Assembly (NCBI GenBank): GCA_914767715.1
Contig: OU612070.1
Location: 5,411,501 to 5,475,500 of the forward strand
Direction of reading: 5' to 3'
Origin: Membranipora membranacea
Taxonomy: Eukaryota > Bryozoa > Gymnolaemata > Cheilostomatida > Membraniporidae
DNA: 64,000 nucleotides
Shown piece by piece: positions 1 to 64,000 of this stretch. The position numbers and the translations under genes were made by a program. The first letter of the stretch is position 1; each line of letters begins with the position of its first letter. The notes under the pieces were generated by a model. It saw nothing but the letters and a program-made list of their open reading frames with translations. It had not been told where the DNA came from and did no database searches.

Positions 1-789
1 TAAAACACAAGTTATGAATCTTATCTTACCGATTGCGATGTTGATTCGATGTCAGGTGTGCAAGAAATCCACTGAGCAACTGGACAGTTTAGTCTCAAAA
101 AGGCAAAGCCCACCAATGAAGAGTATGCAAAAATTAAGCTAATCCTACAGCGATAACTTTCAAGATCATGCTACTTATGGGGACGTGTAACAAACCCCTT
201 GAGCTACAATACAGATGGACACAGCATGTGCAAGGTTGACCAAGGTTATAGCTATTTTTAGCTAGCCATGCTTTGAGTCATCAACTGATTGCAGCACACC
301 CACATGGTAAGGCCTGTGTCTTTCAGAACGCATAAACAAATATTTTCACGCAACAGTCAGTCATTGAGTTATGATATTTCCGACTTCTAATGGACGTAAC
401 TCACTCAATATTTGAGTCAGATACAAAATTCAAACACTTACAGCTGGCTTGGTCCATCACATTTCACATAAAATTAACTTGCTTGCATAATTTCTCGATG
501 AATCTGTGAGAAAAATGCTATCAGGCATCAGTCTTCGATATCTCTATGAGAAAAATGACATTATAGCTAATAATCAGTCACGCTCATATAGTAAAACCAT
601 TCATTGCAGCGCTCACTGTGCACAACACAGTAACATTATGTCATTGGGGAATTCCAGTTATTATAGGCCTCACTTCAGCTGCGCAGGTCACCTGTCTAGG
701 TTTACTATTAGTAGGTCTATGAGTTTGACACATTATGATCAGTGAAGCATAAGCATTGTCCTGTCTAGGTAGTATATTAAGTCTATGGA

Positions 790-1113
790 TCAAACTTTGG
801 AAGGTGAGTTATTCCCTTTCTTTGTATGAGAAGATAACTCAAAAACTAAATCACAGCAGGGCATCAAAGTCAACAATCACACCTCAACTTTTAGCATTTT
901 TAAGTCAATATTGTTTATGCAAATTATCATTGTTTGTATATATGTTTGTCGCTGACACAAGCTTTACTGCTTACCTCAGCTGCTTCCGTCCAAACTCGAC
1001 GGACCAATTGTGAGAAACCACAAAATTTATTATCACGTTTCGTGACTTCTGTATAGTCCTCATTGCTAATAGGGTAGCAGGAATACGACTGCTTTCAGTA
1101 TATAAGAGGTTCT
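790..1113 (-). pseudogene. Inverted, broken fragment of ANKH-like gene (exon 9 and flanking intron)
   Basis: Read on the minus strand, 1113-975 matches exon 9 of the complete ANKH-like gene (23856-23999): shared residues include the TIQKSRNVIIN stretch followed by VVSHN. Both splice sites are still recognisable (TTGTTGCAG before 1113, GAG|GTAAG after 975). A net 5-nt loss, including a frameshift just before the RTIQKSRN stretch, breaks the frame (139 nt against 144). The following ~180 bases, down to about 790, also match the intron after exon 9 (24000-24190), for example the TTTCTTTGTATGAG segment. This is therefore a genomic duplicate in inverted orientation and not a retrocopy. I did not find exon 10 further left, so the duplicated block probably ends there. 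Confidence 0.8.
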
Positions 1114-2860
1114 CTGCAACAAATTGTAGAACACTCAAATACATTCTGTTTGAAAAGGCAAATACAAATAACAAATTTTTTTTCAGAAAACCTTAGTTTG
1201 ATTATAGACAACTGATACTCGTAAAAACTGTGCCTGAAAATGCATTGGTTTTCAAACATTTATAGGAGAGGCTGAATTTTATCGTGAGTAACAGCCAGCT
1301 TATATAGGAAAGCATCTTTAGTAAATCTGGAAATTCTTGGGACAGTTGGTGTCAAATTAACTGTGAGCCTCGTTATGAAACAAATAGAGGCAGGTGAAGA
1401 GTTTACATCTGGATTTCGCCCATCAAAGATTTAGTTTAGCATGGGCTCATTCTAGTTACACTGTCATAATTATAATTTGTTGAATGATTAGGTAAGAATG
1501 TCGGCACATTACATATCATAACACCTTCGTGGGGTCTCTGAAATCTCTGGTATCAGTTCTAGCATAAATACTGTTCTTGAGTTATAACCATCTTGAAACT
1601 AATCCCCGTATTTACATCAGCTTAATGTAAACATCAATATAGGACTGACCTGTCTTAAAGCAAATTGTTAGAGTCTTCCAACACCCACACTCCATTTTTC
1701 ACTGCAATAGGCTTTAATGATTCGAGTTGTGCAAGCAAACCTGGTAGTAAAGATTTTTATGAGGGTGGTGGTGAACAATTTTGTGGGTGATGACAAGCAA
1801 TAGGAATTTAGATCTGGATCTGGTGGGTAGGGGTCGTACCTGTGAGACATTTCGCACAGCAATAGTGCATGTCCTCGGGAATGCGCTGTTTGATAAGCAA
1901 AGAAAAATGAGTTACAAGAATCGAGCTCCTCTGTTTGAAAGCATGGATGAGTATGGCAGAGTGGCATTTGGGAACAAATTTTCTGATCGATCAATCATTG
2001 AACTGTTCCTAACACAAGCACCCATATAATAAGGAAATTGCAATAGCTTAATGTAAAGATAGAATTGGATGATAGAAACGTAGTATCTATCTTGTTCTTA
2101 TCAGGTTATTTGGGAAAACAGAGTTTCTTCTTCTGTTATTTTGACCTCAAACACTCCACAGAGCATAAAATATGGCATTCTAAGAGCTTATTTAAGTTTT
2201 CTCTCAAAAGTTCCTACAAAAGGTAGAAAGCGCCCCTGCCAACAGACTTAAACACTTTGTCACATTCCTTTTCAGTTCATGGCATACTAATAAATCATTC
2301 TCATTCCTGATGTTGTCTCAAATGAATTAAACATGACAGATCATTGCTGTAGCAGGAAATACTTACAAAGTCCTGGAGCTGTTACATGTTGATGAAACTT
2401 ATCTCTGGAAAGAAGTCTCAGATTTACTGCCAACATACTTTCTCTACTTGTACTATCTTAAATTTAGCACAGGTGAGCAGAGCAACACTACCTATCGGTA
2501 CTAACATTGAAAGAACTAATAATGTCCAATCATTAATAAGGACAAACAAAGTGTTGTCAGAAGGCTTATAAGCTACATAAGCAGTTAGATTTGAATAATC
2601 GAGTAAGGAGAAAATATTGGGACAATTATTTACAATAGATAATGTAGATAGGTCAAAATAAGAAGAATAAACATTTTGTGTGGCAAAATAAGTAGTTTTA
2701 TTTATCTATTTTTAATTACCGGAAGGAACCTAAGCGTGATGAACTTTGGCATAGCAACGTTAATGCTGAGGTTTGACCATGAAATGTCAACCCATAAATT
2801 TAAAAAGTTTTTTATTTAAGTAATGTACAAAGCAATTGGTGAAACAGGCTTTCATGTCAC
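1114..2860. other. No recognisable gene
   Basis: AT-rich DNA with only short open frames on both strands (the longest about 108 codons) and no recognisable domain, RNA gene or clear repeat. The overlapping frames around 1670-2030 show no family signature and no convincing splice context. Confidence 0.5.
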
Positions 2861-2868
2861 CTATTAGA

Positions 2869-3110
2869 AGGTAGTCCAGTTGGTTAGAATGCCTGCCCTC
2901 TAATGCGCAAGCATTGAAGGTCTCGGGTTCTTCTCTGCAGTCTACTGACTACTGGCCTCAATTGACACCCAAGGTGTGCCCTGACCTGCCTGCAAACTTA
3001 GAGCAATTTGGCGCCGAATATGGCAGCCGCGCTCTGTATTACTCAGTCTTCGGACAGAGGCGAAATTGCGAGCTTAACCCCTGCAATTTGTTACCCACAA
3101 TTTAAGATCA
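2869..3110 (+). mobile_element. tRNA-derived SINE-like repeat
   Basis: The head resembles a tRNA gene with the two internal RNA polymerase III boxes: an A-box-like TAGTCCAGTTGGTTAGAATG near 2872 and a B-box-like GGTCTCGGGTTC near 2920. The following ~190 bases are an unrelated GC-richer body. The head does not fold into a clean tRNA with a closing acceptor stem, so it is read as a SINE and not a tRNA gene. The family is unnamed and the 3' end is approximate. Confidence 0.5.
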
Positions 3111-3276
3111 GGTACACAATCCAAGCATATTGGAGGTAGAGTAGGCATAAGAAATGGCATAAAGACAATACCAAAGTGATTAAAGCTACCGTAAATCTGT
3201 AACAAACTCAGATCCTTTGCATAAGCAATGCCTCTAAGCTCTATTGCTGCAGCATTGCTCTGCCAACGTTATATAA

Positions 3277-3291
3277 GGGGGGGGGGGGGGG
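3277..3291 (+). repeat. G15 homopolymer run
   Basis: Fifteen consecutive G. Other long G or C runs lie at 6851-6866 (C16), 16609-16620 (G12), about 19740-19752 (C) and 49197-49205 (C). They stand out against the AT-rich background. Confidence 0.9.
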
Positions 3292-3694
3292 AGAAGTATG
3301 TTGAGGAAACTGGGTATCACATATCATAAGACAGATGGAGGTGTGTTGATTGGTGTAAGCGTGTTTTTTAGAATTAAAGGATGAGTGGTGAAATGATTAG
3401 GATTAAATACAGTCTTTTATCTGGAGACATCCAGGAAGACGGTCACTTAATCACTTTTCATCTCTTCATTTTTGTTGACTTATTGCCAAAATAGAAGACA
3501 TCACTCAGAGATTTATATCTTGGTAATTTATTGGTTCAACAGTAAAAATATATTTATGTTTTAAATCGATATGCATTCAGGCAAATCACTCCTTGCGTTA
3601 TAGCCAAACTCCGTCTAGCAAATATAAGCACAATGTGTGGTGTGGGTGTCAATGAGTTAAGTAATCACCATAGCCGGGAGAAGGAATAATTATC

Positions 3695-3738
3695 ATGGCG
3701 AATGGATATAAAGATGTGGGATCTTCTGAAAAAGAAAG
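3695..3738 (+). CDS. Possible extra first exon of an ANKH-like gene
   Basis: An ATG opens 14 codons plus two bases (MANGYKDVGSSEKE...) and ends at a strong donor, AG|GTAAGC. The end matches exon 1 of the complete ANKH-like gene at 19283 (MGSTEKE, also ending in phase 2 at AA|GTAAG), so either exon could join exon 2 at 20100 in frame. It is thus either an alternative upstream first exon of the same gene, with a ~16-kb first intron, or the remnant of a duplicated gene whose other exons are gone. I found no second copy of exons 2-8 between 3740 and 19283. Confidence 0.5.
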
Positions 3739-3739
3739 G

Positions 3740-5248
3740 TAAGCTTCCTGTGATAATCTTTGGATGGTTCTATCATTGAGAGTCATAGATTTAACAATAA
3801 ACCTAGCCAGGACACTATAGGAGACATTGCATTCATGTTCTTTGGTATTTAATTCTGGGTGATGTTACGAGGTTGGATTCTGTAGAAACATCGGTGTTAT
3901 TATTAACTTGCTGTCCATGTAACAGGTTTTTTATTTGCGACTCAATTAATTTCGATCGGATTTCGAGTTTGAAAGTTGCAGTAGATTTAGCAGCATATCT
4001 CGTACTTGCCTGAAAGCCCAGGTTTTTGGCTCAATAACTAGCAAATATAACAAATCTTACAAGTAGCTAATAACAGTTGTCTACTCAAAATTTGTTTTCC
4101 ATATGTTGAAAAAGAAAAATCAAATATTGCAAATATTAGTCTTTATCATCAACTTTTTGTATTTTCCTTTCTTGTCTATTAATTTACTGGGAGTTGCCAT
4201 TTTTACTGCCACTGGATGTTGGCGTCTACATTGCGATGTCTGTCTAACGCTGGTAGGCTGTTAACACATTTGCATGGATTTGAATTCCATTATACTTTCT
4301 AAGACTGCATCAGGGTATTGTCAACCAAAGATAAGTGGTTGATGATAAACTGCCTCTACCAGCTATCCCGCCACAGTTTGATCGCTTAAATTAGGGGGTT
4401 GATTGAGTTGATGAAGCTCATTGTTAGCTCAGTGGTGTATTGATGCTGTTTCATTGTTGGGAGAAAGCTTTTTGTGATGTGGAGTTTGAGGTGAATTCAA
4501 ATTTACATTCTAGTTTTTGGTTGATGCTTGTTGTGAATTGGTGAAATTTATGTCGTGAAACCCTTGAAGACTCATAGCCTATGTATCCTAGCTAAAAATG
4601 ACAGCAATAATATGGTGTATAGCTTGAAGTCTGGACATTGCAGCAAAGTTAGAAATCAGTCTTTAGGTTCAATATTATGGAATGAATTATGGCCCATTAT
4701 GGGTATGTATGTCTGTAAGAAAAGTGTCATCATAACATATAGAGATAATGAGTGTTCGGCATCCAGCTGTTCACGATTTTCCCAGTGTTCCAGTGAATCG
4801 AAAACCACAGGCACTATATTTATCATTGAAGTGTCCCCTCTGTATATCCTTACTCTGCGATATTTTCACAGAGTAAGGAGGTGTTCTGCCAACGGAGTCT
4901 GAACTTTTATGAAAGAAAATGCATCTAGAAACAAACCCCATTCCCCAATGGTATGGCTTCAGATTTGTTATAGTTTGCACTAAAGTGTCAGTATCACCTG
5001 TGGGTTGTATCAAACAATGTAGGATTTGTAGGATGACAAAAGCTTTGTTTAATTCAGTTGGTACCATCTGAACCCGGTTGGTATTCACTATAAATTTCTA
5101 ATATAATTGCCAGAATTGTGTCTGGTTCAGAAACACAGGACATGAGTGCAGGATAAATCCTTAGTTTCAGATCATAATGCCTTGTCTAGTAGGGCAGCAT
5201 ACCAGTGAACCTATTTGTTACCTCAAATCTACCTAAATAGAACTACAG
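3740..5248. other. No recognisable gene
   Basis: AT-rich sequence with short open frames only. No domain, RNA gene or obvious repeat was recognised. If the exon at 3695 is used, this is the start of its intron. Confidence 0.5.
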
Positions 5249-5251
5249 TAA

Positions 5252-5939
5252 AGCTGTAGCTCCACGTAACGATGTAATCACAGGCCGATGGCATGTCTAG
5301 ACATGCTAGGCCGATCTCACACTGCTACACAGGCCTATGAGTTAGTACTCGATGGTTTTGTGAGTCATAGTGGGGTAATAAATCAGGTGCCTAGATTGAC
5401 CAATTAACTCCCTCAGTTCAATCGATTGACCAATGATATTTAATGGGCGTGTTAACAAATGACCGGATATAGTGATGTCATATTAAATCCGGGTCTTTGT
5501 AACTTAGAATCTTCACCAAATAAAATTTCATTCTTCTGTAAAATTGATTTTCCTATGCTATACTATGGATGTCATGTCAGGACAGCTTCCATTTCCAAGT
5601 GATACAGCTATTACCTTCCATATTTTCACTACAGCACCACTCCTATCTTTGTAGTTATGGTCTTTTTTATCATAAATAGGAGGATGTGATTTAACTACAG
5701 ATATTATCCACTCCTCCATTTTTGATAGCCTGTCACGATTTGATAGATGACGTGTTTAACCGCGTAATTATTTAAGCAAGCAATCAACAACCAATCAGCA
5801 TAGAGGATCGTCTAGATCACTCGGGCAAAAGACCAACAAGTTGGATGTCCACTTAACACGAGTATCACTCGTGCAGATCCACCGATTAACCACTCGTGAC
5901 CCCAAATCGATGTAAAAATCGTTACGTGGAGCTACAGCT
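5252..5939. mobile_element. MITE with 22-bp TIRs and TAA target duplication (PIF/Harbinger type)
   Basis: The ends at 5252-5273 and 5918-5939 are perfect 22-bp inverted repeats beginning AGCTGTAGCTCCACGTAACG. They are flanked by TAA at 5249-5251 and again at 5940-5942. A three-base TWA target duplication is characteristic of PIF/Harbinger elements. The 688-bp interior has no transposase frame, so this is a non-autonomous copy. A Harbinger element with coding remnants lies in the same window (31615-38770), but its visible termini share only the first bases (AGCT), so it need not be the driver. Confidence 0.85.
5290..5306. repeat. 16-bp perfect palindrome GCATGTCTAGACATGC
   Basis: Inside the MITE. 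The arrangement of two CATG cores ten bases apart resembles a p53-family response element (two RRRCWWGYYY half-sites). This is a chance match unless tested. Confidence 0.6.
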
Positions 5940-6395
5940 TAAGCCTGAGCTCTGTACTCATTGAAAGTTTGATTATATCAGGATCAAATTTGAATTAGAA
6001 AGCATACTTGAAAATACTCAGATGTTTTCTTTTGTGGAAGCAATGATGATCATTCAAAGAAATCGAGAAGGGCTAAAGCTTGTGCATGAAACAATATGCA
6101 ATGATCCAAACATCTTCAGGTTACAGTAAGACTTTTGGTCAAATAATTTTTTCCCAGGCAATTTATATTTAGACTCTTTGTAGTAGCAAGGTTTAATCAC
6201 AGCTATTGAACCAACTTCACTACAGTAACACCATTCAAATCTCAACAGCCATACTCACATTCACATTTGACCACCAGATTTTTCTCTTATCAAATGGTTT
6301 GCCTTCAAGCCTTCTATCATATAGTAAAGCGAGGTGGAAGAATGTGAACAAAGAATAGAAAAAAATGGTTGCCCACTCTCACTTTGGTTTGTCAT

Positions 6396-6720
6396 GGTAG
6401 TTTTAAATGACCTGTCATGACCATGTTCACCACATTCGTAATTTTAAGTAGATGGTTTAGTCGCACACTGCAAACGGTACAGATATAAAAATATCGAATG
6501 AGGACCTCGAATCGTGATTCATTTGATATAGCGGCACATTATGCTTCAAAATGTTTATGCCATCAACAGTTGAGCTTCACTTCAATGACCAAAAAGTGAA
6601 ATCATGGTAGTCCCAGTAAATTATTTAGTTTGGCACATAGTTTTTAATGACCAGTCATGACCGATGTGACCACATTCCTTAGTTATATATAGGTGATTCA
6701 TTTACACACTAAGAACAAAT
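6396..6720 (+). repeat. Pair of ~75-bp diverged direct repeats
   Basis: Segments at about 6396-6470 and 6635-6712 share TTTTAATGACC, AGTCATGACC / TGTCATGACC, GACCACATTC-like and CACACT blocks in the same order, ~240 bp apart. No coding content was seen. The surrounding 5943-7650 otherwise has only short frames and a C16 run at 6851-6866. Confidence 0.5.
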
Positions 6721-7659
6721 AGGTTGAGGCTTCACGGACATCTTAAAACTCCTCAATTACAAAATTACCCTATTATTCAGCCGTCTAACAAATAACATAA
6801 TATATGTTCTTCACATTGTGTAGCTGTATCTGGCATATTTATCCATACAACCCCCCCCCCCCCCCCTCCCCAATACACACTTATCAAACCCTCAAAAAAT
6901 AATCTCATCACCAAACCAGGACTTTATTCCCTTCAGAATCTAGCTCAACGTACCTAAAGCAAATAACATTGTAACACAACACCTGGCAAACTGTTGCTGG
7001 TTGTTGACTTGACTATATCACCCCTCTATCCTCTCTCCTTCAACAAGGTTGCTCGGTCAACTCTCGATTATCTACCCGGAAAATTAGTACACGATGAATG
7101 GCATATCTGACCTGAGAACAATGAAAAACCATTGACCAAAACTTTGACTTGAAGGGCAACCAAGGTTTCAAACAACTTCTCTTTGATGGCCATTGATTAA
7201 TAGTAGATTGCACCTTCTGCATAGGGAAAAAGACAAAATATAATTCGGATGATTATTCAGCCAGAATTCTTGTGAAACATTTCTATCATCAGGTACTCAA
7301 ACTCAGCTAAAACAGAATACCACATAGCAGCTTCCTGTTCCTGTTATTATTTAGCCTGTGCTCTATAATTCTTACAGCAAAGTCTTGGAACCGCCCCTAA
7401 ACTGAAGTGTTACCCAGCTTTGAGTCAGCAACTACTTTGAGTTTTGCATCGCGTAATGCACAAAGCTGATGCTGCCCAGCATATTATTTGCTACCCATTA
7501 ATGCATTGCTGCGAAACCTTGGTTGCCCTTTAAAAGAGTACAAACTAATATTCCAGCTAGGAGGCTTAAATTTCACATACTGATCAATGAAGGTCTGAAC
7601 CTGGTGCCTATTTAGTCTTGAGGACCCTTGTTCAACGCTGCTGCCTCAGCTCCATATTA

Positions 7660-9003
7660 TGGCAGCAGTTTTTTTAGAGAATGGTTTTTTGACCGTATAA
7701 AACCATGTTTATACATTACCGCTCCAAAATATATATGAGCTTAATTTTCAGGCAATCTGGAGTCCAACAGTATAAAAACTGGAGCTGTAAGACGATTTGA
7801 TGCCTTGCTGCTGCTCAAAAGAAACTGTGGTTGTACATCAGATTGTTTTTTTTCGAGCACAAAAACGCCAACATCAGATTTATTGCCATAGAGATTTATT
7901 GATTTATTGTTATAGCGACGACCCTTGTACGGTATAGAGAACACATTACGTGATGTAGTGCATGCTTCGGTAGCTTAACCAAAAGGTATTGCTTCACAGC
8001 CTAAATGAATATGTGGGTCAGAGGTAGAGTCCTTGGGTAATGAACTGACTATCACTGGTTAAAATCCATTTCTGGGCATGTTTTGTACCAACTTTATGCT
8101 TGGGACACGGATAGGGTTGTTAGTGTTTGAGAAATAAAATACATGGGCCAAAGGCTGAGGAGAAAAGAATTATTACCTGTCAAAGAAGCTCACTAGTGAT
8201 TTGAAACGTGATGCTATTTATTTTGAGAAATCTGATCCATCTCTTCTGCCAGTCATAACAACATTGAGGTGGCATTTTTAAAAGTGAATGGATATTTGGC
8301 CTTGAAAATAATGTCTGATTTTTCTGCTTCTAAACTTATACGAGCGTAACTTATACCCACTAGGGAATATAGTGGTATATTAGATTATTCTGTCAGACAG
8401 CCAATGATCATGCTGCTGCTGCCCAAAAGAGAATGCATTACAGTTGTTTTTTATACGAGAACGGTTTTTTGACATCGGAAAATACTGATATAATCCAACA
8501 GCTTCAAAGAATACATGCTACAGGCAAAATTAAATCAAACAGTATATAAATTGAAGCTGTCAGACAATTTTAGTCTTGATGCTGTTCGAAAGAAAATATG
8601 GTAATACATCATTATATTGGCTGCTGCAAAAATGTTCACGTTTATTTATTTGCAGCTAATAGCAGTGATCCTTCTACAATATAGCATGGACCAGGAATAA
8701 TTGACTGTATGCATGCATACATCGGAAGGGGATTTTAGTTTAGGATATCAAATCATTACACCGTATCGGGTGGGTGGGTAACTGGGTGGTTGAGTCCTTC
8801 TGCCCCACACCTATATTCTATCAGAATGGTTTTGTGACCTCACCGCTTCAAACCTTATACCAGCGTAGTCTACACGGCAGTCTAATAGCATAAAAATGAC
8901 ACACTTAGACAGTCAATGGCATCGCTGCTGCTCAAAAGAAAATTTGGTTACACTGCAGCTTGCAAGTTTTAGCCACTCACAAATGTCAATGTTTGATTTA
9001 TAA
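7660..9003 (+). repeat. Four diverged copies of a ~200-bp repeat
   Basis: Segments at about 7660-7890, 8295-8450, 8450-8655 and 8818-9003 share an ordered set of motifs: GAGAATGGTTTTTTGAC-like start, CCGCTTCAAA, a short ACAGTATAAAAA block, GATGCTGCTGCTC and AAAAGAAA. They are strongly diverged. Between and after them are tRNA-like boxes (near 8018-8085 and 9132-9190, e.g. TCAGTGGTAGCGTG), suggesting old SINE-type insertions. No gene is visible. Confidence 0.5.
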
Positions 9004-9245
9004 AACCTCTAATCAGTTATACTTGGTGCAGTATGTTATAGATGGAAGAACATTACTACAGAGTTTGTACATCATTGCCAAGTTAATTCTGATTAATGCT
9101 CAATTGCATTTTATCGTTTGATACAGATGTTGTGGATCAGTGGTAGCGTGCAGCAGGACAGTCATGAACAAGATTGCTGGATTACATCCAGGCTAAAAAT
9201 CTTTTAGAACCCAGTTTACACTTAGGCCATGGAGTAAGGGGAGGG

Positions 9246-9360
9246 TTGGTACTAGACCAAGTTTGGTCCATTTGCCTGCATTCAGAGTTGCTCCCGATCC
9301 ACTAGCCACTAGCAACTTGAATGCAGGCAATTGGATTAAACTTGATCTAGGTCGGTACTG
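9246..9360. mobile_element. Fold-back element, copy 1
   Basis: Arms at about 9246-9293 and 9310-9360 are inverted repeats (shared core TTGCCTGCATTCA and its complement, plus GGTACT/AGTACC ends), separated by a short loop. The same core, in reverse orientation, forms another fold-back at 24799-24906. Two copies with matching arms indicate a dispersed family of small hairpin elements. Confidence 0.7.
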
Positions 9361-9568
9361 TTGAACAATTATATGCAATGCTCCTGATCAAAAGGAAATG
9401 GGGTTATATTCTGCTGATTCACGCCATTTCAAGTGGTGCTGCATGCTTAGGATTTCAGCAGGCTACAAATTGTCCAGTTGTAGGTTCTAATTCTTCACTC
9501 TGTGTAAACCAATTATGAGTGATATTGTTGTGATTGATACCTCCTATCTTTCTATACCATTATTCCAA

Positions 9569-9740
9569 GGTTTGAGATGACAAAAAAGGCTTGAAAAGAG
9601 CCACTTACCACCTTATCAAACGGTATCTCGCCACGAAACCACAGAGGGGACAAACTTGTTCTAATAAAGCCCTAGATATCTGTCTCAAACCTTATCGCTT
9701 GTGTTTCAAAACCCGAAACCTTGTCAAAGGTTTGAGATCA
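9569..9740. repeat. Short AAGGTTTGAGAT repeats, direct and inverted
   Basis: The motif AAGGTTTGAGAT occurs at about 9569 and 9727, and its complement (ATCT...CTCAAACCTT) at about 9680. A small unnamed inverted-repeat structure. Confidence 0.45.
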
Positions 9741-10205
9741 GTGGGAGCACTAGGGTTGAGAAATGAATTTATCATTTGACAATTATTTACCAATGCAACA
9801 GAGATTAAATAATTATGTTATCTTTATGACAAAACTTGAACACTGATCTAAGGAATTCCTCTTAATTCCCATCAATTACAACTATTTACTAACAGTAACA
9901 GCTGGAGTTCAGCAGTCAGATTAATGAAAATGTTACATAATGTAATTTAATGAGAATTAAAATAAGTAGAGTAGGCTATTAAGGTGGTTAAGTCTGAGGT
10001 CGTGATGAGGAAAGCTTGAGGATTCTATTCTGAGTTTAGAGCATCTACTCTGCTTCGTCTATAAATAAAAATAAGACATCAACAGTAACACAGGGTAATC
10101 GTAAAATGTCAGCGCCAGCGTCATAGTGAGCCGAAGTATAGGCCAATCTGTTGTTTGAATTCTGATATTTAAAAAAAGCGCGCTTACAAAAATGGAAGTC
10201 CATGC

Positions 10206-11990
10206 TGGAAACCGTTGGCACAGCTGGTGACAAAACTGATCCAACAAAACAAGAGACAACATGTGCAACACACACTGAACCAAGCCTGCTCATCTAGATT
10301 GTGGTGGAAAGCGCTAAACAATCTAGAAAATATAGATGACAAGAGACAGCCTGACTTTCACTATATTGATGAAAAATGGCTTACCAATACAGAGGCTGCT
10401 GAAGCACTTAACCAGTACTTCACAACTGTAGGTGGTACAAGATCTGACATAATGAGAGAGAACCCCCAAGTCTACACAGCACTAGAACCTATATCAATAG
10501 GGGAGGTTAAGAAAAAACTCTTTCAGCTAAATACTAAGAAATCCACCAATGCTGATGACTATCCGGCCTGCTAGTCAGTATCCTGATATGTGGAAAATTG
10601 CCGATGTCAAGCCACTACGAAAATGTAAGTGTCCGACAACTCCTAAAGACTATAGACCGATATCGCTCTTATTTCATTTAGGCAAGTTAGCCGAAGATGT
10701 TATATTAGATGGCCTAAAACCAGTCATTACACCGTTGTTGAAAAGTAACCAATACGTATATATCCCTGGCTTGGGCACTACTGATGCACTGATACATATG
10801 ACGCACGAGTGGCTCGCTGGCCTCGACAAACTGTCCACATCACATATTCACATATTGATGAAGGACTTTTCAAAAGCCTTCGACAAGCTCCATCCATCCA
10901 TTCTGCTCTCTAAACTCGAGAACTTTGGGATACAACATTCCCTCATAGACCTGATTGAGAATTTCCTCACCGATAGGCACCAGAAAGTCTCAATGAATGC
11001 CTCTAGTTCCAGTGTCATGCCAATTACAGTCGGCGCGCCTCAGGGGACACGACTGGGACTTGGTTGTGGCTGGCCTTCGTTGATGACCTGCAACCAGCTT
11101 CTGGTGCCACAGTGAAATACGTTGATGATGTGACCACGTACGTTCCAGTCAGAAAGAAAGTCATCCATGACACCGACCCGCTCCAGAGTGCATTAGACTA
11201 CTCAGTGCAATGGTGTGAAGACAACTCCATGTCTCTAAACGCTCCAAAAACTACTGTACTCGACGTTGGGTTGGTATCAAAACCTGACCTAATCTCAGTA
11301 CCTACTATAAATGGCACTGACTTATCGAAGATATCTAGTACCAAACTCCTAGGTGTGGTTATAGATAGTAGACTCACATTTAGTGACCATGTCGACAAAA
11401 TCGTCAACAAATGTAATAGCCTGAATTATTTTTTACAAAGCCTAAAGCGTTTAGATGTTAATACGACTGGTTTACTAACTTTTTATTTTTCTAAGATTCA
11501 TTCTAACATCACATATGCCTCTGCTGCATGGTTTCCTTTAATATCTGGGAATGATAAATCAAAGATCGAGGGTATTGAGAGATGGAGCCTCACAATAATA
11601 TACCCTGAACTGGGCAGTTACCGTCAGAGACTAACCAAATCAAATGTGGTTCCGATTTTAGATTTTCTACAGGTTTTAACTGACAGGCACTTTGACAAAG
11701 TCACCACAAACCCAAGCCATCCGTTGCAACATTTCTTAGTCAGGTGCCAACGTCACAAGGACAAATCTGATATTTTCTATCCACCAATATGTAGAACGGA
11801 GAGATTCAAGAACTCGTTTTTAGTTTCTGGTATGAACAGGCGCCTGTAATGTCTCAACAATATATTTCTTTCTCATGCAGCATGGATTTTATCGTTTTTC
11901 ACCGCCTGATCCAATCATTTTTAATACAACTGTTTTTTCTCCTTTTTTCAAAAGTCTAAATTTTTATTGTACGCACACATTTATATAATG
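10206..11990 (+). mobile_element. Broken non-LTR retrotransposon (LINE) with reverse transcriptase
   Basis: Three adjacent frames together cover the end of the pre-RT region, the reverse transcriptase and the C-terminal tail of a non-LTR element. Visible motifs in order: DYRPISL (about 10650), DFSKAFDKL (about 10863, the first catalytic-Asp block), GAPQGT (about 11032), KYVDDVTTY (about 11115, the YxDD box), and a tail of the TERFKNSF type before a stop at 11847-11849. The endonuclease half is absent (5' truncation). There is a deletion with frame change at about 10565, just before the WKIADVKPL block, and a one-base-type frameshift after GTRLGLG near 11060. It is therefore dead. The tract 11850-11990 may be its 3' UTR. 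Family most like CR1/L2-type elements of invertebrates, from motif style only. Confidence 0.9.
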
Positions 11991-12183
11991 CTAGGCATTC
12001 CTTTGTGGCAAATTAAATCAATATCAAAAATTTAACCGTAGTGCCACAATTACATAAATACTATATATTGTTTACTTTGTTTAGAAACTCAGTTTCTAAG
12101 GGTGTTATCCACTACATGTCTGCCCTCGACTAGGAGGATAAAATCTGGACAACGTAGATCAGTTTAGAGGAATCGAAACACGG

Positions 12184-13890
12184 ATAAGTGACTGTCCAGA
12201 CTTTAATTGCAGGGGTCAAGACAATAGCGGCACAAATTAAAATACGTTGCAGGGGCAATTAGCGGTAAGCCAACTTAAGACTTTTTAAAGTAAGTCGATA
12301 GTGAATGAAACCATAAGCCAGGTTTTAGTTTACGAAACGGACGAGGAATGACTGGTGTTGTTGAGTTCGCTTACCTTTCCAGGTGCATCTTCTAGGTGTC
12401 TGTCAAACATCCCTCTCTATTATTACACTAACCATTTCTATTTCTTTCTCTGTGCAGGGGCATCTGAAAAATATAAAATAAGTTGCAGTCAATCTCAATG
12501 TATCTTCATTTCAAAATTTATGGGGTGTGGTCCTACATTTGTGTTGGAGTTTTCTTCCTGTGAAAAAGTTACGACAAGACAACTTTGTGATTAGGAAATT
12601 TTTAGGCCTATGATTATTTGTCTACACAAGATATATATGTAGCCTGTGCAGGCTGTCGGGGTGGGTGGTGGAGGAAGGGGAACCCGGCTCTCCCACCCAC
12701 CCCCGACAGCCTACCAAGGCGAACATTTATGCATGAATAAGATTGAATTTGATGTGAGATCCCTTCTAGCATTATGCGCAGTGGGATAACTGACTTTCAA
12801 AGTTTATCAATTGATGAATTGAAAGTAAGTGGCTGTCCATAGTTTATCTGCGGGAGTCCAGCCATATAGCGGATGAGCATCTAATTGAGATCACCCTCAA
12901 GAAGACTTACTCTCGACACAAAATCAAATCTGTGGCAGGGGCGATGAGAAGAGTGAAAACTTTATTACAAACTTTATCCTTGTTAGACCATGACCATGAA
13001 AAGGCCAGGAGAATATTTAAATACTTTTTAAGGGCAGTCAATAAATAGTGTATGAAGCCATTAGCCAGTTTTTAGTTTACAAAACAGATGAGGAATGACT
13101 GGTTCAGCTTACCTTTCCAGGTGCATCTTCTAGGTGTCTATCGCGCATCCCTCTCCATTGCTACACTCTCTATTTCTCTCTCTGCGCATGGGCATCTGAA
13201 GAATATTAAAAAATCGCTGTGAATGTTGAAGCATCATCATTTCAAAACAGGTAGATATTCATCTTTCTGCTTTGTTTGTGTTAGAGCTTCCTTCCTGCGA
13301 AAAAGTTAGGAGAAGAAATATTTGTGATTAGCTAATTTCTAGATATTCATATACACTCAAACAGTCAGAAAAGCGGCTCGCAAGACAAATTTGATGCGAG
13401 GTCCTCTCTTGCGTTATGCACATTGGGATACCCGATTTTCAAATATATCAGTTATAGAAATGAAAGAGTGGTAAGTGGCTGTCCACGATTTATCCACACT
13501 TCATCTGCAGGAGTCCAGAGAAATAGTGAGTGAGTCTCTAATTAAAACCACCCTCAGTATTATAATACTCTAGACACAGATGAAAATCTGTGGCAGGGGT
13601 GATCGGTAAAATTACATTGTTAATTTATGCTTGTTAGACTATGACAAGGCGAAGACAATATTTGAAGAATTTTCAAAGTAATTCAATGGTGTATAAAACC
13701 ATTAGGCGAATAATCAAACCATCAAAACAAATCCCATGGGGGATGACCTGTGTCCTTGATTAAACTTACCTTTTCATTCGATGTTACAGGTGTTTTTTAC
13801 CAAGCATTACTCTCCATAACCACACACACAATTTCTTTGTTTACAGCTCTGCGCCAGGGCATCTGAAAAATATTAAATAAGTCGTGGTCA
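12184..13890 (+). repeat. Three tandem diverged copies of a ~640-bp repeat
   Basis: A GTGGCTGTCCA-like block recurs at about 12184, 12824 and 13469 (spacings 640 and 645). It is followed in each copy by GGAGTCCAG/GGGGTCAAG, a TGGCAGGGG-type block, TACCTTTCCAGGTGCATC and GGGCATCTGAAAAATAT. Copy 1 lacks ~105 bp early on but carries the hairpin insert at 12636-12720, which restores a similar length. No coding frame spans a copy. Confidence 0.75.
12650..12712. repeat. GC-rich hairpin with 19-bp stem
   Basis: The arms AGGCTGTCGGGGTGGGTGG (12650-12668) and its complement ending at 12712 pair with a single-base bulge. The loop is G-rich on this strand (TGGAGGAAGGGG). The G runs of the left arm plus loop also fit a G-quadruplex pattern. 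It is present in only the first of the three ~640-bp repeats, so it is an insertion. Confidence 0.85.
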
Positions 13891-13937
13891 CTGAGTGGTA
13901 TTTTCAAGTCTACTAATGACTGCAGGGGCTCTTTGTC

Positions 13938-14340
13938 ATTTTATCAAGTATAGTTGTCCGATCACAATTTTTGTAAGGACAGAAAACTGCAAATTTCAGA
14001 ATGATAACGTACCCTAATTCTATCTACGCAGCTGATTTTGGCAAAAGGGACAGAAGTTACTCACATCACTACCCAAACATGAGCAGACACCTACTACTGA
14101 TTTAGGATGCGCTAATCTTCCTGGCAATTAGAGTTCTCTGGAAGTTAGAGTTCTCTGCCCGTTCAATATGAGAGATCAGAAAAGTATACATTGTCTGTAT
14201 ATTTTTTGTTTATGCGTGATTGTCTTCTCACATGAACAAAATGTAAACAGAGTATAGTGGTCCGATCACAATTTTTGTAAGGACAGAAAACTGCAAATGT
14301 CAGAAAGATAATGCATCCTGATTCTGTCTGCGCTGTTGAT
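13938..14340 (+). repeat. Pair of ~95-bp direct repeats
   Basis: Segments at about 13941-14040 and 14250-14345 share AGTATAGT, GTCCGATCACAATTTTTGTA, AGGACAGAAAACTGCAAAT and GATTCTGTCTGCGC-like sequence with few mismatches, 310 bp apart. No coding content was recognised. Confidence 0.75.
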
Positions 14341-14598
14341 TTTAGAATGATGACATATGATTAATACGGAACATTAATAGTAGCTGACAAGCAAATTTAC
14401 ATGGTGTTTGTTTTTGTTGGGCTGAACAAAAATGAAATTTGACACAAACCTGGTGAAAGAACTAATACCCAGTGCTGTCTGCTCTTCTGCAGGGTTTGAC
14501 ATTTTTTTTACTATTACAACACTTTCCACCAATAGTCTAAAACATAAAGGGTGTAAATTAATCAGCAGTGTATACATCTAAATAGATGTAATATTCAT

Positions 14599-14734
14599 AA
14601 AATACATTTATATAAGTGATATACATCCTGTCCCAATGATTTGATGGCCTTGTCGTCAAGTATATAATATATACTTGACAGCAAGGCTATCAAAACATAG
14701 GGGAAAGGATGTATATCACTTATATATGTATTTT
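14599..14734. mobile_element. 136-bp fold-back MITE
   Basis: The whole segment is a near-continuous inverted repeat: outer arms AAAATACATTTATATAAGTG and its complement, middle arms GATATACATCC/GGATGTATATC, inner GTCAAGTATAT/ATATACTTGAC. Such a self-complementary unit would form one long hairpin. No transposase is encoded. Confidence 0.85.
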
Positions 14735-16315
14735 GGCATCTAAAATATCCAATTCACTAAAATATGTGGGCCATTTGGCCATAGAGTATTAAAAGTGAAA
14801 AATATTCAAGTGTACGCAATGCCTGGCAGGATATCTTTCTGCAATGTTTTTGTCACACTGCCAAATCTACCTGTAAGAAATTTTTTTCGAATAATGCGTA
14901 AGTTTTGTCGGTTAAGTAGATTGAAATTCCTGGGTGATGGTGACATCGTGGGTAGCTGGGTATCAACATCAGCATGGCGGAAGGTGGGACTATGTCACCA
15001 TTACTGTTGTAGGCCGCACCTAATAATCAGAGAATAAATTGTTCTTTTCTAGAACCAAAGTTCACTGCCTAGACTTGCAGTTGGACCTACTCTTTATATT
15101 CTTTATGTTTCCAAAACAATAAATTATCAACTGCATTGAACTCTCATTTTGAACCATTGTTGAGTGGGCTACCAAAATCACAGTGTAAAATTAAGGGTGA
15201 ATCTTATTCCTGAAAATGATTGGAATATTAGGAGATTTGCATGATGCACATTACCAGCATTCAATTATAAGTTTGGTCCCAGACTAACAACACATTCCAA
15301 ATTCCATGCACACAATATGCCATTTGGTGTACATCTTTATTACCATAAACCTAGAGTTAGTGCTGGCTTAGTTCGAACGTTTTGATCTCGGAGGTCAGCC
15401 TGCGTCAGTAACATCAGTGACTTATCTTTGTGTTCTATAAAATAAAATTTAATACATATCACTATTGTTATCTCAGTCAGTATACACATAACTGATTATT
15501 TGGTACTATGAGAATCTACTAATTCATTTACCTAAAGTGTATCCTATCCAGTGCTAACAACAATTTTCACCTGCAATTCCTAACAATTCTCATATCAACT
15601 CGTATCAAAGTACTGAAAGACAAGGAGTTGTCTTTGTCTGTTTGGAGAGGAGACAACCTAAGGTGAACAGAAAATGAAAACAATATGCAGTTGTCCAATC
15701 TCCTATCTCTCAAGAGGTCAGTCGGGAATAATTGCTCATTACGTCTAGGCTACTAAGTGGTAAAATGTTTTAATTGAAACATACCTGTTTGAGAATATAT
15801 TATTTCCGGGTATTGTCGAGTCTTCTGGAGGAATACGCATGCCTAAAAGGATAAAGGGTATAAAGTGAGCAGCTAGTACACATTTATATTGGTACCTAAA
15901 ACGATACACACCAAATACCAATACACTATAGCGCGTATTGAAACATGGAATGTGTGATTAAACTTTGTGAGCACCAAATTCCCACCATAACAACACACAC
16001 ACACTCGATAAAACACTATAAGTAAACCACCATCCAGTAAACAATTTCCACACTAAAATGAGGGAGACTGAGATAAGACTTTCAAAACAGTATGACAGTA
16101 TCACACTGTGGCATGATAGCTATACCAGAACTACACAGAACCCTGTTGATATGAACTCTGATCGAGAGCTCTCTGATGACCAACATATGAAATTTACATG
16201 GTACTCGTCTCAACTTACTCGCCATTTGAGTAAGTTGAAAGAGCAGCATCGGACTTTGGGCTGTAAATAAAAATACGGTAAAACTACTGAAAATTTATTA
16301 CACCGCTATATACAC
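14735..16315. other. No recognisable gene
   Basis: AT-rich sequence with short open frames (up to about 80 codons) and nothing recognisable by domain or repeat. Confidence 0.5.
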
Positions 16316-16845
16316 GGTAACTGTAAATTGCTGAACAGGCTGAACGGACTGAACAGCTGAACAGAAATTATTATTTGTAATCTTTTCTCTGGCTGACTAT
16401 TACTTCTCAAACACATTCCTCCTAACCAAATGATTTGATGAGTCACTAAGTTCCTGTTGGCACCTAATATAACCAATTAAGGGCAAGCAAATGAAGCAAT
16501 AAATGTGCAAATTATGACAAGATCTGATGGTGTTCTGGAGATTGGATACCAGAAACATTATCCAGCTCAACCTTCCATCTAGCCAGTCTTAACAAGCTTT
16601 GTTTATAAGGGGGGGGGGGGCTACTTTCCATCCATTCACTAGTCGTGTAATGCCGAAAAATTTGCTGTGAATAAAATTGAAAGAAACCAAGGTGAATGCA
16701 AACTTAAAATAAATAATTTAATGAGAAGAATATAATGAATTGTCCATGCTTATGCAAAATTAGCCAATCATGTAAAGAATCAAACAAATAGTAGTCTGAG
16801 AAATTCTGTTCAGCTGTTCAGTCTGTTCAGCAATTTACAGTTACC
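16316..16845. mobile_element. 530-bp element with ~45-bp terminal inverted repeats
   Basis: The left end (from GGTAACTGTAAATTGCTGAA at 16316) and the right end (ending 16845) are inverted repeats of about 45 bases. Each end is built from short CTGAACAG-type repeats; the left end has one extra repeat (GGCTGAAC). No transposase frame lies inside. A target duplication was not clear. Confidence 0.8.
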
Positions 16846-16971
16846 CCACTATACAATATCAGAATACTAATATTTGTGGCAATCTGTGCAAGTTGTCTTT
16901 GCAAACTCACAATGCAGTGATAAATACTGCATTTGGAGGGATTGAATTATGTCCTCAAACTAATTAAACAA

Positions 16972-17316
16972 GAGAGGTATGGGGGCTGGAACAATCAACA
17001 ATGAAAGCTCCCCCAGTAGGGCTCGAACCCACAACTCCTGCGGCACTAATCGCCTGGCAGTGAATAGCAAGCGCGCTAACCAATCGCGCCATCTCACCAT
17101 CCCAATTAAAGAATGGGTCGATGGATTGTGTTCTCTCACCCCACAGCACATTCCAATCCACCATTGCCACCCTATGAAACACAGCGTATGTGTTAGGGAT
17201 ATTGGCCTTACATGGCCCATTGTTGGGACCCCTTGTAGAAGGTTTAGCTGTCTTTCCAGCTTGTCAGCATGTCTTTCCATGCTGTCACATGTCTTTCCAT
17301 GAGTCAGTCAGTAGAC
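16972..17316 (-). mobile_element. SINE with 23-bp target-site duplication
   Basis: The flanks 16949-16971 and 17317-17339 are the same 23-bp sequence (ATGTCCTCAA[A/G]CTAATT...) with one mismatch, as made by LINE-driven insertion. On the minus strand the insert carries an A-box-like GGCGCGATTGGTTAGCGCGC and a B-box-like GTGGGTTCGAGCCCT, about 70 bases apart, typical of a tRNA-derived SINE. A decayed relative of the tRNA-like part sits at about 29695-29800. The tRNA-like part is near the left end of the insert, so orientation and full structure remain uncertain. Confidence 0.75.
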
Positions 17317-17339
17317 ATGTCCTCAAGCTAATTAAACAA

Positions 17340-19282
17340 TCTAAATATAGGTGAAGTGGGCCTCGTTGTTAGGATTAAAGGTTCTTTGTCACACACCAAG
17401 TTTTTAATCAGCAATGCTTTATTATTTGGGATGTATACATTTGGGGAGTTGAGATCAACTACTTATGTTATTCGAAAGATAACATGGGCCTGTGTAGTGT
17501 GTACTATCGACATATTTATTCCTGATTATTACTTAGCTGTTAAATGTAAACAACAAATATTTTTTTCTTCATTATTCCGACCAGCAGCAGCAAGGTCCTT
17601 TAAGGCCCTCCACTCAATTATCAAACGAAAATTGAAAAAATAATCAACCTCTGTGCTTTCATCTAAAAATAGTTAATCGCCCAACTAACCCCGCTCTTCT
17701 CTACCAAAGTATTTTTGATTTTAGGCCTCGTTTGTCCTTGTAGAAGAAGTAAAGTCTGTACTCAATCAATGACTCATTTTTCATACCAGCAGCGCAGTAT
17801 ACTACTTCTGGTTGGAAAAATGGACCTTTGAATGTGTAGGTTATCAGCACCAGTCTGTAGGCCTACCTAAAGATTGTTGACAGTTTACTCCACTGTAACA
17901 AAATTCTATCCAAATGGGTGTTTGGCGACCGAATTTTACCAAATACCGATGAGGAAGGGTACTTGGCAACCACCAATCGCCATGAAGTTGTCCTGGTGGG
18001 TTTTAATCGTAGCAAACACATCCTGATGGGTTTATCACCCCGGTGATGAGTGCCTAAAACCAATCAACTTATGTTGCAAACCCATCCATCCCAAAAAAAT
18101 TTGGGTTTGAGTATGTTTAAAGCAACCGGATACCTGTTTGGGGTCTGGCAGCCGCCAAATAGGCCTTTGAATGGGTTCTTATTGCTGCAGATGATACCAA
18201 AGATCGGGAAAATCCAGGCTTGTAGACCCTTGGGGCTGATGCTAATGCTGTGAAGCTGATTAGCACAATCAAATTCACAACAGCTAAGCTAGTCTTATTC
18301 AGTCTCGCCGTTTTTTGGGTTGGAAATATTTTTCATTGTTATTTATTTATTTATCATTTTCTTTATTTTATTAATATAAGATAATCCTGTGCAATATAGA
18401 TATAATAAAACTAAGAAAGAACCTACTTATTATGAACTGATGATAATAATAATGTCTGGATTAGTTAATCAGTTTGATGAAAGCAGGTACATGCCTGTAA
18501 GAGGGACCAGGCATGTCCCTGCTTAGTACAATTACAACTAATTATACAGTATGACTGGAATAACCACAAAATGCAATAATAAATAACAGAATGAGACAGG
18601 GATAATTCATAACTACTACTAGTCTACTTATCAATGGAACTTAAGTATTTCTTGTATATCTAATCTTATGTATGAATTATCATAAATAAGGCTTAGCAGA
18701 TGCATACCTTTCTCTTTCATCTTCACATCTAGTGGTACAGCAATCATTGGTATGGTTATACAAAAGGTCTCTCCTTCTCTCTGGGCATCTTTTCTCTGTA
18801 ATTTTCTTTTCAGTTAACATTTTCAGTTTACCTTGACACAGCAAAAAACCTTCCACACCTCCAAGTACCCCCTCTCCCCATTCATATAAGAAATATCTAA
18901 GGGATAGGATATCAGTCTCGAATTATTGGTCTTTAAGAAGACAACTCCAATGACAAAAATAATTGAAAAAATTGGAAGACAACTCTCTATGCGTAATTTG
19001 ATGGAATGTAACCTTGTTGAAGCAGGGAGGGTTGTGTTGGTGGGGTATGTCCCACCCTCCCTGGTTGAAGGGGAGCTGGGGAAAAGATACTGGTATCTGA
19101 TTAGTTAAATACTGCTGAATATATATTTGTATTGTTGAAGCTGTGAATCTTTGATGCATTTTGCGCAACGGTCAACCTGATTGTCCAGTCAGTTGATAAT
19201 TCATCATAGCTTGAACGGCTAGCATATTGCACCTTAAGGGAAAGTGCCTTACATTAGTATCATTGTGTAAGAAGTTGAAGAT
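17340..19282. other. Intergenic; upstream region of ANKH-like gene
   Basis: Short open frames only (95 codons at most) and no domain recognised. The last ~500 bases should contain the promoter of the ANKH-like gene, but I see no TATA box or initiator that I would commit to. Confidence 0.45.
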
Positions 19283-22200
19283 ATGGGCTCTACCGAAAAA
19301 GAAAAGTAAGATTTCTAATTGTTAGATTTTTTTATAATGTGTAAGTGGTTCCTCTCTAGTTTGGCTAACTTGTGAAATTCTCAGCACTGATTACATGGCT
19401 GTGACTTGTGATCATCGACCCTAGATATACAGCACATGCTTTCTGCTACGATCCATGGCTGTTTATGGGCATTTTATTGTACCACATCAACAAGGGCGCA
19501 TTGGTTATGTGAGGTTACCACAGCTGAGCATCTTTCTTTTTTTCTAGCAACCAACTCGCATAATATATATATTGGCGAGGCTGCCAATTCTTTTTGCCCA
19601 AAATCTGCCAGCTTATTCGAATCATGATCCTTCTTTAAGCTAATTCATTCAGCAACAGAGGTTAGATTTTAGACCACAACACTCCATTGGTGCAGTTGCA
19701 AAGCACTTACTCCTTTTGGAATATTGAGTCCTGTAAAACACCCCCCCCCCCCTTCGAGCCTCATACAATCACCCGTTAGAAGGGTAGCTTTGTTAGGTAA
19801 TGACCATGCCTCAGACTGACTTCTGTTAAAGTCTATCTTATATTCCCATATTTAAAGTGCTTTTCATCTAAATCAGGGTATCTTGATTTGGTATTGTAGA
19901 GATTTATGCGCCTTCCTGACTCTGCCCTACTCTACCTACTACTCACTTTTGCCCATCGCCTCAAATTATTTATTCACAAAAACCATTGTAAGACTATGGG
20001 ATTATAGGTAAGCCATACTGCTATATACTTTATACTTTATATATTTCATATGTCTGCTGCAATAATTTTTCAATCACGAGGCATTCTTTAAATTGTTAGG
20101 TTGATAAAAGCCGACTGGAATTCAGGGGATGTGAAACAATCATATGGTAATAAAGTGGATGAAGAGATTGACGACAACGATGAGACAGATCTGAGCCTGG
20201 GAAAAAAGCTTTGGAACATGACTAAATTTATGCTACCACTTTCTTTCTGTGTCATCACACCTTGTATCTCAGAGGAGGTGAGAGAAACAGACATATGACC
20301 TAGCAAAAACTGTTGTTGTTGTCAGTGCCATAAAACAGACAGGTATATTCGTCATGAGATGGCTTCCAAATTCCTGCCACTACTACGCTTCCATGCTTAG
20401 AATTGAACCTTGTTGAGAATTTAGCTAAATAAGAATTGGTCAACAGTTTCTCCTTGAATTCATTAGAACCTGTTAGCGCAAGGGAAAAATTTGACTCCAG
20501 CAGTAGTCTTCCAAATCGCAATTTTTGGAATCAGGTGATCACTTTGTAAAACTTGGCACCTTCACTTGATATAGAATTAGGTATCTAGGACAATAATTTG
20601 CTTGCAATATTATTTCGCATAATAATTCAAAATAGTTATTCACACGAGTCAACGAATCGAATATCCTATCCGGCTAGAGAATGTAGCATTCCTGGTCAAC
20701 GCGCTCCGATATGCTGGTACCAACTTATTTTTGTATGAGAGGGAGAGGGAGAGAGAGGGGTTCTCACCGTAAATGTTTATCCTTACTGTCCAGTTGATAA
20801 ATCTATGCTAATGATTTGGTTGACAATAAAAAGCCACCACAAGAAACTCTGCAGGAGATTTTTTTGAGGGAAAAGCACTTCAGCGTGATTTCTGAGAAAT
20901 ATTAACGGCCCTTACTTGCCTCTGCATGAGAATAATAAAGGGTTATAACTGTGAATGTCTATCCACACACACAGTGAAGTTTAAAAATATCCCCTGCAGG
21001 AAAATATTTTATGCTCTGAATGTCTCAGTGTGATTATTTTGGTTTTACTTACTTTTCAGTTTTTGATATGGGGCATAACATCAAGCTCTGATGGTGATGT
21101 GACAGACAACCTAGCCAGCTTTGGCCTTTCTTTCCTTCTAATTAATCTACTCGTCCATAGTTCTAGTAAGTTATCATACATACTTGATTCATTATTGGAT
21201 ATCCATTCAAAACATATTCATTTATGTACTCTGAGTTCGAAGTGATCGGTTATATCGGCTGGAGAAAAATTTATATCTAAATTTCGCAGTGCATATATTT
21301 TACTACCAAGTTTGGTACATACGTTCTCTTACCCCAAACACCTAGCGTCAATAGACAGTTTTCTTGGTTCTGATTTGGGCCTCAATTCTGTAATTGCCCT
21401 CTCTTTAGTTTGGTACTTTTAACCCGCGCCACATAGGGTAAACATGCTGAAAAGAGGGGTATCTCGAAAACGGCTTATGTTAGGATAAAAATGATTTTTG
21501 ATTCAGAATTTGCACCATTGAAAACTGATAGGGACATAGTTTGGGAAATAATTCACGAACTTTGATAGTCAATTATATCAATTGCTGCCAGTTTTGCGGA
21601 CAAATTTCATGTAATTTTTCATGAATTTCGTCACTAAAATTAAGATTTATCAACTATTAAGCCCCCAATGTTTTGGAAACCGTCTCTCACATGGTGCAGA
21701 TTCTGAATCAAAAAGCATTTTGATCCTAACATAAGCGGTTTTCAAGATAACCCTCTTTCAGTCTGTTTTCCTATACGGCATCTTTGTTCATATTTTTATA
21801 ATTTAGTTGAGGTGAAACACATCGGAATAGTGTTAGTTGGTGACAGAGAGGCTCATAAGAGAATGGTAAAATTCTGTGCTGCTGTTGGTGCTATATTCAT
21901 GAGTATTGTGGTTATACTCTGTAAGTCAATAGAATAGAACATTTTAAAAGTCAAACAGGACAACATCTAGAATTATATTTTCTCACCCTCTCCCTTGTTT
22001 CTGGATAGGAGTTGGCCTTCTACACAAGGATTAATGTATTTAGAAACTGCAGATCTCAACTCTCCATGTGACTATGTTTCCTTTTGACAAATCAAGAACA
22101 AAAGGGAATAGCACATTGTAATATATCTTAAAAAATAAAATTGTGACTGGTTCAAAGAGACAGATAGTATTTGAGTATCTGGTGTTTCTTTTCCTGGCAA

Positions 22201-25200
22201 ATTTATTGCTCAATCTATCAAAAGCAGTAAAAATAAGTCTAATACAGCTGTTCTCTCAAATTGATTTCAGGTTTAACTCCGGCATCAATATGGTTTATCA
22301 GAGACCTACATAAGCAATCACAGAAAGTCTCAGACTTAACGACATCTAACTTGCTCCATCTCATGGGTCTTCCTCTAATTGAAGCTGTTGTAAGTCTCGC
22401 TGAGATATAAATACTTTTACTGTATATCAAGGGTTAACTCTGTTTCTAGATCCTTTTGTTGCCTACAATCTTGGAAAAAAAACAGGACCCGAGTTGCCGC
22501 TTTTTGGCCTATGACTACACGCACTTTACTGTAAGTGTTCAGTTGTCGATGTTCTTTGGATGGGTTGCTGGTATGTAACGGATTCTTGACATTAACCACA
22601 TCCTAACCCTGGGTCGATCAAGCTTTGTAACACTGCCAAGTTTTATGTGATCCTGTATCAAGAATGTAGTCAATGCCAATACCAGCAATCCAAGCTTTTA
22701 AATTATCCACATTCCAAAGCATCTTACAGACAGATGAAAGATATATTCGGTCTATAAATTCAGTGCGTTTCTGAGGCAAAGTGACTTTACCCTCTTGCTC
22801 AATGATGACTATGGTGTTCAGTCTGGAGAATCTATTGTGCTAGAAAGTACAGTTACCTCAACACCTCGGTCGTAAGACCGCCAATCTTTAGTCATTACTG
22901 TAACGTAACTGACTATTAAGATTAACATATCTCTTTTCAGGCAAGTTATCATGAGGGAGGTCTCAATCGAATGAAGCTATCACATTACACAGCAATCGCT
23001 AGACTTTCTGACTGTGGGATGCAGGTAGGCTTGTATAACTAGTCAGAATTGTTTTAAAATGTAATATTGGTACCATTATTATTGGTATGAAGATCATTAT
23101 GAAGTCAACCCAGACAACCTTATGTTATGTGGTTTTCCTTACCAAATGCCAATTATAGTTTGTCGCCAATCGGTTAAGAGACCAAATAAAAGACCTTTGA
23201 TGTGTTTTCTTATAGATTGTATCTGTTGTTGTGATAACCCTCACTCCTGCTCTCCATAAGGGGATACACCCTACACTTATCCCAATTATCTCACTGTACA
23301 TTGGCTTCACATGTCGTCTTGCGATGGATATAGGATTATGGTTCATGCTGGTAAAGTCCAACCTTCCAGAAGAGCAGGAGCTAGAGAAAGAGAAGGTAAC
23401 AACTGTGTGTTGTGAAATTATGTGATGCCTATACAAACATTTTTCTGCAGAAGTCACTTTCTGAAGTTATGGCTGAGAGAAGTATTCATTTTCTTAAAAT
23501 AATTCTTAAGGCTTTTTAAAGACAGGTTTAAACTCAAACCATGTGTTTGAATGTACCTACCGGTCTTCCATTCAAGATTTTCTGTCTCTATGATTGCTGA
23601 AGTGACTGTTGTATCAGGAAGGGCATCTGATCTCGATCGTACCTGTGCTACATCAATACAAGATCTCTAGCCCAACTGGAGAACCCCCCTGTCAAATTTT
23701 TAACAGTTTTTGATGCCTATAATCAAGTTTTCTGCATCCCGCACACTTTAGCAGCTTCAACTCATAACACCTAGATTACATGACAATCTGCAAAATGTCA
23801 GTTGCCTTTGAATTCTCAGAACTAGTGTATATGAGTGTTCTTGTATTTTTTGCAGGGATCCTCCTCCATATTGAAAGCAGTTGTGTTTCTGCTGCCTCTA
23901 TTGGCGGTGAGGACTGTACAGAAGTCTCGAAACGTGATAATAAATTTGGTGGTTTCTCACAATTTGTCCGGAACTGTTGGGACAGTGGCAGCTGCTGAGG
24001 TAAGCCGAAAAGCTAGAGTCAGTGACAAAGAATTATGCAAACAATAATAATTTGCATTTTAGAAGCAAAATCGCTTAAAAAATGCTAAATGTTGAGGCAT
24101 GGTTATTGACTTTTAGGTCCCACTGATGTGCTTTAGTTTAAAAGTCATCTCCTCATACAAAGAAAGGGGATAACTCTGATTCCATAAATTTGATCCTTGT
24201 GTTAACTTTGATAAATTCGTTCTAAGCTTTTCATTCCGCAATAAAAGGCAATGCTAGAGACATGGCACTTAAAGTTGAAACGATTTTAGTGTGAGATCCA
24301 GCCCCCATAGATTGATTGATTGATTAGAGCTGTGTGACTTTGTCGAATTCCCGCACCAGTACAATCACTTAAATGAATCAAGGCTATCAAGATGTATGCC
24401 TACATATACATATATATATATATATACATATATATTTATATATATATAAATATATACATATATAAATCTGATTGTTAGGAAGAGTGTATTGACTAAAACA
24501 TGCATGAAGGTAGCCGCGGCAGTGGCCAAGGCCATGTGTTAAAAGTTGCCAGGTCAGAAAATCCTCCCAACATGAATCAAGTTTTTTGATTTTGGTTTCA
24601 TAGGCTATTGCCGTTTTGAGTATAGTCTATCCTCTTGGCCGTCTTCTCCACAGTCACCTTAATGAGATCAGAACAGTCATGCCTGTCTTCCACAATGGCA
24701 TCAGAGGTCACCATCAATATTCACTGAAGGTATGTTTATGTTTCAAATTCTTTTTTCACAGGTTTTCTCATCCAAACAATGTTTCTAGTTTGCTGCAGGT
24801 CCACCTTAAGCTAATTGCCTGCATCCAGTTGTACTCTTTCACTTGTGCGGTGTGACCAGATGAGGGGGAGCAACTCTGAATGCAGGCAAATGGGCCAAAC
24901 TCGGTCTACGTATGCCAATCAACTTCAAATTTTGATACAGAATTATGTATTTTTAAATTTCGGTCTTGCACATACCCAATGCTCGCTATAACCCAGCGAT
25001 AATAGGTCTACTAGGTCTGTGACCGGCCACCATTTTATCCTTTGTGAACTTTGAAAACGACATTTTAAATAACTGATCCTGTCCTGCTTTAATGGAGCTA
25101 GCCTTCAGTAAAGTGTTACGGTGCTGAACATATGAAGTATGTCTGCCTTTAAACTCTTCTAATCTTGCTGCAGGTATTGGCGATTTTTGCTGCTATTGTC

Positions 25201-27057
25201 ACATTGGGAACATTCCTCATGGATGCAGTGCTGATGGAGATACCATATTGTGCCTATTTCATTTTCCACACAGTACTCCGAGTGAGTGAGAAATTGGCCT
25301 CAGAGGCACTGATACCAACGGCTATCTACGTTCCGATATGCCTAACAGGTGAACCAACCAAAACTATTTACTATGTTTTACTAAATTGAGAACTTATCTC
25401 AAGTATCTTTGACTACTAGAATGTTCATACACAGTTTTTCCTGATACTATTCTGATTCTCCAGTAGTAACCCCCAAGTAGTGATCTGTGTTTGTGATTCA
25501 AATCTCTTTAAACTGTCTTGAGAAGTGATATAGTCCATTGCTGTTTTTGTTCTCCCAACGCCCATTTTTATACAGTTAACAGACCAAGAGATATAATGAG
25601 CTGGAAAGCTCTGCATACCCTTCCATAAACTTTGAGTTATCAGCGTGATCCATCCTGTTGCTTGTTTTGAGGAAGATCTGCACTCACAACCATGATTGGC
25701 ATACAATCCTGTTCCACACCGATCACAGCACAGGCACACAAACATCTGAAATAGCCTGCAAAAGTAGATTGCCAGTTGATCTTTTAAGCAAGGACAAACG
25801 ACTCCTCAATAGTAATCACAAAACGGCTTATTCTGATTCAACTGGTATTTTTCCGAAGGGAGCAACTTCTTTATTACAACAATCAATGGAATCATGTGAT
25901 AAAACTGTGTCGAATCGCATAAAATGAAAATACTGAGCGCTTGGCGGGGATTGAACCAACATAAAACCATGTGATGTTTCAAACTCCATACGGCTCCTTA
26001 GATTACACTGCAAGCCATTGTACAATGCTGACTGACTGGCCATCACTTTTCACTTGCAGTTGGACTGAGAGCGTACTGTTCTGGGATACTTATCATGAAC
26101 AAACAGACTAAATATTTGACACCAAGTGCGTTCATCGCTTTACTTGGGTTATGTTTATGCCTGGGAACCCTGCAATACACCAGGTTTGTCACAATATTAC
26201 ATCTGGCTTAGGCTATTTACCTGTTGCATCACATGATACCTTTTTTTCTGCAGATCCAAAATCTGTTATAACATGTTAGAGTGCCCTGAGCATTTCAACA
26301 CAGCAACCAAACAGATTAGACTGCCAATCGCTGTCTGGTAGGATTGTCTGACCAGGTAGGTTGCTATACTGGCCAAGATACTGTTTGTATATAAGTGAGC
26401 TTCAATAAATTGGCTAATCTTCCATTTTGGATTGTATATACACTGGATACATTGCTTTATGGAAGTCAATTCTGCATCCCATGAAACCAGATCTCGGGTG
26501 GGAGAAACTGTAAAAGTGAACTCCTGCCTTCGGCCTTAGAAAGTTCTTTTCATCTAGATTGAGTAAGTCTATTAGTTGTTTTTTTTTCAGCTTGTCAGGA
26601 GCTGCTTATGGTATATTATGCCTCCTCTTAACTTTTGTGATTGAAACAGTTTGTGTTGCTTTGACGACAATCGTTCTACATTTATTGAAGGTAAGTCGGG
26701 CATGCAATATTAATGAGGCTTAGAACTGAACTTTGTCTAAGGCTGGGAGAGGGGGATAATCCCCTCATAGGAACATCATCTAAGGACTAGATTGAAAGGA
26801 ATATTTTTAAATTATAAACTCCTTATTTACCTGATTATGAATTGATAAAGTCTTATTTTCAATATAATACACAGTATATTGCTAGCATGACACTGGTTCC
26901 ATTATACTTTTGATGGTATTGCCAAGAGTACAGCGAAACCAATGCTAAGCTATTTGTTGCACAAGAAATATATATTACTGATTTTATTTTGCAGAAAAAA
27001 GAGAAAGGGGTCAAATGTGAAACAGCTGCTGATGAGAAAGACGAAAATGACAAGTGA
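19283..27057 (+). CDS. ANKH-like (progressive ankylosis) multi-pass membrane transporter, 13-14 exons
   Basis: Exons: 19283-19305, 20100-20277, 21060-21165, 21807-21920, 22271-22389, [22450-22530 optional], 22941-23024, 23216-23395, 23856-23999, 24604-24729, 25174-25348, 26060-26183, 26591-26690, 26995-27057. All GT...AG junctions keep one frame: 511 residues without the optional exon. The protein aligns along its length with animal ANKH (~490 residues): a polar N-terminal extension, the first membrane segment (KFMLPLSF, ~52-60), the LIPIISLYIG segment, PLLAVRTVQKSRNVIINLVV, then AIAVLSIVYPLG...EIRTVMPVF, a hydrophobic C-terminal third, and a charged lysine/glutamate tail. ANKH proteins are plasma-membrane exporters linked to extracellular pyrophosphate, ATP and citrate. 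The exact substrate here is inference. The same gene family occurs in three broken or partial pieces around it (790-1113, 3695-3738, 29146-41542). Confidence 0.9.
21430..21785. mobile_element. Fold-back element with ~80-bp arms in intron 3 of ANKH-like gene
   Basis: The left arm (about 21430-21515) contains CGGCTTATGTTAGGATAAAA and TTTTTGATTCAGAATTTGCA. The right arm (about 21690-21785) contains their complements with a few mismatches. The ~170-bp centre is not coding. A non-autonomous DNA element is the likely reading. Confidence 0.8.
22450..22530 (+). CDS. Optional 27-codon cassette of ANKH-like gene
   Basis: Flanked by CTGTTTCTAG and a good donor (ACT|GTAAGTG), 81 nt and phase 0-0, so it fits the frame (ILLLPTILEKK...). 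Known ANKH proteins run directly from the residues of exon 5 (LPLIEAV) into those of exon 7 (ASYHEGGL), with no counterpart for this segment, and the intron before it is only 60 bp. It is therefore either a lineage-specific cassette or a false exon. Reading on to the next donor (GCTG|GTATGT) would bring a stop into exon 7. Confidence 0.35.
24405..24465. repeat. AT-rich TATA/CATA microsatellite
   Basis: Alternating TA tract with CATA interruptions in the intron after exon 9 of the ANKH-like gene; largely self-complementary. Confidence 0.85.
24799..24906. mobile_element. Fold-back element, copy 2 (in intron 10 of ANKH-like gene)
   Basis: Inverted arms (AAGCTAATTGCCTGCATC... and ...GAATGCAGGCAAATGGGCC) around a short loop. 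The right arm is nearly identical to the complement of the left arm of the copy at 9246-9360, so the two copies lie in opposite orientation. Confidence 0.7.
25925..26050 (-). mobile_element. Possible tRNA-derived SINE remnant
   Basis: On the minus strand, a B-box-like GGTTCAATCCCCGCC and an A-box-like GATGGCCAGTCAGTCAGC lie ~90 bases apart. The remnant ends about 10 bases before exon 12 of the ANKH-like gene, so its edge would supply part of the branch/acceptor region. Confidence 0.4.
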
Positions 27058-28479
27058 TAGCAGTAATATTGTCCTGCCTAGAGCAGGCTTCTGTCATGTC
27101 ATTAACTACCTTTGATCACATGCCATCTCAATTTTAAAACAATATGACATGGTATTCATAACTGTTCTGTTTTCATTATATCACAGAGTAATTACTCTGT
27201 GATTATATGTAACGTTCGAAATCTAATTTCCTACATCATGTTTATACCACGTTCTTGGAAACAGTGTCATGGCGAAAAAAAATGCTGTCCATGCATGTAA
27301 AATATTCTTAGAGCAAGTCTGAAAGAGTAAAAGCGAACCATTTTACTGAATTTCAATAATTCAATGTGATTACATGATAAGCTATGAGACTGCATTTTAT
27401 CCTTCCATGAATGTTCTGATGATGTCCTCCTTTCGGCCAACCGTATAAAAAAGACAGCTGGAGCCATTTGTGTTCAAACAAATATCGGCATTATTTCTTA
27501 CCCTCACTCTGCCTGGCCAACATGAAGCACCATTTTGTCGCAGGCGTAGTGTGAGCCTTTGAGGATGAATCGTTAGATCATTGAGTTTTGATGTACACTC
27601 TCAGAGTTCATATCAGATTAATGTTTCATGTATTCATGTAAATAGTTTACTGCTGAATTATTCTGGTGCCGATGCCTCAGGCAACTGGAACTTGTTACTC
27701 CTATTTGTAACTTATCAATAAGAAAAACACCACTGTTTCTTATACCGAACAGTATAAATAGGTCATTAAAATAGAAACAGGATAAAATGCTAGTCCTCTG
27801 TTGGCCAGCTCAATTATTGTTTTAGGGCAGCCTTCACATTTAGATGGTGATTAAATTTGGAAAAAATGGATTTAAAGCGGAGGTGTTTAACAATTAATCA
27901 GATGAAGACTATGCCAACCATGACTGTGCAATATGATAGACTCAGGAGTCATGACCTTGAATGTGTCCAATGCGACAGAATGATGCAACAAATGATTTTC
28001 TTTTGATTAAAAGCAAATAGCAAATTGATAACAATATACTGGGTTTATTGCAGTAGACTTGAGTCGATACCTCGACTGTTTACAGGAGTCTACTTATTTT
28101 GAGCTGTGAAAAAAATCCATCTGTAGGCCTCACGCATGACAAGGGCCTACCTGCCTCATCCTTGTCTAAATATACAACATGTTAAACACCCCACAGGAAG
28201 ACGGAAGTCAGCCAACAGAAAGAACCATGGGCTGCTTGTTCTCAAAAAGTCTTGCTTAGACCAACAGTATCTGATACACATGTACATTTTGTTAACAATT
28301 CCAACCATTAGCCAAGCAGCTCCGGGCTGGTACCAGAATTCTGATCCTGAGAAATGTCAACAGCTTGTACTCTGAATAATATGCCATTATATTTTACGTG
28401 GAACATTACAGTGACAAACTAGAAGCTGCACAGATGTCAGCCTTTGTAGTCCAGATGTTGAGGCTCCATGGTTGCATTA
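27058..28479. other. 3' flank of ANKH-like gene; no further gene seen
   Basis: Should contain the 3' UTR. I found no canonical AATAAA close to the stop. Only short frames occur. Confidence 0.45.
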
Positions 28480-29035
28480 TGTATCATAGATGACATTTTT
28501 GCAGGCTGATTTTATGAGAGAATTGCTTAGATCTACATCTTCCTGGTTTAAACCACTCAATACCTCTTCGTAGTCGGCCAGGAAAATGGATACATCACTT
28601 GTACCATTTACTTGGATACGACTGGTGGTGTTGTAGAAATTGATAACATAGAGCATTTCATTTTCTTGATTTACAGCTTTTGTGGTTGAATGAACTATAC
28701 CAGACCAGTACTGTCCTCATTGTCTTTGAATGCTTGAATTGAGCTTTTTTTATCCAATTTTGAGTGTAACTGGGTTTTCAGAAATTCAAACACTGATGGG
28801 CAGCATGTTATTATTACCTGTGGGTTTGATGGTGTTCCTTTGACCTCTATGATAGGTTCAGATCTTGCAGTTTGGTCGATCTTTTTCTGCAACGCATGTA
28901 TCCTCTTAAGGTCATAACTGAGGCATTTGATCTTTTTACTTTGCCGTTTAAGTCACCGGCATCATCGGCGCTTGAGCTAATCGATGATCCGACACTATCA
29001 GTGATCCTAGTCCGTTTGCGCTTTGTTTTTGGCAT
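28480..29035 (-). pseudogene. Broken intronless ORF of unknown, possibly mobile-element, origin
   Basis: Read from 29035 on the minus strand: a basic, Ser-rich start (MPKTKRKRTRITDSVGSS), a short helical stretch (RIHALQKKIDQTARSE), then a segment ending GLV. After a frame change at about 28705 it continues as VNQENEMLYVINFYNTTSR and VNGTSDVSIFLADYEEVL. A one-base loss near 28905 also shifts frame. From memory, an INFY.TTS..VNG segment occurs in uncharacterised invertebrate proteins often tied to retroelements, but I cannot name a family. The lack of introns and two frameshifts suggest a dead retrocopy or element fragment inserted just before the ANKH-like pseudogene. Confidence 0.55.
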
Positions 29036-29694
29036 TTTAATCCATGATGATCACAATAAATTCAAATAATATAATTCCATATATAATAATATATTCCAGA
29101 TCATAATTTAATGTTCCAGGGATAATGATCTTTAACTTGTTGTAGGGACCTATCTCAGTATTGAAAACGTTTTTGTTCCTGGTACCTCTATTAGCAGTGA
29201 GGACGGTACAGAAATCAAGGGATGTTATAATAAATCTGGTCATTTCTCACACACTGTCCAGAACTGCTGGATCTCAGGCAGCTGCTGGGGTTGGAAGGGG
29301 AATGGTATCTGTGCGTTGATAAAAAATATTAGAAAATTTGCAAACAAACAAGAAATTAAAGGTATTCGGTGTCAAATGCTTTGATGTTATGCATGTGTGA
29401 ATAACCTTGGAAACATTATTCTAAGATGGGTAGAAGTACATACAAAGCTCAATCAAAGCTAAGGTCTTAAACAGTGCCTCAGCTGCAGCCATAGGTTCAA
29501 TTGATATCTAACAAGACACGCAACCGAGATAATTCACACTGTTTTTGCTTTGAGCTTTAGCATTGATATTCATAGGGGTACAGAACTGAAAAAATGATGT
29601 GTGTTGATGTGAGAACACAACTCCTAAATCTTAAAGCTGTACAAAAGAGTTTAAGTCAAGCAAAATATTGATAAGGAAGCATATACAGCCAAGC

Positions 29695-29800
29695 CGATGC
29701 TGGGGGCTTGAACAATCATCCTTGAAAGCTCCCCCAGTGGGTCTTAAACTCATAACCCCCTGGGGTCTCATGGCAGTGAATAACAGTGGTTTGATAAGGC
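29695..29800 (-). mobile_element. Decayed SINE related to the one at 16972-17316
   Basis: Shares the end GGGGGCT[T/G]GAACAATCA, the AAGCTCCCCCAGT block and the decayed B-box and anticodon-like parts with the insert at 16979-17080, with many substitutions. Confidence 0.65.
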
Positions 29801-29927
29801 GATAGAAAAATGAAGGCATCTTCAAGGAGCTTTGCCTCTTGAGCTTGAGGAACGTTTTTTTGATGATCATCCCTTAAATTACACCAACCAATTTGAAAAT
29901 TCATAACTGAATGTATCTTTTTTCTTT

Positions 29928-30575
29928 CTTATAATGTAACATATTATAGGGGAACAAATTATGGGGCGCTTCACGCATTTGTAACCGAACGCCACTGTAT
30001 ATGTTGTTTGGCAGACAGGGTACTTGCCATAATATTAGATGTTGTTAAATCTGGTGCAGAGTTGACGAACAAATGAACACCATCGCCAGGAAATCGTTAG
30101 CATTTCCACAATGGACGACATAGGTTAGTGATAGGGAGGTGGGAGGAAAATTGACAGACTTATTTTCTTTCAAGACCGGCGTGGTGACCGGATGTAGATT
30201 GAAAGAAAGAATATGTGAGTAGCTGTGAACAGTAGTTCTAAGAAAGCCTATCATTGGCTGAGAACAGTAGTTCTAAGAAAGCCTATCATTGGCTGAGAAC
30301 AGTAGTTCTTAGTTTTCCTTATCAATAGTCCGTAGTTGGTTGAGGGAGGGCAACTTTTTATTCTGTTGACCTGGATTATTTGTCATGTCTTGGGACTGAT
30401 TGCCAAGACAAGGGAGGTGTTATAAGGGCAGAGAAAAATCTTTTTTGTACCAAAAACTTTATTTTTTCTTTCTTATAATGTAACATATTATAGGTGAAAA
30501 AGATATGGGGCGCTTCACGCATTTGTAACCGAAAGTGACGATCAACACCACTGTATATGTTGTTTGACCCAAAAC
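29928..30575 (+). repeat. Pair of ~95-bp direct repeats flanking a 35-bp tandem repeat
   Basis: About 29930-30015 and 30462-30565 share TTTCTTTCTTATAATGTAAC, ATGGGGCGCTTCACGCATTT and CACTGTATATGTTGTTTG. Each contains the palindrome ATAATGTAACATATTAT. Between them, 30223-30310 holds about 2.5 copies of a 35-bp unit (GAACAGTAGTTCTAAGAAAG...). All lie in what was intron 9 of the ANKH-like pseudogene. Confidence 0.8.
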
Positions 30576-31835
30576 CCATATCATATCATATCAGATCAGG
30601 TCAACAGCAAAGCATTCTTAATTTGGCCCACTGCCAAAGGCTGCAAAGTAAATAGGAAATGTTTTTGTTTCTCCATACTGATAAGGCAGGCCAGAGATTA
30701 TGGTTCGCATTTTCATGAGAGCAGAGGTACAACTTAATTGCTATTTTGAATTCCGATTCCAGGCTGTTGCGTCTTTAAATGTAATCAAGCCACTTGGGCA
30801 CCTTCTCCAAGCTCATCTGAAAGAGATCTGATCAGTAACTCCCATCTTCCGCAATAGCCACAAATACTCACTGAAGGTACGATGACAAAATGTGGTGAAA
30901 AACCTCAAAACTATTTATATATTTGTGTCTAACAGTGTATAATTCTGCTTGCGTACAAACGGAACTATGTTTTTGGGCAAAAATCTTGAGTCAATCTGCT
31001 TCATATATAGCCTGTAGTACTCTGCAGTCAGTTTGTTTCATTCAATGTCAATGAATGGAACCTGTATTTCATGCATGGAGCCGGTCAAGAGAATCAATGC
31101 ATATGTTACCGTGTAATTACAAATGCAATGAGTGAACATTCTACTCATTGTTACCAGGTACTGGCATTATTTGATGCTCTCTTCACCTCCGGGATGTTTC
31201 TTATGAATGTGATTCTGATTACGATTTCAGATTGTGCTTATTTGATTTTACACAAGGTACTCGGAATGAGTGAGAGGTTGCCTCGACGGGCACTATTGCC
31301 ATTAGCGCTATATTCCCCTGTATGTTTATCAGGCGAATATATTATCAATAGTAAACTAAATCTTCAACAAATCATGTTTGGATCATTTACTTCGTAGTGA
31401 TATGATGAGACTTTTGCACCTTTCGCAATTTCTCACCACAAATTTGGAGAAAATTGACACTAGGTTCAGCTAACATCCCTCTCACTGTCAAACCAATGGT
31501 TTGATTTGAGGTGCACCTAAAAGCACACTAGGTGTGAAACTCCAGGATAAAGAGCATGAATTAAGCCGTGTTGAGGTGTATGTGTAAACTGCAATAAAAT
31601 GTGGAGCTGCTTTTACACTAGGCGATAATCGTACCGAGTTGCCTTCTCGTGCAAAAATAAGTCAGTGTGAACACATTGGGCGAGTGTGCCGAGGGCTGAA
31701 ATGGCTCGGGCAATGCTGGTTACAGAGGATAAGCGGATTGTTACTGGCCAATGAGAATCTTTCAATCTAGCTACTCAACTAATGAAACTTCTCTGTATCA
31801 CATGAACTTTTGGGTTTTGCACTTTTGCAATCAAG

Positions 31836-33298
31836 AATGACTGCTTACAACATAGATAGATTTATAGAGAAGCTGCAGGTAGGCCTGAAATTTATAACAG
31901 TGCACATCCTAACTACTATTCCAAAAGGCAGTAGAAGCTTGCTGAATTGGAGCTATTTTCAAGATGACAGGTTAGAGAATGAGAAACTTTTACTCTGAGT
32001 CCTTGGAGAACCATGATGCAAATACTTTATAACAATATACTTTTTTTAGAATTTTTGTTGATAGCTGCTGATGCCAACTAGCCAGTGCCTAGGGCAAGTC
32101 CATTTCCCTGTTGTTGAATGATAAAAAGGCCTGTACAGTATGAACAAAGAGTACTCCCCTTGGTATGAACAATGAAATAATAAAACAATAAAAATAATAA
32201 TATTTCTTCAGTAACTGTTTTTGTGTTACTGTTATCAAGAAGTAACTGTTAGTCCTTGCAGTTATGTCCGATGTTATTATTGTCTTCTAGGTAGACAGGC
32301 TAATACTAAATACAATTCGATCAGGACACAGTATGTAAAAGCAAAAAGAAGATCGAAGCAGAGGAAAAATCTGGGGCAGGTTCGAAGAATGTAAAAATAA
32401 GGACATTTATTACGATGCTAGTATGTTCCTTAGGGATCATGTTGAGGTTGCCTCCCAAGCTGACTTAATTCGTTGATCACCTCTATCAGATGAAACTAAT
32501 GACCTGTCAGCTGAGGTAGGAATACACCTAATGTACTTTTGCAGTAGGCCTGCTATTCTTCTCATCTCAACTACAGAAGAACAAAAAGCCTAAAAAGCTG
32601 CAACATATGCAGTACCGATAGACACATTACCCTTCTACATTTAAAAGAGTAAGCAAGACCTGTAATTTCTACATTAATCGATCAAGACTAGCCAGGGCAG
32701 GTTCAGTGTGCGCATACACAGTGTCTGTTCTAACTAAATTGAGCTTATTTCTTCCAAAAATTAATCGTGATACTACATGTATATGACTCAGTTGAATCAC
32801 CATTGTGTTTCATAGGAAGAGGCCAGTCCAGCACTGGACGATGACTTGCTATCGGAAGTTTCTACCAATCCACACCATACCACACCACACACCACTACCA
32901 CACCCCACCCGGTTTCGGTCTTAGCAACATCCAGACCAGGGAAAAGGAAATCAAGTGAGGATATTTACTCTAGTATCCTAGAGCAAGCCTGCGGGCAACT
33001 TAAACAGCTAGGTGAAAACATGATTCAACAGAAGAAGCCATCACAACCAGCTGAGCAGGATGACTGCCACATTTATGCGATGCATATTGCCGAAAATCTG
33101 CATCAAATCAAAGACCCCCGAAACAGCGCATTATTTAAACTGAAAATTGATGAAGTGTTATTTCAATCTCAATTTTGTCCCGCTCAGCAACCTAACACCC
33201 CTCCCTTCATGGCACCATCACAATCTTATCAGCGGCCACCTGCTGCTACTTCAAGGTTCCTACCCCCTTTATACCATGATATGGACATTGGTTATTAA
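31836..33298 (+). pseudogene. Harbinger-associated MADF/BESS-like protein, decayed
   Basis: An N-terminal start MTAYNIDRFIEKLQ at 31836 resembles the beginning of a MADF (Myb/SANT-like) domain. A segment at about 32410-32475 reads KDIYYDASMFLRDHVEVASQAD, the end of the same domain, in a different frame from the basic stretch before it. The last, open piece (to the stop at 33296-33298) has a Thr/His-rich linker, then HIYAMHIAENLHQIKDPRNS and a following KIDEVLF, which fits the BESS interaction motif that ends such proteins. Harbinger elements carry this second protein to bring the transposase to DNA and the nucleus. Frame changes make this copy inactive. Confidence 0.7.
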
Positions 33299-33959
33299 AT
33301 ACTAAGCGTTTGCTCTGATATTATTTTCAACTACCTAAATGTTAACATGTTATTAAGACACCAAAGTTCTGTATAGGATGGCATGTTATGTTCACTAAAG
33401 TCATTGATTTTTATTGTTTTATTATCTTTCGATACACAAGACTTTTATTATCATTGAAATAAAAACGAACAAAAGAGACAGACGAACCAATACATGTACA
33501 CATAAGGGTAGAGCATTGTAAAATAGAACAAAAAATTCGCTAGGTAGCCTAGCTGTATATTTTTTATGCACAACATGTATATTTACAACGACAATCGCAA
33601 AAAAGTTCTAGCCAGAACAGGCTCCTCTTCTCAGTTGATAATACTCGTCACTACTTATGATACAATAACTAGCATACTTTATTTAAATTTGTGTGCTAAT
33701 CATAGAAGACAATTATTCACTTGCCAACTTTTAAGAAAGATAAAATTTTTTGTTATCAAAAATAAGAAAAGCAAGGCATACTGTTGACAATACAAAAATG
33801 ACGAATTAATTATTGATGGTATCCTACATCCTCATTGGCAGGTGGTGAGAGACACATTGTCTAAGCAGGAAGTCTGGTCTAAGCAGGGAGAGTGGGGTAT
33901 AGTTAGTTATGTTTTTATGCAGAAAGTGTGGACAACCCCTGGAATAAAACAAGCTACAA

Positions 33960-36900
33960 TCAGATCATGTTTTCTTGCCAACCCACGGCTTCCCCATTGT
34001 TGACATAATGGCAAAAGCCATCACGTACTGATTTAGCGTCCCGTCTGTGTGGACGTGGGACAACAGCTATCTTGCCCATCCCACACGCCAAGGGTGGGAT
34101 TTCTTCATTATGTTGAATTGTTCCTGTTGGGCAGATCTGTCTGTTCGCAATCAAGTAGTTGTGAAGAACACACGTTGCTAATGTGAATTTTTCAACTTTC
34201 TCAGGCTGGAGGGCTTTCTTGCTACCATATATCCTCCATGTCGCCGCCATGATACCAAACACATTCTCAATAAGACGTCTTGCTCTCAATAAACGGGGTT
34301 TAATTTGGGCATTATTACAACAAATGAAATGTCTTCACCTCTATTACCACTGTTATAATATTGAATATTACCCAAATTGTAATAGCCATAATATATTGCT
34401 TTGGAGACGCCCCACACACATAAAATGAAGGCAACTCCCATTTTTACATGTAGCTGGAGTACAAAAACTGCCAAAAACCAGTCAGTCACGCCGCGGCAAA
34501 CAGATAGTGCAGACTACTATCATATTTCATACTCAGGAATAATTTTATACCTTTGTAGCAAGTACATATATATATTATTACATATTATGGATCTGAACAA
34601 AACACCAAAAACTTGTAGGACGCTACAACAAACAGAAAATAAAACCGAAAAAGCAAAAGAAAAAGGCAAGATAAGGAAAGGGACTCTACTTATGACTGTT
34701 TACTGTGCAACATGTATACTCATTACTCATATTACTCATATGAGGATTATATTATTTGTAAAGTCACCCAAAAGGCTGTCGACTAGTAGGGAGGAGAATC
34801 TTCGGTTAGCTCTGTACTGAGAAGATCATGCTTGGGCAAGTCAGACATTTGTAACAGCCATTTGAGGTGGGCCTGCTCCATAGATTGTATTAAGTTTGGT
34901 TGTACTGGTTATCCTAACACCTCTAGTTTAAGATACAATAACACTAACACTAACAGAATTCATTGAAAATATAGCACTACATTTGAAGATTTAGTTGCTA
35001 CTGGCATAAAAATGGTCAACGTACCTTCTGATTATGATTCAGCTCTTGGCGTGGGTATGGTCGCGTTGAGTATTCCTTGAGAAGGAATGCTTCGTTACCC
35101 AGGATGACATGGGGCAGCGCTTTATCAGAACCTGACAGCTGAGCAGGCGGAGGCACATTTAGAGTTCCTGTCTCGAGAGCACGTGATAGTGATGAGGCTG
35201 CAAACACTCACGCGTCAGACACTCTACCATTCGCACCAACATTTACATAGGTCAATTTGCAGTAGATAACATACAAGTGAAATAATAAACACAAAAATGC
35301 ATGGTAGAGGAGCCTTCCCATCACTGTTTGGCAATAAGTATACTGCTGACAAACAAACAATTGCTGGTATCATAACTGTGTATCTCCTTGTATACTACAT
35401 CACACATGATCAGTCGCTGTTTGTTGCCTTCGAATTCTTCTTTGTGAACAGCAGTACCCGAAGGGTAGGTACGAAAAACCGAACCACGAACTCACGAACT
35501 ACGAACCCTCTAAAAACCGAACTCAGGATTATCCTCTCCTGCTTAAATCAATTTGCTCAAAGTTTAAATTGTCAGTAGCCAATGAAATGTCATGTTTTTG
35601 ATAAATGACCAATAATATAACAGACATCAAACTTTGACTTTTAATAGAGCTCATTGCATCCTAACTAGGTGCACTAGCTCAAGGTCACTTGATGAAAAAT
35701 TATGGAGAGCAAGATGGCACAGTTTGGTACACACCAAGTAGATGTCATAATTGTCAAATTAGTCATCATGAATCCAAATTATCTTTTGCATTGGAGAGAG
35801 GAATGGTTTGACTATATATATATTCCTGCAAGTTTGAAAATGATGGAAGTATGTGGAGCTACTACAGAAGGCTGTATATGGAGGACACACCACACTTATT
35901 TATTAGAAATGGTCACAGTTTAGTAAATTGGAGCCCCTTTGACTCGTCACAGGAGGAGCAGAAGGCTGCCTCCTGAATCATCACCTCTCAACAGAGTTAA
36001 CAAGTATGTACTATGGGTGTTGGCCTATCTTGAAATATTGTTTTGAAAGTTCATGGCTGTTCTTTGGTTTCAAACAAAGCATGATGAGGGGGAAAGTAGG
36101 ACCTCTAATATACATTAAAATTCTTCTATAAAAAATTGAGCTTATTTACTATATATATATAACTATAACTGTTAACTGTTAGGTCTTACATACAGCATTT
36201 TGTGCTACTCTAAGAGATATCAGATCAGTGTTGCCTCTCTGAAATCTACATTAGCTTGATCAGGCTTCATCATCTATGAAATGATCCTACTAGTATGAAA
36301 GTGGTTAGGCAAATACTATATATTAACTGCATATTCTGTAATAACTAACATAAGAAATCTTGTGTTTGTAGATATCCATGCGGGCCCTTACTCATTACAA
36401 CCTCAGCTATTGATTTCTCTGACTCGTACCACAGAATACAAAATTATTTTGGTAAGATGGTCAGGCTAACATGCTGTACTATAGCTGTGTAACGAAGTCA
36501 GGTTCAAGCTGTGGTAGCCCGGACTAAACTGATAATGATAATATCCTAGTCTTCTGAAACGGCCTCGTGTAAAACAACTACATAGTAATTAAGCTGCAAG
36601 TTGGGTCAGGTATGTACCAAAATTGATTGGTGTATTATTCATTTTATCCCAGTCGAGCATGATTGATAATGTAATGTGGTGTGAGCTTCACCAGTCACCA
36701 TCTAGCCATAAAAAAAAGCAAATAATATTAACCGGCAATGAAGAAACGGGGAGCTTGCCTCATGCTGCCCTAAAGCTATGAGTAGAGCGCAGTGAGCAAA
36801 AAGTGAGTTTTAGATTTTAACTGATAATATCATGACATATGATATCAAACACTTCTCTTTGAATTTGAATGTGATATTTTCTGTTTTTTTAGTTACGCAG

Positions 36901-38560
36901 TACCAGAAGTCACAGCACAATCCTAGTGATAGCTGTTATGCAACAGTGATGGCTTGATAGTTAGCTTACTGTCATTAACAACGTACATTGCCACTACGAT
37001 TGGATAGGAACTGCTTTATGTCCCCGATGGTCTATCATCACACGTGTATTCATAGCCATGAATGCTCACACTTCAGTATTAATCCACCTGAGCCATTACT
37101 ATTCTCTCAGGCCTTTTTTCTGCCTCTCATTTTGCCGCTTTTTCAGGCACCATAATATACAAATAAGTTCATTGAATACACGTGTAAACACCATCAACAG
37201 TCTCTTCTCTGAACCATTACCTTTATTTGAATGCGCATATAATATGTTATCTGATTGGATCACCTTATCACTCAAACAGTGCAATGATCACATAAACAGA
37301 GTATTTGCAAGCATCATTTAGTAAGTAAAAGCATCACTGCGTGCATTTGTGCATAATCACTCAATTATCCAGGATCAGTCGCACCACCATGGTAATAATC
37401 ACTAAGTTTGAACTTGCTGGCTCCCAGCTCTCCGGAACCTCTGTCTCAATCTGGAAATCGTTCAGGCCTTGATCTAGCCTGGTGTCTCTTCTAGAACAAA
37501 ATCCCCTTCTTTGTTCAGTCGGGGACAAACTCCCTGCTCCCCTCCCACTCTCCCTGCTCATATGTCCCAAACTCTCTGCTGGGATTGGAGTTGTCCTCTA
37601 CCATTTGCCAAAGTGCAAGAGAGGATAACTGTTCATCAAAGTTTTGACTTTTTGTTACAAAGAACATCATTGGCCGAAATTATGTTATCAGACACATTGA
37701 AGGTTCGGTTTTTTAAAGGTTCGTAGCTTGTGAGTTCGTGGTTCGGTTTTTCGTACCTACCGGTACCCGAATCCTGCTACGCGCGATTGATACAAGTACT
37801 AGGTTTCAATATACATGACCTGTCTTTTATAAATAAATGATGAGGTATTATATACTGATGTGCACTACTTATAGTTCATTACTCTCAAGGAAACAAGTGC
37901 TCACAACCTCAGCTCTCAACAGATTATTTGGTTTTGGACACTTAATAACAACCAGCTTTAGGCCTACTACAATCAACACATTATGGCCTACCTGTAATCT
38001 GCATCTCATAACACCAGAAGGACGATACTCTCACTTCCTTTGTAGTTGTAGTAGTAGCTTCTTGCATGCCATGGGTTAACCATCACAACATGTTTGCCAT
38101 CTAGTGAGCCAATACAGTTTGGGAACTGCCAGCGGTCATTCAATGTTCAATGATAGATCTCCACTGCACCACGGTGTTGGGTGTGTTAAGGTATTCCTCT
38201 TTCAAGCAAGTAAATATGGCCTCACAAGTTTCAGGGATAAGACAGCTGAGAGAAGATATGGATCTGCATAAGCGCATCCAGCTGGTCTTAGGTGTGTATC
38301 TTTTCTGGTGATTGCTGAGCCACATTTACTGAGAATGTCTTCAAAACACCTTTCCTCTATCCTGAAGAAATTAGAAAATGTTCCATCAATTCTTCTTCCT
38401 GTCCCCTGCAGCAGATCAGGGATGACAGAGTTCCATACTCCTCTCTCCTGTCTCTGCCTTAGTAGACTGGAAACTCACACACTTCTCTCTGTCCTATTTC
38501 TCCTGCTGCCTCTCGCAGCAATATCTGCAGCAATTACTACTACTAGAATGTTTGCATGAA
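33960..38560 (-). pseudogene. Harbinger transposase (DDE_Tnp_4 type), broken and interrupted
   Basis: Pieces in order on the minus strand: an N-terminal part near 38480-38310 (about 60 codons, FEDILSKCGSAITRKDT), SSLSCLIPETCEAIFTCLKE (about 38240), the first catalytic block GSLDGKHVV (about 38095), SYYYNYKG, then, beyond a 2.3-kb inserted element, VGANGRVSD with a stop where the family has GG (about 35205), LPHVILGNEAFLLK (about 35110), and RARRLIENVFGIMAATWRI (34289-34230) with the third catalytic acid E, followed by TCVLHNYL. A donor-like K|GTACGT after NHNQK (35010) suggests a true intron of ~700 bp before the last part. Stops, frame changes and the insertion show it is dead. Confidence 0.85.
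35454..37771. mobile_element. Nested 2.3-kb inverted-repeat transposon with 9-bp target duplication
   Basis: From about 35463 and, in complement, from about 37762, the ends match over ~65 bp (shared GGTAGGTACGAAAAACCGAA, then CCACGAACTCAC). Directly outside both ends lies GTACCCGAA (35454-35462 and 37763-37771). A 9-bp duplication is typical of Mutator-like elements; if the first G is part of the end it would be 8 bp, as in hAT elements. The interior has only short frames (under 90 codons) without a transposase motif, so this is non-autonomous. It splits the Harbinger transposase gene and is therefore younger than it. Confidence 0.85.
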
Positions 38561-38770
38561 AAAGCACACACTGATGATCGTAATTTAAATTTTCCATGTT
38601 TGATTGTAAACAAGAGGATTTGTAAATAAAGGGCTTGGAAATCCCAGTCATATCGGTCAACGGTGTTTTCGCACTTGGGCATGTGCGAACAGGTATTTTT
38701 GACTGATACTTAGCCTAACTGATTTTTCAGTAATATCGGCCTCGTGATATCGCCCAGTGTAGAAGCAGCT

Positions 38771-40023
38771 TGACAGTGCACAAAATATTTATAACAAAGC
38801 AAATTGCAAAGAAATATGGCAAAAATAACTCCAATTAGGGGCGGTATCGGCAGATTAATTGACTAGATGGTTTGAAGATACAGTTAGCTGGCTTGTTCTT
38901 GTTTGCAAAATCATTTGGTTGCTGATGTATAACACATCACCTAATGCAAAATAGATCATACCACATTAAATATTATGATTCTATTGATTATTCCTTATTT
39001 ATCGAATTCCTACTGCAGTATGCCAGAGGTGTGCAGTCGCCAAGAAAGTCTTTCTCGTTCCTAACAATCTTAACATTGAAATACTCCCTATTTGTTCTCT
39101 GTCTTTTTCTGCTGTCTTTTCATGTCAGTCCCTCACGTATTATAGGGCATACTCGATCACACTCAACAAATATCCACTGCACTCACACATTAATACCAAT
39201 GTAATATATAAAATCGACCCATACCGCCCAAAAAGTGCCGGCCATTTCAATATTATAATGGGTTTTTGAGAATTGACAATAAACAACCTTCAACAAATTT
39301 ACGGTTCCGGTCGCTGTCAATCATTTGAGTTTGCTCTCCATGCTCTTCCATGTGACATCATTGTACAAATTTCCATATCTGTTACTGTCTATCTTTTCAT
39401 TTTGTCTTTTCATCTAATTGAATGGTTGCTCCTGCCCATCGTTTGAGGTAAGCTGTCTATGCCCATCCAGCAAACCCATCGAAAAACTTATATGTCTGTC
39501 TATCACAAAAGTGTGTCTACCTGTGCCAACACTGACATGAACTCTTGGAAAATAATCTCGTGAGCTGCATACCTCTGCAGCATGTTGAGAAAATTTGCCC
39601 ATCTGAATGTCCAAGATATAACGGCATTTCAATGGCCCTTGTTATTTCCACCTTCTCCAATGCTCATGACTCCTCACATTATTTCCTGCATATGCCATAT
39701 AGTCAAAGTATTGTACTGCAAATATGTGGTCCGAATTCCTCAAAAATAATTGTTATCTCACAGCAAGCCTTTTTGGCTTTTCAGTGATTCTCTTATCTTC
39801 GGAGGGGAAATCATGTTTACCTAGGCCCTGTTCACAAGCTGCTTCTTTTAGTGCATGAAAACAACTATAAAACTTGATTAATTTCTGTGGCACGAGCTTA
39901 AATGTTAGCGGGAGCAAGGAAGGTATTTGATGCATTACTATGTCATATCGCATCCAATTAACTTCATGATTTTAAGACCAGTATATCATACTGACTGATG
40001 ACTAACCTCTTGATTCATTGCAG
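38771..40023. other. Remaining intron-like sequence of the ANKH-like pseudogene
   Basis: Between the right end of the Harbinger element and the pseudo-exon at 40024. Only short frames; no domain recognised. Confidence 0.5.
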
Positions 40024-41542
40024 TTGAAGTGAGATCATACTGCTCCAGGATATCAATCATGGACAATCACACTAAATACCTTACACCTAGTGCTTTCATT
40101 GCTCTATTTGGGTTATGTGTAGGTCTAGCAACACTGCAGTAGGCCAGATTTGTTACAATCCAGTTTAGTGATCAATTTGTCTTCTATGCCTATGCATGTA
40201 TAAACATCAGAAGAATGAATGGAACCGAGACCAGTGCCACCTGAATGTAAAGTGTGCCAAATATTTTTGGCAAGATTGTCAGACTGGTAAAGTTTCACGA
40301 TTAGTGATTGATCATGAAACTGCTATGACTGTAATGAAACGGCAATAATTAATAATGATTACTCAAGGGTCCTTTGGCAAGAGTATGCACAAAGGAAGAT
40401 AAGGATAGTACACAAGAGAATGGGTTAATCAAAATGAAAGTTTCAATTAATTCATTGGCCAATGTCAACTAGAGTTCAACAAAGAAAATTAAAACCCGAA
40501 GGCATGAGGAGTTTTACTCATTTCTTCCTTTTGGACTTCACCCTGCACAGGATATGAGTCATTAAGAATTCACATATTGGTTGATAGACAATATTTCAAG
40601 CGTACCCTTATACAATGAATTTGTCGAAAAGCATCCAAATTTGACAGGAGCAAAATTTGTTTGCTGCGCTCCAGTGTCAGCAAAAGAAATTCCCCGAATG
40701 CCATCTAGTTAACAATCCAATAATGACCCCTTCGAATTTCCAATTTCTCTATACTCGTTTGAAAAACAAACTGTTGACAGTTAATAATTGTACAAATAAG
40801 ACCAGTGGTTCCAACAGAAAACCGTTTGTTTCTCACCATTGTCAAAACATCTGGAAACAATAAAGGGATGGAACGATGGCTCTACAATCCATTAATCACA
40901 ACATTTTGTCCCTCTTAAATATAAAAAAAAAGCAATAATTTCATCCAACTGACATGAAAAGCAAATTGGAGTCTGTTTTAATATATTTTCAGGCTGCCAG
41001 GAGCTGCTTATGGTGTTTGATGCTAATTGATAAATGTTGTTGTTGAAACAAACTGTGTTGCTGCAGCAGCAATCTTTCTACATTTCCAGGTATGTCGAAG
41101 AGAAATGATGATCACAAGGCTTGAATGAATGAATAAAGTCCGGATAACATTATTTACTAGCTCATTTGGTATAATGAAGCATGATGGAATGGCTCTATGT
41201 AAGGCAGAACATGATGTTCGAGCTTGAGCCGCTGAAGAATCTCAAAGCACCGCTTGAAGACTTGTTTTGGGAGCAAATCCTTAAGAAACCTAATATAAAT
41301 GATGAACCGCCTCCATTATAGGAACAACATCAATGGTCCACTGTCTGACATGGTGAATAGCAGCTAGGATCAACATTTACCTTAAAATTGACAGACCCAG
41401 TTTAGTGGGTATGTAAGAGCATAAAACATAAGTGTTCTTGGCCAGGAATAAACATCAACAGTTTCTATGTTGTAGAAAAAAAAAACAGGCAGCCAAATGT
41501 GAGGCAGTTGTTGATGAGACTCATTTGAATGACACATACTGA

Positions 41543-43171
41543 CAGTGTCAACTAGCAGAGATTTGTGAGGACATTGTCAGATCATTTGCCATCATGTCAG
41601 TTTCATGAATGAACACTTTGCAGTTGTCTATTCTAACATGACATTACAAGAAGTTTCAAGTGATTCTGCTCAAACGCCTATGATCTCTTCAAAATCATAA
41701 ATAAAGGTTTTAGACTTACCTCATTATTCTTGACTGCTGGGTTGAGCTAAATGGTGGAGGATATCATCTTTTGCGTTTTTTACATCATTTCTTCACTAAA
41801 AATCACGATGTCATCGAATCAAGTATTGGCAGCTTTTGATAGGTATATGGTAGTGTTTTTCCGATTAGTAGTTGACATAACCTCAACGCCATTCTTTTTT
41901 TATCCAATTTTTGTTTGTAGAATGAGATTATTTTTAATTCAAATGCCTATTATGCAAACATGACACATTTTTATTTATGTTTTCGATTATTCAGAGAAAT
42001 TGATAATGAATTCTCTGAAATAAATAGCTTTTTGAAGTTCATGAAGTTTATTTATTGCCATTTTCTTCAAAATCCATCTCAGTTACCAGGTTAATCGCGC
42101 TGAAATAAAGGAAAGAAAATTTCATAATATTCAACAGGGTATTCATAACTCAGCAGGTCATTGTTCATTCCAAACTCAACCAATCTTGTCTACTCTGTCT
42201 TTTCAGTTCATGAATGCTGTAGATATCCCCTCCTTTTGGCTACCTTACCGAACTTGACAGCTATGACCATTGTCAACTTTGACTATGGCACCTTTTTTCA
42301 ACAATTCTTCAAAGCAAAATGCTATTGAGAAGAAGCAGGCAGGTAGGCAGGAATTATTTTCATTGGCATTTTTGGGTAAATGATAAGAGTAATACCCTGG
42401 AAGAAAAATAGTCTAATGCTCTACTTTAAAGTTGTCAGGTATCAGACGGTTCCCCAGACCAGCCCGTCTGTCTGTTCAAACACAGAGCAGAAACCTTTTG
42501 GCAGTCTGAGTTTGTTAGATAGAAAAACGATTTTGGTCTTCCACATTTCAAGGGCATGTCAAATGACACACTTAATTTAGGATTTCATCCTCATTTAGAC
42601 CAGTATCTATTCATGAAATTTGTGTACTTGAGACAAGATCAATATTTTCCAAACCCAATTACAGGAGCTGCGGAGATGAGATGCCAACGTACTAATATTT
42701 GATTAAAACCTGAAATTGAACAACTCGTTTAATATGGTCACAAGATATTTCAGGAAATTTAATTAACTTAAGTGTAAAACACATTGGTGTCCTATTGAGC
42801 AGCATTTTCTTAATCACTAGACACCATCCCATATCAGATATGCCTGCTCAAAGGTAGATATGGGGCTCGGGTAGTAAATCTCATAAAATTTGAGGTGTTA
42901 TCATAACGATAAACTGGATCCAAAACGGAGACATTCTACAGAATAGTAGGAGAACTTCTTATATTATAAATGGTGATCATTTAACTTCTTTATTTTAAAA
43001 AATTCTAAGCAGAAGAGATGCCCAAAGATTGAGGAAATTTCAGCAGAAATGTGTTTGGCTTTCCACAGAATGTTGCCTCGTTGCCATTCATACATACATA
43101 CATACAGTATACTTCTTATTATTCAGAGCTTCATGATCTATATTATGATGATTTATATTTTTCTGTTGCAG
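41543..43171. other. Intergenic
   Basis: AT-rich, with short frames only. The C-type lectin promoter and any 5' non-coding exon should be in its right part: TTTTTCTGTTGCAG precedes the ATG at 43172 and looks like a splice acceptor, so an upstream non-coding exon is likely. Confidence 0.45.
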
Positions 43172-44730
43172 ATGTCTTATGGCTATTGGGTTCTGTGTTT
43201 AGTTGGTTTAGCAGGAGTTTATGGAGTCCCCTATATGGGTAAACCAAATTACAACCAGCTAATTACATTGCCTAAAACCATCTTCAGCGTCAAGAGTCTT
43301 TCAAGATGTTGCGTTCTGTGTGAAACTGAGAGAGACTTCACCTGTGTGGCTGTATCACACTGCAAAATGCTTATGGCCTTCATTCTCTCTGATCTGCCTG
43401 CAAGGAGTGGTGAGGGAGAATCGGACTGCAAAGTATATGAAGTCATAGGTCGGTGTTTGAATTTCAATACAAATAACGATAATGAAATGATTCGGTAGCT
43501 AAAAACTCGAATTTGGTAGTGGTAGTTTAGTGGTTGGAGCTGCTTTCAACATAACTTAATCGTTTTTGCATCCTCACACTAAATAGATTACTGCAAAATT
43601 ATCAAAGCTTTACTATTTGGTCCATGGAGCCATGGCTAGAGCATAGGACTGTCAAATGCTCCTGTGCCCCAACAGTATACAGTCCTTAGACTCATCCAGA
43701 TGACAAAAATTAATATCAAGGATTCTCGCAAGGTATCATAGGCCAGCGAGACGAGATATTTTATCTAAGCTTCACTGTTGTGCACCTGGTCAAATAATGC
43801 GCAGCCAGTACAGTCTGTAACTCTGTTCGCATCTCTTTTGCAGGACGCTTCCCTACTTTGCCATTCCCTTATATTCACAACACCAATGAAGATACTTGCT
43901 ATATTCGAAATTCATTTACTGCCATCGACTGGTTTCAAGCATCTGCGGAATGTAGATCCTATGGTTTCAAACTGGCTGTATTTGAGACAGCTGATGAAGC
44001 AGATTTCATAATCACTCGCTACTCTCATGGAGAGACAGGTGAAATTATATTTATTCCTATAATATTAATGGATGTGTCCCAGTAAGTATAGACACACTAC
44101 TTTGACTTTGATTATTACACGTTAGCTCGGTGCACTTCCTCTGTCCAAGTTTGATAGATATTTTGGCTCTGTATTGGCATATAAGGTATAGAACACATGT
44201 GGCGAAAAAGTGTGGCAAGGAAATTGCAGGTTATTCTATCCCATGTTGTGTATCCTTACCTGTTAACCATCAGAACAGGTGTTTCTTTGTCAGAATGGCT
44301 CCGTTTGAACATAGGCTTGCGAGAGATAAATGGAGTGTGGGAAGACTCTATCAATTTGAATTATGACGGGTTTGTCCTATGATAACCCTATATTGTTAAA
44401 GCTAATGTGTGACACTTATGACAGAGGCACTGAGTGCTGCCTCGAGCGGTTGAAAGGCTTAAAAACTATTCTATGATTTAGCTTCCTTTATGAGCCTAAA
44501 CCAATGTTATTCAAAAAAACCCTGATACATTGTTTACTGTGGACGTACCATCTTAACCGTAATCAGCTTTCCTCCTAAATTACCGCAGGTGGATGGCCGA
44601 GTTGAACCAAGATGGTTATTGTGGGAACTTTTATGTGTGGCAGGGTACATTTGGATTCAATGACCATTCATGCGCTGACAAATTTGGCTACATTTGTGAG
44701 GATGAATATTGTACACTGCTTCAGCCTTAA
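43172..44730 (+). CDS. Secreted PAN-like + C-type lectin domain protein, 4 exons
   Basis: Exons 43172-43448, 43844-44038, 44279-44369 and 44589-44730 join at GT...AG sites with matching phases (1, 1, 2) into 234 codons plus stop. Residues 1-19 (MSYGYWVLCLVGLAGVYG...) form a signal peptide. Residues ~25-92 are Cys-rich (SLSRCCVLCETERDFTCVAV, later DCKVYEV), as in PAN/Apple domains. Residues ~105-228 are a C-type lectin fold: DTCYIRNSF, DWFQASAECRSYGFKLAVFE, LRLNIGLREINGVWED and DHSCADKFGYICED. ELN and FND stand where calcium-binding lectins have EPN and WND, so calcium-dependent sugar binding is possible but not certain. Such proteins are common in invertebrate immunity and adhesion. The start at 43172 sits right after an acceptor-like TTGCAG and gives the signal peptide, unlike the upstream in-frame ATG at 43049. 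Confidence 0.88.
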
Positions 44731-45253
44731 TCTATGCCTCTATTTCATCCAGACACTTGCTAACTGCTCTCTATTTGTCAAACAATCCAGTATATTAATG
44801 AGATCCTCAGTTCTCATAGCTCTGCACTGAGCAATAACCATGGTTTTATGTTTTGTCCCTTGGGTGAATGTCGTGTTAGCATCAAGTTTGTGTGATGAAC
44901 TTTGTATTGTGTGATTCATTGAGATAGATGTTGTTTTTTATCCAGATCAGTTTTTTGTATCAGAAAGTTCATTTGAAGGTCTTAGCGTGGTTTTGATTGT
45001 CCACGCCTACCCATCTAGGCCAACCAACTACAACTTCCAATGGCAAATATTGACCCACTTCCCACCTAAAGCAACCCCATCAATCCACACAGGCCAGGTC
45101 ATGCTCCTTATGGGGCCCTTTTGGTGTGTTTTTGGAGTTCTTTTTGGGGGTGCTCTATTTCACTACAGCGAGAACCCTTGACTGAATATATTTTCGTCAG
45201 AAAAGATTGGTTGTTTTTGTATATCACTGTCTTTCTTTGTTTATCATTGTAAA

Positions 45254-45259
45254 AATAAA
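45254..45259 (+). promoter_or_regulatory. Candidate polyadenylation signal AATAAA
   Basis: First AATAAA after the lectin stop codon, 524 bases downstream. Confidence 0.4.
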
Positions 45260-46440
45260 ATTGATTTAATGTCAAAAAAGCATTAAAATTGTAAAACCAT
45301 TTCAAGTGACAACACTCCTAAATTTAAAAAAGAAGTGGACAGATTTCAATAAGTTTATATATTTTGTTAAATATTTATTTGCCTATGGGACAGAAAAAAA
45401 GGCAAAGGTCAAAGTGGTGAAGATTAGAGCCAAAACAGCAGAAGACAACTACCGATACTATACCGAGAAATACAAAGCCACCAACCAAACCAAAAAAACC
45501 AAAACCCATGGCCACGTGAACAAGGCTAGATGTGGATATTGAACGGATCTCTGCTATAAGAAAAGCTGCTAGTATTTGTTACTTTGGCATATTGGTCCAT
45601 GCTTTTCTAATTTGTCATTGTTTAGTCATCTCACCAAGTACTTTCAAGGGTGTCCCTATAACTGGGAACTCCTAAAGTGATTTGGAGACCCTTGCCAGGA
45701 TTCTATAATCTTGTGAACAATCCATCGCTCTGTTTTCTAGACAAAGATGAGGCAGGTTGGTCTTGAAAGAGGCCTACTGGTGGTTTGTTATCATAGCATA
45801 AATATAATTAACCGGGTTTACCAGTTTATACCACCCGATAAATTGTGACTAGGTTTTAATTCAATTTTATTCTCGTGAATATAAATTGTATCATTCATAG
45901 GATAAAACAAAGCTTAAATCTCTATCACAATTGACAGTAAATTGACTGCATCCTACCCAAGAAATTGACCTCATTTAGAACAAAAGGAGATGTAACATTT
46001 TGAAGTCTTTCAAGTGCTTATGTTTATGTGAAAATGTTTTCCTGCCTGCATGTAGAATGATCTGTCATTCATTTAAAAATTATCTGTCATCAAATTTTAC
46101 TATGAATAATTGTGGTTTTGTATTCTATCTCAAAATTTTGAGGTGTTGGGCATTTTATTATATTCTATTTTATAAATTAGTCCTGGTTTACGGAATTTTC
46201 TATTGTGAGCGTCAGCTTATTACTGCGCCCTCGCCTTCTTCAATATACAATGAGTTGAACTCCAGAGCGATTGACAATATGATAATGGTGAGAAGATTGA
46301 AGTAGTATCATACCAAATACTGTTTCTGATCACTACTGGTTCCTGTACATCACGCAACTACTATCGTCACACTATCACCAACTTCAATGACTTTAATACA
46401 ACACTGATATCATCAAAGTGAAAAGTCAAAACTGTGTCAT
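45260..46440. other. Intergenic
   Basis: A 78-codon Lys-rich frame at 45306-45542 and a 101-codon frame at 46000-46305 show no recognisable domain or splice context. Probably non-coding. Confidence 0.45.
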
Positions 46441-46493
46441 GTAAACACCATTTGCGCATCAATGAGTATATGCAGCAACTAGAGCTTGAGTCA

Positions 46494-47930
46494 GAAGCAT
46501 TTAGACTGTCAAGAAACACAGTAGCATCAGGACCAGCATCCAGTGATTTTGTGTCAAAAGGCCACTGCCAAAAAGCCACTGGCCATAGAGCCACTGGCCA
46601 AAAAGCCACTGGCCATAAGTCCACTGGCCACTGGTCATAAGGCCACTGGTCAAGAGGCCACTACCCAAAAGGCCACTGGCTAAAAAGCCACTGGTCATAA
46701 GGCCACTGGCCAAAAGGCCACTGGTCATAAGGCCACTGGTCACAAGGCCACTACCTATAAGGCCACTGGCCAAAAAGCCATCGTTCATAAGGCCACTGTC
46801 CAAAAAGCCACTGCCCAAAAAGTCACTAGTTCAATTGTGACATGATAGAAGTCTGATATATACTTTCCATTGACATGTTTTTGGGCTCGTAAAAGAAAAT
46901 TCTAGTTCTTGATATGCCATTTATCAATGATTTTTCATTTCTACTCACTGATTCCCATTTTAGTAAACTTAGAAAAGATCCCACCCACCCTTTGCAAATA
47001 ATTATTTTAAATGACTCCACCCAGACATCTTCTCACACATTTTTTCTGTAACGTAACCCCCAATAAATACATCATAATGCATGTTGATGGACAAATCAAA
47101 GTCATCACAAGCAAACAGTCAGCACTTTTAGATCGAAGTAAGGCCGTACTGAGAAGAAACAACGGCGTAGCTTTTTTGATTATTTTTTTCGTAATGATGA
47201 CAATAATGTATTATATCACACAAAATTTTTAATAACATTTTTACCCAATGCACCCTGTGATCCATTTTGATTATCACATGGTTATATCAGATCTGATGCT
47301 TAACAAATCTAAACTCTCTTGTGGACAATACAAGCCTCTACTGAAATCTATCTCTGCATCCATCGAATTTTTTTTATTATTGATGACCAACAAACCCAAC
47401 CGACTCAACTTGATCGCTATTGCTTAAAATTTTGTAGCCTGGTCCTTGACTTTTTGCTGCTGTTCCCAGTAGGATATGCAACTCACTCGTGCTTGGCATG
47501 TGGCATGTCAAAATAAGAAAAGGGATGCCGCTGTCTTTACACAGTGCAGTATTGCTTTGATCTAAAATTGCTGACTGTTTGCTTGTGATGACTACAATTT
47601 GTCCGTCAAGATGCATTATGATGTATTTATTGGAGGTTAAGTTATAGAAGAAATGTGTGACAAGATGTCTGGGTGGAGTCATTTAAAATAATTATTTGCA
47701 AAGGGTGGGTGGGACCTTTTCTAACTTCACTAAAATGGGAATCCATATTTTGGCCAGTGGTTTTATGGCCAGTGGCTTTTTGGCCAGTGGCTTTACGACC
47801 AGTGGCTTATTGGTAGCGGCCTTTTGAGTGTTCACCGCATCCAGTACAGTATCATTAGGATCATCAAAAAGAAGAGAAGCATTTAGACTGTCAAGTAGTC
47901 AAGAAGTACAGACGCATTCGGACCATCACC
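46494..47930. mobile_element. Fold-back structure with minisatellite ends
   Basis: Left arm: a minisatellite of ~15-bp units (GGCCACTGGCCAAAA and variants, about 46555-46830), then sequence through about 47175. Right arm, inverted: about 47512-47740 matching 46950-47175 at roughly 85%, then four or five units of the same minisatellite in complement (47752-47825). The centre (47180-47510) is unique. Both arms read as MTPPRHL.THFF followed by NKYIIMH.DGQI.VITSKQS, in opposite directions. Outside the arms, GAAGCATTTAGACTGTCAAG occurs in direct orientation at 46494 and 47878. It looks like a fold-back (long inverted repeat) transposon; no transposase is seen. Confidence 0.75.
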
Positions 47931-48802
47931 CAATACCTTAGCATTTTCAGTGGTACAGTAGTATCAGGAACTTCGTTTAGTTGAGTGGTAATTTAGACGT
48001 CAACCCGAGTGGTTTACCAATATCGCCTGTCAGAGATTATCCTTGTTTGACAACCTACAGAACAATATCATCCGGACTGTCACGCAGCTGAGTAACTTTT
48101 GATCTATCGTAAACGCCAACAGTTAACAGTCGAACAATAATAACTTCTGCGAGACAAAGACAAGTTCTGGTCAGATTATTTAGAACACAGTGTTATTTTA
48201 AATCATGTATTATGTATATGCAATTTATCTCATGTATGGTTATGTCTGGTCATGTCTGGTCAGGATAATTCAATAAATATTCTGATGTTTAATGAATTAA
48301 TTGTATGCTTGTCTGGTTGACACAATTTAGAAATTATATCTGTCTGACTCTACAGTAGTCACGATTGTGTAGTAAAAGACTGTACAGAATGTTATACACT
48401 TGTTGACGGCCTTGTTGATGCCTTCTGTATCATCAGAGCTGAGATATTGAATAAGTCATTCAAAGAGACATTGTGATAAAATATTGAGCAATCATTTTGA
48501 CAGTCCTGATACGGCAGGAATTACAGCAGCACGGGTATCAAAGCTGCAATGAAGGCAAATTAAGACGCGAGATAATTTGAATTCTAATTCTATGTGTGTC
48601 GAGTTTATCAATTTCAGTGGAGTAGATTAAGCTCTGTGCTGTATTAAAGTTTGTCAGGAGATTAATTGATTATTGCTCATGAATGCATCAAATCTTTCTC
48701 GGATCAGTGTATTGATATTGTTGAATACAGAGACCCTCTTGTGGCTTGAATAATTATAAAAGAGGTCGATAAGAATTATAATATAATCTGTAACCATAAC
48801 AC

Positions 48803-48810
48803 TGTGTGTG

Positions 48811-48846
<36 letters not shown>
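48803..48846 (+). repeat. (GT)n microsatellite
   Basis: About 22 GT units with a single C interruption. Confidence 0.95.
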
Positions 48847-48849
48847 GAT

Positions 48850-51800
48850 GATGGCCTTTTGTGGGGAGGTGTGCCTACTTTTTTTAATGAGTACGGGGAG
48901 GTTGCAAATTTTGGGGAGATTTTCTTACTCCCCAAAAATAAATTACCTTTAAACGACTCCTTTTGGGCCAAAAAGGCTCTCATTTCAATTCCAGAAGCCA
49001 CCCCAAAAAATAAAAATTTAGGTTTGTCTGTTCATAAAAAGTCATGAGACACAACTCCACACCATCTGTAGTCTTGTTTGTACACACCTCCTCAGTAATA
49101 ATCAGACATTTGGTATGATAACTCTTTAAACTCTCCCCATAATTCCCTCCTCATAAAATTCATCTTAACTAATCATGAAGCCCAATTTGGAGTTACCCCC
49201 CCCCCAAAGAATTTCCTCAGCAATCCATGGCATGTATGTTTGGGATGAGGTTGTTTCAGATGGTTCGGAAATTAATTGCGTTACCTATACGAAAACCCAC
49301 TTGCTGAGACATTACATTAAAGTAACATTAAGAAGTATAGAACAATAAATTACAATTTATAGACTGCTGTCTCCGCAGTACCACAATCACTTCCATAAAA
49401 TAATAATAATAATAATAATTGTATAATGATTATACTAATAAATATAATCCATAACAATTATATTTATTTGAGCAGGAACGTAATGAATATAGACTATTAT
49501 TTCTAATCATCAATGAAAATAGGTAGTTGCAAGGGGTCTTCCTTTATGTTGTTAAAAGTGATTATGCTTATAGCTTCCGTTCCGAAATATCATTAGAGAG
49601 TACTCCTTAATATGATTCAATTGCATTTTTGTTATATACATGAATGAATTTTTATCGATCTAGGAAATTAAGGAGACTTTCGTCTACATGACATAAATGT
49701 CAAGTTCTAATTTGTATTGTATGCCATAATATACGGTAGGTTGTGAATAAAGATCCTGGAATGATGATTTATTATCGGAAATAAATATTAGAATAAATGT
49801 CAAAAATTTCCTGTTACACCATGTGTTCAAAATGTATTATAATAAAAATGAGAACCTTTCCTGCAAGATAAGTGATTAAAACATATTTAAAACAATTACC
49901 GAGTTGTAATGTCTGTAGTTATTTGAACGGAAACCTGTTTCTTAACAAAACCCAAGATTACTAATTGCATTGCCCTGTGGTAATTTTAGATAGTTCTAGC
50001 CAATTCTGGTTACAAGACTTTATAATCTTAAATTAGAATTAAAAGTATTATTATTATGATTTCAGTAGTATCATTATTATTTTATAGATGATCAAAAAAA
50101 CAGCCTACACATTGTCTCACCTCCAGAGTTTGGTGAGATAGGCCTTTGCTGTAGTTAAATTGAACATTGCTAGTTTTTTCGAAAGTCTTCGTATGATGCA
50201 ATGATAATAATGTAATGTTAATTCACACCTTATACAAGGTAATATAATACAGTACATTTCTATGACTTTATTTGACAAAATCAAAGATCCTAATCACTGT
50301 TTAAATAAACTGCTGCCTCAATTGGTTGTCAATATTAGACAGTTAAGACACCCTCCGAAGTTTGCTGACACATATAGACCGACCCTTCGTTCCAAGTCCC
50401 TTATTATGAAATGTAATACCGGCCAGTTGTATAGAGAAAAAAGTGATTTTGTTTGTATTTAAAACTTTAAAGGCATCGGTTTTCATAACTGTAGTCGATT
50501 GGTTTTTAATAAAGATTTATATATATAAGGGTTAACTTATTAAGCTGTTTACACAGGTTAGTGATTTTGGCTCAATCCGTTGGCATGATAATTTTGACTT
50601 GTGTTCCCTTTCCTTTGAACTATTACATTGATCACCTGGGAGCACAATTCCAACTAAGCAACATTATACATTCGATTTGTCAGTCGTCAATATCGGAAAA
50701 TCTGAGAATGAGATACGCAAAACATAGCGTCTTGCTTGTTAAAGATTTCGAGCAAGTCATTGTCGAAGTTAAAATTATAGCATTTCATTTCAACTCATCT
50801 AGGATATAAATATCATAGAAAAGCTGAAAGCCAAGAAAAATGATGATATTATATCGAGGATATGCATTGTATATTTATTGTTCGATGAAATATAATAAAT
50901 CTCAATTTATATTTTGGTCCGTCTGTGTGTGTGTTTGTCTGGCTATGCAATCGAAAACTGGCAGACTGATCCGGACACCGAAGATGTCGTCAGAACGGTA
51001 TTTTTCTTGAAAGAGAAATGCCATTGTTTCTTTAATTTGGTGCTATGGACATTGGCATAATGGCCCAAGAATGTCCTTTCGTGATGCTTTTCAGTGCCTT
51101 CTATTGATTTATCCCACTAAATAAAACTATGAACTCATTGTGAATTGTGGCTTCATCCGAGAGGTTACTGTTTCAAATTGAAATTTTCTTTCCATATATC
51201 TAGATCTTTCATTCCTTTCCGGAGGAGGCATACACAGATAGTGCAATATTACACTATTGGTTCTCACAGTTCAAACATTCTTTGCACTTTTACCATGTAT
51301 TGAATTCATGATTATTATTGTCATTTACCTAAGGTTTTACTTCCGACTGATCTGTAAAACAAAAATCAAATCATGCAGAGCAACTTCTTTTGACAACGCC
51401 TGGGACGTGAACTGTAATAATATAATATTCTCGAAATATTTGTTATTGGTGACAAGAGCTTGGGTTTTGGTACTCCATGAATAAGGTGTGATGTGCTATA
51501 GAATGACAATAACACACACAGATTTTTCCACAATGCTTCTAAAATATATACATTAAAATATTACATTAAATAAAATTCATACAACAATATGATCATCACA
51601 CACGTAATGATTGATTGTTATATATACTTTTATTTGGCAAAGTATCATCCAAAAAGAATGTTTTTCATATAACACTAAACATAAAAAATTGATTGAGATT
51701 AGATGATAGGCTCTGGGAAATTAAAGACCAGTAAAACCATAGTGTTTTGTGTTAAATCATTTTATAGTGCTGTTATTTGTTGTTTTTGTTTTTTTGTGTT

Positions 51801-52430
51801 TTTTTCTTTTGATGAGGTTATGAAGACAAGTCCAGGGAGTATGGGACTGGACTTCTTTAGTCTATTTTTTAGCCACACAAAAGACCATGAGAGCCGCAAA
51901 GCTTCAATATGTTGTTCGTTGTGGCTATTATTTCCTTCTTTTTTTTGGAGGTATTGCTTGTGTGTAAGATATTGATACACAAAATATTTAGCGCACCATA
52001 GAATCAGGTGTGTGCGATGCGTTAAAGTCATTTTTCATTATATTGATGTCGGGTACAACATTTAACATTAAATCTAAATTGAACATATACATGTATATAT
52101 ATATGTTCCAGTATTTATACTGTGTTTGGATTAATTTGGTCATAGGATGGCTTGTTTGTATGATTGTGAAGCGATCATGAAGATGAAATCGGAATCATAT
52201 TTGCTGTAGTGAAGCCGCAGTACAACAATCCTTGTATTAAATAAAATATAACATGATGGAGATATCGTGATATGGGGGCGTTTCAATTCATGAGTCAATG
52301 AGTTACAATTATGATAATGATTTCGAGCCTAATTGAAACACTGCCCTGGCTCCTGGATCAGAGCACCTGTTTACATTTGCTAGCCCAGGCTGTACTTCAT
52401 AGTATGTACATGGTGCAATGCAATGATCTA
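48850..52430. other. AT-rich intergenic region
   Basis: Contains an AAT microsatellite (about 49399-49420), a C9 run (49197-49205), a short AT-rich tract near 52090, and only short frames. The frame at 51703-51975 is hydrophobic but T-rich, with no family signature. Confidence 0.5.
50262..50462 (+). pseudogene. Possible tail fragment of a non-LTR element ORF
   Basis: The 66-codon frame contains PNHCLNKLLP, then LRHPPKFA and RPTLRSKSLI, the pattern of the short tail that ends many LINE reverse-transcriptase proteins (compare HPLQHFL then TERFKNSF in the LINE at 10206-11990). It ends within 20 codons of that pattern and has nothing upstream, so at most a severely 5'-truncated copy. Confidence 0.3.
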
Positions 52431-52464
52431 GATTTATGTCAAATTATGCAAATTAAGACAAATA

Positions 52465-52570
52465 AATCGACCAATCGCAATGAAGTTGTGACAGTAAGGG
52501 CAAATTGAGTGATAATATAAATTATGTCATGGCACAACAGCTGCCCAATCATAATATATTAGAACACAAG
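52465..52570 (+). promoter_or_regulatory. Candidate promoter A (CCAAT + TATA)
   Basis: GACCAAT at 52469, GACAGTAAG, TATAAAT at about 52516, GTCATGGC and CCCAATCAT...TAGAACACA follow in order, 130-230 bp before the ATG at 52698. The same ordered set occurs at 53450-53570, which suggests a duplicated promoter and not chance. Confidence 0.5.
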
Positions 52571-52697
52571 TGCTTTTAGTGAGGGAGTCTGGAACATGCT
52601 CTACATTTGCACACTACTGTAAATTTTGTGGAGTCAGAGTTAGAGCTATAAGATCATTTTGCATTTATTGGGTTTAGCATGCCAATAAGCTAAAGTA

Positions 52698-55695
52698 ATG
52701 CCTTATTTAAAAGTGCGTCGTTATAGCTTGTACTTTGAGACAAAATTATCAGCTATCGTTGAGAATGATGATGTGACTTATGAAAACACTTGTCCCCATC
52801 ACCTCGGTAATAACCTTAGCGTGGCCTGCACCTTATGCCTTGAGTATGTCATAGCTGTAAATGAACCAACTGCTAAAAACTATCATCAATCCGCAGTTAA
52901 AATTCGAGATCTGCATCCTCTGAAACGGACTGAAAGGTATATAGCCCAGCGGAAGACGGGTGTCTGGAAAAGTCTACAGGAACTGAAAGCAAACAAAGAT
53001 TTCTTCGATAACAAGCTTTTCCAGCATTGTAACCAATTGAGTGAGGCAAAGCACCAAAAATTTGGGATAGAAAGAGCACTCAACAGAAAACAACCTACTC
53101 GCTGTTGCAACCTCTTTGCATGCATTGGCTTATTCAAGTGAGTATCGAGTACAGTATTGCAACACAACTATGTTTCAAGTAGAGTAATGATGGAGTAAAG
53201 ATGTGAATTTTGTAGGCCTTCATGGAGAGAGTCTTTAAAAAAACTAAATTGGATTGGCTAAGCATTGGTTTTTGCACATTCATTATAATCTTATGCAGCT
53301 CAAATTAATCAAATAGCTCCATTGCTCCAGCTACGTTCATGACATGACAAGTTCCTCAACTTTGCTGTGTTGGGGTAGTGGCACCATAATAGCTCTATGA
53401 GTGGCACTACACCAATAAAGCATGAAAATACTACAAGCTATCAAAAATAAGTTGACCAATGGTGATTAGGCTTTGACAGTAAGCCCAATTTGATTGGCTG
53501 TTAGCAAGTATCAAATGATACTATAAATACTGTCATGCCAGCGCTCCCCAATCATTGATAGAACACACATGCAGCAGAAAGGTTGTTCCACGATTGACAG
53601 GCTATAAACTGTGCAGGTTTGCTCAATTTCTATTGGATTATATTGACAAGTGGGCACTTAGATCTAGTAGTAACCATTAGTTTAGTGCTAACCTTTTGCC
53701 TAGCCAGCAGCTTCTAGCATTGAATTATAGTTGTACTTGTACTGCAATCAAAAGTCTAGTCTATGAGTACAGTGCAATTCAATGCTTCTTTCAAGTCTAG
53801 TGGAAGTGGGTCGTGGCTGTGTATTGATTTGACAGAAGGCAAAGAGCGAACATTTTATTGTGTCACATGCACACTGCATGCTACTTTGGGTCCCCATTTG
53901 CAGGAATGGCATGGGTCACCAAACTGCAGTCTGCCCATTATTCATGGGTACCTGAGGTTCCTGGCAAAAATATGCATGAGTGCACAGAACATTTTTGCAA
54001 GGACTCTCTGGCACTGCCACAGACTGTGTTGCCAGTGACATTATCATTATACTGTACTGTGCAATCAAGGGGTTAATGATTGGTGATATTGTAAATAAGC
54101 CAAAGCCAGCGATAGGGTGGAGGGGTTTGTCCAAGTTGCATGAAGTACTCCGACTTCTATTTGTGCATAGGACTCGATTGTTTCAATTATTGAAGATAAG
54201 CTCAACATCTTAGCTGTAAAAAAATGATAATGTTGCTACGTTTGTTTGCAGAAAGAGAGATATGGAGACGCGGAGGAGGAAAAGAAAGTCGGTGATACCA
54301 TGTGTAAGTAGTAGCCTCACTTTATTTAAATGTACACACCTACAACTACAACCAACCTTTGCTCACAAATTGCCTATCGGTCATCATATAGAACTAAGAG
54401 CATAAAATCGTCTTGTGTAACACGGACCGCATATGAACAAGTTGATAAAAATTTTTTTCCTCAACTGTTTTTTGGAAAACATGTATTCTATTGTCTGGGT
54501 TTTGAATTGAATTGAATATTTGTGGTCTGTTAACTTAAGCACCTAATTGCGCATTGCTCATGTCCAACCACCCTTCACCGGCCAGCTTGAGGGTGCACCA
54601 TACACCTTAGCGTTGTAAGTCTAATCCATTATCTTACAGGAATATGAAATTGGAGAATTGGTGTGGGCACTGTGGCCAGGTGCTGGTATCTGGTACCAGG
54701 CCACAGTGCTTGAGAAGATGAGTAGGGAATTGGCGGTGCGTTACTTCGACGATGAGCGGAGAACACTGAAATACAGCCAAGTAGAGGTAATAAATGTTTA
54801 TGGTTATTGGGTACGCTGTGCTGTTTGTGTAGGAATGTGTTGGAGAAACTTTGGTTACATAGATGATGAGAGTCTGTCTTGATAAGCAATAGCTTGGATG
54901 AGTAGGGGTGCACGACGGGACAGAAATTGTCAGATTTTTATATTGACGATTTGGTCCACTCATCCATTCTGCAAAATTTTGGTTATGTACCTTGATATAT
55001 AAGTGAACGGCAATTCCTTCAATTGCATTGCTTATAACTTTGAAGCATATGATTATACACTCTATTGGATGCTAGCCATAATGATTCTCTGCACATCGTG
55101 TTTTCTGTTCCTTAATAAATTAATTTAATTGGTAGCCATATTTTGTTCCAGCCAGTGAGTATACTAGGCTTGTTACATGCTCTTCAATGAGTTATTTTTT
55201 TCTCTATTCTACTTTTCTGTTCCAATTGAATTGTTGATTAGGCCTGGGGAGCTAAGAGCTTTTTAGACACCAAACAACATCTCTTGAATCGATACTGATA
55301 CATGTCATTATTCGTATGCGATACCATGTCCTGAAAATTGATGCTTTTGCAATAAGGCCTATACAACGATTTTTACCGGGACAAGATGATATTGATATGA
55401 GATATGAATTATTATGAATATTTCCAAAGTATGTGAACCGATAACTCTGTATTATCTGCCAAACTAAAATATTTTCTTACGATATTTTATCCGCTATATT
55501 GCTCTGATGTGTCAGTCGGCTCTTGTGAAGCAGTATATTGTAACCAACTGGAGATCTAATGAGCAAATTTCTCAGTTCTGTGAATGCTTTTCTAGCCATC
55601 CCTCAACTCGTGTCAACATTGAACTGTTGTAGATGAAGATAACCCATATATCATATCAAGAGCTAACCTTACCAGACTGAGGCCTGATGGAAATG
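52698..55695 (+). CDS. Start of a Tudor-domain-like nuclear protein gene (partial model)
   Basis: Exon 1 is 52698-53137 (phase 2), exon 2 54252-54303, exon 3 54640-54786. These join in one frame: 147 residues, a basic stretch (KRDMETRRRKRKSVIPC, a likely nuclear signal), then 49 residues EYEIGELVWALWPGAGIWYQ...AVRYFDDERR...YSQVE, the strand pattern of a Tudor/Agenet-type barrel with its aromatic residues. Exon 1 has C32, H35, C44 and C47, a possible zinc site; I do not know its family. A further 63-nt exon (55633-55695, EDNPYIISRANLTRLRPDGN) is open only in phase 1-1. Exon 3 ends in phase 0, so an exon between 54787 and 55632 is missing from this model, or another splice form is used. A weak candidate lies at about 55515-55577. 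The gene likely continues into the exon array at 56698. Tudor domains usually bind methylated Lys or Arg in chromatin or RNA-granule proteins. Confidence 0.6.
53450..53570 (+). promoter_or_regulatory. Candidate promoter B, paralogue of promoter A
   Basis: GACCAAT at 53454, TTTGACAGTAAG, an extra GATTGGCTG, TATAAAT at 53522, GTCATGCC and CCCAATCAT...TAGAACACA match promoter A about 985 bp upstream. The next ATG (53763) opens a 91-codon frame of unknown type. Two weak donors in it (before GTACCT at 53948 and GTGACA at 54035) end in phase 2, as exon 1 of the Tudor gene does, so an alternative first exon joining 54252 is possible. Confidence 0.4.
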
Positions 55696-56290
55696 GTAGG
55701 TACCTTTTCCAGTGATAACACAGTTGTTATGTTTTGCAAGATTCCTGCGATGCAAGAATTGGTGGTACAATTAAGCCCCAGGGTAACAAAAAAACATACA
55801 TTTTTAACTTCCTCATTCATGCATTTGTCATATTGCTGCTAGGCGACGCTGAAAATAATCTTAGTGTCTTATTCACCGTTCTAGCTGTTTACAGTCCTTG
55901 ATTGTTCCTCAGTAAAAAATACTAGAATTAAAATGAATGATATTTTTACTGCATCCACACCTACATTTTGTCATGTTGATGAAACTATGCTTAGAGAAAG
56001 ACAATCCGGGATAAAGTTCTCTCTCAGTATTCCCATCATTCCAACATATTTTCTCCGTCTGACAAACTGATATCTTAGACAAAATAATTTATGAGATAAC
56101 TCCCCATTGTTTTGCATGGACATAGTCTGTTCTCGAGCTCACTGGCAACTGAGTTTGTGCAAAGTAACGGGGAGTTTTCTTCCAGAACAAAACACACAAA
56201 ATGCCAGTTTCCGAACTCACAAAAATTGCAACAATGATTATATAGAGCGAAGACTGTATGCTCTAATGTGTTATGCTGACAGTTTGAGTG
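54787..56290. other. Introns between Tudor exon and exon array
   Basis: Apart from the 63-nt exon at 55633-55695, only short frames are visible. A missing phase 0 to phase 1 exon is expected somewhere here if the Tudor exon and the array belong to one gene. Confidence 0.45.
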
Positions 56291-59200
56291 GTTCATAAGT
56301 TATTGCATGTCTATTGTTTCCATCCTCTGACATGTTATTTCACAGACCTTTGTGATCAGTCGCTACGGTCTTACGCCGAAAAGATGGAGCCTACATTCGC
56401 CTATGTTTTTGGCCCTCCCATAATTTCCTGACTTTTATTCCTCACTTGGTCGCACCTCCAGTCTAAGCTATCAATTGAACCTCCCCAAAAGTTTGGTGTG
56501 TCCGGGAATATAATTGACAACCTCTCCATACCGGCTCGTTTGGCTCAGTGTGCAGGTTGGACCTCCCCAAATATCTGGTTTTAAACTCATGCGCCATAAC
56601 TCACAACTTTGATTCACCGCTCATTATCTGACAGTTTGAGTGGTTCATAATTATTGCATGTCTATTGTTTCTATCTTCTGACGTGTTATTTTTTCAGACC
56701 TTGGTGGGCAGATGCTGCGGTCTGCCGAACAAAACGTGGTCCTAGCTGGAGCAGCTACGAGAGCCTCACAGGGAGGAGATGTATTTGGTATGTTAATGTT
56801 ATATCATGTTAGTCAGAATTGTCAGTAGGGTTCCTGTCTCAAATCAGGAATCACACAGAGAAGATAAAGCCTACGTTTGCAAAACTCTCATGAAAGGTAC
56901 TTTGGCTCAGTGTGCACTGTGTAGGTTGGACCTCCCCAAAAATCTTGTTTTAAACTCATGCGCCATAACTCGCATTTTTGAATCACCGCTCATTTTCTGA
57001 CAGTTTGAGTGGTTCATAAGATATTGCATGTCTATTGTTTCCATCCTCTGGCGCGTTATTTTACAGATCTTGGTGGTCAGCTGCTGCGGTCTGCCGAACA
57101 AAACAGAGTCCTAGCTGGAGCAGCTACGAGAGCCTCACAGGGAGGAGATGTATTTGGTATGTTAATGTTATATCATGTTAGTCAGAATTGTCAGTAGGGT
57201 TCCTGTCTCAAATCAGGAATCACGCCGAGAAGATGAAGCCTACGTTTGCGACACTATCATAGTCCCTGATTTTCTTCGGTCCCTTTTAGCTCCTTCAGTT
57301 GAGGGTCTCCAGACCCTCCCTAAAAGCCTATGTTTTTGGCCCTCTCATAAATTCCTGACTTTTATTCCTCACTTGGTCGCAGGTCTCCAGTCTAAACTAT
57401 CAATTGAAACTCCCTAAAAGTTTGGTGTGTCTGGGAATATAATTAACAACCTCTCCATACCGGCTCGTCTGGCTCAGTGTGCAGGTTGGACCTCCCCAAA
57501 AATCTTGTTTTAAACTCATGCGCCATAACTCGCATTTTTGAATCACCGCTCATTATCCGACAGTTTGAGTGGTTCACAAGTTATTGCATGTTTATTGTTT
57601 CCATCCTCTGACGCGTTATTTTACAGACCTTGGTGGTCAGCCGTTGCGGTCTGCCGAACAAAACGGAGTCCTTGCTGGAGCAGCTACAAGAGCCTCACAG
57701 GGAGGAGATGTATTTGGTATGTTAATGTTATATCATGTTAGTCAGAATTGTCAGTAGGGTTCCTGTCTCATATCAGGAATCACAGAGAAGATAAAGCCTA
57801 CGTTTGCAACACTCTCATAAAAGGTCCTTTGGCTCAGTGTGCACTGTACAGGTTGGACCTCCCCAAAATCTTGTTTTAAACTCATGCGCCATAACTGGCA
57901 TTTTTGAATCACCGCTCATTATATGACAGTTTGAGTGGTTCATAAGTTATTGCATGTCTATTGTTTCCATCCTCTGACGCGTTATTTTACAGACCTTGGT
58001 GGTCAGCCGTTGCGGTCTGCCGATCAAAACGGAGTCCTAGCTGGAGCAGCTACAAGAGCCTCACAGGGAGGAGATGTAATTGGTATGTTAATGTTATATC
58101 ATGTTAGTCAGAATTGTCAGTAGGGTTCCTGTCTCAAATCAGGAATCACAGAGAAGATAAAGCCTACGTTTGCAACACTCTCATAAAAGGTCCTTTGGCT
58201 CAGTGTGCACTGTACAGGTTGGACCTCCCCAAAAAACTGGTTTCAAACTCATGCGCCATAACTCGCAATTTTGAATCACCGCTCATTATCTGACAGTTTG
58301 AGTGGTTCATAAGTTATTGCATGTCTATTGTTTCCATCCTCTGACGCGTTATTTTACAGACCTTGGTGGTCAGCCGCTGCGGTCTGCCGAACAAAACAGA
58401 GTCCTAGCTGGAGCAGCTACGAGAGCCTCACAGGGAGGAGATGTATTTGGTATGTTAATGTTATATTATGTTAGTCAGAATTGTCAGTAGGGTTCCTGTC
58501 TCAAATCAGGAATCACGCCGAGAAGATGAAGCCTACGTTTGCGACACTCTCATAGTCCCTGATTTTCATCGGTCACTTTTTAGCTCCCTCAGTTTAGCGT
58601 CTCCAGACCCTCCCTAAAAGCCCATGTTTTTGGCCCTCTCATAGATTCCTGACTTTTATTCCTCACTTGGTCGCAGGTCTCCAGTCTAAGCTATCAATTG
58701 AACCTCCCCAAAAGTTTGGTGTGTCTGGGATTATAATTAACAACCTATCCATACCGGCTCGTCTGGCTCAGTGTGCAGGTTGGACCTCCCCAAAATCTTG
58801 TTTTAAACTCATGCGCCATAACTGGCATTTTTGAATCACCGCTCATTATATGACAGTTTGAGTGGTTCATAAGTTATTGCATATCTATTGTTTCCATCCT
58901 CTGACGCGTTATTTTACAGACCTTGGTGGTCAGCCGTTGCGGTCTGCCGAACAAAACAGAGTCCTAGCTGGAGCAGCTACAAGAGCCTCACAGGGAGGAG
59001 ATGTAATTGGTATGTTAATGTTATATCATGTTAGTCAGAATTGTCAGTAGGGTTCCTGTCTCAAATCAGGAATCACAGAGAAGATAAAGCCTACGTTTGC
59101 AACACTCTCATAAAAGGTCCTTTGGCTCAGTGTGCACTGTACAGGTTGGACCTCCCCAAAAAACTGGTTTCAAACTCATGCGCCATAACTCGCAATTTTG

Positions 59201-62200
59201 AATCACCGCTCATTATCTGACAGTTTGAGTGGTTCATAAGTTATTGCATGTCTATTGTTTCCATCCTCTGACGCGTTATTTTACAGACCTTGGTGGTCAG
59301 CCGTTGCGGTCTGCCGAACAAAACAGAGTCCTAGCTGGAGCAGCTACAAGAGCCTCACAGGGAGGAGATGTAATTGGTATGTTAATGTTATATCATGTTA
59401 GTCAGAATTGTCAGTAGGGTTCCTGTCTCAAATCAGGAATCACAGAGAAGATAAAGCCTACGTTTGCAACACTCTCATAAAAGGTCCTTTGGCTCAGTGT
59501 GCACTGTACAGGTTGGACCTCCCCAAAAAACTGGTTTCAAACTCATGCGCCATAACTCGCAATTTTGAATCACCGCTCATTATCTGACAGTTTGAGTGGT
59601 TCATAAGTTATTGCATGTCTATTGTTTCCAACCTCTGACGCGTTATTTTACAGACCTTGGTGGTCAGCCGCTGCGGTCTGCCGAACAAAACAGAGTCCTA
59701 GCTGGAGCAGCTACAAGAGCCTCACAGGGAGGAGATGTATTTGGTATGTTAATGTTATATTATGTTAGTCAGAATTGTCAGTAGGGTTCCTGTCTCAAAT
59801 CAGGAATCACGCCGAGAAGATGAAGCCTACGTTTGCGACACTCTCATAGTCCCTGATTTTCATCGGTCACTTTTTAGCTCCCTCAGTTTAGCGTCTCCAG
59901 ACCCTCCCTAAAAGCCCATGTTTTTGGCCCTCTCATAGATTCCTGACTTTTATTCCTCACTTGGTCGCAGGTCTCCAGTCTAAGCTATCAATTGAACCTC
60001 CCCAAAAGTTTGGTGTGTCTGGGAATATAATTAACAACCTCTCCATACCGGCTCGTTTGGCTCAGTGTGCAGGTTGGACCTCCCCAAAAATCTTGTTTTA
60101 AACTCATGCGCCATAACTCGCATTTTTGAATCACCGCTCATTATCTGACAGTTTGAGTGGTTCATAAGTTATTGCATGTCTATTGTTTCCATCCTCTGAC
60201 GCGTTATTTTACAGACCTTGGTGGTCAGCCGCTGCGGTCTGCCGAACAAAACAGAGTCCTAGCTGGAGCAGCTACAAGAGCCTCACAGGGAGGAGATGTA
60301 TTTGGTATGTTAATGTTATATCATGTTAGTCAGAATTGTCAGTAGGGTTCCTGTCTCAAATCAGGAATCACGCCGAGAAGATGAAGCCTACGCTTGCGAC
60401 ACTCTCATAGTCCCTGATTTTCATCGGTCACTTTTTAGCTCCTACAGTTTAGCGTCTCCAGACCCTCCCTAAAAGCCCATGTTTTTGGCCCTCTCATAGA
60501 TTCCTGACTTTTATTCCTCACTTGGTCGCAGGTCTCCAGTCTAAGCTATCAATTGAACCTCCCCAAAAGTTTGGTGTGTCTGGGATTATAATTAACAACC
60601 TATCCATACCGGCTCGTCTGGCTCAGTGTGCAGGTTGGACCTCCCCAAAATCTTGTTTTAAACTCATGCGGAATAACTGGCATTTTTGAATCACCGCTCA
60701 TTATATGACAGTTTGAGTGGTTCATAAGTTATTGCATGTCTATTGTTTCCATCCTCTGACGCGTTATTTTACAGACCTTGGTGGTCAGCCGTTGCGGTCT
60801 GCCGAACAAAACAGAGTCCTAGCTGGAGCAGCTACAAGAGCCTCACAGGGAGGAGATGTAATTGGTATGTTAATGTTATATCATGTTAGTCAGAATTGTC
60901 AGTAGGGTTCCTGTCTCAAATCAGGAATCACAGAGAAGATAAAGCCTACGTTTGCAACACTCTCATAAAAGGTCCTTTGGCTCAGTGTGCACTGTACAGG
61001 TTGGACCTCCCCAAAAAACTGGTTTCAAACTCATGCGCCATAACTCGCAATTTTGAATCACCGCTCATTATCTGACAGTTTGAGTGGTTCATAAGTTATT
61101 GCATGTCTATTGTTTCCATCCTCTGACGCGTTATTTTACAGACCTTGGTGGTCAGCCGTTGCGGTCTGCCGAACAAAACGGAGTCCTAGCTGGAGCAGCT
61201 ACAAGAGCCTCACAGGGAGGAGATGTAATTGGTATGTTAATGTTATATCATGTTAGTCAGAATTGTCAGTAGGGTTCCTGTCTCAAATCAGGAATCACAG
61301 AGAAGATAAAGCCTACGTTTGCAACACTCTCATAAAAGGTCCTTTGGCTCAGTGTGCACTGTACAGGTTGGACCTCCCCAAAAAACTGGTTTCAAACTCA
61401 TGCGCCATAACTCGCAATTTTGAATCACCGCTCATTATCTGACAGTTTGAGTGGTTCATAAGTTATTGCATGTCTATTGTTTCCAACCTCTGACGCGTTA
61501 TTTTACAGACCTTGGTGGTCAGCCGCTGCGGTCTGCCGAACAAAACAGAGTCCTAGCTGGAGCAGCTACAAGAGCCTCACAGGGAGGAGATGTATTTCGT
61601 ATGTTAATGTTATATTATGTTAGTCAGAATTGTCAGTAGGGTTCCTGTCTCAAATCAGGAATCACGCCGAGAAGATGAAGCCTACGTTTGCGACACTCTC
61701 ATAGTCCCTGATTTTCATCGGTCACTTTTTAGCTCCCTCAGTTTAGCGTCTCCAGACCCTCCCTAAAAGCCCATGTTTTTGGCCCTCTCATAGATTCCTG
61801 ACTTTTATTCCTCACTTGGTCGCAGGTCTCCAGTCTAAGCTATCAATTGAACCTCCCCAAAAGTTTGGTGTGTCTGGGAATATAATTAACAACCTCTCCA
61901 TACCGGCTCGTTTGGCTCAGTGTGCAGGTTGGACCTCCCCAAAAATCTTGTTTTAAACTCATGCGCCATAACTCGCATTTTTGAATCACCGCTCATTATC
62001 TGACAGTTTGAGTGGTTCATAAGTTATTGCATGTCTATTGTTTCCATCCTCTGACGCGTTATTTTACAGACCTTGGTGGTCAGCCGCTGCGGTCTGCCGA
62101 ACAAAACAGAGTCCTAGCTGGAGCAGCTACAAGAGCCTCACAGGGAGGAGATGTATTTGGTATGTTAATGTTATATCATGTTAGTCAGAATTGTCAGTAG

Positions 62201-64000
62201 GGTTCCTGTCTCAAATCAGGAATCACGCCGAGAAGATGAAGCCTACGCTTGCGACACTCTCATAGTCCCTGATTTTCATCGGTCACTTTTTAGCTCCTAC
62301 AGTTTAGCGTCTCCAGACCCTCCCTAAGAGCCCATGTTTTTGGCCCTCTCATAGATTCCTGACTTTTATTCCTCACTTGGTCGCAGGTCTCCAGTCTAAG
62401 CTATCAATTGAACCTCCCCAAAAGTTTGGTGTGTCTGGGATTATAATTAACAACCTATCCATACCGGCTCGTCTGGCTCAGTGTGCAGGTTGGACCTCCC
62501 CAAAATCTTGTTTTAAACTCATGCGCCATAACTGGCATTTTTGAATCACCGCTCATTATATGACAGTTTGAGTGGTTCATAAGTTATTGCATGTCTATTG
62601 TTTCCATCCTCTGACGCGTTATTTTACAGACCTTGGTGGTCAGCCGTTGCGGTCTGCCGAACAAAACAGAGTCCTAGCTGGAGCAGCTACAAGAGCCTCA
62701 CAGGGAGGAGATGTAATTGGTATGTTAATGTTATATCATGTTAGTCAGAATTGTCAGTAGGGTTCCTGTCTCAAATCAGGAATCACAGAGAAGATAAAGC
62801 CTACGTTTGCAACACTCTCATAAAAGGTCCTTTGGCTCAGTGTGCACTGTACAGGTTGGACCTCCCCAAAAAACTGGTTTCAAACTCATGCGCCATAACT
62901 CGCAATTTTGAATCACCGCTCATTATCTGACAGTTTGAGTGGTTCATAAGTTATTGCATGTCTATTGTTTCCATCCTCTGACGCGTTATTTTACAGACCT
63001 TGGTGGTCAGCCGTTGCGGTCTGCCGAACAAAACAGAGTCCTAGCTGGAGCAGCTACAAGAGCCTCACAGGGAGGAGATGTAATTGGTATGTTAATGTTA
63101 TATCATGTTAGTCAGAATTGTCAGTAGGGTTCCTGTCTCAAATCAGGAATCACAGAGAAGATAAAGCCTACGTTTGCAACACTCTCATAAAAGGTCCTTT
63201 GGCTCAGTGTGCACTGTACAGGTTGGACCTCCCCAAAAAACTGGTTTCAAACTCATGCGCCATAACTCGCAATTTTGAATCACCGCTCATTATCTGACAG
63301 TTTGAGTGGTTCATAAGTTATTGCATGTCTATTGTTTCTAACCTCTGACGCGTTATTTTACAGACCTTGGTGGTCAGCCGCTGCGGTCTGCCGAACAAAA
63401 CAGAGTCCTAGCTGGAGCAGCTACAAGAGCCTCACAGGGAGGAGATGTATTTGGTATGTTAATGTTATATTATGTTAGTCAGAATTGTCAGTAGGGTTCC
63501 TGTCTCAAATCAGGAATCACGCCGAGAAGATGAAGCCTACGTTTGCGACACTCTCATAGTCCCTGATTTTCATCGGTCACTTTTTAGCTCCCTCAGTTTA
63601 GCGTCTCCAGACCCTCCCTAAAAGCCCATGTTTTTGGCCCTCTCATAGATTCCTGACTTTTATTCCTCACTTGGTCGCAGGTCTCCAGTCTAAGCTATCA
63701 ATTGAACCTCCCCAAAAGTTTGGTGTGTCTGGGAATATAATTAACAACCTCTCCATACCGGCTCGTTTGGCTCAGTGTGCAGGTTGGACCTCCCCAAAAA
63801 TCTTGTTTTAAACTCATGCGCCATAACTCGCATTTTTGAATCACCGCTCATTATCTGACAGTTTGAGTGGTTCATAAGTTATTGCATGTCTATTGTTTCC
63901 ATCCTCTGACGCGTTATTTTACAGACCTTGGTGGTCAGCCGCTGCGGTCTGCCGAACAAAACAGAGTCCTAGCTGGAGCAGCTACAAGAGCCTCACAGGG
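56290..64000 (+). repeat. Tandem array of ~367-bp and ~560-bp units with 1,855-bp higher-order repeat
   Basis: Spacing between the conserved AG|ACCTTGGTGG sites: 369, 560, 366, 367, 560, 367, 367, 561, 560, 367, 367, 561, 560, 367, 367, 561. The long unit is the short one plus ~194 bp (from CATAGTCCCTGATTTTCATC to about CCATACCGGCTCGT). From 58360 the order long-short-short-long repeats with a period of exactly 1,855 bp: 58360-60214, 60215-62069, 62070-63924, then on past the window. The three copies differ at only a handful of sites. The left edge is more diverged: at 56346 a partial unit is fused by deletion to the later part of a long unit. This gradient is expected of an array homogenised by unequal exchange. 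Confidence 0.95.
56698..64000 (+). CDS. Array of 17 visible 90-nt phase 1-1 exons encoding 30-residue repeats (partial)
   Basis: Exons start at 56698, 57067, 57627, 57993, 58360, 58920, 59287, 59654, 60215, 60775, 61142, 61509, 62070, 62630, 62997, 63364 and 63925 (cut by the window); each is 90 nt. Every copy is open, preceded by TTATTTTACAG (TTATTTTTTCAG in the first) and followed by GTATGTTAATG. Each starts with two bases and ends with one base of a split codon, so joined copies read D-LGGQPLRSAEQN...RASQGGDVF/I-D again and again. Copies 1 and 2 differ most (LGGQMLRSAEQNVV and LGGQLLRSAEQNRV). The repeat is rich in Ala, Gly, Gln and Arg, without Cys or a known motif; its middle (RSAEQNRVLAGAATRAS) looks helical. 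No function can be assigned. The 63-nt exon at 55633 has the same phase and could lead into it, giving ...RPDGN-D-LGGQ. Exon 12 ends in C in place of G. Expression is unproven: a satellite carrying a frozen exon-like segment is the alternative. Confidence 0.65.

What the first reader, a model, noticed from the sequence alone, without database searches (positions are those of the whole stretch)
56698..64000. Tandem array of at least 17 near-identical, phase-symmetric 30-codon exons
All visible units keep a 90-nt open segment between good splice sites, in phase 1-1, while the intron parts differ by a ~194-bp block. Any number of exons can be spliced in without breaking frame, so exon count (by copy-number change or by splicing) would set the length of a 30-residue repeat domain. 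The repeat matches no family I know. Seen: the exons, frames and splice sites. Inferred: that they are transcribed and joined.
Basis: partly seen in the sequence, partly recalled or inferred. Interest (0 to 1): 0.92.

Follow-up and report, generated by a model that had tools for sequence, protein, structure and literature searches.

The report
Expandable exon array in giant transposon
A row of near-identical mini-exons sits inside what looks like the single gene of a very large jumping DNA element that inserts into TG repeats, and a related element in the same genome carries a different row of mini-exons at the same place, so these elements seem to have gained length-adjustable protein segments twice.

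Summary
The array is real and longer than seen: 25 phase 1-1 exons on this contig (17 start in the window), 5 and 2 at two other places, and no others found in the 339-Mb animal genome. It lies inside a 35-kb unit present, wholly or partly, at three sites. A related subfamily has four further copies (one read in full, 28 kb; three by their ends and by searches). All ends read (6 left, 7 right) abut TG- or TATG-rich repeats with unrelated flanks. The unit looks like one large spliced gene: Tudor-type domain, exon array, F-box-like exons, zinc fingers, tyrosine recombinase, SANT-like end. The related subfamily (recombinase 57% identical) carries a different 29-codon, phase 1-1 array at the same gene position, 9, 8, 18 and 8 copies. 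Introns of both arrays carry a GGGG-rich motif of the element's left end. Best reading: a giant recombinase transposon whose recombinase gene has twice grown a frame-safe, length-variable repeat domain by unequal exchange. Transcription and joining are unproven; selection within the subfamily is weak. Boldest open reading: the recombinase's own sites help resize its gene.

The parts
48847..48960 (+). Left end of the transposon unit next to (TG)n at 48803-48846; inverted pair TTTGGGGAG-N9-CTCCCCAAA at 48910-48936
   Evidence: Unit boundary by alignment with the C8 copy; the inverted pair occurs 5 times in 339 Mb, each time at a left end of these elements
52698..53137 (+). Probable N-terminal coding exon (MPYLKVRRYSL...), ending at a GTGAGT; start and end not proven
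   Evidence: Collinear protein matches to subfamily 2, 51-61% identity in five pieces; splice end seen
54252..54303 (+). Basic (RRRKRKS) exon
   Evidence: Collinear short protein match to subfamily 2, 79% over 14 aa
54640..54786 (+). Tudor-type domain exon; to join the next exon in frame a weaker donor a few codons further on is needed
   Evidence: 64% identical to the subfamily-2 exon, which passes Pfam cut-offs for SGF29_Tudor and LBR_tudor; this copy lies just below both cut-offs
55633..55695 (+). Small coding exon after the Tudor exon (DEDNPYIISRANLTRLRPDGN); inferred
   Evidence: Open phase 1-1 exon between splice sites
56698..64000 (+). Tandem array: exons 1-17 of 25 copies of a phase 1-1 exon encoding DLGGQPLRSAEQNxVLAGAATRASQGGDVF/I; exon 17 runs past the window end; the array runs on to 70645

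Best explanation
The array is the repeat-encoding middle of a single large spliced gene carried by a giant tyrosine-recombinase DNA transposon (24-36 kb in the full copies read) that inserts into TG-type microsatellites. The protein order is: N-terminal domain, basic stretch, Tudor-type domain, 30-residue repeats, F-box-like segments, acidic segments, zinc-finger-like clusters, tyrosine recombinase, SANT-like end. Because each repeat exon starts and ends in phase 1, unequal crossing-over or gene conversion can add or remove exons, or the F-box block lying between repeats, without breaking the frame. The repeats would act as an adjustable spacer or multivalent segment between a chromatin-reading and a DNA-cutting part. 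Shown: the array, its copy-number differences, the dispersed unit with microsatellite ends, the recombinase homology, and a second, unrelated-looking array at the same place in a related subfamily. Inferred: splicing, protein function, mobility today, the mechanism of exon gain and loss, and the role of the repeats.
For: Unit at C6:5460303-5495781 matches C8:10746323-10769901 at 98.7% (left) and 98.8% (right of the array), and part of it matches C5:24820237-24833332 at about 97%, with unrelated sequence outside. Ends read sit in TG- or TATG-rich repeats: 2 left and 3 right of subfamily 1, 4 left and 4 right of subfamily 2. The recombinase exons of this copy, joined at splice sites chosen by eye, are open (580 aa, no stop) and carry an R...R...H...Y pattern; a homologue modelled by AlphaFold (pLDDT 83) has XerA, IntI, XerD and a Cre derivative as its 7 best PDB matches, probability 0.77-1.00. 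Subfamily 2 is collinear in N-terminal, Tudor, F-box, recombinase and SANT-like exons; left ends align beyond the TG repeat, 0 of 300 shuffles as good; recombinase codon-position differences 0.33/0.24/0.60 over 313 codons show long-term constraint. Subfamily 2 has its own 87-nt phase 1-1 exon array: 9 units with identical splice sites in the copy read, and 44 matches genome-wide, 9/8/18/8 plus one stray, none with stops. The left-end inverted pair occurs 5 times in the genome, at 5 of the 6 left ends read and nowhere else; control 0.
Against: No RNA evidence. Array exons are no more conserved than adjacent intron sequence (4.2% vs 3.3% and 4.6% mean pairwise difference, 31 of 32 exons, the one at 66693 dropped); pN/pS is 0.62 on 13 and 8 changes, and with 0.86 stop changes expected, seeing none is not significant. 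Between subfamily-1 copies pN/pS is 0.7-1.0; the C5 copy has a stop and the C8 copy a frame break in recombinase exons. No Pfam model hits the recombinase at a useful score, a profile search of PDB sequences finds no recombinase, and in the fold search no match has E below 0.001, with TM-scores of 0.23-0.29 (query) and 0.33-0.44 (target) and rmsd of 15-21 A for those seven. The Tudor exon does not join the next exon in frame at its best-looking donor. SANT-like and zinc-finger names are by eye; Pfam does not support them. Target-site duplication cannot be read inside a microsatellite.
Confidence: 0.76

Rival explanations
1. The array is a neutral intronic tandem repeat (minisatellite) that happens to contain an old exon; it is skipped or the gene is dead, and the copies matter only as DNA.
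For: Exons evolve like their introns; weak selection within the subfamily; two of three subfamily-1 copies have broken recombinase exons.
Against: 32 of 32 exons keep acceptor, donor and phase, the one length change being 3 nt; a second array of different sequence in the related subfamily also has an in-phase exon with splice sites in 9 of 9 units read, at the same gene position.
Confidence: 0.2
2. The units are segmental duplications of a host gene of recombinase origin, not a moving element.
For: Recombinase-like proteins of this family occur in several animals, with names given for scallop, crinoid, bass and beetle, and domesticated recombinase genes are known (Crypton paper PMC3212892, passages seen).
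Against: Ends at TG/TATG-rich repeats with unrelated flanks in every case read; conserved left end and inverted pair across subfamilies with 57% identical recombinases; subfamily-2 copies on four contigs with ends differing by 0-5 bases per 200-240 where compared.
Confidence: 0.09
3. The exons are alternatives for mutually exclusive splicing, generating protein diversity.
For: Tandem similar exons in one phase are the anatomy of such clusters (recalled knowledge).
Against: The 30-residue sequences are almost identical, so choosing one gives little diversity; joining two keeps the frame, so nothing enforces exclusion.
Confidence: 0.04
4. The unit is an endogenous large DNA virus using a recombinase.
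For: Endogenous nimaviruses insert into simple repeats or rDNA, and many use tyrosine recombinases with a zinc-binding domain (PMC10871703, abstract and passages).
Against: Ten further ORFs of 90 aa or more from the unit gave no Pfam match above cut-off (several other ORFs were not tested); the one gene model spans most of the unit.
Confidence: 0.03

Closest known systems
Crypton transposons (tyrosine-recombinase DNA transposons)
   Same: DNA element whose only recognisable enzyme is a tyrosine recombinase
   Different: 24-36 kb, many introns, Tudor-type and F-box-like parts, TG-microsatellite target; no Crypton-type Pfam domain at E<=1 (which Pfam family that is, is recalled)
Starship elements of fungi
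   Same: Giant element with a tyrosine recombinase gene (search listings)
   Different: No cargo gene recognised among the ORFs tested; the recombinase gene itself fills most of the element; no captain-type Pfam domain at E<=1
Endogenous nimaviruses with telomere- or rDNA-specific tyrosine recombinases (PMC10871703)
   Same: Repeat-specific insertion, zinc-binding tyrosine recombinase, multi-exon recombinase genes predicted in some
   Different: Large viral genomes with many genes; here a unit with one recognised gene and a TG/TATG target
Phase-symmetric repeat-domain genes grown by exon duplication
   Same: Class 1-1 exons that can be multiplied in frame (recalled)
   Different: Here inside a transposon-like unit, twice, with different repeat sequences at one gene position

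Membership tests
Tyrosine recombinase | Recombinase fold | tested here: met
   Model of homologue P0008, not of the window's own protein: the 7 best PDB matches are all tyrosine recombinases, probability 0.77-1.00, but best E 1.4e-3, TM (query) at most 0.29, rmsd 15-21 A
Tyrosine recombinase | Catalytic R, R, H and Y | tested here: met
   RRAGE, KFRKHLATL, LGHDIKVHREFYR in the window copy's gene and in aligned homologues; T/S stands where H is usual before the second R; motif assignment recalled
Crypton | Crypton-type YR domain similarity | tested here: not met
   No such Pfam family at E<=1
Crypton | Short direct repeats at both ends, no long terminal repeats | tested here: inconclusive
   Ends lie in TG repeats, so short repeats cannot be told from target
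Starship | Captain-type recombinase domain plus cargo genes | tested here: not met
   No captain Pfam family at E<=1; no cargo gene recognised among 10 further ORFs tested
Endogenous nimavirus | Viral structural and replication genes | tested here: not met
   None by Pfam among the ORFs tested; not every ORF was tested
DIRS/Ngaro retroelements | Reverse transcriptase in the element | tested here: not met
   None by Pfam among the ORFs tested; not every ORF was tested
Mobile element | Observed transposition or empty/filled alleles | not testable with these tools
   One genome only
Phase-symmetric exon array | Exons joined in mRNA | not testable with these tools
   No RNA data

The most novel reading that the evidence does not exclude
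The element edits its own gene: each array unit carries a copy of the element's subterminal motif (TTTGGGGAG), which may be the recombinase's binding site, so the recombinase promotes gain and loss of frame-safe exons in the very gene that encodes it, and this has arisen twice with different exons.
Probability: 0.11. Interest if true: 0.92.

Novelty: new variant of a known kind. Interest (0 to 1): 0.75.

Why it matters
A selfish element that twice evolved a length-adjustable repeat domain in its own recombinase would be a natural experiment on why such enzymes acquire expandable modules, and on how frame-safe exon arrays are born. The subfamily-2 copies with 8, 8, 9 and 18 exons allow a direct test of whether exon number changes activity. 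It also points to a giant, intron-rich, microsatellite-targeting recombinase transposon in an animal; nine searches of an open-access library showed no description of it in their listings (listings capped at 10-20 papers, and 69 and 91 returned none).

Tried and rejected
Host satellite: rejected as sole explanation, because the repeat exon was found only inside these elements. Homology between the two repeat exons: none seen by eye; no formal test made. Strong purifying selection on the array exons: not found. Element ends as long inverted repeats: subfamily 1 shows only a short left-right inverted match, 16 of 18 bp, equalled by 1 of 300 shuffles; subfamily 2 shows none (243 of 300), and the right ends of the two subfamilies do not match beyond chance (73 of 300). 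Third array: 19 kb upstream of the C3:27770447 recombinase fragment held none; its match to subfamily 2 begins only about 0.2 kb upstream, so it is a cut-off fragment. The weak C3:27575018 match was not explained. Species name: the mitochondrial cox1 fragment is open with AGA read as Ser (codes 5, 9, 14; also open under 4 and 13) on a 14,741-bp contig, but no species was fixed. Tudor and F-box exons could not be counted across the genome (tool busy). The three protein-database searches went to two recombinase queries and cox1, so none was made with the repeat itself, and whether the exon array exists in other species was not tested.

Full report
What was checked. The window is contig C6:5411501-5475500 of a 339-Mb, 18-contig genome, one contig being a 14.7-kb mitochondrial sequence. 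The exons are as described. 17 start in the window; 25 lie on C6, 5 on C8 and 2 on C5; all 32 follow CAG, and 31 are 90 nt and precede GTATG. The exon at 66693 is 3 nt shorter and in frame. A genome-wide protein search gave 32 matches, all at these places and none with stops; the tool calls such counts lower bounds.

Surroundings. The C6 locus is one copy of a dispersed unit. C6:5460303-5495781 aligns with C8:10746323-10769901 over 7.7 kb on the left (98.7%) and 14.5 kb on the right (98.8%), and partly with C5 (about 97%). Similarity stops in TG-rich repeats, and the flanks are unrelated. A search with the left end found two copies, C6 and C8; the C5 copy starts inside the array.

The gene. 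Downstream of the array, exons on the same strand encode acidic segments, two zinc-finger-like clusters (by eye) and a tyrosine recombinase. Upstream lie a probable N-terminal exon, a basic exon and a Tudor-type exon. After array exon 23 come about 3 kb with F-box-like exons, then two more repeats. The seven exons measured between the Tudor exon and the recombinase, one array exon among them, have lengths divisible by three and read in phase 1-1; the F-box-region exons were judged by eye only. The Tudor exon joins the next exon in frame only with a weaker donor. A SANT-like segment near the right end is conserved with subfamily 2 but has no Pfam hit to that family. Homologues include proteins named for scallop, bass, crinoid and beetle. 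The AlphaFold model of homologue P0008 (22-sequence alignment, pLDDT 83, pTM 0.59) has XerA, IntI, XerD and a Cre derivative as its seven best PDB matches; none has E below 0.001 and the TM-scores are low.

Second subfamily. A search with the first recombinase exon gave 43 matches; four, on C8, C2, C3 and C5, have 56-57% identity to the query and almost equal scores. The C8 copy was read over 40 kb and is collinear with the window's element in N-terminal exon, Tudor, F-box, recombinase and SANT-like segment, with similar left ends. Codon-position differences of 0.33, 0.24 and 0.60 over 313 codons show constraint. Its Tudor exon passes two Pfam cut-offs; one F-box-like stretch reaches the cut-off and the other does not.

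Second array. Between its Tudor and F-box exons this copy has nine 87-nt phase 1-1 exons encoding TLSETHEHGLSDVHQSNSPPVETSQLHDG at about 597-bp spacing, each with the same acceptor and donor. Genome-wide, 44 matches fall as 9, 8, 18 and 8 in the four copies and 1 about 6 kb from another related recombinase exon on C2; none has a stop. The copies' ends differ by 0-5 bases per 200-240, in 9 of 12 comparisons; the other three, with the C2 left end, failed because the script's anchor missed it. So exon number goes from 8 to 18 among copies at least 97.9% identical at their compared ends. In subfamily 1, two successive 1855-bp blocks of four units differ at 5 sites (0.27%); a third block could not be compared without gaps. 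C6 and C8 differ by about 0.5% in substitutions downstream of the array (summed), so some array growth may be younger than the split of these copies, but the margin is small. The C8 array has C6-like first and last exon types but only five exons and no F-box block, as expected if exchange between repeats removed it, or if C6 gained it.

Ends and motif. All ends read, 6 left and 7 right, abut TG- or TATG-rich repeats. Left ends of both subfamilies contain TTTGGGGAG-N9-CTCCCCAAA. In the whole genome this exact pattern occurs five times, at five of the six left ends read; the backward control occurs 0 times; the subfamily-2 C5 copy has a variant. The 9-mer TTTGGGGAG occurs twice in 203 kb of background, but 35 times in the C6 array region and twice in the left end, and nowhere else in that unit; in subfamily 2 it occurs 8 times in the array, 3 times just before it, 4 times within 300 bp of the left end and once elsewhere. 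The longer TTTTGGGGAG is absent from the subfamily-2 array. Two 8-mers and their reverse complements (that is, this one 9-mer) are shared by both left ends and both array units; shuffled units reach this number in 1 of 2000 trials and share at least one in 12 of 2000; among real pieces, 4 of 276 host, 3 of 70 and 3 of 67 non-array element pieces hold one. The motif had been noticed before the test, and the copies within an array are not independent, so this is suggestive. It lies on opposite strands in the two arrays, so an RNA splicing enhancer is a poor explanation.

Results against. Array exons diverge like their flanks (31 exons, one dropped); pN/pS is 0.62 on 21 changes. Subfamily-1 copies show little current selection, and two of three have broken recombinase exons. 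No expression data exist here.

Judgement. The array is best read as a frame-safe, length-variable domain in the recombinase gene of a giant microsatellite-targeting transposon. Two different arrays at one gene position suggest that something there, perhaps the shared motif, favours array birth. As a class the element is a new variant of tyrosine-recombinase transposons. Literature: passages of PMC10871703 (abstract included), PMC3212892 and PMC6431247 were seen; other papers only as search listings.

Noticed in passing
window 46553-46827 and 47748-47813: Tandem repeats of a GGCCACTGGCCAAAA-type unit just outside the transposon's left end.
   Followed up: no
window 10173-11849: Overlapping ORFs that look like a LINE-type reverse transcriptase, apparently frame-disrupted (naming by eye).
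   Followed up: no
window 42977-44085: ORFs resembling PAN and C-type lectin domains (naming by eye).
   Followed up: no
C3:27575018-27575107: Weak 74% match to 92 bp of the array unit, about 9 kb from a degenerate recombinase fragment at C3:27564960; not explained.
   Followed up: partly
C9:14251623 and seven similar places on C1, C3, C5, C7, C8, C10 and C11: Eight distantly related recombinase-like matches (26-28% identity) that all sit in 263-aa open frames, possibly another recent transposon family.
   Followed up: no
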